From an uncultured Clostridia bacterium (GTDB lineage Bacteria; Bacillota; Clostridia; Lachnospirales; CAG-274): DNA of 64,000 nt. Shown here one piece after another: positions 1 to 64,000 of this stretch. The notes beneath the pieces were generated by a model that searched no databases, had not been told where the DNA came from, and saw only the letters and a list, made by a program, of their open reading frames with translations. Location of the stretch: assembly GCA_944384235.1 (NCBI GenBank), contig CALWSP010000014.1:1-64000 (forward strand), written 5' to 3'. The number at the start of each line of letters is the position of its first letter. Position 1 is the first letter of the stretch. Position numbers and translations under genes: made by a program.

Positions 1-78
1 CCATTTAGAACAATTGGCGAAGCTCTTGGTGCAGAAGTATCTTGGGACGCAACAACAAAGACAGCTATTTACAACTAA
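1..78 (+). CDS. C-terminal end of a copper-amine-oxidase-like stalk domain protein (partial)
   Basis: The first 26 codons are open and end at TAA 76-78. The peptide, beginning PFRTIGEALGAEVSWD and ending TAIYN, matches the end of a 'copper amine oxidase N-terminal' (stalk) repeat, with the usual R-x-I-x-E-x-L-G-A-x-V-x-W-D pattern. In clostridial surface proteins this module is a beta-rich wall or matrix-associated domain without oxidase activity. The rest of the gene lies before the window, so the enzyme or adhesin it belongs to cannot be told. A strong terminator follows directly. Domain call is by pattern recognition only. Confidence 0.75.
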   Translation, partial: PFRTIGEALGAEVSWDATTKTAIYN

Positions 79-96
79 TGTTTAAATACAGCTTTA

Positions 97-127
97 AGAG
101 GCAAGTTTTACTTGCCTCTTTTTTTGT
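97..127 (+). terminator. Rho-independent terminator after the stalk-domain gene
   Basis: A perfect 9-bp stem (97-105 with 111-119, AGAGGCAAG against CTTGCCTCT), 5-base loop and a run of T to 127. Confidence 0.9.
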
Positions 128-134
128 CTTTTTA

Positions 135-163
135 TTGTTCCAATCTTTTTATTATGGTATAAT
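135..163 (+). promoter_or_regulatory. Promoter of the small DUF6472-like gene
   Basis: TTGTTC (135-140), 17-base spacer, TATAAT (158-163). The expected transcript start near 170 leaves a leader of only about 11 bases, which is essentially the ribosome site GAGGTGG before ATG 181. Confidence 0.6.
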
Positions 164-180
164 TAGTTAGAGGTGGTTTT

Positions 181-363
181 ATGAAAGGCTTAAGTTGTTG
201 TGAGCTTTGCTCTCATTTAGTTTATGATGATGAGCTTGATTATGATTATTGTGAAGTGAATATTGATGAAGATGAGATGGAGAAAATGTATAGATATTCT
301 AAATATTCTTGCCCATATTTTCATTACAACAATGAATATGAAATTGTGAACAAGCAAATTTAA
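181..363 (+). CDS. Small cysteine-rich protein, DUF6472-like
   Basis: A 60-residue protein starting at ATG 181 behind GAGGTGG. It has CCELC near the N terminus, an acidic middle (YDDELDYDYCEVNIDEDEM) and CPYF near the C terminus. The Cys-x2-Cys, single Cys, and Cys-Pro-Tyr-Phe pattern with the conserved Asp-Glu-Asp-Glu-Met is what I remember of the clostridial family DUF6472, whose function is unknown. The four spaced cysteines suggest a small metal-binding (zinc or iron) fold; that is inference. It stands alone between two terminated units. Recognition of the family is from memory and not searched. Confidence 0.7.
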   Translation: MKGLSCCELCSHLVYDDELDYDYCEVNIDEDEMEKMYRYSKYSCPYFHYNNEYEIVNKQI

Positions 364-528
364 TTTATATATATTATACAAAATATGTTTGCTAAATTTT
401 GATTAAGAACTTTTTTGTTGTTGAAAATGTATAGATATTAAAATTTATATACTATTTTTGGTTATTTTATTAAAAAATATATGTATTAATTTGTCTATAA
501 TGTTGTTTGAAAATTTTTTAAAAACAAA

Positions 529-557
529 TTGACTTTTACTATAAAACAAAGTATAAT
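529..557 (+). promoter_or_regulatory. Strong sigma-A promoter of the SLH/cohesin gene
   Basis: TTGACT (529-534), exactly 17 bases, TATAAT (552-557). The expected start near 564 gives an 80-base leader that holds an 8-bp inverted repeat (569-576 with 604-611) before the ribosome site GGAGG at 631-635. The rest of the 364-643 gap is plain AT-rich sequence in which I see nothing else. Confidence 0.8.
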
Positions 558-643
558 TTTAATTGAATAATATTCTGCGGGAAGATATGCACACTTTTCA
601 AAAAGAATATTCCTAAAAAATTAAATTAAAGGAGGAAGTAAAA

Positions 644-3337
644 TTGAGAAAATCAATTAGACGAATTTTAAGTTCAGTTCTTACAGCTTCAATGTTACTT
701 TCATCAGTTACTGTTGGTAACGTTGCTTCTGTATTTGCTGCAACTGGAAGTGTTGAAACTACTTTACCTGTAACAGTAGACGCATCTAACGTTCCATTAA
801 AGTTTGACCAAGCTTTAACTGGCGGTGAAGTTAAAATTTCTACAAAATTTAGCATCAATGATCAGTTTGGTGGAAGTGGTGCAATCATTACTCTCCAGTA
901 TGCTACTGCTGATGGTGGTACAAAAGATAGTACTGCAAAGTTTAGATTAAACAGCACAAAAACTGGTGAAATTGTTCTTGATGCTGAAAGAACACTTGTT
1001 TTTGGTAACTTAGCATTAAGTTCTGAAAACACAATGGATTTTGTAGTTGACACTAATACTGGTAAATTTTCTGCATCTGTAAACGGTAGCGAAATGGCTA
1101 CTAGCGATGCTTGTGTTGATGCTAACTTAACTGCTGGTGTTGCTGGCATTAAGTTTTCTGCAAAATCTCCAAGAGTTATTACAATAACTGATGTAACATA
1201 CTCTACTAGTGGAGATTCAGTTGAAACTACAACAGAAGCTACAACTGCTGAAGCTACAACAGAGGCAACTACTGTTGAGGCTACAACAGAGGCTACAACT
1301 AACGCTCCTGTTGTTTCTGGCGACATTTCAATTAAGCCAGAATACAAGTTAAATGGCGATGAAATGGTTGTAGATTATAAGGTAACTGCTGGAGCAGGTG
1401 CAGGCTTCAACAACTACACTTTATATGTTACTTACGACCCAGCTGTTCTTACTCCTGTAAGTGCAACTGATGGCGACATTACTTTAACTGTTAAAGATGC
1501 AACTGGAAAAGATATTCAGCTTGTAGCATCTAATGCAGAAACAATTAACAGCCAGATTGCTGCTCAAGGTTCTACTGGTAAGGTTAAAATTGCTTACTGT
1601 GTATTTGACAAGGACTTTAGCTTAGCAAGCGGTTCTCTTCCATCATTTACAACTGGTGGTACTTTATTCTCTATCACATACAAGGTGACTGGTGAAGTTA
1701 AGGGCGGAACATTAGGCGTTGACGCAGAAACATTAAATGCTGTTTCTTCTGACAAGACTGTTCAGTCAACTCCAAATGTAACTGAAGAAGACACTATTAT
1801 TGAAGAAACTCCTGAAACTCCAGACAAGCCAGTTGTTACTGACTTAGCTATTACTGGTGAGGAAGTTGAGGCTGTTGATGGTAAGGCAACAGTTAGATTT
1901 AATTTAACAAACAACACTGCTGGTATTACAAACTATACAGTATTTGTTAAGTATGACCCAGCTAATATTAAGGCTGTTAGCGGTACAGCTGACAACTTTA
2001 AATACAACACAAATGTAGTAAATGAGCAGATTGCTTATGTTCCAGTAGCAACTGATACAGATTATCCAGGTGCTGATGGTGTTAAGACTGCTGCTGAATT
2101 AGGCGTTCTTAAAATTGCTGGCATTAGCGAAACTGCTGTTACTGGCGATGTAGAAGCATTTGCTATTGATTTTGAAGTAGTAAACCCAAGTGAAAATGGT
2201 GAGTATCCAGTTGAGCTTACAGTTGTTGCTGTTGGTGATGCTGATGCTCAGATTATAAACTGCGGAGCAGTTAATGGTTTAATTAAAGTAGATGCTGTTG
2301 AAACTTCAACAGAAACAACAACAGAGACTTCAACAGAAACAACAACTATTGTTACTGACACTACTACTGAAACTACAACTAGAAGACCATCTTCTGGCGG
2401 TGGCGGCGGTGGTGGCGGCGGTGGTAGCGTAAAGGTTACTACAACTACTGAAGCTACAACTGAAGCTGTTACTGAAGATTCAACTGAAGCAACTACAAAT
2501 GTTTTAGTTGCTGGCGAGGGTAATGAGCTTATTTTAGTTACTCCAAATGGTACAATTTCTTTAACTATTCCAACTGAAAAGATTGATGGTTTTGAAGGAT
2601 TTAACGACCTTGGTAACTATCCTTGGGCTAGTGATTCAATTAACAAGTTAGCTGAATTAGGAATTATTAATGGTATTGGAAATGGTGCATATGGCCCAGG
2701 TCTTCAGTGTAGAAGAGCTGACTTTGTAATCTTAGTAAACAGAACTCTTGGTATCAAGGTAAATGATTTATCTAAGAACTTTATTGATAATGTAGATACA
2801 AGCAAGTACTACTACAACGATGTTAAGGTAGGTTATAATGCTGGTATTATCCACGGTTACGGCGATGATACATTCAAGCCAGAACAGTACTGTACAAGAG
2901 AAGAAATGGCAGTTATGGTTGCTAACACATTTGTATGGTTAGGTGGTAACCTTGACAGTGTTGATGTATCTATTAACGATAGATATACAGATGTTGAGGA
3001 TATTGCATTCTGGTCTGCTAAGCACATTGCATTCTTAACAGATGCTGGCATCTTAAAGGGTAATGCAGATGGTACTTTATTACCAAAGAACTACATTAAC
3101 AGAGCAGAAATGGCAGTTATGATGTCTAGAGTATATGACATTGCTTTAGCAATTTCTGACAAAATTCACGCAGAAGCAACTACTGAGGAAACAACAGTAG
3201 ATGGCACAACTGTTGAAGGTAGCACAGAAACTACTACATTAGAAGCAACAACTACTGAAACAACTACTATTGAGGAAACTACAACAGCAGAAACAACAGT
3301 TGACGCTTCAACAGAAACTACAACAGTTGCTGAATAA
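644..3337 (+). CDS. SLH-anchored surface protein with two cohesin-like modules (candidate scaffoldin)
   Basis: An 897-residue secreted protein starting at TTG 644 behind AAAGGAGGA. Signal peptide about 1-32 (MRKSIRR, hydrophobic stretch, VFA). Residues about 36-190 form a beta-rich LamG-like module. A Thr/Glu linker (about 192-221) is followed by two cohesin-like modules, about 226-385 (NYTLYVTYDPAVLTPVS) and 400-550 (NYTVFVKYDPANIKAVSG). Next come a second Thr/Glu linker, a run of ten glycines (585-594), a third linker, and three SLH repeats (about 655-710, 712-768, 780-835) with the typical TREEMAVMV and NRAEMAVMM ends. SLH repeats bind pyruvylated wall polymer and hold the protein on the cell. 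A further Thr/Glu tail runs 844-897. The neighbouring gene encodes a dockerin enzyme, so anchor-and-cargo is the natural reading. Cohesin identity is by motif, not by search; plain adhesion is the alternative. Confidence 0.8.
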   Translation: MRKSIRRILSSVLTASMLLSSVTVGNVASVFAATGSVETTLPVTVDASNVPLKFDQALTGGEVKISTKFSINDQFGGSGAIITLQYATADGGTKDSTAKFRLNSTKTGEIVLDAERTLVFGNLALSSENTMDFVVDTNTGKFSASVNGSEMATSDACVDANLTAGVAGIKFSAKSPRVITITDVTYSTSGDSVETTTEATTAEATTEATTVEATTEATTNAPVVSGDISIKPEYKLNGDEMVVDYKVTAGAGAGFNNYTLYVTYDPAVLTPVSATDGDITLTVKDATGKDIQLVASNAETINSQIAAQGSTGKVKIAYCVFDKDFSLASGSLPSFTTGGTLFSITYKVTGEVKGGTLGVDAETLNAVSSDKTVQSTPNVTEEDTIIEETPETPDKPVVTDLAITGEEVEAVDGKATVRFNLTNNTAGITNYTVFVKYDPANIKAVSGTADNFKYNTNVVNEQIAYVPVATDTDYPGADGVKTAAELGVLKIAGISETAVTGDVEAFAIDFEVVNPSENGEYPVELTVVAVGDADAQIINCGAVNGLIKVDAVETSTETTTETSTETTTIVTDTTTETTTRRPSSGGGGGGGGGGSVKVTTTTEATTEAVTEDSTEATTNVLVAGEGNELILVTPNGTISLTIPTEKIDGFEGFNDLGNYPWASDSINKLAELGIINGIGNGAYGPGLQCRRADFVILVNRTLGIKVNDLSKNFIDNVDTSKYYYNDVKVGYNAGIIHGYGDDTFKPEQYCTREEMAVMVANTFVWLGGNLDSVDVSINDRYTDVEDIAFWSAKHIAFLTDAGILKGNADGTLLPKNYINRAEMAVMMSRVYDIALAISDKIHAEATTEETTVDGTTVEGSTETTTLEATTTETTTIEETTTAETTVDASTETTTVAE

Positions 3338-3348
3338 TTTAAAATTTA

Positions 3349-3377
3349 AGAGCTCTCTTTTGAGAGCTCTTTTTTTT
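3349..3377 (+). terminator. Terminator after the SLH/cohesin gene
   Basis: Perfect 9-bp stem AGAGCTCTC (3349-3357) with GAGAGCTCT (3362-3370), 4-base loop, run of eight T. It separates this gene from the esterase, which has its own promoter. Confidence 0.9.
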
Positions 3378-3453
3378 ATTTGAATTTTCAAACAAAAATT
3401 AAATAGTAATTTTGTATAAATTACATAAAAAAGAGTTTGATTTAAAAAATAGG

Positions 3454-3481
3454 TTGAAAAAATTTAACAATATGGTATAAT
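3454..3481 (+). promoter_or_regulatory. Promoter of the dockerin esterase
   Basis: TTGAAA (3454-3459), 16 bases, TATAAT (3476-3481). It predicts a leader of about 100 AT-rich bases, with no riboswitch fold that I recognise, before AAAAAGGAGG and ATG 3592. Confidence 0.65.
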
Positions 3482-3591
3482 TATGCTATATAGTGGTTTA
3501 ATAGTTTTATATAATAATATATTAAAAAATATTTTTAATATAGGTAAAATTATTGGACTATTGTCAAATTTATAAAAAGGAGGATTTTAAA

Positions 3592-6500
3592 ATGAAAGAC
3601 AGTTCTAAAAGAACAGTTAGCCGTCTTTTAGCTTTTGTTATGTTAGTATCTTCAATGTGTACTAATATGGTAATTGCTAATTCAGAAGATGGCGTAGTGT
3701 TAAACGAAGATGTTTTACTGTCTGAGGAGGCTATTGAAATGGTTGATAACTCAACTGAAGAAGTTGTTGTTGAAGCTGTTGACACTTTAGATGTTGTTAC
3801 TCCTGAGGCTGGTCAAACATATTCTGTTGATTTTGGTCAATTAGATACTAACGCTGACTTAACAAACTATGTTTCTGGCGATGGTATTTTTTCTTATTCT
3901 AATATAGGAGGAGGAAAATTCCACAGTGCTGGCTATGGTTTAGCTGTGAAGCCAGGAGATGTGCTTAAGGTAGCTGTTGCAGGAAATGCTGACATTTCCC
4001 TTATGTTATCTAGCTACGCTCCAGCAGATAGCAAGTTTGTTGTGACTGACGATGCTGGCAACAGAGTGGGTGAAGTATCAGCTTATGTTGCTACTGACAA
4101 AACAGAAAATGTATTTAAGTATTTAGGTAACGCAGGCACTTTAACATTTACATATGAAGGTGCTGGACAAGGTTATCTTAGAAGTGTAACAGCTGCTAAT
4201 GCTGCTGCTCCTGTTGGCGTTGCTGAAAGCTTTGAATTTTGGCTTGATGACGCTGTAAAAGATGGCGTAGTTGCTGCTGGCGATTATAAATTTGGTGACA
4301 GTGTTATTACTTTAGTTAAAGGTTTAGCTGGAGAGGATTACACACCAGATTTTGGAAACCTTGTAAGAAATGGCAAAGAAGTGAACGCATACAGAGCAGG
4401 TAAAAGACCAGCTGAGTGTAATGCTTACACAAAGGTTCCTGAAGCAGGTTCTGCAGTAGTATTTACTCCAGCTGCTAATGGTACATTCACTTGTTTCTTC
4501 TATTCTAGTTCATTTTTAAGAGTAAACGATTTTACTGACCCAGCTACTGCACCTATTACATTTATGGATTCTGAGGCAGGTGCTGAGTTCTATTCATTTA
4601 AAGCAGAAGCAGGACACACTTATGTTCTTTCTACAACTGGTAAGACAAACAACTGTGGTTTTGCTGGCTTTGAATATACAGTAGATGAAGCTATTACAGT
4701 TCCTGTAAATAGCTGGATTACAAACGGTAGCTATGACTATTCTAATGTTGAAATTACTTTAACTGATTCTTTCTTAGGAACAGTTAGTGCTGTGCTTAAC
4801 AAAGACACAACAAGTGTTACTCTTGCAAAGGGTCATACTTACACTATTTCAACAAATGATGGTGGTGCTAAGGCTACTGTAAACGGAAGCGATAGCTTTA
4901 AGGTTGTTGACGAAACTCCTATTCAGTTCACTATGGACGAAATTCCAGATGTTGAACTTACTGGTTCTTTCATTGGCGACAGCAGTACTGTAACTGAGGT
5001 TAAGTTTGTTAACACACTTACAGGTGTTGAAGCTGTTGCTACATTAAATGGTGATGGCACTTATAAGGCTGTTTTAAAGCCTGGTGACTACAAAACTTCT
5101 GTTACATCAAGCAAATTCTATACAAACGATAGAGTTGTTGTTGAACAGGGTGCAGAAAATGTTAATGACATTTATCTTGAGTCTTTAACTATGAGTAAAT
5201 ATATGTTACCTGAAGAAGTTCAAAGAAGTAGCTCTGCTTTAACTTTAAACGGAATTAAATATAACAACGCAACTTCTGTTAAGGGTGGCAAGGATAGCAC
5301 AATTGTTATTCCTGTTAATGGCAGACAAAAAATTACTGTTGCTGGCTGGTATTCAGGTACTTGGGACATTAATGGACAAAACACTGTAACTGCAGACTCT
5401 TCTAGCAACGCACAAAATCCAGTTACAAACGAATATGTAACAAATGGTACAGAAGAAAGTGTAACTGTAAACATTACTGGTGATGCAACAACTTACCTTT
5501 ACTGGATTACAGTAGAAGATATTGTTGATTTTAAGGCAGAAATTAACGTTCCTGGAGATTACGACACTTTATCTGAAGCATCAAAGGCTATTAGCAATAT
5601 GGTTGATAGACCTGATGGCGAAGATGGTAGAGTAACAATTAACCTTTTAAAAACTGTTCAGGAGCAGGTTGTATTTAACGCTCCATACATTACTTTAAAG
5701 GGTAATGGAAATGAAATTAATTGGTACTATGGTGTAGGCTATAAGTACTATTCTGTTGGTAGCGATGGTCTTTACAACGAAAGACTCTTCTACGATAAAT
5801 ACGAAAAAACAGAAGCAAGTGGTAGCCTTTGGGGTGGCACTGTTATTGTAAGAGGTGACAACTTCAAGGCTGAAAATGTTGTATTTAGAAACACATTTAA
5901 CTATGAAGTGACTGAGAAAGAATTGCTTGATGGCGTTGAGGGCATTAATATGCCAGTAAGAGATATAGCAAGCGATGTTACTGAATTTAAGTATAAAGAA
6001 AGAAGTAACGCTTTCTATATTGAAGCTGATAATATTGAGCTTTACAAGTGTGAAATTTTAGGTTCACAGGACGCTTTAGGTAGAAATGGTTCTGCTAACA
6101 ACAACTACCACACTTACTTTAACGATTGTGTTATTGCTGGTAATGTAGATTACATTTGTGGTGAATTTACAGCAGTATTTGACAATTGTGAGCTTCAGTG
6201 GAACACATATCCAAACGATGAAAAGAACAACCAGAGGGTTGGTTATATTGTAGCTCCTAAGACTAGCCCATATATCTTTAGAAATTGTGAGATTACAACA
6301 AACAAGGAAACTGCTGGTAGCGTATCTGGTTACTACGGTAGAACTTGGGGCGACAATTCTTGTTCTTACTTTATTAACACAGAAACAAACGGTTTAATTT
6401 CTGGTGAAGGTTGGGCAGAAATGTCTAGTGGCCAGTTAAGTTCAGCTGTATTTTATGAATATCAAAACACTTCTAACGGAACAGCTTTCACAACTAGTGT

Positions 6501-8424
6501 TGGCAAGCAGTTAGAAGATGCAACTACTATTGAAAATATGACAACTGACAAGATTATTGGTGCATATCTTAACTCTTGGACACCAACTTACTATGGTCTT
6601 GTTGAGGAAGAAGTTGGTTCTAGTTTAGGTGATGTAGATGGCGATGGTAAGATTACTATTAAAGACGTATCTGAACTTCTTAACTATGTATTAACTTCTA
6701 AAGAAACTGAAGGTTTTGTTTTAGCAAACGCTGATGTAAATGGCGATGGTTTAATTAACACAGCAGATGTTGCTTTAATTTTACAGAAAGTACTTGATTC
6801 TACATTTGAGTTCCCTACAAGTGAAACAACTGAGGGTGCAACAGAAACAACTACTACTGCAACTACTGAGGCAACAACAGAAGCAACTACTGAAGCAATA
6901 GAAGTTACAACAGAGGGAACTAACGAGCCAGTTGACGCACCTACTGTATATGTTGTAGGTGACTCTACTGCTTGTCATTATGCTGAAACTGAAGATACTT
7001 TCTATTGGTATAAGAGAGTAGGTTTTGGTGACAAAATTGCTGATTATATAAATGCAAATGTTGTAAACCTTGCATTATCTGGCAGGTCATCTAAGAGTTT
7101 TGCTACTGGTGTTAATGAAAACGGCATTACTGACGCAGCAGCAGTAGAAAACTATGCAAAATTAAAATCTGACATTAAAGCAGGCGATTATTTAATTATT
7201 GCTTGGGGTCACAACGATGAAAAGAATGATGAGTTTAGATTTACAGACCCTAATGGAGATATAAAGACACCTGGTTCTTTTAAGAACTCTTTATATGAAA
7301 ACTATATTAAGGTTGCTCAAGATGCAGGTGCAACTCCTATTCTTTGCACTCCAATTATAAGAGCAAACAGCAGTGGCACTTTAAGTGATAGCGATATGCA
7401 CAAGCCAGCAGCTGGTGACTACGGTCAATGTATCAGAGATTTAGCTAGTGAGTTAAACATTACTCTTATTGACAGTTTAAACAACACAGCAGATTTATAT
7501 TCTAAGCTTGGTGCAAACGCTGCTCCAACTCAGACTTCTGCTCCAACCGGATACTTTACTTTACATTCAGCTTTACAAGATTTAAGTGTGGATACTACTC
7601 ACTTAAACAACTTTGGTGCTAAGATGGTTGCTTATATGGTAGCTAGAGATATTAAGGCATCTGACAACACATTATCTGCATTTGTAAAAGATGGTATTAC
7701 AGAGCCAGTGTTTAGCCACGAAGATTGCTACAACACTAATTGGCAAGGTTTTGATGAAAGTATTTATGTTCCAAGCTCTATTTGGAAGGTTTCTGCACCT
7801 TGGGCAGGTTCTGTGTTTGGTTCTAGTGTAGGTTCATTTACTGAGGATAACCACCCAAATCACGATATTGTTGAAAAGGGTACTGGAAATGTTCAGCTTA
7901 TTGCTAGCAACAACAAGGGTAAAATTGCTGGTAGTGAAGATGGTCTTGTAATGTATTTCCAAGAAATTGGTGCAAATCAAGACTTCGAGTTTAGTGCTAC
8001 TGCACACATCAACTCTTATGATGCAACTGTTAACCAAACTGGTTTTGGTCTTATGTTAAGAGATAATATGTTCTCTGACTATGCATATAAGACAAAAGCT
8101 CCATATTATGCTGTTGGTAACACTAGCCAAAGTTCTGGTTCTCAGGTGATTCCTGTTTTCGAAAGATTAGACGGTTCACTTAAAAAATACAATACTAGAG
8201 CAGAAAGTGCTACAAAGGACACATTTGCTGCTGGTACAGATGTTGAGTTAAAGATTTCTAGAACTAATGGTGTAGTTACAGTTCAGTATGGTAACGACGA
8301 GCCATATACATTTACAAGCAACAATAACCTTGCATCAGTTAATGCAAATAATGATTATGTAGGTGTATTTGTTTCAAGAAATGCTGATATTACATTTAAC
8401 AACTTAAACTTAGTTTTAAAGTAA
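3592..8424 (+). CDS. Secreted pectin methylesterase (CE8) - dockerin - rhamnogalacturonan acetylesterase (CE12) fusion
   Basis: A 1610-residue secreted enzyme. An in-frame start at 3553 has no ribosome site; ATG 3592 follows AAAAAGGAGG and opens a signal peptide (MKDSSKRT, then a hydrophobic run to about 30). Residues about 40-640 are beta-rich modules probably binding glycan. About 650-1003 is a CE8 pectinesterase with GSQDAL (Q826, D827), GNVDYICG (D853) and YYGRTW (R917, W919), matching the family's Gln/Asp/Asp/Arg-Trp active site. About 1012-1070 is a dockerin with two calcium loops, DVDGDGKITIKD and DVNGDGLINTAD. A Thr/Glu linker leads to a CE12 SGNH esterase (GDST with S1125, GRSSKS, GHND with N1208, DTTH with D1334/H1337). 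About 1410-1610 is a LamG-like module. It should strip methyl groups from homogalacturonan and acetyl groups from rhamnogalacturonan I while docked to a cohesin. Substrates are inferred from family. Confidence 0.85.
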   Translation: MKDSSKRTVSRLLAFVMLVSSMCTNMVIANSEDGVVLNEDVLLSEEAIEMVDNSTEEVVVEAVDTLDVVTPEAGQTYSVDFGQLDTNADLTNYVSGDGIFSYSNIGGGKFHSAGYGLAVKPGDVLKVAVAGNADISLMLSSYAPADSKFVVTDDAGNRVGEVSAYVATDKTENVFKYLGNAGTLTFTYEGAGQGYLRSVTAANAAAPVGVAESFEFWLDDAVKDGVVAAGDYKFGDSVITLVKGLAGEDYTPDFGNLVRNGKEVNAYRAGKRPAECNAYTKVPEAGSAVVFTPAANGTFTCFFYSSSFLRVNDFTDPATAPITFMDSEAGAEFYSFKAEAGHTYVLSTTGKTNNCGFAGFEYTVDEAITVPVNSWITNGSYDYSNVEITLTDSFLGTVSAVLNKDTTSVTLAKGHTYTISTNDGGAKATVNGSDSFKVVDETPIQFTMDEIPDVELTGSFIGDSSTVTEVKFVNTLTGVEAVATLNGDGTYKAVLKPGDYKTSVTSSKFYTNDRVVVEQGAENVNDIYLESLTMSKYMLPEEVQRSSSALTLNGIKYNNATSVKGGKDSTIVIPVNGRQKITVAGWYSGTWDINGQNTVTADSSSNAQNPVTNEYVTNGTEESVTVNITGDATTYLYWITVEDIVDFKAEINVPGDYDTLSEASKAISNMVDRPDGEDGRVTINLLKTVQEQVVFNAPYITLKGNGNEINWYYGVGYKYYSVGSDGLYNERLFYDKYEKTEASGSLWGGTVIVRGDNFKAENVVFRNTFNYEVTEKELLDGVEGINMPVRDIASDVTEFKYKERSNAFYIEADNIELYKCEILGSQDALGRNGSANNNYHTYFNDCVIAGNVDYICGEFTAVFDNCELQWNTYPNDEKNNQRVGYIVAPKTSPYIFRNCEITTNKETAGSVSGYYGRTWGDNSCSYFINTETNGLISGEGWAEMSSGQLSSAVFYEYQNTSNGTAFTTSVGKQLEDATTIENMTTDKIIGAYLNSWTPTYYGLVEEEVGSSLGDVDGDGKITIKDVSELLNYVLTSKETEGFVLANADVNGDGLINTADVALILQKVLDSTFEFPTSETTEGATETTTTATTEATTEATTEAIEVTTEGTNEPVDAPTVYVVGDSTACHYAETEDTFYWYKRVGFGDKIADYINANVVNLALSGRSSKSFATGVNENGITDAAAVENYAKLKSDIKAGDYLIIAWGHNDEKNDEFRFTDPNGDIKTPGSFKNSLYENYIKVAQDAGATPILCTPIIRANSSGTLSDSDMHKPAAGDYGQCIRDLASELNITLIDSLNNTADLYSKLGANAAPTQTSAPTGYFTLHSALQDLSVDTTHLNNFGAKMVAYMVARDIKASDNTLSAFVKDGITEPVFSHEDCYNTNWQGFDESIYVPSSIWKVSAPWAGSVFGSSVGSFTEDNHPNHDIVEKGTGNVQLIASNNKGKIAGSEDGLVMYFQEIGANQDFEFSATAHINSYDATVNQTGFGLMLRDNMFSDYAYKTKAPYYAVGNTSQSSGSQVIPVFERLDGSLKKYNTRAESATKDTFAAGTDVELKISRTNGVVTVQYGNDEPYTFTSNNNLASVNANNDYVGVFVSRNADITFNNLNLVLK

Positions 8425-8436
8425 TAAAATAAAAAA

Positions 8437-8462
8437 GAAAGGGTTTTAACCCTTTCTTTTTT
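8437..8462. terminator. Bidirectional terminator between the esterase and the SHOCT-like gene
   Basis: Stem GAAAGGG (8437-8443) with CCCTTTC (8450-8456), A-run on the left and T-run on the right, so it can end transcripts from both sides. Confidence 0.85.
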
Positions 8463-8482
8463 TATATATTTAGTTTGAAAAA

Positions 8483-8971
8483 TTATTTATTTGAATCTTC
8501 CTCTAATTCCTCTTCTAAAACATCTTCTACTTCTTCAACTTCTTCTGGAATATCAAGTTTATTTAATTCATCTAAATCATTGTTATCAACATCTGTTAAG
8601 TCTATAATATCTTCTTCGTCTAAAATTGTAACATCTTCATTAGCTGAATTAGTTTTCTTTTCTTTGTATTCATTGTATTTTGTTTTGCCTATGTTATAAA
8701 CATCTTCGCCAACTTCTTTTGCTTTTTCAGCATATTTTTTAACAACTGGCTTAGCATCGTCTATTATATCAGAAGTTTTTTCAGCACATTTTTTAACAAC
8801 TGGTTTAGCTTCATCAACAATGTCTATAATTTTGTCTTTAACATTGTTGTAGATAGAAGAAGGGTTAATTTTTTTCTGGTTTGAAATTGCGTTAATTAAT
8901 TTAATTGCATCATCAACAGATATTTGGCCTTCTTTTACCATTTTTAATATTACCATTCTTTCTTTTTTCAT
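8483..8971 (-). CDS. SHOCT-like domain protein with repeated helix and acidic tail
   Basis: A 162-residue cytoplasmic protein; ATG 8971 follows AGAGAGGT on the minus strand. The N terminus (ERMVILKMVKEGQISVDDA, about 4-27) is a SHOCT-like helical hairpin, as found at the N terminus of YvlB/LiaX-type envelope-stress proteins. The middle has a near-duplicate segment, DEAKPVVKKCAEK and DDAKPVVKKYAEK, about 20 residues apart, predicted to be long amphipathic helix. The last 55 residues are strongly acidic with many Glu, Asp and Val. No transmembrane segment is visible. SHOCT domains usually aid oligomerisation; the biochemical role here is unknown. Confidence 0.55.
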   Translation of the reverse strand: MKKERMVILKMVKEGQISVDDAIKLINAISNQKKINPSSIYNNVKDKIIDIVDEAKPVVKKCAEKTSDIIDDAKPVVKKYAEKAKEVGEDVYNIGKTKYNEYKEKKTNSANEDVTILDEEDIIDLTDVDNNDLDELNKLDIPEEVEEVEDVLEEELEEDSNK

Positions 8972-9043
8972 AGTAATTACCTCTCTTTCTTAAAGTTAGT
9001 TTATATTTATATAAAAAAAATATACTAAATTGGTTGTTATCAA

Positions 9044-9763
9044 TTAATTTGGAAGTTTTGATGTTATAATAGATTTTACCTTTTCAGGAAGCTCTGCTAT
9101 TTCTTCTTTAGTTAAAGTAGACACATCAATTGGTGGGTGTATATATAAATTAACATTTGCTGGCTTAATTTTATAGTTGTTTGCCTCCATAATGTTTCTT
9201 GTTCCATCTATTGTTAGAGGAACAATTAAAGCTTTACTTTTAGTTGCAAGTTTAAAGCTACCAGCTTTAAATTCCCCAACTTTACCAGTTTTACTTCTTG
9301 TTCCCTCTGGGAAAACTACCATATTTATTCCGTTTTTAAGTTGTTTAATTCCTTGAATTATAATTTCAGCAGACTGCTTTATGTCGTTTCTATCCATAAA
9401 AAGACAATGAATTTTTTCCATCCATTTATTTATAAAAGGAAGTTTAGAAAGCTCAACTTTAGCTACAAAACCTTTAGGAACTGGAAGTTTAGAAAGCAAA
9501 AGCAAAATGTCAAAGTTGCTTTGATGGTTTGCTATGAAAAGAATGGTTTCGTTTTTGGGTAAATTTTCCAAGCCATACACATTTACATTTGCACCAGAAT
9601 CTTTCATTCTTCCATCTGCCCATTGTTTTACTTTTTCAGTTACAAAAGTTTCATATTCATCGTTTTTATTTTGCTTAAGCAAGTTATCAGCAGTTTTAAT
9701 GTGTTTATTATGTGCAATTAAAGAAAGCACAAGTTTTACATACCATTTTATTGTTCTATACAT
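9044..9763 (-). CDS. plsC: 1-acyl-sn-glycerol-3-phosphate acyltransferase
   Basis: A 239-residue membrane-associated acyltransferase that would turn lysophosphatidic acid into phosphatidic acid in phospholipid synthesis. It carries the two family signatures: NHQSNFD (H80-x4-D85), the catalytic dyad, and FPEGTRS (151-157), which binds the glycerol phosphate. A basic, hydrophobic N terminus (MYRTIKWYVKLVLSLIA) probably sits in the membrane. ATG 9763 is preceded by AAAGGAG on the minus strand. Length is normal for the family. It is transcribed away from rsmB; the 131-base divergent gap contains no promoter I can call firmly. Confidence 0.9.
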   Translation of the reverse strand: MYRTIKWYVKLVLSLIAHNKHIKTADNLLKQNKNDEYETFVTEKVKQWADGRMKDSGANVNVYGLENLPKNETILFIANHQSNFDILLLLSKLPVPKGFVAKVELSKLPFINKWMEKIHCLFMDRNDIKQSAEIIIQGIKQLKNGINMVVFPEGTRSKTGKVGEFKAGSFKLATKSKALIVPLTIDGTRNIMEANNYKIKPANVNLYIHPPIDVSTLTKEEIAELPEKVKSIITSKLPN

Positions 9764-9894
9764 ATAAACTCCTTTAAAAAAAACTTTTTTATTTTCAAAA
9801 AATATGTTAATATATAATTAGATTGCCATAGGCTATTGTACTTTAATTATACAATATATTTATTAAAATTAAAAGACATTTTGGAGATAAATTT

Positions 9895-11217
9895 ATGAAT
9901 GAAAGAGAAATTGCTGTATTTACATTAGTGGATATGTTTAATGAGGGTGCATACAACAACATAATGCTTAGAAAGACATTAAACAAATATGATGATTTAA
10001 CAAAAACTCAAAAAGCTTTTATTACAGAAGTTGTAAATGGAACATTAAGAAACTTAATGAATATTGATTATATTATTAATTTATATTCTAAGACAAAGAC
10101 AAATAAAATGAAACCATTTATATTAAACAACATTAGAGCTAGTGTTTATCAAATTTTATATATGGACAAAGTGCCAGTTTCTGCAGCTTGCAACGAAGCA
10201 GTTAAGTTAGCTAAAAAGAAGCACTTTAACCAACTATCTGGTTTTGTAAATGGCGTGTTAAGGGCAATAGCAAGAAACAAAGACTGTATAGAATATCCTA
10301 AAGATAGGTTAGAGGAAATATCTATTAAATATTCATATCCTACTTGGCTTTTAAAATATTGGCTTGAAGAAATGAATGTTGAACAACTAGAAGAAATTTG
10401 TAAAGCTTTTTCTAACAGTCCTAAAGTTAGTTTATGTGTTAACACTAGCAAGATTAGTAAAGAAGAACTAGTAAAAGAGCTTGAGAAAGAAAATGTTGCA
10501 GTTGATGCAAACACATTGTTAGACAACAGTATATATATTAACAGAACTAGCAACATAGCGAACTTAGAGGCTTATAAAAAGGGCTATTTTCATATTATGG
10601 ACGAAAGTTCAATTTTAGCAGCTAAAATATTATCTCCTGAAGGTGTTGTTGTTGACACCTGTGCAGCTCCTGGGGGAAAGAGCTTTGCTATGGCAGAATT
10701 TATGAAAAACAAAGGTGTTATTTTTTCAAGAGATGTTTACGAGCATAAACTTGAGCTTATTAACGAGGGGGCAAAAAGGCTAGGTTTAGAAAACATAAAA
10801 CCTCAGCTTTTTAACTCAATGGAAGTAGATAGTGAAACAAAGGCAGATTATGTTTTAGTAGATGCGCCTTGTTCAGGCTTTGGTTTAGTTAGAAAAAAAC
10901 CTGACATTAAATACAACAAGCAGTTTGAAGACATTGACGAGCTAGTTAAAATACAAAGAAAAATTTTAGAGGCAAGTAGCCAATTAGTTAAAGTTAATGG
11001 TGTTTTAGTTTATTCTACTTGCACAATATCACACAAAGAAAACATTGACAATGTGAAGTGGTTTTGCAAAGAATTTGGCTTTAGTTTAGAAAGCATTGAA
11101 AAATATTTACCAGAGAAAATTAAGTGCGAAACAGCCAAAGATGGGTATATAAGGCTTTTACCTAATTTATATGGAACAGACGGATTTTTTATTGCGAGGA
11201 TGAGAAAAAATGGATAA
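9895..11217 (+). CDS. rsmB: 16S rRNA (cytosine-967-C5)-methyltransferase RsmB
   Basis: A 440-residue SAM-dependent RNA methyltransferase. Residues about 1-130 are a NusB-like RNA-binding domain. The catalytic part has the SAM loop DTCAAPGGKS, then DAPCSG and STCT, the two cysteine motifs of m5C methyltransferases (one nucleophile, one for release). ATG 9895 follows GGAG at a normal distance. It is the first gene of a tight operon, and its last 8 bases overlap rlmN, implying translational coupling. The order rsmB-rlmN-prpC-prkC-rsgA-rpe-thiN is the standard Firmicutes arrangement, which supports the call. Confidence 0.95.
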   Translation: MNEREIAVFTLVDMFNEGAYNNIMLRKTLNKYDDLTKTQKAFITEVVNGTLRNLMNIDYIINLYSKTKTNKMKPFILNNIRASVYQILYMDKVPVSAACNEAVKLAKKKHFNQLSGFVNGVLRAIARNKDCIEYPKDRLEEISIKYSYPTWLLKYWLEEMNVEQLEEICKAFSNSPKVSLCVNTSKISKEELVKELEKENVAVDANTLLDNSIYINRTSNIANLEAYKKGYFHIMDESSILAAKILSPEGVVVDTCAAPGGKSFAMAEFMKNKGVIFSRDVYEHKLELINEGAKRLGLENIKPQLFNSMEVDSETKADYVLVDAPCSGFGLVRKKPDIKYNKQFEDIDELVKIQRKILEASSQLVKVNGVLVYSTCTISHKENIDNVKWFCKEFGFSLESIEKYLPEKIKCETAKDGYIRLLPNLYGTDGFFIARMRKNG

Positions 11218-12256
11218 AAAAGATTTACGCTCATTAACTTTAGATAAATTAATGGTTGAGCTTGAAAGGTTTGGTGAAAAGCCTTTTAGAGCAAAACAAA
11301 TATATAGTTGGTTACATCAAAAACATATTAATTCTTTTGATGAAATGACAAATTTGTCCAAAGAATTAAGAGAAAAATTAAAAGAAAATTATTTATTAAA
11401 AAATCTTAAAATAGTTGAAAAGTTAGTTTCAAAAGAAGATAACACAAGCAAGTATTTATTTGAAACAGACGATGGAATAGTTATAGAAAGTGTTCTTATG
11501 AAATATTCTTATGGAAATGCGGTTTGCATATCCTCTCAAGCTGGTTGTAGAATGGGTTGCACTTTTTGTGCTTCAACAATAGATGGTCTTGAAAGAAACC
11601 TTTTAGCAGGAGAAATGCTTGCCCAAATATATGAAATTCAAAAGGATAGTTGTGAAAGAGTTTCAAATGTTGTTATGATGGGAAGTGGTGAACCATTAGA
11701 CAATTACGACAACGCTATGGATTTTTTGAAAATAATCAACTCTAAAGAAGGGCTTAATTTAAGCCATAGGCATATAACACTTTCCACTTGTGGGCTTGTT
11801 GACAAAATATATGATTTAAGCAAAGAAAATTTACAAATTACATTAGCCATTTCTTTGCACGCACCTAATGATGAAATTAGGCAAAACACAATGCCTATTG
11901 CTAGGAAATTTGACATTGACAAATTAATTAAAGCTGCAAAAGATTATGCAAACACCACAAAAAGGCGTGTTACTTTTGAATATGCTCTTATAAATGGAGT
12001 TAATGACAGCATAGAAAATGCAAATGAGTTAGCAGGCAGATTAAAAGGAATAATGTGTCACATTAATTTAATACCAGTTAATGATGTTAAAGAAAACAAT
12101 TATGTTAGAAGCAGTGAAGATAATATAAAAAAGTTTGCAGAGGCTTTAACTAAAAAAGGTATAGAAACAACTATTAGAAGAAAATTAGGTAGCGATATAA
12201 ACGCTGCTTGTGGTCAATTAAGGAAAAGGTATAAAGACAATTTAAAGGAGGAGTAG
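11210..12256 (+). CDS. rlmN: Dual-specificity 23S rRNA/tRNA adenine-C2 methyltransferase RlmN
   Basis: A 348-residue radical-SAM enzyme that methylates A2503 of 23S rRNA and A37 of some tRNAs. The 4Fe-4S cluster motif Cys-x3-Cys-x2-Cys is at C113, C117 and C120 (CRMGCTFC). A cysteine near the C terminus (DINAACGQL) matches the conserved mechanistic cysteine that forms the methylene link. MMGSGEPLDNYDN is the usual GGEP-like motif. Full length. ATG 11210 lies inside the end of rsmB (8-base overlap). Confidence 0.95.
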   Translation: MDKKDLRSLTLDKLMVELERFGEKPFRAKQIYSWLHQKHINSFDEMTNLSKELREKLKENYLLKNLKIVEKLVSKEDNTSKYLFETDDGIVIESVLMKYSYGNAVCISSQAGCRMGCTFCASTIDGLERNLLAGEMLAQIYEIQKDSCERVSNVVMMGSGEPLDNYDNAMDFLKIINSKEGLNLSHRHITLSTCGLVDKIYDLSKENLQITLAISLHAPNDEIRQNTMPIARKFDIDKLIKAAKDYANTTKRRVTFEYALINGVNDSIENANELAGRLKGIMCHINLIPVNDVKENNYVRSSEDNIKKFAEALTKKGIETTIRRKLGSDINAACGQLRKRYKDNLKEE

Positions 12257-12257
12257 T

Positions 12258-12986
12258 ATGCTTGGATTTGGTAAAACAGATTTAGGGCAAAAGCGAGAAA
12301 ACAATGAAGATACTATATTTGTTTCAAACCAAAGTATAGGTTGTTTAGAAAACTTATATATTGTTGCTGATGGTATGGGTGGACACAAGGCTGGTCAAAT
12401 AGCAAGCAAAGAGGCTGTTGAAATTGTTGTTGAATATATGAAAAACAACTGTGTAGAAAACGAGCCATTAGATAATTTGATTTCAGCTATAAATGTTGCA
12501 AATGAAAAAGTTTTTGAGCTTGGAAGAAGCAACCAAGAATATGAAAGTATGGGAACTACAATTGTTGCTGCTACACTTAATGGAAGTAATTTATTTGTAG
12601 GGAATGTTGGAGATTCTAGGCTTTATAAAATTTCTGACGGGCAAATTAGTCAAATAACTGAAGACCATTCTCTTGTTGCAACTATGATTAAAGCGGGAGA
12701 AATAACTAAAGACCAAGCTAAAAATCACCCACAAAGAAATGTTATTACAAGAGCAGTTGGAACTGACAAAGAAGTTGTTGCAGATGGATTTATTATTAAA
12801 GTTAAAAGTGGTGATACTATTGTTATGTGTAGCGACGGTTTAAGCAATATGTTAGGCGATGGAGAAATTTACAGCATTTCATCAAACAAAGAATTAACTC
12901 TTGAAAAAAGGGCAGAAATGTTAATAGATAGTGCAAATGAAAACGGTGGAAGTGACAACATTTCTGTTGTTATAATTGATGTGTAA
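12258..12986 (+). CDS. prpC: PP2C-type protein Ser/Thr phosphatase
   Basis: A 242-residue PPM/PP2C phosphatase, soluble, with metal-binding motifs RENNEDT (N terminus), ADGMGGHKAG, GNVGDSRLY, MCSDGLSN and GSDNISVVIID in family order. It starts one base after rlmN stops, with AAAGGAGGAG just upstream of ATG 12258. It reverses phosphorylation by the PrkC kinase encoded directly downstream, the usual antagonist pair controlling cell-wall and growth-state targets. Length matches Bacillus PrpC/Stp. Confidence 0.95.
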   Translation: MLGFGKTDLGQKRENNEDTIFVSNQSIGCLENLYIVADGMGGHKAGQIASKEAVEIVVEYMKNNCVENEPLDNLISAINVANEKVFELGRSNQEYESMGTTIVAATLNGSNLFVGNVGDSRLYKISDGQISQITEDHSLVATMIKAGEITKDQAKNHPQRNVITRAVGTDKEVVADGFIIKVKSGDTIVMCSDGLSNMLGDGEIYSISSNKELTLEKRAEMLIDSANENGGSDNISVVIIDV

Positions 12987-12998
12987 GGGGGTGCATAT

Positions 12999-14963
12999 AT
13001 GTTATTACAAAAAGAGCAAGTAGTTGGACAAAGATATAGAATAATAGAAGTCATTGGCAAAGGCGGAATGGCAATTGTATACAAAGCTAACGATTTAAAA
13101 CTTGGCAGAGATGTTACTTTAAAAGTTTTAAAGGCGGACCTTATAGACGATGATGGTTTTATAAAAAGATTTAGTACAGAGGCTAGAGCAGCTGCAAAGC
13201 TTGCACACACTAACATAGTTAATGTATATGATGTAGGCAATGATGGAGATATTTATTACATTGTTATGGAGTATATAGACGGCATTACTTTAAAGCATCT
13301 TATTAATAGAAAAGGGTCATTAAGCAACGAGTTAGCAGCAAATATAGCTATGCAAATTGCAGCTGGGCTTGAAAATGCACACGAAAATGGCGTTATTCAT
13401 AGAGATATTAAGCCTGAAAACATTATGCTTACAGAGGTTGGAGATAAGGTTGTTGCAAAAGTTACTGACTTTGGCATTGCAAAAGCTAATAGCCTTGAAA
13501 TAACTCAAGGGGATTATATGGGTTCTGTTCATTATTTTTCTCCAGAACAGGCAAAAGGCGAGAATGTTGACAGAAGAAGTGACATTTATTCTTTAGGAAT
13601 AGTGTTTTTTGAAATGCTTACAGGTGTTAAACCTTTTGAGGGCAGTTCTGCAATTGAATTTGCTATGAAGCACATAAAATCTCCTTTACCTGACATTAAG
13701 GCAATAAACCCAAATGCAAGCAAAGAGCTTATTGAAATAATTAAGAAAGCTTGTTCAAAAGAGCCAAAAAATAGATATCAAAGTGCAAGCGAGATGGAGG
13801 AAGCTATAAGAGATGTTCTTCCAAAATTAAGCAAGAAAAATGTTAATAAAGCGCCAGTTGTTGCAGATGATGATATGAGCGAATATGATGACTATGATGC
13901 TGAAGATGATGAAAGCATTAAAATTAGAGAAAGAAACATTATTATTACAGCTATTTTAACTGGCATAGTTATTATTGTGCTTATTACAATAGGTGGAAAA
14001 ATTATTAACAACACAATATATGGAGATACAATTAAAGTTCCAAATTTTGTAGGTTTAACATACGAAAAAGCTTCTGAAAAGGCTGAGAAAAAGGGTCTTA
14101 CTATTGAAAGAGAGGACATTTATCAAGCTGATGTAGAGGCTGGAGATGTTGCTAGGCAAATTCCTGAAAAGGGTGAAAGAGTTGAAAAAGGCTCAGTTGT
14201 TGTGTTATATGTTAGTTTTGGGCCTGGAGATATTCAAATGCCTAGCATAGTTGGGCTTAGAAAGTCTGAGGGTGAGAAAAAACTTGCTGAGCTTGGTTTA
14301 GCAATTGGTGATGTTGAGTATGTTGCCAGCGACAAGCCAATTGGAGAGATATTAGAACAGTCACCAGAGTTTAACGAAATGGTTACACCTGATGTGAAAG
14401 TGTCTATAAAAGTGAGTAAAGGTGAGGACGCAAAGGAAGTTCCTGTTCCTAATTTAAGGCTTAAAACAAAAGAAGAAGTTAGTATGATAATGGAAGATTT
14501 AGGTCTTAATGTTAAGTTTTTAGAGGGTTATAGCGACAGTGTTGAGGAAGGCAAGGTTATTGACCAAGGCATTACACCAGATACTATGGTGGCAGTTGGA
14601 AGCCAAATTACAGTTACAATAAGCAAGGGTAAGATGGAAACAACAACTGAAATAGCTACAATTAAAGTTCCTGCTATTGTAGATATTACAACAACAGAGG
14701 CTGTTACAGAGGCAACAACTGAAGTTGTTACAGAAGCAGTAGCAAACAAGGCTGTTAATATACCTGTAAACCCAGATAAAAACATTTTAGGAGAGAGCAA
14801 CAATGTTAGAGTTGTTGCAAACAAAAATGGCACAGAAGTTGTTTTAAAGGAGATAACATTAGGTAAAGATGAGTTTCCGTTTACTGTTAATGATGTGTCT
14901 GATGGAAACACAGAGTATAAAGTTTATATAAATGGAAATGTAGTATATAGTGAGATAAAGTAA
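12999..14963 (+). CDS. prkC: PASTA-domain Ser/Thr kinase PrkC with Thr/Glu linker and extra C-terminal domain
   Basis: A 654-residue membrane kinase. The cytoplasmic kinase domain (about 10-275) has the glycine loop GKGGMA, catalytic lysine K42 in VTLKVLK (Thr where Ala is usual), HRDIKPEN (H134-R135-D136) and DFG at 157-159. An acidic juxtamembrane segment is followed by one transmembrane helix (about 308-332). Outside are three PASTA repeats (about 343-410, 411-478, 480-547), which in PrkC bind muropeptides. Unlike the common layout, a Thr/Glu/Val-rich linker (about 548-585) and a further beta-rich domain of about 65 residues follow. GGGGTG precedes ATG 12999, 12 bases after prpC. It should sense wall fragments and phosphorylate growth and wall-synthesis proteins. 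Confidence 0.93.
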   Translation: MLLQKEQVVGQRYRIIEVIGKGGMAIVYKANDLKLGRDVTLKVLKADLIDDDGFIKRFSTEARAAAKLAHTNIVNVYDVGNDGDIYYIVMEYIDGITLKHLINRKGSLSNELAANIAMQIAAGLENAHENGVIHRDIKPENIMLTEVGDKVVAKVTDFGIAKANSLEITQGDYMGSVHYFSPEQAKGENVDRRSDIYSLGIVFFEMLTGVKPFEGSSAIEFAMKHIKSPLPDIKAINPNASKELIEIIKKACSKEPKNRYQSASEMEEAIRDVLPKLSKKNVNKAPVVADDDMSEYDDYDAEDDESIKIRERNIIITAILTGIVIIVLITIGGKIINNTIYGDTIKVPNFVGLTYEKASEKAEKKGLTIEREDIYQADVEAGDVARQIPEKGERVEKGSVVVLYVSFGPGDIQMPSIVGLRKSEGEKKLAELGLAIGDVEYVASDKPIGEILEQSPEFNEMVTPDVKVSIKVSKGEDAKEVPVPNLRLKTKEEVSMIMEDLGLNVKFLEGYSDSVEEGKVIDQGITPDTMVAVGSQITVTISKGKMETTTEIATIKVPAIVDITTTEAVTEATTEVVTEAVANKAVNIPVNPDKNILGESNNVRVVANKNGTEVVLKEITLGKDEFPFTVNDVSDGNTEYKVYINGNVVYSEIK

Positions 14964-14964
14964 T

Positions 14965-15828
14965 ATGATAGGTAGAATAATTAGAGGAGTTGGCGGCTTA
15001 TATTATGTGGCTGCCAATGGCTCCATATATGAATGTAGTGCTAGAGGCAAGTTTAGAAAAGACAAAATTACTCCAACTGTTGGAGATTTTGTTGATTTTA
15101 CAATTTTAGATGATGAAAACAAAAAGGGTGCATTAGATAAAATTTTAGAAAGAAAAAACTCTTTAATAAGGCCAAGAGTTGTGAACATTGACACTGCAAT
15201 AATCACATTTGCTGCTAAAAGCCCTGATATTAACAGAGATTTACTTGATAGATTTTTGATTTTAGCTGAAAGGCAAAATATACCTAATATCATTATTTGT
15301 ATAAACAAAGCAGATTTATCTAGCGAAGAAGAAAAACAAGAGTTTTTAAGTGTGTATGGAAAAATGTATGATGTGGCTTTTGTTTCTGCTAAAGAAAATA
15401 TTGGCTTTGAAAATTTAAAAGATTTAATTAAGGGCGTTACTGTTTTTGCTGGGCCATCTGGAGTTGGAAAATCCAGCATAATTAACCACCTTATACCAGA
15501 TAGCAAAAGGGAAACTGGGGAGATAAGCAAAAAAATTGAAAGAGGAAAGCACACAACAAGGCAGGTTGAACTTTTATATATGGTTGACGACAAATATATT
15601 GTGGACTCTCCAGGCTTTACTTCTCTTTCTTTAGATTTTTTAAAGCCAGAGGATATTCAAAACTATTTTAGAGAGTTTGAAGATTACATTGGAAAATGTA
15701 GGTTTGTAGACTGTGCTCATATTGCTGAGCCAGATTGTGCTATTAAAGAAAATATAGGAAAAAATATTTCAAAGGAAAGATATGAAAGGTTTGTATATCT
15801 TTATAATGAATTAAAACAAAGGAGATAA
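14965..15828 (+). CDS. rsgA: Ribosome small-subunit-dependent GTPase RsgA
   Basis: A 287-residue circularly permuted GTPase that helps mature the 30S subunit. An N-terminal OB fold is followed by the permuted motif order: NKAD (G4) first, then GPSGVGKSS (G1), DSPGF (G3) and a C-terminal zinc knuckle with CRFVDCAHIAEPDC. ATG 14965 begins one base after the prkC stop; no strong ribosome site is visible, so translation is probably coupled to prkC. Confidence 0.95.
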   Translation: MIGRIIRGVGGLYYVAANGSIYECSARGKFRKDKITPTVGDFVDFTILDDENKKGALDKILERKNSLIRPRVVNIDTAIITFAAKSPDINRDLLDRFLILAERQNIPNIIICINKADLSSEEEKQEFLSVYGKMYDVAFVSAKENIGFENLKDLIKGVTVFAGPSGVGKSSIINHLIPDSKRETGEISKKIERGKHTTRQVELLYMVDDKYIVDSPGFTSLSLDFLKPEDIQNYFREFEDYIGKCRFVDCAHIAEPDCAIKENIGKNISKERYERFVYLYNELKQRR

Positions 15829-15832
15829 AAAA

Positions 15833-16495
15833 ATGGAATACAAGTTATCGCCGTCTTTACTTTCGGCTGATTTTGCAAATTTAGAAAAAGATATTAAAGT
15901 GTGTGAAAAAAACAATGTGCCATATCTTCACGTAGATGTTATGGATGGTATGTTTGTTCCTAACATTTCTATTGGAGTGCCAGTTGTTAAGAGCCTTAGA
16001 AAAGCAACAAACCTTGTTTTAGATGTGCATTTAATGATTGTTAAGCCTGAAAGGTATGTAGAAGCTTTTGCAAAGGCTGGAGCAGACATAATTAACATTC
16101 ATTATGAGTCAACAGATGATTGTATACCTGTTTTAGAGAAGATTAGAGAGCTTGGCAAAAGCCCTGCTGTTACTATTAAACCAAAAACAAGCTACAAGGA
16201 AGTTTTACATCTTGCAAAATATGTAGATATGTTTTTAGTTATGAGTGTTGAGCCTGGTTTTGGTGGACAAAGTTTTATTGAACAAACTCTTGAAAATGTT
16301 AAAGGTTTAGCTAAGTACAGAGAAGAAAGTGGCTTAAACTTTGACATAGAGATAGATGGTGGAATTAATTTAGAAAATGTTGAGAAAGTTGTTGAGGCTG
16401 GGGCAAATGTTATAGTTGCAGGTTCAGCTATTTTTGGTAATGATGATATAGAGGAGAGAATTCAAAAATTTAACTCTATTTTAGCTAGTCATTAG
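15833..16495 (+). CDS. rpe: Ribulose-phosphate 3-epimerase
   Basis: A 220-residue TIM-barrel enzyme interconverting ribulose 5-phosphate and xylulose 5-phosphate in the pentose phosphate pathway. Metal and catalytic motifs HVDVMDGMFVPN, LDVHLMI, VEPGFGGQ and EIDGGI are all present, and length is normal. AAAGGAG precedes ATG 15833. It belongs with rpiB (58499) functionally, though not in position. Confidence 0.95.
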   Translation: MEYKLSPSLLSADFANLEKDIKVCEKNNVPYLHVDVMDGMFVPNISIGVPVVKSLRKATNLVLDVHLMIVKPERYVEAFAKAGADIINIHYESTDDCIPVLEKIRELGKSPAVTIKPKTSYKEVLHLAKYVDMFLVMSVEPGFGGQSFIEQTLENVKGLAKYREESGLNFDIEIDGGINLENVEKVVEAGANVIVAGSAIFGNDDIEERIQKFNSILASH

Positions 16496-16505
16496 TGAGG
16501 TTATT

Positions 16506-17141
16506 ATGAAAACTATATTAATTGGTAGTGGAGCAATAAGTGATTATGATGTTATAATGGGATATTTAGACGACGATGCTTTTGTTATAGCTTGTGATGG
16601 AGGTTTAAAGCATTGCAGAGAAATGGGCATTACTCCAAATTTAATAGTGGGAGATTTTGACTCAGCAGAAAGTGAAGACAAAATTTTTTACGAAAATAAA
16701 GGTGTTGAAATATTTAAATATCCAAAGAAAAAGGATATGACAGATATGGAAATTGGGCTTGATATTGCCATTGAAAAAGAGCCAGAAAGTATATTTATTT
16801 TAGGTGGTTTAGGTTCAAGGTTTGACCACAGCTTAGCTAATGTTCACATTATTTTAAAGGCTATTAAAGAGGGAATATCTGCTTGTGTTTTAGACAACAA
16901 CAACATCATTACTCTTGTTATAGATAGCATTGATATTGAGGGCGAAGTAGGGCAAAATGTGTCTTTAATTCCTTTAACAACTGAGGTTAATGGAGTTGTG
17001 ACTGAAAACCTTGAATATGAGCTTAACGATGCAACATTAAAAATTGGCTCATCTATTGGAGTTAGTAATGTTATGACAAGAGATTTTGCAAAAATTAGCG
17101 TTAAAGAAGGCATTTTAATTGTAATTATGTCAAGAGATTAA
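16506..17141 (+). CDS. thiN: Thiamine pyrophosphokinase
   Basis: A 211-residue enzyme that converts thiamine plus ATP into thiamine diphosphate. It has ACDGG, VGDFDS, KKKDMTDME and LGGLGSRFDH, which are the ATP/metal and substrate signatures of the family. ATG 16506 follows a weak GTGAGG site, 10 bases after rpe. It is the last recognisable enzyme of the rsmB operon. I saw no TPP riboswitch upstream, in keeping with its place inside a housekeeping operon. Confidence 0.92.
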   Translation: MKTILIGSGAISDYDVIMGYLDDDAFVIACDGGLKHCREMGITPNLIVGDFDSAESEDKIFYENKGVEIFKYPKKKDMTDMEIGLDIAIEKEPESIFILGGLGSRFDHSLANVHIILKAIKEGISACVLDNNNIITLVIDSIDIEGEVGQNVSLIPLTTEVNGVVTENLEYELNDATLKIGSSIGVSNVMTRDFAKISVKEGILIVIMSRD

Positions 17142-17185
17142 TTTTCTTTGCATAGTATATTATATATGTAAAGGAAGTTTTTAAA

Positions 17186-17344
17186 TTGAACTGTTTTAAA
17201 GACATATCAAAATATATATTAGCAGTTTTTTTGCTTGGAATTGGTATAGGAATTATAGTATGTAAACATTTTTGTGTAGGATATTTTTTTGGAATATTGT
17301 TTTTAATCATAGGTATAGTTTTATGTTTTAAGAAAAATAGCTAG
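17186..17344 (+). CDS. Small two-helix membrane peptide, 52 residues
   Basis: A short frame starting at TTG 17186, nine bases after AAGGAAG. The peptide begins MNCFKDISKY, has two hydrophobic stretches (about 11-26 and 31-47) split by CKHFC, and ends CFKKNS. Its TAG stop lies inside the terminator stem of the operon. A ribosome site, a start, two clean transmembrane segments and a positive C-terminal end support a real gene, but TTG start and small size leave doubt. I recognise no family. Confidence 0.5.
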   Translation: MNCFKDISKYILAVFLLGIGIGIIVCKHFCVGYFFGILFLIIGIVLCFKKNS

Positions 17345-17369
17345 GCTATAAAAAGCCTAGCTATTTTTT
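17337..17369 (+). terminator. Terminator of the rsmB-thiN operon
   Basis: Perfect 10-bp stem ATAGCTAGGC (17337-17346) with GCCTAGCTAT (17355-17364) and a T-run; it includes the stop codon of the 52-residue peptide. Confidence 0.9.
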
Positions 17370-17372
17370 ATG

Positions 17373-17399
17373 AAAAAAGAGGCTGTAAAAACAGCCTCT
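17373..17399 (-). terminator. Terminator of gdhA (minus strand)
   Basis: Perfect 9-bp stem AGAGGCTGT (17378-17386) with ACAGCCTCT (17391-17399); the A-run 17373-17378 is a T-run on the minus strand. Confidence 0.9.
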
Positions 17400-17410
17400 A
17401 AAAGTTGAAA

Positions 17411-18883
<1,473 letters not shown>

Positions 18884-18978
18884 TTAAAAAATAATGTTAT
18901 GATATAATTTAAATTATTTTTTTAAGATTTAAAAATAAAAACTTTATAAAGTAAAGCTATAATATTGGTGCATTTTGG

Positions 18979-19007
18979 TTGCAAAATATTCACATATAAT
19001 GTAAAAT
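18979..19007 (+). promoter_or_regulatory. Candidate promoter of the DUF4127 gene
   Basis: TTGCAA (18979-18984), 17 bases, TAAAAT (19002-19007), ending 28 bases before the start at 19035. An overlapping TATAAT at 18995-19000 has a poorer partner. The remainder of the 18743-19034 gap is AT-rich with no other feature seen. Confidence 0.5.
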
Positions 19008-19034
19008 TATATAAAGTGATAAATGGAGGTTATT

Positions 19035-20855
19035 ATGAAAAAATTTGTTTTTACTATTTTTTGTAGCTTAGTTTTTGCAACTGGTGTTTACGCAAACACA
19101 ATAGTTACTTCTCCTATTGATTCAAGGCCGATTAGCTATGATTATTTAAATAATCTTTCTAATATAGCTGGAGATAATGTTGTTAGTGTTGATAAAAAGA
19201 ATTTGGATTTTTTCTCAACTTATGAGCCAGATAACAGGCTTGGAAACAGTGAAAAAGTTAGGGAGGAAATGTATGAATTAGTTGAAAAAAATAACAATGA
19301 AAATTCAACTGTTATAATAAATACTTCTTCTTATATAACAAATGGTCTTGTAGGTAGTAGGTGTGGGGTAAATTACACTTCATATTATAAGGCGTTAAGG
19401 GATTTAAAAGATTTGGCTACTAATTTTGATAAGCCTTATTATTATGTAAACTTATCTGTTCCAAGGGCTTTACCAGAAACAAGGTTTAATGAAATTTGGC
19501 CAAATGACAACAAGTTAAAAGGCATTGCACATTATTATTTGAAGTATAACAAAGAAAGTGAAAACTATGATTATATAGATTTAAATTATAGCAATGTTAC
19601 CCCTATTCAATATATTATGGAGTTTAGTTATGTAGCAAACAAGGCTAATGAACTTGGTGAAAATAAATTAACTGAATGGGAAAGAGATTTTTATAATTAC
19701 TTTAATAAAAATATTAAAAATACTGCCCCATATAAGCAATATGTAGATTATTATATTAAGCCGTATGAGGCAAGCTACAACATTTTAAACACGTTAATTG
19801 AATATCAAAAAGATGGTATAATTGATGAAATTGTTATAAGCACAGACGATTTACAAATTCCAAATTCTATTAGCTATTTTAATAGTATAGGAGAAAAATG
19901 GATACCTTGTGAAAACAAATCTCCAATTAAGTTTAGTTACGCAAGGACATTTACAGAAAGTGGACCTCGTTCAATTAAAAAAAGTATTAAAGAGGCATAT
20001 TCAGACATTGAGTATGGAAAGGCAAATGTTGGTTCTGGAAAAGTGTTAAACATTATTTATGGAACTGATGAAGTGCCTCAGCTTATATATGCAAGAGATT
20101 TAACTAGAAGACAAAATTTAACGCCTAGAGTGCAATTTGTTTATAACGACGTTAAGCAAAACGTTGCAACGTTTGACGTTAAACAGCCAGGAAACATTGC
20201 AAGAGCTGCATATAATTTTGTAAGGCACAATGTTGGAAACTACACTAAAAAAGATAGTGAGATATATATTTATGATTATAATGTAAAGACAGAAAGTGTT
20301 GTTTCAACTATTAACAAAATGAGGAGAGCTTATCAAAACAACAAGGACATTGCTTTAATTGAGCTTTTTGATTTATTTATGCCAAATGATGTGTTTGAAA
20401 ACATTAAAAACAGCAGGGTAGAGATTGGTTTTGACAAGTTAAATGCTTATTCTGCTTGGAACACAAACGCAAATGCAATAGGGCTTGGAGTAGCACATAA
20501 TCAAGTGTATTCAATTGCAAAAGAAACAACTAAAAGACCTAAAGAAACTTTAAAAGCTCAGTTAAATATGTTAGCTCAGCATTTAATAGAAGATGGCATT
20601 TACACAAAAAGTGGTAAATTAGCATTAAGCAACAGAGGTTATAGGCCTAATGTAGAAGACAGAATTGATTCTAAAACTTTATATAATTTAGTTGACACAA
20701 AAGCTGTTACAAGCATACTTAACAACAGAAAATATGAAATTTTAGACAAGGTATATGAAGTTAGAAAGTTTGAAGTTAGCAAGTTCTGTTTTCCTTGGGG
20801 TAGACCTTTTGATGTTTATTTAGAGTTTGACACAGATTTAAAAATTGTTAAATAA
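19035..20855 (+). CDS. Secreted DUF4127 family protein
   Basis: A 606-residue protein. The longer frame starts at ATG 19023, but that ATG is part of the ribosome site TGGAGGT; ATG 19035 gives a normal signal peptide (MKKFVFTIFCSLVFATGVYA). Right after it comes the family signature SPIDSRPISYDY (P-x-D-S-R-P), and the C terminus ends with FPWGRPFDVYLEF, as usual for DUF4127. Families of this kind in Firmicutes are exported and of unknown function; a hydrolase-like alpha/beta fold has been suggested only by similarity. It is a single-gene unit closed by a terminator. Confidence 0.8.
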   Translation: MKKFVFTIFCSLVFATGVYANTIVTSPIDSRPISYDYLNNLSNIAGDNVVSVDKKNLDFFSTYEPDNRLGNSEKVREEMYELVEKNNNENSTVIINTSSYITNGLVGSRCGVNYTSYYKALRDLKDLATNFDKPYYYVNLSVPRALPETRFNEIWPNDNKLKGIAHYYLKYNKESENYDYIDLNYSNVTPIQYIMEFSYVANKANELGENKLTEWERDFYNYFNKNIKNTAPYKQYVDYYIKPYEASYNILNTLIEYQKDGIIDEIVISTDDLQIPNSISYFNSIGEKWIPCENKSPIKFSYARTFTESGPRSIKKSIKEAYSDIEYGKANVGSGKVLNIIYGTDEVPQLIYARDLTRRQNLTPRVQFVYNDVKQNVATFDVKQPGNIARAAYNFVRHNVGNYTKKDSEIYIYDYNVKTESVVSTINKMRRAYQNNKDIALIELFDLFMPNDVFENIKNSRVEIGFDKLNAYSAWNTNANAIGLGVAHNQVYSIAKETTKRPKETLKAQLNMLAQHLIEDGIYTKSGKLALSNRGYRPNVEDRIDSKTLYNLVDTKAVTSILNNRKYEILDKVYEVRKFEVSKFCFPWGRPFDVYLEFDTDLKIVK

Positions 20856-20861
20856 AACAAA

Positions 20862-20893
20862 AAATCAGCTTGTAAAAACAAGCTGATTTTTTT
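20862..20893. terminator. Bidirectional terminator between the DUF4127 gene and the ABC operon
   Basis: Perfect 12-bp stem AAATCAGCTTGT (20862-20873) with ACAAGCTGATTT (20878-20889), loop AAAA, T-run right and A-run left. Confidence 0.92.
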
Positions 20894-22298
20894 ATTTTAT
20901 AGCATCTTCAAGAGATGTTAAAACTCGTCTAATTGTTTGCTTTGAAACAAGCATAGCACCTGAATTTCCTTTGTTTACAACATAGAAAGAATCATCGTAG
21001 TTATAATATTTTGTTTCATCTTTACTACCATCGCTTAATGTGTATGTGATGGTTAATTCTGGGCTATTAGTGAATTTATAGTTATTTAAAATGTTATCAA
21101 AGCTAATTCCAACTAAAAGCTCATAAAGGTCTGTAAAAGTTTCTTTATCTATAAGTTTATTGTTTATATAAGTGTTTCTATAATCTTTTTTTACGCCGTC
21201 TATATCTCTAAAGTCGTTTTCGCTTTCTGCTTTAAAATCAATTGTATAGTTTGAAGTGCCAGAAATTGTGATTTGATTTACTTTAGAACGCTGATAAAGT
21301 GTTATAAACTTTTCTACAAAATCTGGTAAAGAAGCTTCTATAAAGGGTTGAACTGTTCTATAATCCATTGTAAAAACTTCAGGCCTGTTATTTACCATAA
21401 CATATACATAGCCGTTGTCTGTTTCTGGAACGTAGCTACCTACATTAACTGAAATGGAATTTTCTGTATCTGATATAAAAATTTTACATTCTGGTTCGTT
21501 TAAGCCGTATTGAGCCAAGTTTGTAGGGTTTATATCAATTAAGTCTAAAACATTTAAAACTGAAAGATTTTTAAGAACAGCTGCTTGAAGGTTGTATGGA
21601 TAAACTAGCATATTTGCAACAGGTTTTTCCATAATTAAAGTAGCTAAACCGTTTTTGTCTGAATATTCTCTTGCAAATTGATTATCTTTATCGTATTTAA
21701 TTTTAATATCATCTTTATTTTTATATTCAATTGAAAGTTCTTGAATTGAGTTACTATCAATTTTTGGCAAAGATTTATTTATTATATCGTTAAAACCATA
21801 TTCAAGGCAAGCTAATCTAGATTCTTGAACTAAATAAACTTTATTTTCGTTATTTAAAGTTACATAATAATATTTTCCATCAACAGATTTTGAGCCTAAA
21901 TTTAAAGTATTATCTTTTGAGCTTAAAACCGCTAAAGGGTTTGAAAGCCCGTATTTAGATAAGTCACTTGCATTTTCCTCAACAACTTGGTTTGAATAAA
22001 GGCTAGAAAGAACAGATGCGATGTTATTTATTGCCGTAGCATCAAAACTATTATTATATCCATCTAAAGACCAAGAATCTTTATTTTTTGTGAATGTAAA
22101 ATTGCCATTTGCATTTTTAAGGTTAAAAGATTTTATGTCTTTATTGTTTAAAATTTGTTCACCTAAATCGTCCATAGATATTTCAGAAAAGTTGTCATCT
22201 TCTTGATTACTTTTTTTATTTGACAAAAGAAAATAAGCACTTGTTAAGGCTATTAAAGCTATTATAGCAACTCCTAGGAAAGTAAGTTTTCTTTTCAT
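20892..22298 (-). CDS. DUF4340 membrane-anchored protein of a Gld-like ABC system
   Basis: A 468-residue protein with one N-terminal membrane anchor (about 5-25) and a large extracytoplasmic part made of repeated beta-rich units (FTKNKDSWSLDG, LSKYGLSNP and, later, LAQYGLNEP), as in the DUF4340 family. Its start is in the TAATG overlap with the upstream GldG-like gene, so the two are translationally coupled. It is the last gene of the ABC operon. In other genomes DUF4340 proteins follow GldG-type auxiliaries of ABC-2 exporters; a role as outer-side partner of the exporter is inferred. Confidence 0.8.
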   Translation of the reverse strand: MKRKLTFLGVAIIALIALTSAYFLLSNKKSNQEDDNFSEISMDDLGEQILNNKDIKSFNLKNANGNFTFTKNKDSWSLDGYNNSFDATAINNIASVLSSLYSNQVVEENASDLSKYGLSNPLAVLSSKDNTLNLGSKSVDGKYYYVTLNNENKVYLVQESRLACLEYGFNDIINKSLPKIDSNSIQELSIEYKNKDDIKIKYDKDNQFAREYSDKNGLATLIMEKPVANMLVYPYNLQAAVLKNLSVLNVLDLIDINPTNLAQYGLNEPECKIFISDTENSISVNVGSYVPETDNGYVYVMVNNRPEVFTMDYRTVQPFIEASLPDFVEKFITLYQRSKVNQITISGTSNYTIDFKAESENDFRDIDGVKKDYRNTYINNKLIDKETFTDLYELLVGISFDNILNNYKFTNSPELTITYTLSDGSKDETKYYNYDDSFYVVNKGNSGAMLVSKQTIRRVLTSLEDAIK

Positions 22299-23704
22299 TA
22301 TTTATTTCTCCTTTTAATCCAAACTACAAAACCAACAAGAAATATAGCACCTGGAACTAAAAGCCAGCTTAAAATTTTTATATTTGTTGTTGCTGCTTGG
22401 TCTATTACAATGGAAGAGCTTTGCAAGTTTTTAGGCGAAATATAAACAGTATCTGTGTTATCATTAAGCCAGTTTAAAGCATTAACAACAAAAGTTGAAT
22501 TTGTGTTATTTACCATTGAATCTGTATTTGGGTCAATTAAGTAGTAGCTACAACCAGTTACAACAAGTTTTGTTATATGCTCTTTGTCTGTATAAGTGGA
22601 GTCTGTCACTGCAACAGCAAGGTTAAATGGGCCTTCAATATCTCCAGCTTCTTTGTTTGCTGATTGATTTGAGCTCCCTTTTATATAAGCATTCTTTGTT
22701 GTTTTTAAAATAGGTTCAATTACTAACCCTTGTTTTTTAATGTCAGTGTTTTTTATGTTTTGGCAAGCAACAGCAAGAGTTTTGTAGTTTTTAGCAATAA
22801 GAGTGTTGTTAATTTCGTGTTCTTGTAGCTCTGGCAAAACAGCATAAGGATATATCATATATTTTGATTCATCGCCTTCATATACATAGCCATCATCTAA
22901 AGAAACGCCATAAGTTTGAGCTATGCTATGGAGGTTTGGTGTTTTTGTTTTGTCAATTCCTCCAAGAAGCATAAAAGCTCTACCATCTCTATTTAAGTAG
23001 TTTAAAACTCTTTCTTTTTCTGTTGAAGAATAATCCCTTTCAACAGGTGTTATAAAGAGAATAGTGCAATCAGCAGGAACATCATTTTCTATAAGGTTTA
23101 TAGTTTTAGAGTTGTAATTTGCTAATTTAAGCTGTTCATTTAAAGTTGTAAAGTTTGAGCTATCTGGCTCACCGTGGCCTGTTACAAAGTATACAGTTGG
23201 AGAAATTTCCATATTTACATATTGTAGAGCGCTTGTAAGAGTTGATTCAATGTTTAAAATTCCGTTTTCATCGTAATAGTCTTCATAATTTATAACTCTA
23301 AATTTATTGTTCCCTTCAACTATAATGCTATTTACATCAACTGAGATGTTTTCTGACACATATTTTTTGCCAAAGTCAGGGTGGAGATATAAATCTCTAT
23401 TTTCTATTGTGAGGTTAGAGTTAGACTGTTTATAACGGTCTATTATTTGGTTTACTCTGCTTATGATAGGTTCGGAGTTACCTGTTTTAAAGAGAGTATA
23501 AATTTTTATTTCTGAATTTACATCGTTTAAAACTGTTTTTGTTTCTTCAGAAAGAGAAAAAATTTCGTCTTTTGTAAAATCAAATGTTTTATTAAACTGA
23601 CCAACAACAAGGTTTAAAACAATTAAAATAGCTATAAACACTAGAGTTACAACTATTGAATAAGTGCCATATTTAAACCTTTTGTCATTAAATAATTTAT
23701 TCAT
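22298..23704 (-). CDS. GldG-like ABC auxiliary protein
   Basis: A 468-residue protein with an N-terminal transmembrane helix (about 17-37), a large exterior domain with TGHGEPDSSNFTTL and ITPVERDYSSTEKERV, and a C-terminal helix followed by KRRNK. This layout and the gene position match the ABC-type 'uncharacterised transport system' component related to GldG of gliding bacteria. The exterior fold is thought to be glutamine-amidotransferase-like without activity. It ends 1 base into the DUF4340 start and begins 9 bases after the permease gene. Role inferred from operon. Confidence 0.8.
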   Translation of the reverse strand: MNKLFNDKRFKYGTYSIVVTLVFIAILIVLNLVVGQFNKTFDFTKDEIFSLSEETKTVLNDVNSEIKIYTLFKTGNSEPIISRVNQIIDRYKQSNSNLTIENRDLYLHPDFGKKYVSENISVDVNSIIVEGNNKFRVINYEDYYDENGILNIESTLTSALQYVNMEISPTVYFVTGHGEPDSSNFTTLNEQLKLANYNSKTINLIENDVPADCTILFITPVERDYSSTEKERVLNYLNRDGRAFMLLGGIDKTKTPNLHSIAQTYGVSLDDGYVYEGDESKYMIYPYAVLPELQEHEINNTLIAKNYKTLAVACQNIKNTDIKKQGLVIEPILKTTKNAYIKGSSNQSANKEAGDIEGPFNLAVAVTDSTYTDKEHITKLVVTGCSYYLIDPNTDSMVNNTNSTFVVNALNWLNDNTDTVYISPKNLQSSSIVIDQAATTNIKILSWLLVPGAIFLVGFVVWIKRRNK

Positions 23705-23713
23705 ATTTACCTC

Positions 23714-24577
23714 CTAGCTCCATCTTCTTTTTTCTATAACATTTATGCTAAGATATAAAAATGCTAGTGAAAAAGTAATATAATATACTAAATCAGATAC
23801 AGAAATTATACCCATATAAAAGTTTTCAAACCTATTTAAAACAGAAAACCAACCTAAGCTGCTAATTATTACACCGTCAAACAAAGTTGGTTTAAAAAGA
23901 TATATAAGCCCTGTAAATATTAGTGAGAGAAGAACAAAAATACCTGAAACAAATATATTTTTTGTGCTGTTATATATTGTAGCAGATATAAGTAAAACAA
24001 TTGCAAGGATAAAAACAATTGATGAAGTTACACTAATAGGTGCAGATGAGGCGATGTTATCCATCATAAGAAGTAAAAAAACTACTGCAAATGTTGAGGC
24101 AGCTGCAACTATTTGATTGTCTGTTAAAATTGATATAAAAAGACCTACACTAATTAAACAAGCTCCCATCATAAAATAGCCTAAAAGGCCTACTAATGTT
24201 AAGCCCCAATCCATTTGCGTAAACCTTGAAAGGGTTAAAGGAAAAATTAAAGTTATTAAAATTCCAACTACATAAAGTGTGAGAGCAGACAAAAACTTTC
24301 CGCCAACTATGTCTTGTATGCTTACAGGGGCAGAAAAAAGAAGTTGGTCTGTTTTTTGCCTTGTTTCTTCTGCAAACAAACGCATTGTTAAAACTGGCAC
24401 AAGTATTAAAAACATTATCATTGAGCCAGCTAGTGTGTCGTTATAGTTAGAGTTTGCTAAAACTATATTTTGTGAAACAAAAAAGTAGCCTGTAATTAAT
24501 GTAAAAAAACCTAAAAAGCCATATCCTGTTATGGTTGTAAAGTAAGTTCTTAATTCTTTTTTGTATATGGAAAGCAT
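23714..24577 (-). CDS. ABC-2 type permease, GldF-like
   Basis: A 287-residue membrane protein with about six transmembrane helices. It starts MLSIYKKELRTYFTT, typical of ABC-2 permeases whose N terminus is cytoplasmic. RLFAEETRQKTDQLL is the conserved cytoplasmic loop (E-x-x-x-x-T-x-x-L-L) of this family. Its ATG overlaps the stop of the ATPase gene by one base (TAATG). With the upstream ATPase it would form a complete exporter of unknown substrate. Confidence 0.88.
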   Translation of the reverse strand: MLSIYKKELRTYFTTITGYGFLGFFTLITGYFFVSQNIVLANSNYNDTLAGSMIMFLILVPVLTMRLFAEETRQKTDQLLFSAPVSIQDIVGGKFLSALTLYVVGILITLIFPLTLSRFTQMDWGLTLVGLLGYFMMGACLISVGLFISILTDNQIVAAASTFAVVFLLLMMDNIASSAPISVTSSIVFILAIVLLISATIYNSTKNIFVSGIFVLLSLIFTGLIYLFKPTLFDGVIISSLGWFSVLNRFENFYMGIISVSDLVYYITFSLAFLYLSINVIEKRRWS

Positions 24578-25596
24578 TAAGAGTTCGCCTCCTTGTTATT
24601 TTCTTGTTCATTTATTAATGTGTCTGAAAAGACAATTGATAGCTCCTCATCATTTTCTGCATCGTAGCTACCACTTATTATTTTTAGGAAAATATCTTCT
24701 AGGCTACTTGTGACTGGCTTTAGCATTAATATTGATATTGTTGCATCAGCCATTGTGGCAAAAATTATTTCTCTTATATCAGAGTTTTCATCGCCAATTA
24801 CCTTAAGCTCATAAGTTCCGTCTTGATTGTCGTTATTTATTATTACATCTTTTATTAAACTCCACTGTTTTAGTTTTTGAATAGCTAAATATGGGTCGCC
24901 TTTTATTGTGACTAGTTGAGAGGAGTTTCCAGCTAGATTAATAAGCTCTTTTGTGGATTGGCAACTGACAATTTTACCTTTATTTATTATTATGATTTTA
25001 TCACAAATTTCACTTACTTCATTTAAAATGTGAGAGCTTAAAATTACTGTGTGTTTTTTACCTAATTTTTTAATTAACTCTCGCATTTCTATAATTTGTT
25101 TAGGGTCAAGGCCTGATGTTGGTTCATCTAAAATTAAAACATCAGGGTTTCCAACTAGTGCTTGAGCAAGACCAACTCTTTGCCTATAGCCTTTTGAGAG
25201 GTTTTTAATTAATCTATCTTTTACATCTTTAAGCTGGGTTGTGTTTAAAATGTCAGTTATCATAAAATTTCTATCAGATTTTTTAACTTTTTTTAAATCA
25301 CAAACAAAGTGAAGATATTCAGAAACAGTCATATCCCCGTAAACTGGAGGAACATCAGGCAAATAACCAAGGTGTTGCTTAGCTTTTATAGGGTTTTCTA
25401 AAATATCAAAACCATTTATTTTGACACTTCCTTCAGTTGAAGAAATAAAGCCTGTCATCATATTCATTGTTGTTGTTTTGCCTGCACCATTTGGGCCTAA
25501 AAAACCAACTATTTCACCATCATTTACAACAAAGGAAATGTTGTTTACGGCTGTGTGAGGACCAAATTTTTTGGTTAAGTTTTTTACTTCTATCAA
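24577..25596 (-). CDS. ABC transporter ATP-binding protein, GldA-like
   Basis: A 339-residue ATPase with Walker A GPNGAGKTTT, signature LSKGYRQRVGLAQAL, Walker B VLILDEPTSGLD and the His switch SSHIL. The C-terminal 100 or so residues after the nucleotide domain are the accessory extension seen in ABC-2 exporter ATPases. It is the first gene of a four-gene operon (ATPase, permease, GldG-like, DUF4340) with overlapping or near-touching frames. The start is preceded by AGGAGG. Substrate unknown; in Bacteroidetes the related GldAFG set is needed for gliding, which is not expected here. Confidence 0.9.
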   Translation of the reverse strand: MIEVKNLTKKFGPHTAVNNISFVVNDGEIVGFLGPNGAGKTTTMNMMTGFISSTEGSVKINGFDILENPIKAKQHLGYLPDVPPVYGDMTVSEYLHFVCDLKKVKKSDRNFMITDILNTTQLKDVKDRLIKNLSKGYRQRVGLAQALVGNPDVLILDEPTSGLDPKQIIEMRELIKKLGKKHTVILSSHILNEVSEICDKIIIINKGKIVSCQSTKELINLAGNSSQLVTIKGDPYLAIQKLKQWSLIKDVIINNDNQDGTYELKVIGDENSDIREIIFATMADATISILMLKPVTSSLEDIFLKIISGSYDAENDEELSIVFSDTLINEQENNKEANS

Positions 25597-25644
25597 AGGA
25601 AAAGCCTCCTATATTAAATTTAATTATAAGTTGTAATTATATAT

Positions 25645-25673
25645 ATATTACACTATTTTATTTAAATTTTCAA
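25645..25673 (-). promoter_or_regulatory. Candidate promoter of the Gld-like ABC operon
   Basis: On the minus strand TTGAAA (25673-25668), 17 bases, TAATAT (25650-25645), about 50 bases before the ATPase start. Confidence 0.5.
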
Positions 25674-25734
25674 TTGATATTAGACAAAAGTATATTAAAG
25701 TTTTATTAAAAACAAATAAAATTTAGTAAAATAT

Positions 25735-25764
25735 ACAAAAAAAGGGACATTTAGAAAATGTCCC
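25735..25764 (-). terminator. Terminator of argG (minus strand)
   Basis: Stem GGGACATTT (25744-25752) with AAATGTCCC (25756-25764) next to an A-run on the left, which is a T-run for argG transcripts. Confidence 0.85.
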
Positions 25765-25776
25765 ATAAATAAAAAA

Positions 25777-26988
25777 TTATTTTTTATTGTTTTGAAGCAT
25801 AGTTGCTCTAACTTTTAATGGCAAGCCCATAAGAGTTATAAAGCCTTCTGCATCTTTATGAGAGTACTGTTCACCAGTTGTAAAACTAGCTAATTCATCA
25901 CTATATAAGCTATATGGAGATGTTACACCTGCACTAATAATGTTACCTTTATAAAGTTTTAACTTAACATTTCCAGTAACTGTTTCTTGTGTTACATCAA
26001 CAAAAGCAGCAAGAGCTTCTCTTAAAGGTGTGAACCACTCGCCTCTATAAATTAAATCTGCGTATTTAATTCTTATATTTTCTTTATATTCTGTTGTTGC
26101 TCTATCAAGGCAGAGATATTCTAAATCTCTATGAGCTGCGTATAAAATTGAACCACCTGGGGTTTCATAAACACCTCTTGATTTCATACCTACAACTCTA
26201 TTTTCAACAAGGTCAGTTATGCCAATTCCGTTTTCTCCGCCTACTTTGTTAAGATATTCCATTAATTCAAGAGGGGATACTTTTTTGCCATTAAGTGTTG
26301 TAGGAACACCTTTTTCAAAACCAAGCTCAATGTATGTAGCCTTATCTGGAGCTTGTTCTGGGGAAACGCCAAGCTTTAAAAGGTTTTCAAACTTTGGCTC
26401 GTTTGCAGGGTCTTCAAGGTCTAAGCCCTCGTGGCTTATGTGCCAAAGGTTTGAATCTCTTGAGTAGGAATCCTCTTTTTTCATAGGAACTTCAATTCCT
26501 CTATCTAAAAGGTATTGAATTTCATCTTCTCTTGACTGTAATGTCCACTTATCATCTCTCCAAGCAGCAATGATTTTAAGTTGAGGAGCAAGTGCTTTTA
26601 TGCTAAGCTCAAATCTTATTTGGTCATTACCTTTACCAGTTGCACCGTGACAAATTGCATCAGCACCTTCTTTTAAAGCAATGTCTACAAGTTTTTTAGC
26701 AATAAGAGGTCTAGCAATTGAAGTTCCTAAAAGGTATTTATCTTCATAAACACAGCCAGCTTTTACCATTGGGTAAATGTAGTCTGTAATTAATTCTTCT
26801 CTAACATCTTCTACATAAATTTTAGAAGCACCTTGGTTTATAGCTCTTTCTTCAAGGCCAGCTGTTTCACCATTTGTTAAACCAACATTTATACAAGCGG
26901 CTATAACTTCAGCGTTATAATTTTCTTTTAACCAAGGAATGATTACAGATGTATCTAAACCTCCTGAATATGCAAGTACAATTTTCAT
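25777..26988 (-). CDS. argG: Argininosuccinate synthase
   Basis: A 403-residue enzyme joining citrulline and aspartate at the cost of ATP. The ATP-binding motif YSGGLDTSV starts seven residues in. A longer frame begins at 27039, but AGGAGG lies directly upstream of ATG 26988, which also gives the family's usual N terminus ([12 protein letters not shown]). Other conserved pieces are [10 protein letters not shown] and DREDE-like SREDEIQYL. It is divergent from argC across a shared control region with TGCATA repeats. Its pathway partner argH lies apart at 47218. Confidence 0.96.
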
Positions 26989-27029
26989 AAAATTTCCTCC
27001 TAATGTGTATAAATTTATAAATATGTTAT

Positions 27030-27058
27030 ATTGTACCACTATTTTTATAAATATGCAA
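27030..27058 (-). promoter_or_regulatory. Promoter of argG, with overlapping TGCATA motif
   Basis: On the minus strand TTGCAT (27058-27053), 17 bases, TACAAT (27035-27030). The -35 element continues as TGCATATTTATAAA, a partial match to the ArgR operator pattern TGNATN4ATNNA. Confidence 0.65.
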
Positions 27059-27117
27059 GAGTTTTTTGTAAATAAATTAAAAATACTGCATAAATTTTAT
27101 AATTTTAAAAATAATGC

Positions 27118-27146
27118 TTGCATAATATACAAAATAGGTGTATAAT
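27118..27146 (+). promoter_or_regulatory. Promoter of argCJBD, with overlapping TGCATA motif
   Basis: TTGCAT (27118-27123), exactly 17 bases, TATAAT (27141-27146). The -35 again carries TGCATA. A third copy on the opposite strand (TGCATAAAAATTTA) sits just before the argC ribosome site. Confidence 0.7.
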
Positions 27147-27238
27147 CATAAGAAAAATAATTGAAAATTTATTTAAAAATAGATTAAGAAATGATTAAAA
27201 TATCTATTTTTATAAATTTTTATGCAGGAGGGGAAAAT

Positions 27239-28276
27239 ATGGTTAATGTTGGTATAGTGGGAGTAACTGGTTATGCTGGACAAGAGCTTATGAGAATATT
27301 AAGTTCACACAAAATGGTTAATATTGTAAAAATAACATCTAAAAGTTACAAGGGAGAGAGTTTTAAAAATTTATATGGAAATTACTCTCATTTAAATTAT
27401 GTATGTGATGAAGAAGATATGGAGGAGCTTTCTAAATTATGTGATGTTATTTTTTTAGCACTTCCCCACGGCTTGGCTAGCAAGAAAATAAATAAAGATA
27501 TTTTAGAAAAGACAAAAATTATTGACCTTGGGGCAGATTTTAGGCTTAAAAATGTAGATGTTTATGAAAAATGGTATACAGAACATTATTCAAAAGATAT
27601 TTTAAAAGAAGCTGTATATGGGCTTTGTGAAATAAACAGGGAAGATATTAAAGGAAAGAGACTTATAGCAAACCCAGGGTGTTACACAACTTGTTCAATA
27701 CTTTCTCTTTATCCCCTTGTAAAAGAAGGGGTTGTTGATTTAAATTCTATTATTATAGATGCAAAATCTGGAGTGACTGGTGCAGGTAGAGGAGTTGGCC
27801 TTAGCAACAATTATTGCGAAGTGAACGAATCTCTAAAAGCATATAAAATAGCAAAGCATAGACACACACCAGAAATTGAGCAAGAGCTTAGTTTAGCCTG
27901 TGGAAAGGACATTGTTATAAACTTTACGCCACATTTAGTACCAATGGATAGAGGTATTTTAGCCACTTGTTATGCAAATTTAAATGGCAATTATGATTAT
28001 GGGCAAATAAAAAGTATTTATGAAAAGTATTATGGAAATGAGTATTTTATAAGGCTTATGGAAAAGGGAGAGTTCCCTGAAACAAAATGGGTTAAAGGTT
28101 CAAATTTTGTGGACATTGGTTTTGAAATAGACAAAAGAACAAACAGAATTATTGTTATTGGAGCTATTGACAACTTATTTAAAGGTGCAGCAGGGCAGGC
28201 TGTTCAAAATATGAATTTAATTTTTGGGTTTGATGAAAAAATGGGGCTAGATTATATACCTATTTTTCCAGCATAA
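27239..28276 (+). CDS. argC: N-acetyl-gamma-glutamyl-phosphate reductase
   Basis: A 345-residue NADPH-dependent reductase, third step from glutamate to ornithine. The active-site cysteine is in NPGCYTT, and the Rossmann start is VGIVGVTGYAGQE. A frame opening at 27191 is longer, but AGGAGGGG just before ATG 27239 fixes the start. It is first of argC-argJ-argB-argD, all spaced 9-16 bases apart. Confidence 0.96.
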   Translation: MVNVGIVGVTGYAGQELMRILSSHKMVNIVKITSKSYKGESFKNLYGNYSHLNYVCDEEDMEELSKLCDVIFLALPHGLASKKINKDILEKTKIIDLGADFRLKNVDVYEKWYTEHYSKDILKEAVYGLCEINREDIKGKRLIANPGCYTTCSILSLYPLVKEGVVDLNSIIIDAKSGVTGAGRGVGLSNNYCEVNESLKAYKIAKHRHTPEIEQELSLACGKDIVINFTPHLVPMDRGILATCYANLNGNYDYGQIKSIYEKYYGNEYFIRLMEKGEFPETKWVKGSNFVDIGFEIDKRTNRIIVIGAIDNLFKGAAGQAVQNMNLIFGFDEKMGLDYIPIFPA

Positions 28277-28291
28277 AGGAGGCAAAGAAAA

Positions 28292-29506
28292 ATGAAAGTT
28301 ATAAAGGGAAATATAAATAGTGTTAAAGGCTTTAAAAGTTATGGAAGTGCTGTTGGTTTAAAGAAAAGAAAAAAGGATATGGCAATTATTTTAAGTGATG
28401 TTATGTGCAATTCAGCAGGGTGTTTTACTACAAATGTTGTAAAAGCGGCCCCAGTTTATTGGGATATGGAAAATGTTTCAAAGGACATTAAAGGTATTGT
28501 TATAAACAGTGGAAATGCAAATGCTTGCACTGGCGAGCAAGGCCTTAAAGACACAGAAGAAATGGCTAGTATATTAGGAAGCTTAGCAGGTGTTGAAAAA
28601 GAAAACATTTTAGTTTGCTCAACAGGAGTTATAGGCGTTAATTTGCCTATGGAAAAGGTTAGAGAGGGCATAAAAAGCACTTTTAAGGGTTTAGACAGTA
28701 GTTTTGAAGCTGGGCTAAGTTCAGCTGAAGCTATTATGACAACAGATACATATTCAAAAAGTGTTGCAGTTGAGGTTGAATTAGATGGAAAGGTTGTTAG
28801 AATTGGAGCAATGGCTAAAGGCTCTGGAATGATTAACCCTAATATGGCTACAATGCTTTGTTTTATAACAACTGATTGTGCAATTTCAAAAAAAATGCTT
28901 TCAAAGGCGTTAAAAGATTGTGTTAAAGACACTTTTAATATGATAAGTGTAGATGGAGATATGTCAACAAATGACACAGTCTTATGTTTAGCTAATGGTT
29001 TAGCTGAAAATGAAGAAATTGTTGAGGAAAACGAGAGCTATAACAAATTTAAAGACGCCCTATTTTTTGTGAACAAAACTTTAGCAATTGCTTGTGCTGA
29101 TGATGGAGAAGGGGCTACAAAATTAATTGAGGCAAATGTTAAAGGGGCAAAAACTGAAGATGATGCTAAAAAAATTGCTTTAAGTGTTGTTTCTTCTTCT
29201 CTTTTAAAGGCAGCAATGTTTGGGGAAGATGCAAACTGGGGCAGAGTGTTATGTGCTATGGGATATAGTGGAGCAAAGTTTGACCCAATGCAAGTTAGTA
29301 TTAATTTTAGAAGCGAAAACGGTGTTATAAGCCTTATGGAAAAAGGCTCTCCTATTGTGTTTGATGAAGAGTTAGCTAGCAAAGTTTTATCTGCACACAA
29401 TATTTATATTGATATGGTTTTATCAGATGGAGATTTTGAGGCAACTGCTTGGGGTTGTGACTTAACTTATGATTATGTAAAAATAAATGGTGATTACAGA
29501 AGTTAG
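28292..29506 (+). CDS. argJ: Ornithine acetyltransferase / N-acetylglutamate synthase
   Basis: A 404-residue bifunctional enzyme that moves the acetyl group from acetylornithine to glutamate and so recycles it. The precursor cuts itself before the Thr of the motif MATML (within KGSGMINPNMATML), giving the alpha and beta chains; the C terminus keeps the conserved CDLTYDYVKIN. Presence of argJ explains why no argE or argA is needed here. Ribosome site AGGAGG upstream of ATG 28292. Confidence 0.96.
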   Translation: MKVIKGNINSVKGFKSYGSAVGLKKRKKDMAIILSDVMCNSAGCFTTNVVKAAPVYWDMENVSKDIKGIVINSGNANACTGEQGLKDTEEMASILGSLAGVEKENILVCSTGVIGVNLPMEKVREGIKSTFKGLDSSFEAGLSSAEAIMTTDTYSKSVAVEVELDGKVVRIGAMAKGSGMINPNMATMLCFITTDCAISKKMLSKALKDCVKDTFNMISVDGDMSTNDTVLCLANGLAENEEIVEENESYNKFKDALFFVNKTLAIACADDGEGATKLIEANVKGAKTEDDAKKIALSVVSSSLLKAAMFGEDANWGRVLCAMGYSGAKFDPMQVSINFRSENGVISLMEKGSPIVFDEELASKVLSAHNIYIDMVLSDGDFEATAWGCDLTYDYVKINGDYRS

Positions 29507-29517
29507 GAGGGGTTTTG

Positions 29518-30378
29518 ATGATAGATGTAATTTCAAAGGCAAACATTTTAACAGAGGCTTTGCCATATATAAAAAAGTTTTCTGGAATAACTGTTGTTAT
29601 AAAGTACGGCGGGGCGGCTCTTGTGAATGAAAAAATTAAATCTACTATTGTTAAAGACATTGCTTTAATGAAGTATGTAGGTTTTAAACCAATTGTAGTG
29701 CACGGTGGAGGAAAGGATATAAACAATGCTTTAGAGGTAGCTGGAATAGAGCCAAAATTTATTGACGGGTTAAGAGTGACTGATGAAAAGACAATGGAGA
29801 TTGTTCAACAAATTTTGGCTGGAAAAATAAACAAAAATTTGACAACAGAGATTTGTCAACAAGGAATAGATGCTGTTGGAATTTGTGGAAAAGACGCAAG
29901 TTTTTTGAAGGTTAAAAAAATTATGCCAAATGGAAAAGACATTGGGCTTGTTGGGGAGGTTACAGAAGTTAAAACAGAGCTTATAAACGCTTTAATTGAA
30001 AACAATTTTGTTCCAGTTATATCTTCAATTGGTTCTGATGAAAATGGCAACAGCTACAACATTAATGCTGATTATGCCGCAGTTGCCATTGCTGGAGCTT
30101 TAAAAGCTGAAAAGCTAGTTTTTGTAACTGATGTAGCTGGAATTATGAGAGATGTTAACGACCCTAATAGTGTTATACCAACAATAAAAACTGAGGAAGT
30201 TAACAAGTTAATTGAAGATGGAACTATTTCAGGTGGTATGCTTCCAAAGGTTGAGTGTTGTATGGCTGGAGTTGAGGCTGGGGTTAACAGCGTGCATATT
30301 TTAGATGGAAGAATTGCCCACTGTCTTATACTTGAAATTTTTACAAACAAAGGCATTGGCACGCTTATTGAAAAGTAG
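29518..30378 (+). CDS. argB: Acetylglutamate kinase
   Basis: A 286-residue amino-acid kinase phosphorylating N-acetylglutamate. It has KYGGAALVNE, HGGGKDIN and VTDVAGI. The frame also opens at TTG 29515, but AGGAGG at 29505-29510 is spaced 7 bases from ATG 29518 and only 4 from the TTG, so the ATG is chosen. The control step of the pathway is usually feedback-inhibited by arginine in organisms with argJ. Confidence 0.96.
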   Translation: MIDVISKANILTEALPYIKKFSGITVVIKYGGAALVNEKIKSTIVKDIALMKYVGFKPIVVHGGGKDINNALEVAGIEPKFIDGLRVTDEKTMEIVQQILAGKINKNLTTEICQQGIDAVGICGKDASFLKVKKIMPNGKDIGLVGEVTEVKTELINALIENNFVPVISSIGSDENGNSYNINADYAAVAIAGALKAEKLVFVTDVAGIMRDVNDPNSVIPTIKTEEVNKLIEDGTISGGMLPKVECCMAGVEAGVNSVHILDGRIAHCLILEIFTNKGIGTLIEK

Positions 30379-30389
30379 GAGGTATAAAA

Positions 30390-31553
30390 ATGAAAACTGC
30401 AGATATTGGAGAAAAATATGTTATGAAAACATATAACAGATTTCCTATTACCTTTGAAAAAGGAGAGGGAATGTATGTTATAGATGAAAATGGCAAAAAA
30501 TATTTAGACTTTGTTGCTGGAATTGCAGTTAATACACTTGGGCATAGCAACGAAAAATTAGTTAATGCAATATGTGAGCAAGCGAAAAAATTAATACATA
30601 TTTCAAATTTATATTATAATAAAGAGCAGTGTGAATTGGCAAAAAAGTTGGTCGAAAACGGAAGTTTAGAAAAAGTGTTTTTTTGCAACTCGGGAGCAGA
30701 GGCTATTGAAGCTGCTTTAAAACTAGCAAGAAAATATGGCTCAAAGACAAAAAGGCAAGAAATTATAACTATGAACAACTCTTTTCACGGAAGAACTTTT
30801 GGTGCAGTTACTGCAACTGGGCAAGAGCATTATCACAGTGGGTTTGGAGATATGCTACCTAACATTAAATATGCAGATTTTAACGACATAAATTCTTTAA
30901 AAGAGGTTATAAGTGAAAATACAGTTGCTATTCTTTTAGAACCTATACAAGGGGAGGGTGGCATAAGAGAGGCTAAATTAGATTATTTAAAAGAGGTTAG
31001 AAAAATTTGTGATGAAAAAGATATTCTTTTAATGTTTGATGAGGTTCAATGTGGTGTTGGACGACTTGGAACATTGTTTGCATACCAAAGTTTTGGCGTT
31101 GTGCCAGACATTTTATCTACAGCAAAGGGAATAGCAGGTGGAGTGCCTTGTGGGGTTATGATGGCAAGCAGTAGGGTTGCAAGCAGTTTTGCTCCTGGTG
31201 ACCACGCTTCAACTTTTGGTGGCAACCCACTTGCTTGTGCAGCTGGAAATGTGGTTGTTGACGAGTTATTATCAGGATTATTAGAAAATGTTAAAAAGCA
31301 GGGAGATTATTTAAAAGCTCGCCTTGAAGAAGTTTGCCAAAAGTATGAAATAGTAAAAGAGGTTAGAGGCAAAGGGCTTATGCAGGGGATTGAGCTTAAA
31401 GATGAGGCAAGAAAGTATATTGAAAAGGCAATTGAAAAAGGGCTTTTATTAGTTGGAGCAGGAAAAAATGTAATTAGGTTTGTTCCTGCGTTGATTGTGT
31501 CAAAAGAGGATATTGACAGGGCAATTGAAATTTTAGAGGAAGTTTTAAATTAA
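30390..31553 (+). CDS. argD: Acetylornithine aminotransferase
   Basis: A 387-residue PLP-dependent class-III aminotransferase. The PLP lysine lies in STAKGIAGG, and FDEVQCGVGRLG and FHGRTFG are standard. AGGAGGT precedes ATG 30390. It is the last gene of the arginine operon; no argF follows, a nitrilase-family gene on the other strand does. Confidence 0.95.
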   Translation: MKTADIGEKYVMKTYNRFPITFEKGEGMYVIDENGKKYLDFVAGIAVNTLGHSNEKLVNAICEQAKKLIHISNLYYNKEQCELAKKLVENGSLEKVFFCNSGAEAIEAALKLARKYGSKTKRQEIITMNNSFHGRTFGAVTATGQEHYHSGFGDMLPNIKYADFNDINSLKEVISENTVAILLEPIQGEGGIREAKLDYLKEVRKICDEKDILLMFDEVQCGVGRLGTLFAYQSFGVVPDILSTAKGIAGGVPCGVMMASSRVASSFAPGDHASTFGGNPLACAAGNVVVDELLSGLLENVKKQGDYLKARLEEVCQKYEIVKEVRGKGLMQGIELKDEARKYIEKAIEKGLLLVGAGKNVIRFVPALIVSKEDIDRAIEILEEVLN

Positions 31554-31591
31554 GAGGAAAGAATTTAATTAGGGGCGATTTGTTCGTGAAA

Positions 31592-31624
31592 AAATGCTCA
31601 AGCTATATGCTTGAGCATTTTTAA
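31592..31624. terminator. Bidirectional terminator between argD and the nitrilase-family gene
   Basis: Perfect 12-bp stem AAATGCTCAAGC (31592-31603) with GCTTGAGCATTT (31609-31620), loop TATAT, A-run left and T-run right. Confidence 0.9.
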
Positions 31625-32385
31625 TATAAATTTTTATAAAAATTATCTTGTCTATCTAGTTTTGTAGGGAAATTTTTTCTAAATGAGTTTACATCGTTTT
31701 TTAAATTTAGAATTATGCTACCAGATTTGTTTGAAAGAGATTTAAGAACTTTTCCATCTGGGTTTATAGCCATACTATTTCCGCTATAATATTGATTGTC
31801 GATTTGCCCAAAGGCATTTATTCCACATATATAACATAGGTTTTCTATTGCTCTAGCTTTTAAAAGCGTTTGCCAATGTTCTTTTCTTTTATTTGGCCAA
31901 TTTGCTGCAACTATTATTAAATCTGATTTTTTAGAGGCATATTGAAAAATTTCAGGAAATCTAAGGTCGTAGCAAATAAAGGTTGTTAATGTAAAGTCTT
32001 TTATTTTGACAAAAGGAATATTTTCTCCCTTTTTATAGTATTTATTTTCATTTGCATAGCTAAAAGGGTGAATTTTTGTATAATCTGATATTAAAACTCC
32101 ATTGTTTGAAACTATTGAATAGTGGTTTTCTGAAAGAGTTTGTGTGTTTTTTACCCAGCCAAAGCCTATAAATTTATTATATTTAAAAGCTAAGTTTTTT
32201 ATTATATTAAGAGTTTCAAGGTTTGTTTCCCCTATTTTATTTGTACTCATTGAAAAGCCAGTAAAGCTCATTTCCGGGAACAAGATTAAGTCGCTATTAC
32301 TTGATTTTATTATATTTTCTGCTAATTTTAAATTTTTATCTTTATTTTCAAAAATAATTTCTGATTGAACTAATTCTAAAAGCAT
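31621..32385 (-). CDS. Carbon-nitrogen hydrolase, omega-amidase/NIT2-like
   Basis: A 254-residue cytoplasmic nitrilase-superfamily amidase. The Glu-Lys-Cys triad is visible as FPEMSFTG (Glu), YTKIHPF (Lys) and CYDLRFPEIF (Cys). YDLRFPE is the form seen in omega-amidases (YafV/NIT2) and deaminated glutathione amidases, so substrates such as 2-oxoglutaramate are likely, not shown. The frame opens at 32397, but GGGTGG sits seven codons too early for that; ATG 32385 after GGGTGG is the better start. It is a lone gene divergent from the amylase. Confidence 0.85.
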   Translation of the reverse strand: MLLELVQSEIIFENKDKNLKLAENIIKSSNSDLILFPEMSFTGFSMSTNKIGETNLETLNIIKNLAFKYNKFIGFGWVKNTQTLSENHYSIVSNNGVLISDYTKIHPFSYANENKYYKKGENIPFVKIKDFTLTTFICYDLRFPEIFQYASKKSDLIIVAANWPNKRKEHWQTLLKARAIENLCYICGINAFGQIDNQYYSGNSMAINPDGKVLKSLSNKSGSIILNLKNDVNSFRKNFPTKLDRQDNFYKNLY

Positions 32386-32452
32386 ATTACCACCCATTTT
32401 TATTATAGACTAGTTTTTGTGAAAAGTAAATTAATTATATGTTTTAAAAAGA

Positions 32453-32481
32453 TTGACATTTATTTTGTTTACATTTAAAAT
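32453..32481 (+). promoter_or_regulatory. Candidate promoter of the GH13 gene
   Basis: TTGACA (32453-32458), 17 bases, TAAAAT (32476-32481), about 30 bases before the start at 32512. Confidence 0.6.
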
Positions 32482-32511
32482 TTAAATATATAATAATATG
32501 AGGTGAATTTA

Positions 32512-34608
32512 ATGGACAAGTTTGATTATATAGAAAGTCTTTTGCTTATGGCGAAAATGAGCTTTGAATATATAAACATAGATGCTATTTTTTCAGACGA
32601 AAGTGAAAATTATAGAAATCCAGTTGCACCTTCAGAAAATGAGAAGGTTGAAATTAAAATTAGAGTTGGCCGTGATGATTTTCAAAAGGTTTATGTTTGT
32701 TTTAAGAACGAAGAAGTTGAGATGTACAAAACAAAGAGTGAGGGATATTTTGATTATTTTCAGGGAGATTTTGTTTGTGGAAGTGAAAAAGAAACTTATT
32801 ATTTTAGGTTAGAAAAAGAAGATAGACTTTATTTATATAACAAGCAAGGTTTAACAAAAGATATTAACCACGAATATGACTTTATGATTATACCTAATTT
32901 TGAAACTCCAAACTGGGCTAAAGGCGCAGTTATGTACCAAATATATGTAGACAGGTTTTACAACGGCGACAAAACAAATGATGTTCTTGACAACGAATAT
33001 TCCTACTTAGGTGTTAATGCAAAGGCGATTAAAGACTGGTATGCACCAGTTGAAAACTTAGATGTTTGTAACTTTTATGGAGGAGATTTACAAGGAGTTA
33101 TTGAAAAGCTAGATTATTTGCAAGAGCTTGGAATAGATGTTATATATTTTAATCCAATATTTGTATCACCAAGTAGCCACAAGTATGATATACAAGATTA
33201 TGACAGCGTTGACCCACATTTTGGGGTTATTGTAAATGATGGTGGAAAGGTGTTAGATGAAAACAAGAAAGACAACAAAGACGCCACTATGTATATGATT
33301 AGAACGACAGATAAGTTAAACCTTGATGCAAGCAACAAATTAATGATAAAATTAATTGAGTTAGCACATCAAAGGGGTATAAAAGTTATATTAGACGGGG
33401 TTTTTAACCATTGTGGTGCGTTTAACAAGTGGCTTGATAAAGAGGGTTTTTACAGCAAAAGAGGTTATCCTCAAGGGGCTTATTTAAAAGAAGATAGCCC
33501 ATACCACAACTATTTTTCTTGGCACGGTGGACATTGGCCAAACAACGAAAATTATGACAGTTGGTGGGGACATTCAAACCACCCTAAATTAAATTTTGAG
33601 GGTTCAAAAAAATTATATAAATATATTTTAAGTGTTGGAAAAAAATGGGTTTCACCACCTTATAATGCTGACGGTTGGCGTCTTGACGTTGCTGCTGACG
33701 TAGGTGCAAGCAAAGAGTTTAATATGAAGTTTTGGAGAAGTTTTAGAAAAGCTGTTAAAGAAGCTAACCCAAATGCTATTATATTAGCTGAGCACTATGG
33801 CGACCCAAAGGATTGGTTAAGTGGCGACCAATGGGACACAGTTATGAATTATGATGCCTTTATGGAGCCTATTACTTGGTTTTTAACTGGAATGGAAAAG
33901 CATAGCGAGCAAAGCGACTGGAGTAAATACAACAACTCAGGGGAGTTTGAGGGAAAAATGAGGTATTTTATGTCTAGGTTTAGTTTTGAAAGTTTAAGTG
34001 TAGCTATGAATGAGTTATCAAACCACGACCACTCAAGGTTTTTAACAAGAACGAACAAAAAGGTGGGTAGGCTTCATAGCAGGGGATACAAAGAGGCGGA
34101 CACAGATATAAACAAGGACATTATGAAAGAGGCTATTACTTTTCAAATGACTTGGATTGGCGCTCCGACTATATATTATGGCGATGAGGCAGGTTTAACT
34201 GGCTGGACTGACCCTGACAACAGAAGAACTTACCCTTGGGGGAAAGAGGATAAAGACCTTTTAGAATATTACAAGGTTCTTATTGGTATACACAAAAAAT
34301 ACAGGTGTTTTGCTTTTGGTTCTTTAGACTACCTTTATATGAGTTATGGAATAATGTGTTATGGCAGGTGGACAGAAGAAGAAAAAGTTATTGTTGTTTT
34401 AAACAACAACGAATTTGTTAAAGATGTTATTGTGCCAGTTTGGAGAGTTGAGGCAGAAAAAAATGTTAAACTTGAAGTTATATTAGAATCTGGAAATAAT
34501 AAATGGAGCACAGATTCTTATTTTTACGATGTAATAAATGGTTGCGCTAAAGTTAGATGTGAAAAATTTGGAAGTTTAATTTTAGTTGTGAGAAAAAAAG
34601 AAGATTAA
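32512..34608 (+). CDS. GH13 alpha-amylase family enzyme, neopullulanase-like
   Basis: A 698-residue cytoplasmic glycosidase without a signal peptide. Residues about 1-125 form a CBM34-like beta domain, then the GH13 barrel starts at MYQIYVDRFYNGD. Conserved regions are DGVFNHCG, DGWRLDVA (nucleophile D392), ILAEHYG (acid/base E427) and SNHDHSR (D506). These and the N-terminal module fit subfamily 20 (neopullulanase, cyclomaltodextrinase, maltogenic amylase). It probably trims imported malto-oligosaccharides or cyclodextrins. The frame opens at GTG 32503, but that overlaps the AGGTG ribosome site; ATG 32512 is chosen. Confidence 0.9.
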   Translation: MDKFDYIESLLLMAKMSFEYINIDAIFSDESENYRNPVAPSENEKVEIKIRVGRDDFQKVYVCFKNEEVEMYKTKSEGYFDYFQGDFVCGSEKETYYFRLEKEDRLYLYNKQGLTKDINHEYDFMIIPNFETPNWAKGAVMYQIYVDRFYNGDKTNDVLDNEYSYLGVNAKAIKDWYAPVENLDVCNFYGGDLQGVIEKLDYLQELGIDVIYFNPIFVSPSSHKYDIQDYDSVDPHFGVIVNDGGKVLDENKKDNKDATMYMIRTTDKLNLDASNKLMIKLIELAHQRGIKVILDGVFNHCGAFNKWLDKEGFYSKRGYPQGAYLKEDSPYHNYFSWHGGHWPNNENYDSWWGHSNHPKLNFEGSKKLYKYILSVGKKWVSPPYNADGWRLDVAADVGASKEFNMKFWRSFRKAVKEANPNAIILAEHYGDPKDWLSGDQWDTVMNYDAFMEPITWFLTGMEKHSEQSDWSKYNNSGEFEGKMRYFMSRFSFESLSVAMNELSNHDHSRFLTRTNKKVGRLHSRGYKEADTDINKDIMKEAITFQMTWIGAPTIYYGDEAGLTGWTDPDNRRTYPWGKEDKDLLEYYKVLIGIHKKYRCFAFGSLDYLYMSYGIMCYGRWTEEEKVIVVLNNNEFVKDVIVPVWRVEAEKNVKLEVILESGNNKWSTDSYFYDVINGCAKVRCEKFGSLILVVRKKED

Positions 34609-34704
34609 GATTTTATTTCAATTTAGGTTTTTAGCTTAAAGCCTTGACTATGTTTGCCTTATTTGATAAAATTAATATAAATATTGATTATAGGAGAAGT
34701 GAAA

Positions 34705-35133
34705 ATGAATTTATTATTATCTTTATTAACATCACCATCTGTTGTTATGGAAAGTTCAAAAGAAGCTGTAACTCAAGCAGCTCAAGCGGCAGTAGAGGGT
34801 GCTAACCAAGCAACTCAGGCTGCAACTAGTTCATCTGGTTTTGGTGGCTTTGGCACTATTGGTATGATTATTTATGTTTTAGCTCTTATTCTTATTTTCT
34901 ATTTCTTAGCTATTAGACCATCTAAGAAAAGAGAAAAAGAGCTTAAGGAAATGCAAGCATCTATAAAAGTTGGCGATGAAGTTGTGACATCTTCTGGCTT
35001 TTATGGCAAGGTAGTTGAAATTGGCGAGCAGATTATTACTGTTGAATTTGGTACAAACAGAGGTGTTAGAGTTCCAGTGAAAAAGAGCGAAATTATTGGC
35101 AACAAAGCACCTGATGTTTCATTAGAAAAGTAA
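34705..35133 (+). CDS. yajC: Preprotein translocase accessory subunit YajC
   Basis: A 142-residue single-span membrane protein that joins SecDF at the Sec translocon. The helix (IGMIIYVLALILIFYFLAI) is followed by the family signature RPSKKREKELKEM and VGDEVVTSSGFYGKVVE. Before the helix is an unusual stretch of about 45 residues rich in Ala, Gln, Ser and Gly (TQAAQAAVEGANQATQAA), longer than in most YajC. AGGAGAAG upstream of ATG 34705 sets the start over the longer frame from 34684. It lies alone, not next to secD/secF or tgt. Confidence 0.9.
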   Translation: MNLLLSLLTSPSVVMESSKEAVTQAAQAAVEGANQATQAATSSSGFGGFGTIGMIIYVLALILIFYFLAIRPSKKREKELKEMQASIKVGDEVVTSSGFYGKVVEIGEQIITVEFGTNRGVRVPVKKSEIIGNKAPDVSLEK

Positions 35134-35144
35134 GAGTACCTTTT

Positions 35145-35175
35145 AGGTGTGGGCGTTGCTCACACCTTATTTTTT
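35145..35175 (+). terminator. Terminator after yajC
   Basis: Stem AGGTGTG (35145-35151) with CACACCT (35161-35167), 9-base loop, then TATTTTTT. It is of medium strength and sits 24 bases before rnz. Confidence 0.7.
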
Positions 35176-35198
35176 GACTTAAAGGAGTAATTAAAAAT

Positions 35199-36107
35199 AT
35201 GTTAGATGTAGCGTTGTTAGGTACTGGCGGAATGATGCCACTACCAAATAGACACTTAACAAGCCTTATGCTTAGGCTAGAGGGTAGGTTAATGGTTATA
35301 GACTGTGGCGAGGGAACGCAAGTTACTATGAAAGAGCTTGGTTGGGGTTTTAAAAACATTGATGTGATTTGTTTTACACATTATCACGCTGACCATATAT
35401 CAGGGCTTCCTGGGCTTTTGCTTACAATAGGAAATTCTTACAGAACAGAGCCTTTAAAGTTAGTTGGCCCAAAGGGTTTGGCTAAAGTTTATGAAGGTTT
35501 AAAAGTTATATGCCCAGAGCTTCCATTTAAGGTGGAGATTGTTGAACTTGAGCCTAACGAGGAAATTAATGTGGGTGTTTTTAACATACATAGTTTAAAG
35601 GTGAACCACAAAATTATTTGTTATTCATACAGAGTGAATGTAAAAAGGGCAGGAAGGTTTAACGTTGAAAAAGCTATTAGTTTAAATGTTCCTAAAAAAG
35701 CTTGGTCTATATTACAAAAACAACCTAGTGTTGAAGTAGATGGGCAAGTTTACACATCGGATATGGTTTTAGGCGAGGACAGAAAAGGAATTAGCGTTTC
35801 TTATTGCACAGACACTAGACCTGTTGAAGCTTTGCCTGACTTTGTTAAAGAGTCTGACCTTTTTATATGCGAGGGTATGTATGGAGAGGAAGATAAAAAA
35901 GACAAGGCTAGAGAATATAAGCATATGTTATTTTCTGAGGCAGCAGAAATTGCTAAAAAAGGCAATGTAAAGAGTTTATGGCTTACTCACTTTAGTCCTG
36001 CTATGCCATTTCCTGAAATGTTTATAAAAAATGCTAGAGATATATTCCCTGAAACAAGTCTTGGAAAAGATAGAAAAACAATTACATTAATGTTTGAAGG
36101 TGAATAA
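35199..36107 (+). CDS. rnz: Ribonuclease Z
   Basis: A 302-residue metallo-beta-lactamase-fold nuclease that trims the 3' trailer of tRNA precursors. The zinc motif HYHADHISGLPG and the C-terminal motif LTHFSP are present, and the length is that of bacterial tRNase Z. AAAGGAG precedes ATG 35199. tsaD follows 15 bases later, so the two tRNA-processing genes form a pair. Confidence 0.95.
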   Translation: MLDVALLGTGGMMPLPNRHLTSLMLRLEGRLMVIDCGEGTQVTMKELGWGFKNIDVICFTHYHADHISGLPGLLLTIGNSYRTEPLKLVGPKGLAKVYEGLKVICPELPFKVEIVELEPNEEINVGVFNIHSLKVNHKIICYSYRVNVKRAGRFNVEKAISLNVPKKAWSILQKQPSVEVDGQVYTSDMVLGEDRKGISVSYCTDTRPVEALPDFVKESDLFICEGMYGEEDKKDKAREYKHMLFSEAAEIAKKGNVKSLWLTHFSPAMPFPEMFIKNARDIFPETSLGKDRKTITLMFEGE

Positions 36108-36122
36108 AAGGAGGAATTAAGT

Positions 36123-37139
36123 ATGGATAAAATTATATTAGCAATAGAAAGTTCCTGTGATGAAACTTCAGCAGCAGTTGTTAAAAACGGCAGAGAAGTT
36201 CTTTCAAATGTTATTTCATCTCAAATTGCAACACACAAGCAATATGGAGGTGTTGTTCCAGAAATTGCATCAAGGCAACACATTGAGGCTATTGACTGGG
36301 TTATTGACAAGGCTTTAGAAGATGCAAAAATAAAAAAAGAGGACATAGACGCCATTGCAGTTACTTATGGGCCTGGCCTTGTAGGAGCTTTATTAGTTGG
36401 TTTATCAGAGGCTAAGGCGTTAGCTTTTGCTTTAAACAAGCCATTAATACCAGTTCATCACATAGAGGGGCATATTGCTGCAAATTACATTCAAAACAAA
36501 GAGTGGAAGCCACCTTTTATTTGCGAAGTAATAAGTGGTGGGCACACTCACCTTGTTCATATAAAAGACTACAACGAATTTGAAATATTAGGGCATACAA
36601 GAGATGATGCTGCTGGAGAAGCTTATGACAAGGTTGCAAGAGTTTTAGGGCTTACATACCCAGGTGGGCCTCAAATTGAAAAAATAAGCAAAAATGGCGA
36701 CAAAGACGCTATTAAATTCCCTAGGGTTTTACTTGAAAATGATAGTTATGACTTTAGTTTTAGTGGCTTAAAATCAGCTGTTTTAAATTATGTGAACAAG
36801 GCACAAATGAAGGGTGAAGAAATTAAAAAAGAAGATGTTGCAGCTAGTTTTCAACAGGCTGTTGTTGATGTGTTAGTTGAAAAGGCTATAAAGGCTTGCA
36901 AGGATTTGAATATTAAAAAATTAGCCCTTGCAGGTGGTGTTTCAGCTAATTCACACCTTAGAAGTGAAATGGAAAAAGCTTGCTTGAAAGAGGGAATTGA
37001 GCTTTGCGTTCCCGACCTTGTGCTATGCACAGACAACGCAGCTATGATTGGAGCGGCAGCTTATTATGAATATTTAAATGGAAATGTTGCAGATATGAGT
37101 TTAAATGCTTATCCAAGCCTTAAATTAGGCGAAAGATAG
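36123..37139 (+). CDS. tsaD: tRNA N6-adenosine threonylcarbamoyltransferase TsaD
   Basis: A 338-residue ASKHA-fold protein that moves the threonylcarbamoyl group onto A37 of ANN-reading tRNAs (t6A). The metal-binding [10 protein letters not shown] (H-x3-H), ESSCDET at the N terminus and [10 protein letters not shown] are diagnostic. It needs TsaB and TsaE, not seen in the window, and the adenylate made by TsaC (57423). AAAGGAGG precedes ATG 36123. Confidence 0.97.
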
Positions 37140-37147
37140 AAAATAAA

Positions 37148-37173
37148 AAAAGAGTGGAAACCACTCTTTTTTT
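37148..37173. terminator. Bidirectional terminator between tsaD and the XRE regulator
   Basis: Perfect 10-bp stem AAAAGAGTGG (37148-37157) with CCACTCTTTT (37161-37170), loop AAA, A- and T-runs on the two sides. Confidence 0.9.
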
Positions 37174-37175
37174 AT

Positions 37176-37592
37176 TTATTGAAAATCACTATCGTAGTAA
37201 GTGTTATCATCTAAAGCTTCTTTAGCGTTACAGTTTGGAAGATATTTATTTAAAGCTTTAGCATTTGCAGTTAAAATTTGAATTTTATCATCAGACATTG
37301 TAGTAATCATACTGATTAAAGCTTTTCTATCCTTATCAATTTTATTTGATGCAGGAGGGCTAGACAATGTTCCGTCGGAATGGCCTGTTGTTATTATAAG
37401 CTCATCGAGGGTAATGTTGAAAAATTGAGCTATTTTAACCATATTTGCAATGCTTGTGCCTCTTTGACCTCTTTCAATAAGGCCTAAAAATCCAGGTGCC
37501 ATACCTATGATTTTTGCAAAATCGTCAATAGTTAAGCCTCTAGATTTTCTTTCAAATCTAATTTTAGAGCCTATGTTTTTTGCGTAATTCAT
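37176..37592 (-). CDS. XRE-family helix-turn-helix regulator
   Basis: A 138-residue DNA-binding protein. The HTH (about 7-62) reads IGSKIRFERKSRGLTIDDFA, then a recognition helix (GMAPGFLGLIERGQRG), close to SinR/Xre-type domains. The C-terminal half (about 75-138) has DKIQILTANAKALNKYL, a helix that may dimerise, and ends acidic. No ligand domain is seen. AAAGGAG precedes ATG 37592. Targets unknown; it lies downstream of purE, with its own promoter. Confidence 0.85.
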   Translation of the reverse strand: MNYAKNIGSKIRFERKSRGLTIDDFAKIIGMAPGFLGLIERGQRGTSIANMVKIAQFFNITLDELIITTGHSDGTLSSPPASNKIDKDRKALISMITTMSDDKIQILTANAKALNKYLPNCNAKEALDDNTYYDSDFQ

Positions 37593-37636
37593 ATAATTTT
37601 CTCCTTTAAAGTGTTAATAAATTTTGTCTTATAGAA

Positions 37637-37665
37637 AGTATACTATAAAATTTATAAAAAATCAA
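37637..37665 (-). promoter_or_regulatory. Promoter of the XRE regulator
   Basis: On the minus strand TTGATT (37665-37660), 17 bases, TATACT (37642-37637), about 45 bases before the start. Confidence 0.6.
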
Positions 37666-37700
37666 CTCTATATGTTTAACAAAAGATGAATTTTTTATTA

Positions 37701-38213
37701 TTAATTTTTATTTAAATAGTTCTGATAGCCTATATTTTCCAGTTCTGTTGCTTTGCTTTCTACTATATCATTTAATTCTTTTTTGTATTGTTCTACTTTT
37801 TGTGAAAGAGTGTTATCAAAGGCGGCTAAAATTTGAGCAGCTAAAAGACCAGCGTTTTTAGCTCCATTAATTGCCACTGTTGCAACTGGTATTCCACCTG
37901 GCATTTGAACTATTGAATAGAGAGAGTCTATTCCGTTTAATGTGCTAGTTTTAATTGGAACGCCTATAACTGGAAGTGTTGTAAGGGCTGCTGTCATTCC
38001 TGGAAGATGTGCAGCTCCACCAGCACCTGCAATTATTACTTTTATTCCTCTAGACTTAGCGTTTTTTGCGTATTCATACATTTTATCTGGCGTTCTATGG
38101 GCTGAAACAATAGTAAGTTCATAAGGTATGTTAAATTGGTCTAAAACTTTTGCTGCTTCGCTCATAACATTTAAATCTGAATCGCTACCCATTATAATTC
38201 CAACTTTATTCAT
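37701..38213 (-). CDS. purE: N5-carboxyaminoimidazole ribonucleotide mutase PurE
   Basis: A 170-residue enzyme that shifts the carboxyl group of N5-CAIR to carbon, making CAIR in purine synthesis. GSDSDLNVM and SAHRTPDKM near the N terminus and [11 protein letters not shown] are the active-site motifs of class I PurE. AGGAGG precedes the start. It begins 9 bases after purK, so the two make one unit, apart from any other pur gene in the window. Confidence 0.96.
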
Positions 38214-38222
38214 AATGTCCTC

Positions 38223-39380
38223 CTATGCTTTTATTTTTAAAAGTTTATAGCCTTTTTCTGCTATTTCATTTGCTTTTTCTATGCTATTAGCACAAACAGT
38301 TAAATGCCCCATTTTTCTTTTTGGTTTTGTTGTGTCTTTTCCGTAAATATGTAAAGAGAGGCCATTTAATTTAAGTGCATCTTCAACACCATTAACAACT
38401 GTGTTTCCTTCATAGCCAACACTACCTAAAAGATTAATCATAACAGTTGGTTTAATTAAAGAGGTATCACCTAAAGGAAGCCCAACAACAGCTCTTATAT
38501 GGTTTTCAAATTGGCTAGTTACACAGCCCTCTATTGTGTAGTGACCTGAATTATGAGGCCTTGGTGCAACTTCGTTTATTAATATTTGGTTTTCATTAGT
38601 GACAAACATTTCAACACAAAACATTCCTATTCCATCAAATATTTCCATAACTTTTGATGCAACATTCATTGCTGTTTTACTAGCTGATTGCGGGATTTTT
38701 GCAGGAACGCTTGTTTTATGTAAAATACTATCTATATGTTCATTATCTCCAACAGGGTAGATTTTAATTTCTGAATTTAGGCTACGGCAAGCTAAAACAG
38801 AGGTTTCCATTTTAAAGGAAATCATTTTTTCTGCCATTAGAGGTATTTTGCCATTGCCAAGCCTTTTATAAGCACTATCTACATCTTCTTTGGAATTTAC
38901 AACAGTGTTGCCTTTTCCATCGTATCCACCAGTTCTAGTTTTTAATATATAAGGGTAGGAATATTTATCGCCAGCAAATAACATATCTTTTGTGGAGTTT
39001 ATTTCCATAAAATCTGGCACTGGCAAATTAGCTTTTTTCATTGCTATTTTTTGATGTAGTTTATCTTGTATTATTTTTAGGCTTGATGGAGTTGGGTAAA
39101 TTTTATGGCCTTTTGACTCAAGTTCCTCTAAAGCCTCTGCGTTTATATGTTCAAACTCGTAAGTTATTACATCAGTTTTTTCTGCTAAAGTTTCAAAAGC
39201 CTTTTTGTTGTTAAAATCTGATACAATTAGCTCATCGCATATACTATGGCAAGGGCATTTTGGGTTAGGGTCTAAAACGACTATATAAAAGCCCATTTTT
39301 TTAGCATCTAAAATCATCATTTGGCCTAATTGCCCACCGCCGATAATACCTATTTTTTTTTGGAGAATGTTATTTGTCAC
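38223..39380 (-). CDS. purK: N5-carboxyaminoimidazole ribonucleotide synthase PurK
   Basis: A 385-residue ATP-grasp enzyme that makes N5-CAIR from AIR, bicarbonate and ATP. The N-terminal GIIGGGQLGQMM and the ATP-grasp segments ILKTRTGGYDGKGN and NEVAPRPHNSGHYT are clear. The frame opens at GTG 39389, but the ribosome site GAGGTGA overlaps it; GTG 39380 lies five bases after GAGGTGA, so it is the likelier start. First gene of purK-purE. Confidence 0.94.
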   Translation of the reverse strand: MTNNILQKKIGIIGGGQLGQMMILDAKKMGFYIVVLDPNPKCPCHSICDELIVSDFNNKKAFETLAEKTDVITYEFEHINAEALEELESKGHKIYPTPSSLKIIQDKLHQKIAMKKANLPVPDFMEINSTKDMLFAGDKYSYPYILKTRTGGYDGKGNTVVNSKEDVDSAYKRLGNGKIPLMAEKMISFKMETSVLACRSLNSEIKIYPVGDNEHIDSILHKTSVPAKIPQSASKTAMNVASKVMEIFDGIGMFCVEMFVTNENQILINEVAPRPHNSGHYTIEGCVTSQFENHIRAVVGLPLGDTSLIKPTVMINLLGSVGYEGNTVVNGVEDALKLNGLSLHIYGKDTTKPKRKMGHLTVCANSIEKANEIAEKGYKLLKIKA

Positions 39381-39412
39381 TTCTGTCACCTCATTATGTT
39401 TTTTTCACTTAC

Positions 39413-39441
39413 ATAATATCACAAATATTTTTAGTTATCAA
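39413..39441 (-). promoter_or_regulatory. Promoter of purKE
   Basis: On the minus strand TTGATA (39441-39436), 17 bases, TATTAT (39418-39413). No purine riboswitch or clear PurR box seen in the short leader. Confidence 0.6.
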
Positions 39442-39463
39442 TGGTTTAATGTAAAAATAAATA

Positions 39464-39492
39464 TTTAAAAAAATTGAAAAATATGTTATAAT
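39464..39492 (+). promoter_or_regulatory. Candidate promoter of ftsK
   Basis: TTTAAA (39464-39469), 17 bases, TATAAT (39487-39492), about 35 bases before the start. Confidence 0.5.
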
Positions 39493-39528
39493 GTTATGTA
39501 TATGATATGATGAGGGAGAGTGTGCTTA

Positions 39529-42390
39529 ATGGCTACAAATGGTAAAGGTTCAAAAAATACAAAAAGAGCTAAAAAAGCTTCTGAGCCTAAACTAACTAAG
39601 GCTGAGCAAAAAAGTTTAGATGAAAACAGAGAAAAGTTAAAAGCAGAGATTTTATCTATTTGTCTTTTTTGTGTTTCTATTTTGATTTTTATTTGTGTAA
39701 TTGGTAGCGATGGTATGGGCATTATTGGCAGTTTTATGTCTAGTTTATTAAAAAGTTTATTTGGGCTTGGTGCTATTATTTTGCCTATAATTTTAATGAT
39801 TTTTAGTGTTCAAACATTAATAGACAAAAATAAAAAGGGATACAAATTTAAATTGACACTTTTTATTGGTTTTTTTGTTACCATAATTTGTATTGCTCAC
39901 ATTTTAGGATATAATATGGGAATTGGTGATATTTCTTTTCCTGCCTACGTTACAGAAACTTTTGTTAATGGCGGAGCAGACAACGGAGGTTTAATTGGAG
40001 GCTTAATTGGCGGAACTTTATATTCTTTAATTGGAAAAACAGGTTCTTTAATTTTTTTGGCTACAATAGCCTTAATTTTAGTTGTTTTAGCAACTGGAAG
40101 AACCATTGGCGATTTGCTTGGAATGATTGGCGATTTTGTTGACGGAACTAGGGAAGATTTTGAAGAATATAGAAGAAACAACTATGAAGACGATTATTAT
40201 GAAGATGATTATGAATATGAAGAAGATGAGTATTTAGAAAAAGTTGAAAGCAGAAGAGAGCAAAAAAGAAGCAAAAGGGAATTTGAGGACGAAGTTATTC
40301 CTACTTTTAATTTAGAGGAAGATAGCTTTAAAAAAAGCGGAAGTGACGTTTCTATTGATGTTCCTAAGTTTATGTATGAATATTGTGGGAACAAAAACCC
40401 ATATAGAGAAAAAACTTTTTTTGAAAAGCTATATGAAAACAGCCACGAGGAAAATGTTGACTTAATTAATTACTACAAAAGCAATGGTTTTGTTGAAGAA
40501 AGACAAGAAGAAAATGATGTTAAAGAAGATAGATACAACGATATTCAAAATAGTGATATAAAAATTATAAAGTCAGAAGATGAAGAAAATGTATTATCTA
40601 ACATTAGAGAAATAAACAACAACAAAACTGAAGAAGTTAAAATAAATGAAGATTTTGGTTTTGAAAGCTTTGAAGATATTCCAGATTTTGAAGAAGATTT
40701 TATAAATAATTATGATGATGTTAATATAAATTCAGAAAATGATATTGAAAGTTTATTTAAAGAAGAAGAGGAGTCTGTTGAAGATTTTAAAACAGAAAAT
40801 CAAAATGTTTTAGAGGAAAAAGAAGATAGAGAAGTTAAAAGTTATGGCTTTGAGAAAAAGACTAGTAGCGACATAGAAGTTATAGAAGCTGATGAAACAA
40901 AAGAGGTTACTGAACTTGAGGAAAACAAGAAAACCCCATATAAATTTCCTAGCCCTAACATATTAGCAAAAAATCCTAACAAATTAGGAAAGACAAATAG
41001 CGAGGAGTTAATTAGAAAATCTAAATTATTGGAAGAAACATTATCAACTTTTGGTGTAGATGCAAAGGTTGTTAATGTTAGCCAAGGCCCTACTGTTACT
41101 AGATATGAATTAATTCCTCCAAAGGGTATGAAAGTTGGAAAAATAACAAGTTTAGACAGGGATATTGAGCTTGGCTTAGCTGCAAAGTCAGTTAGAATTG
41201 AAGCTCCTATACCAGGAACAAACAAAATTGGTATAGAGCTTGGAAACGATTCTGTATCTCCAGTTTATTTTAGTGAAGTTTTACTTACAGACAAGTTTAG
41301 AGATTATGAAAGCAAGTTAGCTTTTGGCGTTGGCAAGGACATTACTGGCACTGTTATTGTTGCTGATGTGGCTGATATGACCCACTTACTTATTGCAGGC
41401 GCAACTGGTGCAGGTAAATCTGTTTGTATAAACACTTTAATTACTTCAATTTTATATAAGGCTACGCCTGATGAAGTTAAACTTATTATGATTGACCCGA
41501 AAAAAGTTGAACTTAGTGTTTACAACGGCATACCACATCTTCTTATTCCTGTAATTAGTGACGTTCAAAAGGCTGCGGGGGCACTTAACTGGGCTATTAG
41601 AGAGATGGAAAGAAGATACGACCTTTTAGAACAGCAAGGAGTTAGAAACATTAAAGGATACAACAAAATTGAAGGAGTTGAAAAACTTCCATACATTGTT
41701 ATTATTATTGACGAGCTTGCTGACCTTATGATGACAACTGGAAAAGAAGTGGAAAATGCTATTGTTAGATTAACTCAGCTTGCTAGAGCGGCAGGTATGC
41801 ACTTAGTTATTGCAACTCAAAGACCTGATGCAAACGTTGTTACTGGGCTTATTAAAGCAAATGTTCCATCAAGAATTGCATTTAAAGTGGCTGGAAGCAT
41901 TAACTCTAAAATTATTTTAGACGAAGTTGGTGCTGAAAAGTTGCTTGGTAGAGGTGATATGCTTTTAAAAACTAGGGCTTTTGACGACAAGCCTTTAAGA
42001 ATACAAGGTGCTTTTGTTACTGACGAGGAAGTTGAAGAAATTGTAAATTCAATTAAAACTGATGGAAGCCACTATGACAACAATGTTATTGACGAGATAA
42101 ACAGAGCTGTTGCTGAGGCTCACGGAGAGGACAGCGATGGAGGAGTTTCAGGAAGTGGGGAAGATAGTTTAATTGATGAAGTTATTAAGCTAGTTGCTAT
42201 ACAACAAAAGGCTTCCACAAGTTTTATACAAAGAAAGTTTAAAATAGGTTACAACAGGGCTGCTAGAATAATTGATGAGTTAGAAGAAAGGGGCATTGTT
42301 GGGCCTGATTTAGGCGGAACAAAGGGCAGAGAAGTTAAAATTGACAAGTATCAGTACAACGAGTGGAAAAACAGAAAAGATGATTATTAA
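39529..42390 (+). CDS. ftsK: DNA translocase FtsK/SpoIIIE
   Basis: A 953-residue membrane-anchored DNA pump used in chromosome segregation at division or into the forespore. Residues about 40-200 hold four transmembrane helices. A long acidic, low-complexity linker runs about 205-470 (many Glu, Asp, Asn). The motor then has Walker A GATGAGKS (624-631), Walker B IVIIIDELADLMM and the C-terminal winged-helix gamma domain with TSFIQRKFKIGYNRAARIID. The frame opens at GTG 39520 within the ribosome region; ATG 39529 after GAGGGAGA is preferred. FtsK and SpoIIIE cannot be told apart here; the organism has sigK, so a sporulation role is plausible. Confidence 0.94.
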   Translation: MATNGKGSKNTKRAKKASEPKLTKAEQKSLDENREKLKAEILSICLFCVSILIFICVIGSDGMGIIGSFMSSLLKSLFGLGAIILPIILMIFSVQTLIDKNKKGYKFKLTLFIGFFVTIICIAHILGYNMGIGDISFPAYVTETFVNGGADNGGLIGGLIGGTLYSLIGKTGSLIFLATIALILVVLATGRTIGDLLGMIGDFVDGTREDFEEYRRNNYEDDYYEDDYEYEEDEYLEKVESRREQKRSKREFEDEVIPTFNLEEDSFKKSGSDVSIDVPKFMYEYCGNKNPYREKTFFEKLYENSHEENVDLINYYKSNGFVEERQEENDVKEDRYNDIQNSDIKIIKSEDEENVLSNIREINNNKTEEVKINEDFGFESFEDIPDFEEDFINNYDDVNINSENDIESLFKEEEESVEDFKTENQNVLEEKEDREVKSYGFEKKTSSDIEVIEADETKEVTELEENKKTPYKFPSPNILAKNPNKLGKTNSEELIRKSKLLEETLSTFGVDAKVVNVSQGPTVTRYELIPPKGMKVGKITSLDRDIELGLAAKSVRIEAPIPGTNKIGIELGNDSVSPVYFSEVLLTDKFRDYESKLAFGVGKDITGTVIVADVADMTHLLIAGATGAGKSVCINTLITSILYKATPDEVKLIMIDPKKVELSVYNGIPHLLIPVISDVQKAAGALNWAIREMERRYDLLEQQGVRNIKGYNKIEGVEKLPYIVIIIDELADLMMTTGKEVENAIVRLTQLARAAGMHLVIATQRPDANVVTGLIKANVPSRIAFKVAGSINSKIILDEVGAEKLLGRGDMLLKTRAFDDKPLRIQGAFVTDEEVEEIVNSIKTDGSHYDNNVIDEINRAVAEAHGEDSDGGVSGSGEDSLIDEVIKLVAIQQKASTSFIQRKFKIGYNRAARIIDELEERGIVGPDLGGTKGREVKIDKYQYNEWKNRKDDY

Positions 42391-42417
42391 GCTAGTCTAA
42401 TTACAGACTAGCTTTTT
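42390..42417 (+). terminator. Terminator of ftsK
   Basis: Perfect 9-bp stem AGCTAGTCT (42390-42398) with AGACTAGCT (42405-42413), loop AATTAC, short T-run. Confidence 0.85.
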
Positions 42418-42475
42418 AAATATAAATTAATTTTATTAAGATTTTAAACAAATAATGAATTTTCTTTGATAGGTA

Positions 42476-42504
42476 TTGCTTTTTTATTGAAAAAATGATA
42501 TAGT
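42476..42504 (+). promoter_or_regulatory. Candidate promoter of the DUF4914 gene
   Basis: TTGCTT (42476-42481), 17 bases, TATAGT (42499-42504), giving a leader of about 120 AT-rich bases with no recognisable fold before AAGGAGG. Confidence 0.4.
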
Positions 42505-42633
42505 ATATCTTGTATAGTCTTTAGGTTATATGTTTAAATTAGGATATTATTTTTAGTATTATGTATTTCAATTTAATTTTTGTTAAATAGAAATTATAAG
42601 AATAGACTAAATAAAAAACAAGGAGGATATAAA

Positions 42634-44538
42634 ATGGCAAATAAGAATAAGCCAGAAGCAATTAGTAAAATGGTTTTACCTCAGGGCTTAAATGAACTTA
42701 TTAAAGATAGTAATTGTAACATTATTATGCCTGAGAGTAAGGAAGAACTCATAGACTTAGCTATGGGTGGAAAAGATAGACTTACTAACGATGTTGTTTT
42801 TGAAGTAAATGGCAAGGAAGTTAAAGAAGGTACTGTTGTTAAATGTAAAAACGGTGTTGTTATTAACTTTGACGACCCTGCATTAAGAAGAAGAGACCCT
42901 AACTCTATGGTTATCGCTGACGATTTACCAACAGACAAGGTAACTTACAAGGAAAGGTTTGGCACTGACTTTGAACCAGTTAGAAACGAAACTTTTGAAT
43001 GGTTAAGAAGCCAGGAATCTTTAATTGTTGTTCCTTTTTACGCTGGTAACAGTGATATGGGGATTAAGTATCCTTGTATTGCAGTTATTCCTGGAAACGC
43101 AGCATTTTTTGCAACTGCTATTGCCGAGTTACAAGGTTTTATTCCTGCAAGCAAAATGCCTAACTTCTTTAAGCCACAGGCTGTTATTTATGTTGCACCT
43201 ACATTCCGTCATACTCATTTTGACGGCAAGCAGATTGTTGTTCACAACAGATCTTATGAAATGCAAGAAGTATTTAGCTACAACCTTTATTTAGGACCAT
43301 CTGCTAAGAAGGGTGTTTATTCTATCCTTCTTCACATTGGTGAGCTTGAGGGTTGGACTACTTTACACGCTTCAACTGTTAAGGTTGTTACACCTTATGA
43401 ATTAGAGCTTACTATTATGCACGAAGGTGCTTCTGGTGGTGGTAAGTCAGAAATGACTGAGCCAGTTCACAGAGAAGTTGACGGCAAGGTTTTACTTGCT
43501 ACAAATATGGTTACAGGCGAAGAGACTTATGTAAACATTGCTGATACAGCAACTTTATACCCTGTTACAGACGATATGGCACTTGCTCACCCATCTATTC
43601 AAAACGACAGCAAAAAGCTTGTTGTTTGTGATGCTGAGCACGGTTGGTTCTTAAGAGTAAACCACATTGACCAGTATGGTACAGAGCCTGAAACTGAAAA
43701 GGCTTGTTGTCACCCAAAAGAGCCTCTTGTGTTCTTAAATATGGACGCAGTTCCTGGCTCAACTTGTCTTATTTGGGACCATATTGAGGACGCTCCTGGT
43801 GTGCCTTGTCCAAACCCTAGAGTTGTTATGCCTAGAAAGGTTAAGAACAACATTGTAAACGGCACTGCGGAGATTGATGTAAGAAGTTTTGGTATTAGAA
43901 CTCCTCCAACAACTAAGGAGCACCCAGACTACGGTATTATTGGTATGTTCCACGTTCTTCCTCCAGCTCTTGCTTGGGTTTGGAGATTAGTTGCTCCTAG
44001 AGGTTTTGCTAACCCATCTATTATTGACGCAGGTGGAAACCAAATGAAGTCTGAGGGTGTAGGTTCTTACTGGCCTTTTGCTACTGGTAAGAAAGTTGAC
44101 CAGGCTAACTTATTATTAAAGCAGATTTTAGACACTCCTAGCACAAGATACATTCTTATTCCTAACCAGTATATTGGTGCATATAAGATTGGTTTTGCTG
44201 GCGAGTGGGTGACTAGAGAATACCTTTCTAGAAGAGGTGGAGCTAAGTTTAAGCCAGAACAGCTTGAAGATGCTAGATGTTCTTTACTTGGTTATGTTCC
44301 AAAGTCTGTTAAGATTGATGGCACTCCAATTAACCCAGGTTTATTAAAGGTTAATATTCAGGGTAGAGTTGGTAACGAAGGTTACGATATTGGTGCTAAG
44401 AAGCTTACTGACTTCTTTAAAGAGCAGTTAAAGCAGTTTGATACTCCAGAACTTGACCCATTAGGCAAGAAGATTATTGACGCTGTTATGAATGACGCAA
44501 CTGTTCAGGAATATTATGATTTAATTCCTAAACTTTAA
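42634..44538 (+). CDS. DUF4914 family protein, PEPCK-like nucleotide-binding enzyme
   Basis: A 634-residue cytoplasmic protein; ATG 42634 after AAGGAGG is chosen over a longer frame from 42580. The sequence fits the clostridial DUF4914 family as I recall it. It has the P-loop GASGGGKS (265-272) followed by Glu, the form used by HPr kinase and PEP carboxykinase rather than by ordinary ATPases. DAEHGWF (333-339) matches the PEPCK metal motif (DDEHGW). About 60 residues separate the two, far more than in true PEPCK. SRRGGAKFKPEQ occurs near the C terminus. No membrane segment. Codon choice (AAC, TTC, CAC) resembles that of highly expressed genes. A kinase or carboxykinase of unknown substrate is the best guess. 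Monocistronic. Confidence 0.75.
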   Translation: MANKNKPEAISKMVLPQGLNELIKDSNCNIIMPESKEELIDLAMGGKDRLTNDVVFEVNGKEVKEGTVVKCKNGVVINFDDPALRRRDPNSMVIADDLPTDKVTYKERFGTDFEPVRNETFEWLRSQESLIVVPFYAGNSDMGIKYPCIAVIPGNAAFFATAIAELQGFIPASKMPNFFKPQAVIYVAPTFRHTHFDGKQIVVHNRSYEMQEVFSYNLYLGPSAKKGVYSILLHIGELEGWTTLHASTVKVVTPYELELTIMHEGASGGGKSEMTEPVHREVDGKVLLATNMVTGEETYVNIADTATLYPVTDDMALAHPSIQNDSKKLVVCDAEHGWFLRVNHIDQYGTEPETEKACCHPKEPLVFLNMDAVPGSTCLIWDHIEDAPGVPCPNPRVVMPRKVKNNIVNGTAEIDVRSFGIRTPPTTKEHPDYGIIGMFHVLPPALAWVWRLVAPRGFANPSIIDAGGNQMKSEGVGSYWPFATGKKVDQANLLLKQILDTPSTRYILIPNQYIGAYKIGFAGEWVTREYLSRRGGAKFKPEQLEDARCSLLGYVPKSVKIDGTPINPGLLKVNIQGRVGNEGYDIGAKKLTDFFKEQLKQFDTPELDPLGKKIIDAVMNDATVQEYYDLIPKL

Positions 44539-44545
44539 TAATAAA

Positions 44546-44572
44546 AAAAGTCCAGTTTAACTGGGCTTTTTA
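44546..44572 (+). terminator. Terminator of the DUF4914 gene
   Basis: Stem 44546-44555 with 44561-44570 (AAAAGTCCAG with CTGGGCTTTT, one G-T pair), loop TTTAA, T-run. Confidence 0.85.
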
Positions 44573-44581
44573 TTTTACATA

Positions 44582-44612
44582 GAAAAAGGACCTATTTAAA
44601 TAGGCCCTTTTT
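44582..44612 (-). terminator. Terminator of the phosphoglucomutase gene (minus strand)
   Basis: Long hairpin AAAAAGGACCTATTT with AAATAGGCCCTTTTT (one mismatch), placed right after the minus-strand stop at 44614. Confidence 0.85.
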
Positions 44613-44613
44613 A

Positions 44614-46347
44614 TTATTTTAAGATTTCATCAACAATGGCTAAAACGCCATCGCTTGCTTTTTTAACTTTTTCTTCAGCTTTTTTAGCTGTGTTATCACA
44701 ACTTCCAAAGTAAACTTTAATTTTTGGTTCTGTTCCACTTGGTCTTACGCAGAACCAAGTTTTATCTTCAAGAACGTAGTATAAAACATTGCTTTTTGGA
44801 AGATTTGTATCTGTTTCTTCGTTAGTTAAAACATTTTTGATTTTTTGAGTTGAGTAATCTCTAGCTTCTATTACTGGGATATTAGCAACTTCTTTAGGAG
44901 GGTTTTCTCTTAGTGTGTCCATAATTTTTTTGATTTGAGCGGCACCATCAATTCCTTTAAGTGTTATAGAAGTGATATCCTCTTTGTAGTATCCATATTT
45001 TTCATAAAGTGCTAATAGGCCATCATAAAGGCTCATATTTTTAGATTTATAATATGCTGCAAGCTCGCAAAGAAGCATTGTAGCAAGACAGCCATCTTTA
45101 TCTCTTGCATAAGTTCCAGCTAAGCAACCATAACTCTCTTCAAAGCCAAACAAGTATTCATAGCTATTGTTTTCTTCAAATTCTTTGATTTTTTCGCCAA
45201 TATATTTAAAGCCAGTTAAAACATCAAAGTATTTTAAGTTATAGTGATTACAAATAGATTTTGTCATATCAGTGGATACAATTGTAGACACTACTGCACC
45301 GTTTTTAGGCAAGTTGTTTTTAATCTGTCTTTGGGAAAGGATATAATCACAAATTAAAGCACCTGTCATATTGCCTGTTAAAACCATATATTCGCCATCT
45401 GTCTTTTTAACAACTGCACCAACTCTATCTGCATCTGGGTCAGTTCCAACTATTATGTCAGCGTCAACTTCTTTAGCTAACTCCATTGCTAAGTCAAAAA
45501 CAGCTTTATTTTCTGGGTTTGGATAGCCAACAGTTGTGAAGTTGCCATCTGGCATTTCTTGTTGAGGCACTGTGTAAACGTTTTTAAAGCCTACTTTTGC
45601 AAGGGCACGCCTTACTGGCTTATTTCCTGAACCGTGTAAAGGAGTGTAGACTATTTTAAGGTCTGTTTTATCTATTATATCTTGGTTTACAACTTGTTTT
45701 GTCATAGCCTCAAGATATGCTACATCTAGTTCTGGGCCAACATATTGAATTAAACGACTGTTTACTGCTTCAGTTAAGTTAGCTATTTTAATTGTTTTAA
45801 AGTCAGTTATTGCATTAACTTCTTTTATTATTTCTTCATCTCTTGGGTATGGCACTTGTGCACCATCTGACCAATAAACTTTATAGCCGTTATATTCTGA
45901 TGGATTGTGGCTTGCAGTTATTACAACACCACCTATACAGCCAAGTTCTCTAACTGCAAAGCTAAGCATAGGAACTGGCCTTAGCTCGTCAGAAAGATAT
46001 GCCTTAATTCCATTTCCAGCTAAGACTCTAGCTGTGATTTCAGCAAATTCTGGGGAGTAATTTCTTGAATCATAAGCAATTACTACACCTTTTTTAACAG
46101 CTTCTTCTCCTTGTTTTTTTATGTAATTAGCGAAGCCTTGAGTTGCTTTACTAACAGTGTATATATTCATTCTATTTGTTCCAGCACCTAGTATTCCTCT
46201 TAAACCACCTGTGCCAAATTCAAGGTTTTTATAAAACCTTTCTTCTATTTCTTTTTCGTTATCTTTTATTGACAAAAGTTCTGCTTTTGTTTTTTCGTCA
46301 AAGTAGCTATCTTCGCACCAAAGACGATACTCTTCCATATAGCCCAT
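44614..46347 (-). CDS. pgcA: Alpha-phosphoglucomutase / phosphomannomutase
   Basis: A 577-residue enzyme converting glucose 1-phosphate and 6-phosphate. The phosphoserine loop TASHNPSEYNGYK, metal loop DPDADR, sugar loop GFEESYG and phosphate-binding RPSGTEPKIK are in the family order. Length and sequence fit Bacillus PgcA. The frame opens at 46401; ATG 46347 after AAAGGAG is the real start. It would feed UDP-glucose and wall-polymer synthesis and link to the GH13 enzyme. Gene symbol by similarity to Bacillus. Confidence 0.93.
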   Translation of the reverse strand: MGYMEEYRLWCEDSYFDEKTKAELLSIKDNEKEIEERFYKNLEFGTGGLRGILGAGTNRMNIYTVSKATQGFANYIKKQGEEAVKKGVVIAYDSRNYSPEFAEITARVLAGNGIKAYLSDELRPVPMLSFAVRELGCIGGVVITASHNPSEYNGYKVYWSDGAQVPYPRDEEIIKEVNAITDFKTIKIANLTEAVNSRLIQYVGPELDVAYLEAMTKQVVNQDIIDKTDLKIVYTPLHGSGNKPVRRALAKVGFKNVYTVPQQEMPDGNFTTVGYPNPENKAVFDLAMELAKEVDADIIVGTDPDADRVGAVVKKTDGEYMVLTGNMTGALICDYILSQRQIKNNLPKNGAVVSTIVSTDMTKSICNHYNLKYFDVLTGFKYIGEKIKEFEENNSYEYLFGFEESYGCLAGTYARDKDGCLATMLLCELAAYYKSKNMSLYDGLLALYEKYGYYKEDITSITLKGIDGAAQIKKIMDTLRENPPKEVANIPVIEARDYSTQKIKNVLTNEETDTNLPKSNVLYYVLEDKTWFCVRPSGTEPKIKVYFGSCDNTAKKAEEKVKKASDGVLAIVDEILK

Positions 46348-46413
46348 AAAAAAACTCCTTTCATATTTTGATTTGTAAAACTGTATACAAAAAAATACCA
46401 ATTACATAATTTA

Positions 46414-46442
46414 ATTATACACAAATTGAGAATACAATACAA
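46414..46442 (-). promoter_or_regulatory. Promoter of phosphoglucomutase
   Basis: On the minus strand TTGTAT (46442-46437), 17 bases, TATAAT (46419-46414), about 65 bases before the start. Confidence 0.6.
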
Positions 46443-46533
46443 GAGCTAAACTCTTATATTTATTAGAAAAAAAGGCAGTAACTATTTATTAATTTAAAGA
46501 ATAGTCTAAGATATAGATTAATGGAGGTATTTT

Positions 46534-47127
46534 ATGTATTACAACATTGAAAACTATACGCCTAAAATGGATAGCTTTTTTTCTGAATATACTGATTATA
46601 GACTAGGGCAAGGCTGGCCTAATTACAAGAAAATGAACACAGAAGATATGGCAAATTTAATGGACGATAGAAGTTTTGAGCCAAGATATGACACAAGAGA
46701 TGGTTTAAGCGAGGAAAAAGAGGGAGAAATTATTATTAAAAGTGATATTCCTAAAAGGGACATTGAAATGATGAAAGCTTTATATTATGATATGAATTCT
46801 ATTTTAAACAAGTATGTAGAGCAGGCTGTTGAAGAATATGAGTATATGAGTAGCCCTATATATTCAGAAGATGGAATTGACAGAGAAACTCTTTCCCAAA
46901 TTGTCAACAAGACTATTAATTTAGCTCAAAAGGATATTGACGAGGTTGAAGAAATTGTTTTAAGTGAAGAACTATATGAAATATGGGGAAAGAAAAATAT
47001 GTTTAAAAATATGATAGAGGCAATTGTTTTAAATGAAATATTTGCTGTTAGACGCCCTAATTACAGAAGGTTGAAAAACAATTATAGATATGAAAACGGG
47101 GTTTATGACGGTGTTAGACCTAGATAA
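46534..47127 (+). CDS. Conserved hypothetical clostridial protein
   Basis: A 197-residue soluble protein; ATG 46534 follows TGGAGGT. The first 75 residues are polar (LGQGWPNYKKM, FEPRYDTRDG). The rest is helical with DIEMMKALYYDM, YEYMSSPIYSEDGIDRETL and MIEAIVLNEIFAVRRPNYRR. That order recalls a short clostridial family of unknown function with an E-Y-x-x-S-x-x-Y-x-E-x-x-D-R motif and an E-[IM]-[FY]-x-x-R-R end, perhaps linked with spores or envelope; this is memory, not a search. Single gene closed by a strong terminator. Confidence 0.6.
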   Translation: MYYNIENYTPKMDSFFSEYTDYRLGQGWPNYKKMNTEDMANLMDDRSFEPRYDTRDGLSEEKEGEIIIKSDIPKRDIEMMKALYYDMNSILNKYVEQAVEEYEYMSSPIYSEDGIDRETLSQIVNKTINLAQKDIDEVEEIVLSEELYEIWGKKNMFKNMIEAIVLNEIFAVRRPNYRRLKNNYRYENGVYDGVRPR

Positions 47128-47152
47128 AAAAGGGGGAATTTCCCCCTTTTTT
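47126..47152 (+). terminator. Terminator after the hypothetical gene
   Basis: Stem GGGGGA (47132-47137) with TCCCCC (47141-47146), extended by A/T pairs, then a T-run. Confidence 0.85.
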
Positions 47153-47153
47153 A

Positions 47154-47182
47154 TTTACATTTTTTAAAAATTATGGTAAGAT
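47154..47182 (+). promoter_or_regulatory. Promoter of argH
   Basis: TTTACA (47154-47159), 17 bases, TAAGAT (47177-47182). No TGCATA motif like the one at argG/argC is seen. Confidence 0.5.
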
Positions 47183-47217
47183 ATTAATTAAATTTATTAT
47201 GTAAGGAGAAAAAATAT

Positions 47218-48597
47218 ATGAAACTTTGGGGCGGTAGATTTACAAAATCAACAGATAGTTTTACAGACCATTTCCACAGCTCAATATCTTTTGATAGCAG
47301 AATGTATAAAGAAGATATTTTAGGTAGCTGTGCTCACGCTACAATGCTTGGAAACCAGGGAATTATTTCTAAAGAGGATTCTGAAAAAATAGTTGAGGCA
47401 TTAAAAGAGATTTTAGTTGAAATTGAAAATGGACAAATTCAATTTGACGAAAAGGCTGAAGATATTCATATGAATATTGAAACTATTTTAATTTCTAAAA
47501 TTGGCGATGTAGGAAAGAGGTTACACACAGGAAGAAGCAGAAACGACCAAGTTGCTTTAGACATTAGAATGTATTTAAAAGAGCAAATTACAGAGATTAA
47601 AAGTTTAGTTAAAGAGCTTATTGAAGTTTTAAACAATATAGCTGAAAAGAATGTTGAAACTGTTATGCCAGGTTACACACATTTACAAAATGCTCAGCCA
47701 GTAACTCTTGCACATCATTTACTTGCTTATGTTGAAATGTTTAAAAGAGATTATGACAGATTAAGCGATACATACAAAAGAACTAATGTTTTACCTTTAG
47801 GTTCTGGAGCTTTAGCTACAACTACATATCCTTTAGACAGAAATTTTGTTAAAGAGCAGTTAGGTTTTGATTCAATAACTTTAGATTCTATGGACGGCGT
47901 TAGCGACAGAGATTTTGTTATTGAACTTTTAAGTGCTTTATCTATGATTATGATGCACCTTTCAAGATTTTGCGAGGAAATTATTATTTGGAATTCTCAA
48001 CAATATAAATTTGTTGAAATTGACGATTCCTATTCTACTGGCAGTTCAATTATGCCACAAAAGAAAAACCCTGATATGGCAGAGCTTATTAGAGGAAAAA
48101 CTGGACGAGTTTACGGACATTTAATGGCTATGCTAACTGTTATGAAAGGTATTCCTTTAGCTTACAACAAAGATATGCAAGAGGACAAGGAAGGCGTTTT
48201 TGACGCAGTTGACACATTAAAAATGTGTTTACCTGTTTTTACTAGAATGATGGAAACTATGACATTTAACAAAGAAAATATGCGTCAAGCTGCTAGAAAA
48301 GGCTTTATGAATGCAACTGATGCAGCTGACTGGCTTGTTAAACAAGGTGTTCCATTTAGAGATGCTCACGCAATTATAGGGCAGTTAGTTTTATATTGTG
48401 TAAACAACGATAAAAACCTTGACGATTTAACATTAGAAGAATACAAAAGTGTAAGCGATGTATTTACTGAAGATATTTATAATGCAATTGACCTTGATAC
48501 TTGTGTAAATTCTAGAAAGGTTGAAGGCGGACCATCTAAAGAATATATAACTAGTTTAATTAATCTAAACAAAGAAGTAATTAAAGAAATGAAATAA
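47218..48597 (+). CDS. argH: Argininosuccinate lyase
   Basis: A 459-residue enzyme splitting argininosuccinate into arginine and fumarate. [12 protein letters not shown], the fumarase-superfamily signature loop, and [11 protein letters not shown] and HLQNAQPVT are present. Start MKLWGGRF is the family's usual N terminus; AAGGAG precedes ATG 47218. Unusually it lies 20 kb from argG, with which it often pairs. Single gene, own terminator. Confidence 0.97.
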
Positions 48598-48602
48598 AAA
48601 GA

Positions 48603-48653
48603 TGCACCTAAATGAGTTTTGTCGAAAAATAAAACTTATTAGGTGCTTTTTTT
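48603..48653 (+). terminator. Long terminator of argH
   Basis: Stem of about 16 bp with one bulged base (GCACCTA 48604-48610 with TAGGTGC 48640-48646, continued by 48613-48620 with 48631-48638), 10-base loop, then T-run. Confidence 0.85.
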
Positions 48654-48667
48654 ATTTTAAAAACTTC

Positions 48668-48696
48668 TTGACTTTTGATTTAAAAAGGGGGATAAT
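48668..48696 (+). promoter_or_regulatory. Promoter of gldA
   Basis: TTGACT (48668-48673), 17 bases, GATAAT (48691-48696). The expected transcript start near 48703 falls in the palindrome that follows. Confidence 0.7.
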
Positions 48697-48699
48697 GAA

Positions 48700-48719
48700 A
48701 TTGATAAAAAATTATCAAT
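48700..48719. promoter_or_regulatory. Rex-like palindromic operator at the gldA start site
   Basis: A perfect 20-bp interrupted palindrome whose core is TTGATAA-N4-TTATCAA (48701-48718). The Rex consensus is TTGTTAA-N4-TTAACAA, the same 18-base frame with one change in each half. It overlaps the transcript start of an NAD-linked dehydrogenase, where Rex sites usually are. FNR is unlikely because its half-sites are four, not eight, bases apart. Confidence 0.55.
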
Positions 48720-48734
48720 ATTGGAGGTTTTTTT

Positions 48735-49835
48735 ATGACAAGAATTATTGGTTCTCCTAGTCGTTACATTCAGGGAAAAGGCACTTTAAAGGAATTAACT
48801 AAGTATACAGAAAAGCTTGGCAAGAAAATGCTAGTTTTAGTTAGCGCTAGTGGTAAAAAAAGAGTTGAAAAGGATTTGAATTTTGCTATTGAAAATTCAG
48901 AGAGTGAAATTGTTTTTGAAATTTTTAATGGTGAATGTTCTAAAGCTGAAATTAACAGAATTTGCGAAAATCTTAAAAACGAGAAATGTGACATTTTAGT
49001 TGGAATTGGCGGTGGAAAAATATTAGATACTGCAAAGGCAGTTGCTTATTATGCTAACATTCCAGTTGTAGGCGTTCCAACTGCTGCGTCAACAGACGCA
49101 CCTTGTTCAGCTTTATCAGTTATTTACACAGAAGATGGACAGTTTGAGGAATATTTATTTTTACCATCTAACCCAGACATTATTTTAATTGACACTGAAA
49201 TTGTTGGCAAAGCTCCTACTAGGTTGCTTGTTTCTGGTATGGGTGATGCACTTGCTACATTTTTTGAAACTAGAGCTTGTATGAAATCTAATGCGATTAG
49301 TTGTATGGGTGGGCAAGTGTCTAAAACTGCAATGGCTTTATCCAAGTTATGTTATGACACTTTAATTAGCGACGGGTTTAAGGCAAAAACTGCTTTAGAA
49401 GCTGGGGCTTTAACTGAAGCTGTGGAAAATGTTATAGAGGCAAATACATATCTTTCTGGAATAGGTTTTGAAAGTGGTGGCCTTGCAGGGGCTCACGCTA
49501 TTCACAACGGGTTTACTTGCATTGAAGAAACTCACAAGATGTATCACGGCGAAAAAGTTGCTTTTGGTGTTCTTACACAACTTATTTTGGAAAATGTTAG
49601 CACTGAAGAATTTGAAGAAGTTATGGACTTTTGTTTAAGTGTTGGTTTACCTGTTACTTTAGAGGATTTAGGAATTAAAGAAATTAACAAAGACAAGATT
49701 ATGGAAGCAGCTAAACTTGCTTGTGCTGAGGGAGAAACTATATTTAATATGCCATTTGAAGTGGATTCTGAAAAAGTTTATAGTGCAATTATGACTGCTG
49801 ACAAAATGGGACACTATTACAAAGAATTTTATTAA
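48735..49835 (+). CDS. gldA: Glycerol dehydrogenase, iron/zinc-type
   Basis: A 366-residue NAD-dependent alcohol dehydrogenase (type III), oxidising glycerol to dihydroxyacetone or running in reverse to regenerate NAD. It has the NAD motif GIGGGKILDTAK, substrate loop PTAASTDAPCSALSV and metal ligands in SGMGDALAT, AHAIHNGFT and KMYHGEKVAFG. These fit GldA rather than the butanol or lactaldehyde branches. TTGGAGG precedes ATG 48735. A Rex-like operator upstream suggests redox control. Confidence 0.92.
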   Translation: MTRIIGSPSRYIQGKGTLKELTKYTEKLGKKMLVLVSASGKKRVEKDLNFAIENSESEIVFEIFNGECSKAEINRICENLKNEKCDILVGIGGGKILDTAKAVAYYANIPVVGVPTAASTDAPCSALSVIYTEDGQFEEYLFLPSNPDIILIDTEIVGKAPTRLLVSGMGDALATFFETRACMKSNAISCMGGQVSKTAMALSKLCYDTLISDGFKAKTALEAGALTEAVENVIEANTYLSGIGFESGGLAGAHAIHNGFTCIEETHKMYHGEKVAFGVLTQLILENVSTEEFEEVMDFCLSVGLPVTLEDLGIKEINKDKIMEAAKLACAEGETIFNMPFEVDSEKVYSAIMTADKMGHYYKEFY

Positions 49836-49856
49836 TTAAATAGTTATATATTTTTG

Positions 49857-49882
49857 CCCCCATAATATAATTGTTATGGGGG
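49857..49882 (+). promoter_or_regulatory. Hairpin holding the sigK ribosome binding site
   Basis: CCCCCATAA (49857-49865) pairs perfectly with TTATGGGGG (49874-49882) across an 8-base loop. The GGGGG is the ribosome site of sigK, nine bases before ATG 49892, so the hairpin would mask it. Only a short TTTT follows, so it is a poor terminator for gldA, though it might serve as one. Confidence 0.5.
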
Positions 49883-49891
49883 TGTTTTAAA

Positions 49892-50533
49892 ATGTTGTTT
49901 CTTCCGTTTTTTGTTGGGCATATTGGTAGCAATTTGCCTCAGGTTTTAAGCAAGGCTTTAGAAGAAAAGTATATAAAACTTTGGGACAACGGGGATTTAG
50001 AGGCTAGAAACAAGTTAATAGAGCATAACCTTAGATTAGTGGCACATATAGCCAAGAAATATAATCAATTAAATGACAATGATGAGTTAATATCTATTGG
50101 GACTGTTGGGCTAATTAAGGCTGTTAGCACATATAAGTCAGACAAAGGGAAACTTGTTAGCTATGCTTCAAGGTGTATTGAAAACGAAATTTTGATGTAT
50201 TTAAGGCAAAACAAAAAAAGGCAAAACGATGTTAGCTTACAAGACAGCGTTGGGTTAGACAAAGAGGGGAATGAAATAACTTTAGAAGACAAATTAGCTG
50301 ACGAGAGCAAAAGTGTTGAAGAAGTTACAGATTTAAAAATAAGAACTGAAAAATTATATAAAGCTATGAAAAACAGGCTTACAAAAAGAGAGTTTGAAAT
50401 ACTTGTTTTAAGATATGGATTAAATGGTGAAAAAGAAGTTACCCAAAGAGAAATTGCAAAAAATATGGGTATAAGCCGTAGCTATGTTTCAAGAATTGAA
50501 ACAAAAGCCTTGTCTAAATTAAAAGACATTTAG
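49892..50533 (+). CDS. sigK: Sporulation sigma factor SigK
   Basis: A 213-residue sigma-70 family factor for late mother-cell gene expression in sporulation. NKLIEHNLRLVAHIAKKYN, CIENEILMYLR and SLQDSVGLDKEGNEI are SigK/SigE-type region 2 and linker, and TQREIAKNMGISRSYVSRIE is the region 4 HTH. The gene is whole, with no skin element. The N terminus (MLFLPFFVGHIGSNLPQVLS) is hydrophobic but about a dozen residues shorter than the Bacillus pro-sequence. An in-frame TTG at 49871 lies inside the hairpin and lacks a ribosome site; ATG 49892 is chosen. SigE is less likely given KALEEKYIKLWDNGD. Confidence 0.88.
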   Translation: MLFLPFFVGHIGSNLPQVLSKALEEKYIKLWDNGDLEARNKLIEHNLRLVAHIAKKYNQLNDNDELISIGTVGLIKAVSTYKSDKGKLVSYASRCIENEILMYLRQNKKRQNDVSLQDSVGLDKEGNEITLEDKLADESKSVEEVTDLKIRTEKLYKAMKNRLTKREFEILVLRYGLNGEKEVTQREIAKNMGISRSYVSRIETKALSKLKDI

Positions 50534-50598
50534 TATCACCTAAGGGTGATACCTACATACAGTAATTTTTTTAGGAGAGTTTAAGGCTCTTTTTTTTA
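50533..50598 (+). terminator. Weak or compound terminator region after sigK
   Basis: Hairpin GTATCACC (50533-50540) with GGTGATAC (50545-50552), which begins at the last base of the sigK stop codon, then T7 around 50566-50572, and a second AGAG-x7-CTCT hairpin followed by eight T. Either could stop transcription. Confidence 0.5.
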
Positions 50599-50619
50599 TT
50601 GGAAAAAATATTTAAATTA

Positions 50620-50648
50620 TTGCAAATATTTATATATTGTTTTATAAT
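50620..50648 (+). promoter_or_regulatory. Promoter of the pectate lyase gene
   Basis: TTGCAA (50620-50625), 17 bases, TATAAT (50643-50648), 31 bases before the TTG start. Confidence 0.75.
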
Positions 50649-50679
50649 TATTTTATAGAGATAAAAGGGAGGTATTTTT

Positions 50680-53037
50680 TTGAAAAAATTTATTGCAGGT
50701 TTTATGGCTTTAAGCATTATATTTTCTTCTATTTGTGTATATGGAGGTGAAAGCAAAATTCCAGCTTTCCCAGGAGCTGAAGGCGGAGGAAAGTATGTTT
50801 CTGGTGGTAGAGGCGGAGAAGTTTATGTTGTTACCACTTTAGAAGATTATGACCCTGACACAGAAGAAGCGATTAAAGGCTCTTTTAGAGATGCTGTTAG
50901 CAAGGACAACAGAATTGTTGTGTTTAATGTTGGTGGTGTTATTAAATTAAAAAACAAGTTAAACATTACAAAAAGAAACAATTTGACAATTGCAGGGCAA
51001 ACTGCTCCAGGAAATGGAATTACAGTTTATGGTTATGAAACAAATTTAAGTAATTCAAACAATATTATTATGAGATATTTAAGGTTTAGGCCAGGAGCTG
51101 AAAATGTTTTAAAAGGGGACTCTATGGACTCTATTTGGGGCAGGTCTATGAAAAACCTTATGATTGACCATTTATCTTGTTCTTGGTCAACTGACGAAAC
51201 AATGTCATTATACAGAGCGGAAAACGCAACTATACAGTGGTGTATTATTGCTGAAAGTCTTACTATGTCAGGCCATACAAAGGGTAGACACGGCTATGGA
51301 GCAATAGTTGGAGGAGTTAACGCAACATACCACCACAATTTATATGCAAACCACACTTCAAGAAACCCAAGGTTTGGAGGAGGAACTGTTGAGGCTGATG
51401 ACAACGAGCATATAGCTTTATTTGATTTTAGAAACAATGTTATTTACAACTGGGGTTTTAACACTGGATATGGTGGAGGACGAGCTAACCAAAATTATGT
51501 ATACAACTATATGAAAGCTGGGCAAGGAACTAGAGATAGTGTTAAAGACAGAGTTATTGATTGTGGCGAGAAAAACAAGCCATCTAAGTTTTATGTGTTT
51601 GGAAATGTTTTAGAGGGAAATGAAAAAATTAGCAAGGACAACAGTTTAGGTGTTTATGTTTCTGAAAGCAACAAAAAATTTACTGAAATAGTTAATTCTG
51701 AATTTAAAATGGAGGGAACTAAGAAAGAAAATTTAACTACTAACTCTCCTGAAAATGCTTATGAGTTAGTTCTTAACAGAGCAGGAGCTACTTTACCCTT
51801 AAGAGATGGCTTAGATAGCAGAATTGTTTCTTCAGTTAGAAACGACAGTGGTTATTTTGTGAACAGAGATGAGGAAGTTGGCGGGCTTCCATACAACGAT
51901 GTTGTTTACAGAGAAGCTGATTTTGACAAGGACTTAGACGGCATTGACGACAGATGGGAAATGGAAAATGGTTTGGACTTTAACAACCCATTTGACAGCA
52001 GGGAAATAGCTGAAAATGGATATGCTAACATAGAAAATTATATTAATAGTTTAGTTGATATGGAGTATGAGCCAACAAACCCTGATGTTGAAATTGTTGA
52101 GCCAAAAGACAACAGTCAATTTGATGTTTCAGAAGTGATAGATGTTAAAGTTAATGCTAGTGAAGATACTGTTAAGGTTGATTTTTATAACAATGATAAA
52201 TTGATTTATAGCGATGATAGTTATCCTTTTGAAATGGCTATTAGTGGGTTTGATGATGGAAGTTACAACATTGTTGCAAAAGCTACAAATGACAAGGGTG
52301 AGATGACACAAGCTACGGCTAAAAAAATACATATTAACAAAAAAACTGACCTTGAAAATTGGGAGTTTACAGACGTTGGAGAGCCAAATATTAAAGGTTG
52401 TGCTTATGTAGAAGATGGTGTGTATACTGTTAAGGGCAGTGGAAAAATTAAAGAAAAAGACGACTCTTTTGGGTATTTATATAAAAAGGTAAATGGGGAT
52501 TTTGATTTTACTGTTAAGGTAGATAGTACTACACCTGTTGACAACCACGCATTTGCAGGGATTATGGTTAGAAACTCTTTAGATAGTTCAAGTGCAAATG
52601 TTGCTCTTGGTATTTCACACACAAAGGCCTACGAGTGGAAAGAATTAAACGAAGAAACTAAAAAAACTACAACTTATTATAGAAACCCTTTTGGTGTTTA
52701 CCTTTGTGGCAGGGACAAGGACAACGGGAATATGGACACTTTATCTGAAAATTTAGATTCTATTGAAAGTGCTTTAAAAACTGGCGTTCAGCTTAAAAAG
52801 GATATAGAGTTTAAAAATGGACTTGAGTATACAGGATATTATTTAAGACTTGTTAGAAACGGGGATAAATTTGTTGCCTATTGTTCAAAAGACGGAAACA
52901 GATGGGAAATAGTTGGTAGCAAGAGTTTAAAAATGAACAAAGAGATTTATATTGGGCTTGGTGTTGACTTAAACAAGGTAGACAACAACTTAGACAATTT
53001 AAACACAGTTAAGTTTGAAAAGATTAAATTAAAATAA
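50680..53037 (+). CDS. Secreted PL1 pectate lyase with Ig-like and LamG-like modules
   Basis: A 785-residue secreted enzyme starting at TTG 50680 behind AAGGGAGGT. Signal peptide about 1-22. The beta-helix lyase (about 28-400) starts FPGAEGGGKYVSGGRGGEVYVVTT, has MIDHLSCSWSTDETMS and the Arg-bearing HHNLYANHTSRNPRFGG (R228, R231), as in PL1 pectate lyases. A calcium-loop segment DFDKDLDGIDDRWE (about 413-426) follows. About 467-555 is a bacterial Ig-like domain (PDVEIVEPKDNS), and about 560-785 a LamG/DUF1349-like module. No dockerin and no SLH, so it is probably released. It would cleave de-esterified polygalacturonate, completing the work of the esterase at 3592. Own promoter and terminator. 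Confidence 0.9.
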   Translation: MKKFIAGFMALSIIFSSICVYGGESKIPAFPGAEGGGKYVSGGRGGEVYVVTTLEDYDPDTEEAIKGSFRDAVSKDNRIVVFNVGGVIKLKNKLNITKRNNLTIAGQTAPGNGITVYGYETNLSNSNNIIMRYLRFRPGAENVLKGDSMDSIWGRSMKNLMIDHLSCSWSTDETMSLYRAENATIQWCIIAESLTMSGHTKGRHGYGAIVGGVNATYHHNLYANHTSRNPRFGGGTVEADDNEHIALFDFRNNVIYNWGFNTGYGGGRANQNYVYNYMKAGQGTRDSVKDRVIDCGEKNKPSKFYVFGNVLEGNEKISKDNSLGVYVSESNKKFTEIVNSEFKMEGTKKENLTTNSPENAYELVLNRAGATLPLRDGLDSRIVSSVRNDSGYFVNRDEEVGGLPYNDVVYREADFDKDLDGIDDRWEMENGLDFNNPFDSREIAENGYANIENYINSLVDMEYEPTNPDVEIVEPKDNSQFDVSEVIDVKVNASEDTVKVDFYNNDKLIYSDDSYPFEMAISGFDDGSYNIVAKATNDKGEMTQATAKKIHINKKTDLENWEFTDVGEPNIKGCAYVEDGVYTVKGSGKIKEKDDSFGYLYKKVNGDFDFTVKVDSTTPVDNHAFAGIMVRNSLDSSSANVALGISHTKAYEWKELNEETKKTTTYYRNPFGVYLCGRDKDNGNMDTLSENLDSIESALKTGVQLKKDIEFKNGLEYTGYYLRLVRNGDKFVAYCSKDGNRWEIVGSKSLKMNKEIYIGLGVDLNKVDNNLDNLNTVKFEKIKLK

Positions 53038-53040
53038 ATA

Positions 53041-53070
53041 AAAAGAAGTGGGAAACCACTTCTTTTTATT
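53041..53070. terminator. Bidirectional terminator between the pectate lyase and the transglutaminase-like gene
   Basis: Perfect 11-bp stem AAAAGAAGTGG (53041-53051) with CCACTTCTTTT (53056-53066), loop GAAA, T-run. Confidence 0.9.
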
Positions 53071-54172
53071 TGAAAGTTATGTTGTATGTGCTTTCTTTTC
53101 CGTATTCGCCGGATATGTTTACAGAGTAAAAACCTCTATCTTTTACATATCTTTTTATTACTTCAACATTAGGTATTGCATAACCTTCTGTTCTAAAGGT
53201 GAAGTAAGTTTCGTTGTTTGAAAGTTTATTATTTATAAATTCTGAAAGTTCTTGCTCGTTATGGACTATATAATTATTTAAAGTGTAGTAGTTATAGTCA
53301 TAAGAAGTGCAAGAAGGAAAGTCTTTTCTTTCCCAAGCGTGAGTTCTTGACATTATATCATCAGGAACATTAAAGAAGTTATATCTTTCTCTATTTGGTA
53401 CATCTGGAGATGGGTCATCACTAGAGACATCTACGTGGTAGTAATTTCCATCTAGTTTTATTAAATTCCACATATGGTTTATGTTATTTGTTGTTCCTGT
53501 TATTATGCTAACATCTAAGCCAGCAAACTTACCCATTATTAAAAATGTGTTTGCATAGGCTTCGCAAATTCCTTGGCCGTCTATTAAAAAGCCAGTTACT
53601 GTATGTGCTCTTGCAGGAACTTCTGACATTTCAAGAGGGCCATATTTAAAGTTATCTGTTATGAAGTTATGAATTGCTAATTCTTTTTCATAGTCTGTTT
53701 CTAACGAATTAGTTAAGGTTTGGGTAGCCTGATTTAAAATGTTATATGCTTCTTTTTCTTGAATGTTTAGTTTTTTATATAAATTCTTATTATCTATTGC
53801 TTGTGCAATTTTAAAGTTTGAGTTATATGTGAAGTTATATGTAACTTTTGAAAACTCATTGTGGCTTACATAGCCTTTTGCAGAAATGGAAACATTATGG
53901 TTTTTTAAAAGGTTTATATCATAATCTTCGTTGTTAAAACCAGCTATTTGAAGGGTTATGCTATCGTTTAAGTTATTATAAGCATCTTCAATTGCTACTT
54001 TCCATTGTTCTGGTGTTGTGACTGTTCTAGTTAAAGGCGCATCGTAAGTTTTGCCTTGTATTGTGGCAAAAAGATTTTTCCAAGTTGTTACTAAGTCATC
54101 ACAATTATCTGCAAATACATTTTGGGAAAAAAGCGTTGTAGCCAAAATTGTTATAGCTAATAGTTTTTTCAT
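53066..54172 (-). CDS. Secreted transglutaminase-like protein
   Basis: A 368-residue secreted protein with signal peptide about 1-21 (FSQNVFA-DN). The transglutaminase-like core has cysteine C203 in GQGICEAYANTF, histidine H233 in NHMWNLIKL and D248 in YYHVD, the Cys-His-Asp triad of cysteine-protease-fold enzymes. The first 160 residues (SITLQIAGFNNEDYDI) are an N-terminal beta domain. Many clostridial members act as exported proteases or cross-linkers on surface proteins; the substrate is unknown. The start at 54172 comes one base after the rsuA-type gene, so the two are likely co-transcribed. Confidence 0.8.
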   Translation of the reverse strand: MKKLLAITILATTLFSQNVFADNCDDLVTTWKNLFATIQGKTYDAPLTRTVTTPEQWKVAIEDAYNNLNDSITLQIAGFNNEDYDINLLKNHNVSISAKGYVSHNEFSKVTYNFTYNSNFKIAQAIDNKNLYKKLNIQEKEAYNILNQATQTLTNSLETDYEKELAIHNFITDNFKYGPLEMSEVPARAHTVTGFLIDGQGICEAYANTFLIMGKFAGLDVSIITGTTNNINHMWNLIKLDGNYYHVDVSSDDPSPDVPNRERYNFFNVPDDIMSRTHAWERKDFPSCTSYDYNYYTLNNYIVHNEQELSEFINNKLSNNETYFTFRTEGYAIPNVEVIKRYVKDRGFYSVNISGEYGKESTYNITFK

Positions 54173-54173
54173 A

Positions 54174-54884
54174 TTATCTTACCGTCTTAACAAAGGATAG
54201 CTCCTTTTCGTTTAGCAAGCGGTACTCTCCCTCCTTTAAATTTAAATCTAGAGTTATATCTCCAAAGCTAATTCTTTTTAAATATTCTACTTTACAGCCT
54301 AAAGAGAGGAACATTCTCTTTATTTGGTGATATTTACCCTCTACAATAGTAACTTGAACAACAGTGTAGTTTTGATGTACCTCTTTTATTATAAGCTCTG
54401 CGCTCTTACAAGTAAAGTCTTTTAATGTTACACCTTTATTAAAAATTTGTTTCGCATCAGGTGGAAGATTGCCAGATATATGGGCAATGTATGTTTTTGA
54501 AACGTGTTTTTTAGGGGAAAGTGTGTTGTGGGCAAAATCCCCATCGTTTGTTAAAAGCACCAGGCCAACTGTGTCCTTATCAAGCCTGCCAACTGGGAAA
54601 AGGCCTATGTTTTTATATTTATTTTCTAAAAGGTCTATTACAGTTTGTTTATGATTATCTTTTGTTGCTGAAAGACAGCCAGCAGGCTTATTTAGCATAA
54701 TGTAGGTATATTGATTATAAGTTAAAGGTTTATTATCTAAAAATACATTTGAGTTTTCATCAACTTTAAATTCGCTTTTATCTATTATTACATCATCAAC
54801 TTTAACTCTTTTTGATTTTATTATTTTTTTTACCTCTGTTCGTGTGCCTAAACCACAGCTACACAAAAATTTATCTAATCTCAT
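54174..54884 (-). CDS. rsuA: RsuA-family rRNA pseudouridine synthase
   Basis: A 236-residue RNA-modifying enzyme. An S4 RNA-binding domain (MRLDKFLCSCGLGTRTEVKK) leads into the catalytic domain with GRLDKDTVGLVLLTNDG, whose Asp is catalytic. Target in this family is 16S U516 (RsuA) or 23S sites (RluB/E/F); RsuA is the usual call for this length. The frame opens at TTG 54899, but that TTG overlaps the ribosome site TTGGAGAG; ATG 54884 is chosen. Confidence 0.85.
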   Translation of the reverse strand: MRLDKFLCSCGLGTRTEVKKIIKSKRVKVDDVIIDKSEFKVDENSNVFLDNKPLTYNQYTYIMLNKPAGCLSATKDNHKQTVIDLLENKYKNIGLFPVGRLDKDTVGLVLLTNDGDFAHNTLSPKKHVSKTYIAHISGNLPPDAKQIFNKGVTLKDFTCKSAELIIKEVHQNYTVVQVTIVEGKYHQIKRMFLSLGCKVEYLKRISFGDITLDLNLKEGEYRLLNEKELSFVKTVR

Positions 54885-54935
54885 TTTTATTCTCTCCAAT
54901 TAAAAAATATTAATTAAAACGTAATTAAAAATCTC

Positions 54936-54964
54936 TATACAAAGTTAAATTATTTTGCTATAAT
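54936..54964 (+). promoter_or_regulatory. Candidate promoter of the radA unit, with two downstream inverted repeats
   Basis: TATACA (54936-54941), 17 bases, TATAAT (54959-54964). Two inverted repeats follow at once: AAATTC-N4-GAATTT (54971-54986) and GTCAAA-N7-TTTGAC (54987-55005). Confidence 0.4.
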
Positions 54965-55036
54965 TATAATAAATTCAAATGAATTTGTCAAAATAGCAAT
55001 TTGACTTATTTTTATATATATTAGGAGGAAATTAAA

Positions 55037-55447
55037 ATGGCTGTTATTAACGAAGTTATCTGTATAGAGGCTGACGGTTCATTAAGTTTTGGGAACTACG
55101 AGGTTGTAGAAAAACAAAAGATTGATGATTTTAAAGTGGGTAGTGACGAATATAAGGTTAGAACTCACAAAGATGTTACTAGATTATCTAAAAACGGAAA
55201 CCTTGTTTTAGAAACAGTGCCTGGTTCAACTGTTCACAGCTTAAAAATTGGGGATAGAGTTACTAGTTTTGAAATTGAGGGTTTCCACAACACAATGATT
55301 ACTCTTGAGCTTGAGGCTGAAAGTGTTTATTCAATTTATGTTGATGATGTAAACCTTGACAAGGTTACAACTAATGTTACTGGCAAAATGAGTTTTAGTT
55401 TAGAGCTTAATTCTGATTGCAAGGCAGTTAGAGTAGAAAAGCACTAA
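55037..55447 (+). CDS. Conserved clostridial protein encoded beside radA (often mislabelled endosialidase)
   Basis: A 136-residue, probably cytoplasmic, all-beta protein; TTAGGAGG precedes ATG 55037. ADGSLSFGNYEV, RLSKNGNLVLETVPGSTVHSL and a symmetric C-terminal beta region (GKMSFSLELNS) match a family I recall from many Clostridia, located near radA or alone and annotated as endosialidase for no visible reason. It has no signal peptide and no sialidase Asp box or catalytic motifs. One base separates it from radA. Function unknown. Confidence 0.65.
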   Translation: MAVINEVICIEADGSLSFGNYEVVEKQKIDDFKVGSDEYKVRTHKDVTRLSKNGNLVLETVPGSTVHSLKIGDRVTSFEIEGFHNTMITLELEAESVYSIYVDDVNLDKVTTNVTGKMSFSLELNSDCKAVRVEKH

Positions 55448-55448
55448 A

Positions 55449-56810
55449 ATGGCTAAATCTAAAAGTAAATATGTTTGCCAAAAGTGTGGCTATGAAACTG
55501 TTAAGTGGCTTGGAAAATGCCCTGACTGCAACAGTTTTAACACTTTTAGCGAGGAGGCTATTGTTGTTAAAAGCAAGGTTACAAGGGGCGTTGGAATACA
55601 GTCTTCTATAAAGCCTATGGTTCTTGGAGAAATTAAGCCTATAAACGAGGACAGGGCAACTACTGGTATGGCTGAACTTGACAGAGTTTTAGGTGGTGGA
55701 CTTGTAGAAGGGTCTTTAACTTTAATTGGTGGCGACCCTGGTATAGGAAAGTCTACTTTGCTTTTACAAATTTGTAGTGAACTTGGCAAACAAGGGAAAA
55801 AAGTGTTATATGTTTCAGGAGAGGAGTCACCTCATCAAATTAAATTAAGAGCTGACAGACTAGAAGTTTATTCTGAAAACATTATGATACTTTCTGAAAC
55901 TAACATATCTATTATTGATAGTTCAATAGCTAATATAAACCCTGACTTTGTTATTATAGACTCTATTCAGACTATGTTTGTTGAAGAAATTACATCTGCC
56001 CCTGGCTCTGTTACTCAAGTTAGAGAAACAACTGCAAAGCTTATGAACATAAGCAAAGGAAGAGGCGTGTCTGTTATGATTGTTGGGCACGTTACAAAAG
56101 ATGGAAACATAGCAGGGCCTAGAGTTTTAGAGCATATGGTCGACACTGTTTTATATTTTGAGGGCGACAAAACGGCGACTTACAGAATATTAAGGGCTGT
56201 TAAAAACAGGTTTGGTGGGACAAACGAAATTGGTGTTTTTGAAATGGGTAATTTGGGATTAAAAGAAATTCAAAACCCATCTGCATTTATGTTAGCTGAC
56301 AGGCCTATTGACGTATCTGGAACTGTTATTACTTGCAGTGTTGAAGGAACAAGGCCACTACTTATTGAGGCTCAAGCTCTTGTTAGCTACACTAGTTTTA
56401 ATATGCCAAGAAGAATGGCAACTGGAACTGATTTTAACAGAATGACTATTATTATTGCTGTGTTAGAAAAAAAGGCTGGTTTACAACTTTCTAGTTATGA
56501 TTGTTACATTAATTTGACTGGAGGAATAAGAGTTGTTGAACCTGCTATTGACGCTTCTTTAGCTATTGCTATTGCATCTAGTTACAGAAACGTGCCAGTT
56601 CCATCAGATGTTTTAGTTTTTGGTGAAATTGGCCTTACAGGAGAGTTAAGAGCTGTTACTATGGCTGAAAAAAGGGTGCAAGAAGCAAAGAAAATGGGAT
56701 TTAAAACTGTTATTATACCAAATGCAAACTATAAAGAAGTTAAGGACATTAAAGGAATAAATATTGTGTGTGCTAAAAGTGTTGAACAGCTACTTGAAAG
56801 GGCCTTATAA
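55449..56810 (+). CDS. radA: DNA repair protein RadA
   Basis: A 453-residue RecA-like ATPase that drives branch migration in recombination. The N-terminal zinc finger is CQKCGYETVKWLGKCPDCNSF in spirit (two Cys pairs), Walker A is GGDPGIGKST, the RadA-specific KNRFG motif is followed by GTNEIGVFEMG, and the C-terminal Lon-protease-like domain (GGIRVVEPAIDASLAIAIA) lacks the protease serine, as is normal. No clear ribosome site precedes ATG 55449, one base after the upstream gene; coupling is likely. Confidence 0.96.
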   Translation: MAKSKSKYVCQKCGYETVKWLGKCPDCNSFNTFSEEAIVVKSKVTRGVGIQSSIKPMVLGEIKPINEDRATTGMAELDRVLGGGLVEGSLTLIGGDPGIGKSTLLLQICSELGKQGKKVLYVSGEESPHQIKLRADRLEVYSENIMILSETNISIIDSSIANINPDFVIIDSIQTMFVEEITSAPGSVTQVRETTAKLMNISKGRGVSVMIVGHVTKDGNIAGPRVLEHMVDTVLYFEGDKTATYRILRAVKNRFGGTNEIGVFEMGNLGLKEIQNPSAFMLADRPIDVSGTVITCSVEGTRPLLIEAQALVSYTSFNMPRRMATGTDFNRMTIIIAVLEKKAGLQLSSYDCYINLTGGIRVVEPAIDASLAIAIASSYRNVPVPSDVLVFGEIGLTGELRAVTMAEKRVQEAKKMGFKTVIIPNANYKEVKDIKGINIVCAKSVEQLLERAL

Positions 56811-56921
56811 ATTTAAGGGGATATATGGGAGTTTTTAATAATTTTAGTACTAGACAGATTAAATGATTTGTAGTAAAATGGTATAAGATTAAATAAGATT
56901 TATAATCTAGGAGGAAGAAAA

Positions 56922-57422
56922 ATGACTTTATATGAGCAGTGGCTTTCATCTGCATATTATAGAAACGGCAGAAACAACGAAGCTTTATGGAATGATTATA
57001 TTCCACGTGAACAGAAAATTTACGAGGATATTATAGAAAACAAGAAAACTGAGATTAAAGGCACAATTAAGGAATTAGCTAAGCAGTATGATGTTCCAGC
57101 TCCTTATATTGTTGGTTTTATTGACGGACTTAACGAAACTCAAGAGCCGCAGTTTGAGCTTGAAAAGCTTGAAGAAGACACAGAAGTTGTTATCAAGATT
57201 GATTTTGAAAAGCTTTTCAAAAAAATGGTTGAGTACAAGGCTGACCACTTATATTCACTTCCACACTGGGAAAATGTTTACTCTCAAGAGGATCTTACAA
57301 GACTTTACAAGGAACAGAAGAAGTCTACTACTGTTGTAAACCAAGGCCCTAAGATTGGTAGAAACGACCCTTGTCCTTGTGGTAGTGGCAAAAAGTATAA
57401 AAAATGTTGTGGTGCAAATTAA
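56922..57422 (+). CDS. SEC-C zinc-motif protein
   Basis: A 166-residue soluble protein ending in a SecA-type SEC-C zinc motif ([19 protein letters not shown]), the ligand set Cys-x-Cys-x8-Cys-Cys. Residues 1-140 are helical ([20 protein letters not shown]) and are unlike SecA. CTAGGAGG precedes ATG 56922. Such small proteins are common in Clostridia; role unknown, with nucleic-acid or ribosome contact suspected from the motif. Confidence 0.8.
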
Positions 57423-58472
57423 TTGAAAACTCAAATTTTTAAAATTGATTCAGATAACATTGATAATACTGTAATTTGCAAGGCCGCTGATATTATTAAA
57501 TCAGGCGGTCTTGTGGCATTTCCAACAGAAACAGTTTATGGGCTTGGTGGAGATGGGTTAAATGCTGAAGCTGCAAGCAAAATTTATTTGGCTAAAGGCA
57601 GGCCTTCAGACAACCCGTTGATTTTACACATTTCAAGTTTTGACGAGTTAAAGCCTTTAGTGAAAAAAATACCTGAAAGTGCTAGAAGACTTGCTAGAGA
57701 GTTTTGGCCAGGGCCTTTAACTATGGTTTTTGAAAAAAGTGACATTGTGCCAAAGGAAATTTCTGGTGGTTTAAATACAGTTGCTATTAGATACCCTGAA
57801 AACAAAATTGCACTTGAATTTATTTCTGCTTGCAAAACACCTATTGCTGCACCTAGTGCAAACACTTCTGGTAGGCCAAGCCCAACAAGAGCTTCTCACG
57901 TTGAATTTGACCTTTCTGGGAAAATAGATATGATTATTGACGGAGGGGCTTGTGAATTTGGTTTAGAGTCGACCATAGTTGATGTGTCTTTAGATGTGCC
58001 TATTCTTTTAAGGCCAGGGGCTATTACTCTTGAAATGCTTAGAGAAGTTTTAGGCAGAGTAGATGTTGACAAGGCTGTTCTTAGCAAGTTAGAGGACGGG
58101 GAAAAGCCAAAAGCCCCAGGAATGAAGTATACACATTATTCTCCTAGTGCTGATGTTATTATTGTTAGAGGGGACAGAGAGAAGATGGTTGACAAGATTA
58201 ACCAGCTTATTTCTGAAGATGACAAAAGCAAAAATATTGGTGTTATTGCAACAGAAGAAAACAAAGACAAATATAAAGATTGTAAAGTTTTAGTTATAGG
58301 TAGCGTTAAAAACCCTCAGCTTATTGCTGCAAACCTTTTTAAAATGCTTAGAAAGTGTGATTATTACAAGATAGACAAAGTGTTTGCTGAGGGGCTTTGC
58401 GAGGACGAGCTTGGCCTTGCTATTATGAACAGATTAAAAAAAGCAGCTGGATATTGTATAATTGATGTTTAA
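57423..58472 (+). CDS. tsaC: L-threonylcarbamoyladenylate synthase (Sua5 type)
   Basis: A 349-residue enzyme that makes threonylcarbamoyl-AMP from threonine, bicarbonate and ATP for the t6A tRNA modification, the step before TsaD. The YrdC core has AFPTETVYGLGGD and KGRPSDNPL, and the extra C-terminal Sua5 domain starts after PGMKYTHYSP. It starts at TTG 57423, immediately after the SEC-C gene stop, which argues for coupling. No strong ribosome site is visible. Confidence 0.93.
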   Translation: MKTQIFKIDSDNIDNTVICKAADIIKSGGLVAFPTETVYGLGGDGLNAEAASKIYLAKGRPSDNPLILHISSFDELKPLVKKIPESARRLAREFWPGPLTMVFEKSDIVPKEISGGLNTVAIRYPENKIALEFISACKTPIAAPSANTSGRPSPTRASHVEFDLSGKIDMIIDGGACEFGLESTIVDVSLDVPILLRPGAITLEMLREVLGRVDVDKAVLSKLEDGEKPKAPGMKYTHYSPSADVIIVRGDREKMVDKINQLISEDDKSKNIGVIATEENKDKYKDCKVLVIGSVKNPQLIAANLFKMLRKCDYYKIDKVFAEGLCEDELGLAIMNRLKKAAGYCIIDV

Positions 58473-58498
58473 TTTTGCTAAATGAAAGGGAGTTTTTT

Positions 58499-58927
58499 AT
58501 GATAGCTTTAGGTTGTGACCACGGTGGTCTTGAATTGAAAAAAACTATTATTGAATATCTTGAAAGTAAAAATATTGAATATAAGGATTATGGTACTTAT
58601 ACTGATGAATCTTGTGATTACCCTGTGTATGGCAAGGCTGTTGCTAATGCAATAGTAAATGGTGAATGTGAAAAGGGTATTTTAATTTGCGGAACTGGAA
58701 TAGGTATTTCTATTGCAGCTAACAAGGTTAAGGGCATTAGAGCGGCTCTTTGCCACGATGTTTTTTCTGCAAAAGCTACAAGAGAGCACAACAACTCTAA
58801 CATTTTAGCTATGGGAGCTAGAGTTATTGGACCTGGTTTAGCTTTAGAAATTGTTAAGGCGTTTTTAGAAACTGAATTTTCTAATGATGAAAGGCACATT
58901 AGAAGAATAAATATGATTGAGGATTAG
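58499..58927 (+). CDS. rpiB: Ribose-5-phosphate isomerase B
   Basis: A 142-residue isomerase interconverting ribose 5-phosphate and ribulose 5-phosphate. GCDHGGLELK, the catalytic cysteine in CGTGIGISIAANK, and REHNNSNILAMG are diagnostic. AAGGGAG precedes ATG 58499; a longer frame from 58475 has no support. Followed 12 bases later by upp, so the ribose and pyrimidine salvage genes sit together. Confidence 0.96.
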   Translation: MIALGCDHGGLELKKTIIEYLESKNIEYKDYGTYTDESCDYPVYGKAVANAIVNGECEKGILICGTGIGISIAANKVKGIRAALCHDVFSAKATREHNNSNILAMGARVIGPGLALEIVKAFLETEFSNDERHIRRINMIED

Positions 58928-58939
58928 GAGGTATTTTTT

Positions 58940-59563
58940 ATGAGCAATTTATATATTGTAGAACACCCTTTAGTGCAGAGCAAATTAGCACACCTTAGAA
59001 ACAAAGATACTAACAACAAGGAGTTTAGGGAGCTTGTTAGCGAAGTATCTGCTCTTTTATTTTATGAGGCAACAAAAAACCTTAGTGTTAAAGAGGTTAA
59101 AGTTGAATCTCCAAGGGGTGAGGCTGACTGCAAGGTTTTAGATAAAGAAGTTGGCATTGTTCCTATTTTAAGAGGCGGGCTTGGTATGGTTGAGGGCATT
59201 GTAGACCTTATGCCTAATGCTAAAATAGGGCATATTGGACTTTACAGAGACCCTAACACATTTATGCCTATTGAATATTACTGCAAGCTACCTGAGGGAG
59301 AGGGCATTGAAATGTTTGTTCTTGAACCTATGATGGCAACTGGCGGAACTTCTTCTGCAGCTATTCAATTTTTAAAAGAAAGAAATGTTAAAAATATTAA
59401 ATATATTTGTCTTATTTGTACTCCTGATGGCGTTAAGAGATTACAAGAGGACCACCCAGATGTAGATGTTTATGCAGCAGCTATTGACAGAGCTATAAGC
59501 GAAGATGGATATATTGTGCCTGGTCTTGGTGATGCAGGTGATAGAATGTTTGGTACTAAGTAG
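58940..59563 (+). CDS. upp: Uracil phosphoribosyltransferase
   Basis: A 207-residue salvage enzyme making UMP from uracil and PRPP. The PRPP loop is VLEPMMATGGTSSAAI, and the start MSNLYIVEHPLVQSKLAHLR and C-terminal PGLGDAGDRMFGTK are typical. TAGGAGGT precedes ATG 58940. Confidence 0.97.
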   Translation: MSNLYIVEHPLVQSKLAHLRNKDTNNKEFRELVSEVSALLFYEATKNLSVKEVKVESPRGEADCKVLDKEVGIVPILRGGLGMVEGIVDLMPNAKIGHIGLYRDPNTFMPIEYYCKLPEGEGIEMFVLEPMMATGGTSSAAIQFLKERNVKNIKYICLICTPDGVKRLQEDHPDVDVYAAAIDRAISEDGYIVPGLGDAGDRMFGTK

Positions 59564-59574
59564 GTGAAGTTTAT

Positions 59575-60606
59575 ATGTCAGAAACTTGGCTTTTATGTAT
59601 GGCAGCTTTTGCTATTGCCTTTGCAGTTACTCTTTTAACAACGCCAATGGCTAAGGGGTTTGCTTATAAATTTAAAGCAGTTGATTTTCCAAGGTCAAGG
59701 GGTATGAACAACGAGCCTGTTCCTAGAATGGGTGGTTTAGCTATTGTTCTTGGGTTTATGAGTGCAATAATTATAATGTCTTTATATATTGAGGACTTTC
59801 ACACTAAAAGGTTTATAGGCTTTATTATTGGCGCTATTATTATTACAGTTGTTGGAATATTTGACGATGTATATGAGTTAAGTGCAAAATTTAAGTTATT
59901 AGTTCAAATTGTTGTGGCTATTATTGTTGTGGCAACGGGGACTAAGTTAGACTTTATTATGTGGCCTTTTTGGCAATATTTAAAGCCATTTTCTAGTTTT
60001 ATAACTATTATATGGATTGTTGGGCTTATTAACGCTGTGAACTTAATTGACGGGCTTGATGGTTTAGCAGCAGGTGTTACAACAATAGCCAGTGTTTGTC
60101 TTACAATTCTTTGTGCTCTTTCAGGAAACACTCTTGCCGTTGTTATTTGTGCAACTTTAGCGGGTTCAACACTTGGGTTTTTACCTAGGAACTTCGCTCC
60201 TGCTGAGGTTTATATGGGAGATACTGGTTCGACATTTTTAGGTTATGTTTTAGCGGTTACATCTTGTATTGGAGTGTTTAAAACTTATGCTATTTTAGCT
60301 TTATTATTATCTGTTCTAGCTATGGCATTGCCTATTTTAGACACTACTTTTGCTATGATTAGGCGTGCAATTAACCACAAGCCTATTATGGCACCAGATA
60401 GAGGACATTTACACCACAGGCTTGTAGACTCTGGGCTTAGTTCAAAGCAAGCTGTTATGGTGTTATATGGCTTAAGTTCTATTAGTTGTCTTATTGCGGT
60501 TGTTATTGCTTTAAACGATTATAGAGTTACCTTAGCTTTATTAATGGTTTTATTAGTTATTATTATGATGATTTTAGTTTATGGCAAAAGAACAGATAGA
60601 AATTAA
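59575..60606 (+). CDS. tagO: Undecaprenyl-phosphate GlcNAc-1-phosphate transferase
   Basis: A 343-residue polytopic membrane enzyme (about ten or eleven helices) that starts teichoic-acid or other wall-polymer synthesis on the lipid carrier. FPRSRGMNNEPVPRMGG, the Asp pair in GIFDDVYELSAKFK, NLIDGLDGLAAG and the His motif HLHHRLVDSG fit the MraY/WecA superfamily, TagO branch. TAGGTGA precedes ATG 59575. Wall polymer of this kind is what SLH proteins bind. Confidence 0.9.
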   Translation: MSETWLLCMAAFAIAFAVTLLTTPMAKGFAYKFKAVDFPRSRGMNNEPVPRMGGLAIVLGFMSAIIIMSLYIEDFHTKRFIGFIIGAIIITVVGIFDDVYELSAKFKLLVQIVVAIIVVATGTKLDFIMWPFWQYLKPFSSFITIIWIVGLINAVNLIDGLDGLAAGVTTIASVCLTILCALSGNTLAVVICATLAGSTLGFLPRNFAPAEVYMGDTGSTFLGYVLAVTSCIGVFKTYAILALLLSVLAMALPILDTTFAMIRRAINHKPIMAPDRGHLHHRLVDSGLSSKQAVMVLYGLSSISCLIAVVIALNDYRVTLALLMVLLVIIMMILVYGKRTDRN

Positions 60607-60629
60607 AATTTATATTTAAGTATTAAAAA

Positions 60630-60665
60630 AAATCATATCACAAAAATGTGATATGATTTTTTTAT
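60630..60665. terminator. Bidirectional terminator between tagO and thrC
   Basis: Perfect 13-bp stem AAATCATATCACA (60630-60642) with TGTGATATGATTT (60647-60659), loop AAAA, flanked by A- and T-runs. Confidence 0.92.
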
Positions 60666-62134
60666 TATTTTAATTTATTTTGAACGAAAGATTTAATTTC
60701 ATCTTTTTCAATTACTGTTTTGTGTAAAACTTCTTTTTTATTAATATCTTTAATTGGGTTAGGAATTGAAACATCACTTACTTTTTCAAGCTCTACAACT
60801 GCTTGAAAATCTTCGATGTTATTATATTTATTATCAATTGCTTTTAAAACATCTTTAGCAAATTTATATGGACTAGCTGTTGAAACTATTACATTTGGTG
60901 TTGTGTCGTTAGTTTTTGCTAGATATTTATCATAGGCAGCTTTTGCAACTGCTGTATGTGTGTCCATTACATAGTTTGTTTTTTCAAACAAGGACTTAAT
61001 TGCGTTAAATGTTTCATCTTTTGTTGCATATTCGCCCTCAAATTCGCTATTTACTTTAAAGCTATATTCACCTTTTGTTGAAAGTAATTCCATCATATTT
61101 TTTGTTTCATCTGTTGAATTACTTAAGTGGTATAACAACCTTTCAAGGTTTGAAGAGATTAAAATATCCATTGACGGAGAAACTGTTACAACAAAATCTC
61201 TATTTTTAATTGTATATTCACCAGTTTTAAAGAAGTCGTATAAAACTTTATTATCATTTGAAGCACAAATTAATTTATTTACAGGTAAGCCCATAGATTT
61301 TGCATAGTATCCTGCTAAGATGTTTCCAAAGTTACCAGTTGGAACTGTGAAGTTTATTTTGTCCCCCATATTTATTTTATTAGCTTTTACCATTTGAGCA
61401 TAAGCGTAGAAGTAGTATACAATTTGTGGTGCAAGCCTACCAATGTTTATTGAGTTTGCTGAAGAAAAGACATAGCCTTTTTCTTTTAATTCAGCTTTTA
61501 AGTCATTATCTGTGAAAATTTTCTTAACAGCTGTTTGAGCATCGTCAAAGTTGCCTTTAATTCCTACAACACAAGTGTTTTCACCTGTTTGAGTTACCAT
61601 TTGTGCTTTTTGAACAGCTGAAACTCCATCTTCTGGGAAAAATACAATTATTTGAGTTCCTTCAACATTAGCAAAGCCCTCTAGAGCAGCTTTTCCTGTG
61701 TCACCAGATGTAGCAGTTAAAATTACAATTTTTTCGTTTACGCCATTTTTCTTAGCTGCTGTTTTTAAGAGGTATGGAAGAATTGAAAGCGCCATATCCT
61801 TAAAAGCTATTGTTCTTCCGTGGAAAAGCTCAAGAAGGTTTGTATCATTTGCATAGGCCATAGGTGCAATAAGGTTAGTGTCAAATTTTTCGTCATATGC
61901 AGAGTTTATGCAATATCTTAATTCTTCTTCTGTGTAGTCAGTTAAAATTAATTTTAAAACTTGATATGCAAGTTCTTGATAGGAATAGTTTGTTATAGAG
62001 TCTAAAGAAAAGTCTATCTTAGGTATTGTAGTTGGTACATAAAGGCCCCCATCTTCTGCAATTCCTTTAACTATTGCTTGACTTGCTGTTACTAAATTTT
62101 CGTTTCCTCTTGTGCTTTTAAACATTATATCCAT
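60665..62134 (-). CDS. thrC: Threonine synthase
   Basis: A 489-residue PLP enzyme converting O-phosphohomoserine to threonine. The PLP lysine is in GRTIAFKDMAL, TATSGDTGKAA binds the phosphate, and PTGNFGNILAGYYA is conserved; the N terminus (MDIMFKSTRGNE) fits the long form. The frame opens at 62149; ATG 62134 after GAGGGAAG is the start. No T-box leader is seen. It is alone in its unit. Confidence 0.95.
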   Translation of the reverse strand: MDIMFKSTRGNENLVTASQAIVKGIAEDGGLYVPTTIPKIDFSLDSITNYSYQELAYQVLKLILTDYTEEELRYCINSAYDEKFDTNLIAPMAYANDTNLLELFHGRTIAFKDMALSILPYLLKTAAKKNGVNEKIVILTATSGDTGKAALEGFANVEGTQIIVFFPEDGVSAVQKAQMVTQTGENTCVVGIKGNFDDAQTAVKKIFTDNDLKAELKEKGYVFSSANSINIGRLAPQIVYYFYAYAQMVKANKINMGDKINFTVPTGNFGNILAGYYAKSMGLPVNKLICASNDNKVLYDFFKTGEYTIKNRDFVVTVSPSMDILISSNLERLLYHLSNSTDETKNMMELLSTKGEYSFKVNSEFEGEYATKDETFNAIKSLFEKTNYVMDTHTAVAKAAYDKYLAKTNDTTPNVIVSTASPYKFAKDVLKAIDNKYNNIEDFQAVVELEKVSDVSIPNPIKDINKKEVLHKTVIEKDEIKSFVQNKLK

Positions 62135-62181
62135 ATTTTCTTCCCTCACTATAATAAATTAATAAAGTGTTTTTATTTGTT

Positions 62182-62210
62182 ATTCTATAATATTTTTAAA
62201 GCTTTGTCAA
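62182..62210 (-). promoter_or_regulatory. Promoter of thrC
   Basis: On the minus strand TTGACA (62210-62205), 17 bases, TAGAAT (62187-62182), about 40 bases before the start. Confidence 0.75.
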
Positions 62211-62227
62211 TTATTTAGGGAATTTAC

Positions 62228-62256
62228 TTGTAAATAAAAAATATAGTTGATATAAT
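62228..62256 (+). promoter_or_regulatory. Promoter of nrdR
   Basis: TTGTAA (62228-62233), 17 bases, TATAAT (62251-62256), 30 bases before the start. Confidence 0.7.
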
Positions 62257-62286
62257 TATAATATACTTTTATTTGGAGGTATGAAT

Positions 62287-62757
62287 ATGAAATGTCCTTT
62301 TTGTGGAAATGTTGATACAAAAGTTATAGATACAAGAACTATGGACGATAACACTGTTATTAGAAGAAGGAGAAGTTGTGACGAGTGTGGTGGAAGGTTT
62401 ACAACTTATGAAAGAATTGACACTATTCCATTAACTGTTGTAAAATCTGACAACACTAGGGAAAGTTTTAACCGTGACAAATTAACAAAGGGTATTTTAA
62501 CTAGTTGTAGCAAAAGACCTGTTTCAAGGGAGCAAATTGACAAAATAGTTTCTGACATTGAAAATGCAGTTTTAAACACTATGAAAAAAGAAATTCCTAG
62601 CAAAGAAATTGGTGAAATGGTTATTGAAAGGCTTAAGGAATTGGACGAGGTTGCTTATGTTAGGTTTGCATCTGTATACAGGCAGTTTACAGATGTAGAT
62701 AGTTTTATGACAGAGCTTAGCAAGTTATTAAAAGAAAAGGGTGACAAAAAAGAATAA
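62287..62757 (+). CDS. nrdR: Transcriptional repressor NrdR
   Basis: A 156-residue repressor of ribonucleotide reductase genes. The zinc ribbon (CPFCGN, then CDECGGRF) and the ATP-cone (VKSDNTRESFNRDKL onward) are in the usual places, and length is normal. The frame also opens at ATG 62281, but the ribosome site GGAGGT abuts it; ATG 62287 is spaced six bases. No nrd gene is in the window. Confidence 0.95.
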   Translation: MKCPFCGNVDTKVIDTRTMDDNTVIRRRRSCDECGGRFTTYERIDTIPLTVVKSDNTRESFNRDKLTKGILTSCSKRPVSREQIDKIVSDIENAVLNTMKKEIPSKEIGEMVIERLKELDEVAYVRFASVYRQFTDVDSFMTELSKLLKEKGDKKE

Positions 62758-62817
62758 AGTTATTTAAATTTATATAAATGTCAAAATATAAAAAAAATAA
62801 AAATATTATTTTATAGT

Positions 62818-62846
62818 TTGACAAAAAAATATACTGATATTATAAT
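62818..62846 (+). promoter_or_regulatory. Consensus promoter of the sensory-hydrogenase operon
   Basis: TTGACA (62818-62823), exactly 17 bases, TATAAT (62841-62846), about 48 bases before ATG 62895. Confidence 0.85.
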
Positions 62847-62894
62847 TTATATATTAGGTTTTAAAGCCTAGATTTATATTAAGGAGGAAAAAGT

Positions 62895-63137
62895 ATGGAG
62901 ATTTTTGTTTGTGTTGGTAGTTCTTGCCATTTAAAGGGCTCAAAAAATGTTATTGACAGACTTACTAGCCTTATAAAAGAAAATGGCCTTGAAGAAAAAG
63001 TTATTTTAAAAGGTTCTTTTTGTATGGGTAAGTGTGGTCTTGATGGCGTTTCTATTAAGATTAATGACGAGGTTTATTCTGTTGTGTTAGAGGATATTGA
63101 TATGTTCTTTAACAAAAAGATTTTAGCTAACTGTTAA
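62895..63137 (+). CDS. Thioredoxin-like [2Fe-2S] ferredoxin
   Basis: An 80-residue NuoE-type ferredoxin domain alone, with the four cluster cysteines as Cys-x4-Cys (C6, C11 in CVGSSCHLKG) and Cys-x3-Cys (C43, C47 in FCMGKCGLDG). AAGGAGG precedes ATG 62895. Such a small ferredoxin is commonly the first gene before a hydrogenase-like gene; it would feed or receive electrons. The next gene starts 15 bases later. Confidence 0.88.
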   Translation: MEIFVCVGSSCHLKGSKNVIDRLTSLIKENGLEEKVILKGSFCMGKCGLDGVSIKINDEVYSVVLEDIDMFFNKKILANC

Positions 63138-63152
63138 TTTGAGGAAAGTAAG

Positions 63153-64000
63153 ATGAGCTACATCAATGTTAGAAAGGCTAATTGCAAAAATTGTTACAAG
63201 TGCCTTAAAAATTGTCACGTTAAATCAATTAAATATGTGAATGAAAAGGTTGAAATTATTGACGAGGATTGTATACTTTGCGGGGTTTGTTTAAACACTT
63301 GCCCGCAAAAAGCAAAGAAGTTAATAAACGACATTTCTATTGTGAAGGAATATTTAAGCGACCCAAACACTTTGACTTTAGCTAGTTTAGACCCTAGTTT
63401 TGTGGCAGCTTTTGGTGAAAATTCTGTTGAGATTGCAGGGGCTTTAAGAAGCCTTGGGTTTGATTACATTGAAGAGGCTTCAATTGGAGCAAAGTATGTT
63501 ACAAAAGAGTATTTAAGGCTTATTAGAGAGGGGAAGATGGAAAATATTATATCTTCAGCTTGCCCTAGTATAAACCTTTATATTCAAAAGTATTTCCCTG
63601 AAATTTTAAGTATGCTTGCTCCTGTTATGTCACCAGCTTTAGTTCACGGAAGAATTGTTAAAGAGGGAAACAAAGACATTAAAGTTATACATTTTACGCC
63701 TTGTTTAGCAAGAATTGCTGAATGTGAAGATAGTGAATTTGTAGATAGTGTTATTACTTTTGAGCAACTTACAAAGTGGTTTTTAGAAGAAGATATTACT
63801 CCTGCTAGCGAGCTTGAAAAAGAACACGAAATTGACGGGTTTGACAATGTTGCAGGGTATTCAAGAATATATCCTATTGTAGATGGAATTGTGTATGATT
63901 TACAGCACCAATACTGTAAGTTTACAGGGACAGAGCATATTGAAGGATATGACCTTTTGGCCTTAAGTGGCCTTTCAAACGTTGAAAAGATTTTTAACGA
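63153..64000 (+). CDS. [FeFe]-hydrogenase-like protein with two 4Fe-4S sites, sensory type (partial)
   Basis: The first 282 residues of a protein cut by the window end; ATG 63153 follows TTGAGGAAAG. Residues about 8-60 carry two 4Fe-4S ferredoxin motifs, CKNCYKCLKNC and CILCGVCLNTCP. Then comes the [FeFe]-hydrogenase large-subunit fold with SSACPS and TPCLAR in the places of the H-cluster loops TSCCP and MPCxxK; the third loop would lie beyond the edge. The changed loops (Ala for Cys, Thr for Met, Arg for Lys) point to the sensory hydrogenase groups rather than a main H2 producer; in such groups a PAS domain and a SpoIIE-type phosphatase usually follow. That is expected, not seen. Confidence 0.85.
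   Translation, partial: MSYINVRKANCKNCYKCLKNCHVKSIKYVNEKVEIIDEDCILCGVCLNTCPQKAKKLINDISIVKEYLSDPNTLTLASLDPSFVAAFGENSVEIAGALRSLGFDYIEEASIGAKYVTKEYLRLIREGKMENIISSACPSINLYIQKYFPEILSMLAPVMSPALVHGRIVKEGNKDIKVIHFTPCLARIAECEDSEFVDSVITFEQLTKWFLEEDITPASELEKEHEIDGFDNVAGYSRIYPIVDGIVYDLQHQYCKFTGTEHIEGYDLLALSGLSNVEKIFN

Follow-up and report, generated by a model that had tools for sequence, protein, structure and literature searches.

The substrates known for cohesin–dockerin assembly are cellulose and hemicellulose, joined more recently by starch and mucin. In the gut Firmicute Monoglobus pectinilyticus, SLH repeats are reportedly fused directly to surface pectinases. The closest docking systems differ in size and substrate. 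OlpA and OlpC of Clostridium thermocellum combine a type I cohesin with SLH and are capable of directly binding enzymes that carry a type I dockerin (PMC4045903). The Ruminococcus bromii amylosome consists of few enzymes and small scaffoldins, among them Sca5, which pairs a cell-surface anchor with two cohesins (PMC5814915). The Limousia mucinolysome, a gut, MAG-derived, cellulosome-like system, holds mucin glycosidases and no polysaccharide lyases (PMC12997984). Clostridium saccharoperbutylacetonicum, with one two-cohesin scaffoldin and eight dockerin enzymes, has been called the smallest known system (PMC7157769). Pectinases in cellulose-based cellulosomes are well known (PMC4319962). No pectin-dedicated cohesin–dockerin system was found in a literature search by title and abstract, with subscription papers mostly outside its reach, and the word "pectinosome" was absent from the literature accessible to search. 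The main recent census of bacteria with cellulosomes took as its entry criterion a GH from listed families fused to a dockerin, and it excluded metagenome genomes; pectin docking systems were therefore outside its reach by design (PMC11557425).

Here we analysed a stretch of 64,000 nucleotides (the window), which starts at the end of contig C14 of an uncultured, gut-type bacterium. Its genome (G000; 1.75 Mb, 29 contigs, 99% complete) is the smallest of its genus. The genome quite probably encodes a minimal, pectin-dedicated, cellulosome-like surface system, of which the window would contain the anchoring half and one enzyme. A multi-cohesin scaffoldin and dockerin-bearing enzymes, by which a cellulosome is recognised, are both present. 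It is not a strict cellulosome, because a scaffold CBM3 and dockerin-bearing cellulases were sought and not found; on the best reading, it may work like the OlpA/OlpC display or the R. bromii amylosome.

As in OlpA and OlpC, the scaffold is a predicted SLH-anchored protein to which type I dockerin enzymes would bind directly, and Coh-OlpA and Coh-OlpC are among the best structural matches to its model. Unlike them, it has two cohesins, no CipA-type scaffoldin accompanies it, and the docked carbohydrate enzymes would be pectinases only. The R. bromii amylosome is also specialised on one substrate, which is starch (GH13) with sortase anchoring, whereas here it would be pectin (PL1, CE8, CE12-like) with SLH. 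The Limousia system is likewise a gut MAG cellulosome-like system for a non-cellulose substrate, with mucin glycosidases in place of the pectin lyases and esterases found here. C. saccharoperbutylacetonicum shares the two-cohesin scaffoldin and the few dockerin enzymes, but its two CBM3, X2 modules and cellulases have no counterpart here, where only four pectinases would be docked. With M. pectinilyticus the common trait would be SLH-anchored pectin degradation, the anchoring here passing through cohesin–dockerin pairs. If this reading is true, pectin joins starch and mucin as the third substrate with a specialised docking system of its own, and a version for pectin alone would show docking to be a general route to single-glycan specialisation. 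In a system this small, every enzyme–anchor pair could be tested.

The scaffold protein carries two cohesins and three SLH repeats

The first gene encodes a secreted protein in which a beta-sandwich-like domain, T/E-rich linkers, two cohesins, a glycine run and three SLH repeats follow each other from the N to the C terminus.

644-3337, + strand: scaffold with two cohesins and a predicted SLH anchor, 897 aa, TTG start; orthologues in G001, G002 and G006
743-1219, + strand: N-terminal beta-sandwich domain, possibly concanavalin/LamG-like (tentative, low confidence)
1313-1807, + strand: cohesin module 1 (Coh1), without a ~20 aa insert that orthologues retain (Pfam 32.3 bits; alignment)
1829-2311, + strand: cohesin module 2 (Coh2) (predicted fold against type I cohesins, Z 15.7; family profile, 143 bits)
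2591-3115, + strand: three SLH repeats, predicted cell-wall anchor (Pfam match)

In favour of translation from TTG 644 are a strong RBS and orthologues whose start is likewise Leu-coded. The SLH model (PF00395) matched with an E value of 1.4e-33 and three repeats. The N-terminal domain gave a single-sequence model with a pLDDT of 59.6 and lectin-like Foldseek matches at E ~3e-6; its assignment as a carbohydrate-binding module was considered and dropped, the structure model being too weak. A domain similar to it is repeated in one orthologue. No CBM3 was found in the scaffold at E values up to 1.

The whole scaffold scored 24.3 bits against the Pfam Cohesin model (PF00963; cut-off 24.1). When scanned alone, Coh1 reached 32.3 bits (E 1.4e-7) and passed the gathering score of 24.1, and Coh2 gave no Pfam match. 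The structure of residues 224-560 was predicted with eight homologous rows (pLDDT 77.8, pTM 0.50). The top Foldseek match of this Coh1-Coh2 model was a solved type II cohesin dyad (E 1e-10), and the top 35 matches were cohesin or scaffoldin structures. In the predicted structure, Coh2 superposed on type I cohesins with a Z score of ~15.7 and an rmsd of 2.1 over 130 residues; Z scores were 14-16 against type I and 10-11 against type II cohesins, type itself being defined by binding. Coh1, barely covered by the superposition search that gave the Z score of Coh2, is supported by Pfam, the dyad match and the orthologues. A PDB sequence search with the scaffold returned SLH structures as its only convincing matches, and the cohesin profile found weak scaffoldin matches in the PDB (best E 0.009). 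A contig profile search with the cohesin region of the scaffold alone gave no matches; the orthologue alignment as query succeeded. Both cohesin modules recur in the scaffold orthologues, which share 39-52% whole-protein identity. Chance similarity as the origin of the cohesin matches was ruled out, because the predicted fold matches cohesins and the modules recur in orthologues. These results confirm that the scaffold bears two genuine cohesin modules, Coh1 by Pfam and Coh2 by predicted fold and family profile.

The insert of about 20 aa missing from Coh1 (NVPEAGNSDFEGADGVKTQ in G001) is present in its orthologues and in Coh2. Because the orthologues keep it, the specificity of Coh1 may have shifted after its loss.

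A dockerin-bearing double esterase is encoded next to the scaffold

The neighbouring gene encodes a secreted protein with two esterase domains on either side of a dockerin.

3348-3371, + strand: intrinsic terminator between the scaffold and esterase genes (10-pair stem and T-tract)
3454-3481, + strand: promoter-like site of the esterase gene, TTGAAA-16-TATAAT
3592-8424, + strand: secreted protein, predicted CE8 pectin methylesterase, dockerin and SGNH/CE12-like acetylesterase, 1610 aa, ATG start
5935-6501, + strand: CE8 pectinesterase domain, Pfam-matched part (E 9.6e-21; catalytic Asp/Asp/Arg motifs)
6625-6816, + strand: class A dockerin of type I with both calcium loops complete (40.9 bits; 48.2 bits; class A alignment)
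6946-7632, + strand: SGNH/GDSL acetylesterase domain, CE12-like (two GDSL models; GDST/GHND/DxxH motifs)

The catalytic motifs were QDAL, VDYICG and YGRTW in the CE8 domain and GDST, GHND and DTTHLN in the SGNH domain. The 40.9 bits of the dockerin were obtained with Dockerin_1 (PF00404), and both of its calcium loops are intact. The NCBIfam model of the pectin acetylesterase PaeY matched the protein below its cut-off. The esterase likely starts at ATG 3592, with AAAAGGAGG upstream, and TTG 3553 was set aside in its favour.

A two-gene operon was rejected, because a terminator lies between the genes and their adjacency is not conserved; a scaffold gene adjoining a CE8-dockerin gene was not seen in G001 or G002. 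Given the terminator and the promoter-like site between them, the two genes are neighbours and probably not one operon, although that promoter-like site is weak, since such sites are as frequent in shuffled sequence as in the region.

The other-genus scaffold orthologues at L146 and L149 (position 9275) open with the CE8 protein's signal peptide (MKNGSTKRTISRVLAFVMLVS), which may be a sign of module swapping.

The preliminary description had proposed two cohesins and three SLH repeats on one protein, a neighbouring secreted double esterase with a complete two-loop dockerin, and a locus free of CBM3. All of this was borne out, by Pfam for Coh1 and the SLH repeats, by fold and family profile for Coh2, and by the CE8, Dockerin_1 and GDSL models for the esterase. 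The HMM searches that it had put forward succeeded for the dockerin and for Coh1 but not for Coh2. Its small pectin surface system is retained as an SLH-anchored cohesin–dockerin pectin set, well supported by the module content of the whole genome; the "two-gene locus" is not, because the genes are dispersed over contigs, a terminator separates the pair and the adjacency is absent in relatives.

Dockerins, cohesins and lyases in the genome

The genome-wide dockerin count, also proposed earlier, gave five proteins, four of them pectinases and one an M60 peptidase. The pectinases are the CE8/SGNH esterase of the window, a PL1 with the pectin-binding module CBM77, a further PL1, and a PL1-type lyase with DUF1349. 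Three of the four PL1-type lyases of the genome thus carry a dockerin; the fourth lies in the window.

50680-53037, + strand: fourth PL1-type lyase, no dockerin and no SLH, apparently not docked

No GH13 amylases and no cellulases (GH48, GH9, GH5) were found among the five dockerin proteins, nor were mucin glycosidases. A second cohesin-SLH protein (461 aa, contig C1) is encoded beside the M60 gene, with a cohesin below the Pfam cut-off. The genome has three recognised cohesins, all on SLH proteins, and all would therefore be wall-anchored. No free primary scaffoldin was found in the genome with the Pfam cohesin model. The pectin docking genes are dispersed, with the three further pectinase-dockerin genes and the second cohesin-SLH protein on other contigs.

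In the dockerin of one PL1-type lyase (L087) and of its orthologues (L229, L250, L240, L297 and L306), the acidic ligands of loop 2 are lost and the third helix is conserved.

Pectinase dockerins form a separate class

The four pectinase dockerins of the window genome, whose own scores are inflated as a result, served to build a profile, termed class A. Applied to six genomes (G000, G001, G002, G004, G005 and G006), it split their 76 dockerin proteins into 27 scoring at least 46 and 49 scoring 38 or less. Pectin lyases or esterases (PL1, PL1-type, PL9-like beta-helix, CE8) carry 25 of the 27 class A dockerins, and small cyclophilin-like proteins carry the other two; outside class A, pectin enzymes carry 10 of 49. 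The Fisher p value of 7e-10 (1e-8 without the window genome) is descriptive, because orthologues are not independent and four of the 27 also trained the profile. A conserved third helix (DVA.ILQkvLDSsy) closes the class A consensus. The dockerin halves are unlike at loop positions 10-11 and in the helices, which, by established dockerin knowledge, speaks for a single binding mode over a dual one. At the level of sequence, class A is a discrete dockerin class that recurs across the genus and is strongly associated with pectin enzymes.

The M60 family includes mucin-degrading peptidases. At L088 7834-16084 (G000, C1 ~121.8-130.1 kb), the cohesin-SLH protein, the dockerin-M60 peptidase and a second SLH protein are encoded in a row. 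With a class A profile score of 1.2, the M60 dockerin falls outside the pectinase class, and this locus is perhaps a further docking pair, independent of the pectin set, whose targets may be mucin or other glycoproteins. Together with the dockerins on LRR proteins in relatives, an M60 peptidase flanked on both sides by SLH proteins would fit a role of the whole system in adhesion or host interaction, the link to pectinases being incidental. Such a role is very improbable, given the strong association of class A with pectin enzymes and the position of the M60 dockerin outside class A.

Cohesins of the scaffold belong to a clade matched in one family of the order

In the cohesin tree, Coh1 and Coh2 of the scaffold grouped with the single SLH cohesin and were separated from most of the remaining cohesins of the genus; Coh2 of G006 was the exception and fell outside the clade. 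A profile of the clade matched in 35 of the 392 genomes of the order, and all 35 are in the bacterium's own family. Each of the six class A genomes has at least one clade cohesin on an SLH protein. GH48 occurs in one of 48 family genomes and in none of the genus. On balance, we lean slightly towards the view that the whole uncultured family builds pectin-specific surface "pectinosomes" from this cohesin clade of its own and the dedicated dockerin class; they would be a third substrate-specialised offshoot of the cellulosome, with its smallest set in the window genome.

In G004 and G005, class A dockerins occur together with the single-cohesin SLH protein, and no orthologue of the two-cohesin scaffold is present. 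The two-cohesin scaffold is therefore not obligatory for class A, and the single-cohesin protein may be the main class A partner. Taken further, the pectinase dockerins would bind mainly the 461 aa protein of C1 and the window scaffold would have another ligand, as the insert lost from its Coh1 could also suggest. We consider this unlikely, because the scaffold cohesins share a clade with the single cohesin and the scaffold adjoins a class A dockerin gene in the window genome.

Proposed assembly

In the preferred reading, that of a minimal pectin-dedicated surface system, the two-cohesin SLH protein and the one-cohesin SLH protein encoded elsewhere would sit on the cell wall. The four secreted class A pectinases would plug directly into their cohesins, with no free primary scaffoldin in between. 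Methyl and acetyl esters would be removed from pectin by the CE8 and SGNH domains, the docked PL1 lyases would cut demethylated homogalacturonan beside the cell, presumably in synergy, and the CBM77 on one lyase would provide substrate contact. With two cohesins per scaffold, any complex would be very small. It is quite possible, if short of probable, that the cohesin-SLH proteins are OlpA-like hooks that display single enzymes with no enzyme–enzyme proximity effect. Each anchor has only one or two cohesins, the Pfam cohesin model found no free primary scaffoldin in the genome, and OlpA and OlpC of C. thermocellum carry type I cohesins together with SLH (PMC4045903). However, G001, G002 and G006 all retain the two-cohesin scaffold, which suggests that pairing is useful.

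Comparison with relatives

Sister species have 7-23 dockerin matches, and the well-assembled ones 11-23, with 4-7 cohesin matches. Compared with these, the five dockerins of the window genome, at 1.75 Mb the smallest of its genus, could be the remnant of a larger ancestral cohesin–dockerin system in a reduced genome, whose complex is no longer functional. This is improbable, because the kept genes are intact, with calcium loops and catalytic motifs present, and the retained set is coherent for pectin rather than a random subset. The sister dockerin proteins of G001, G002 and G004 include pectate lyases, CE8, CBM77, GH88-type enzymes and LRR proteins; no cellulase or xylanase model was found among the listed dockerin-protein families of G001, G002 (25 of 27 families) and G004.

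At L219, L247 and L237 (G001, G002 and G004), a cluster encodes a PL1-dockerin protein, a PL1-cohesin-dockerin protein and a small cohesin-dockerin adaptor of ~245 aa; this three-gene cluster was not seen in the dockerin census of the window genome. The scaffold protein of G001 is also found, unchanged, in the public record of Candidatus Gallispira edinburgensis, from the chicken gut, and the other scaffold relatives are MAGs with labels beginning "Lapin".

The sole dockerin in five genomes of genus g10 is an N-terminal one, on the orthologue of a large M60-type protein. In three of them (L264, L265 and L266 in G037, G044 and G041), the next gene after the M60-type gene encodes a smaller secreted protein. 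Two of these three, read fully, have SLH repeats and a divergent, possibly cohesin-like N-terminus, a region with no Pfam cohesin match. The M60 protein of g10 and its SLH neighbour are possibly a one-dockerin, one-partner system.
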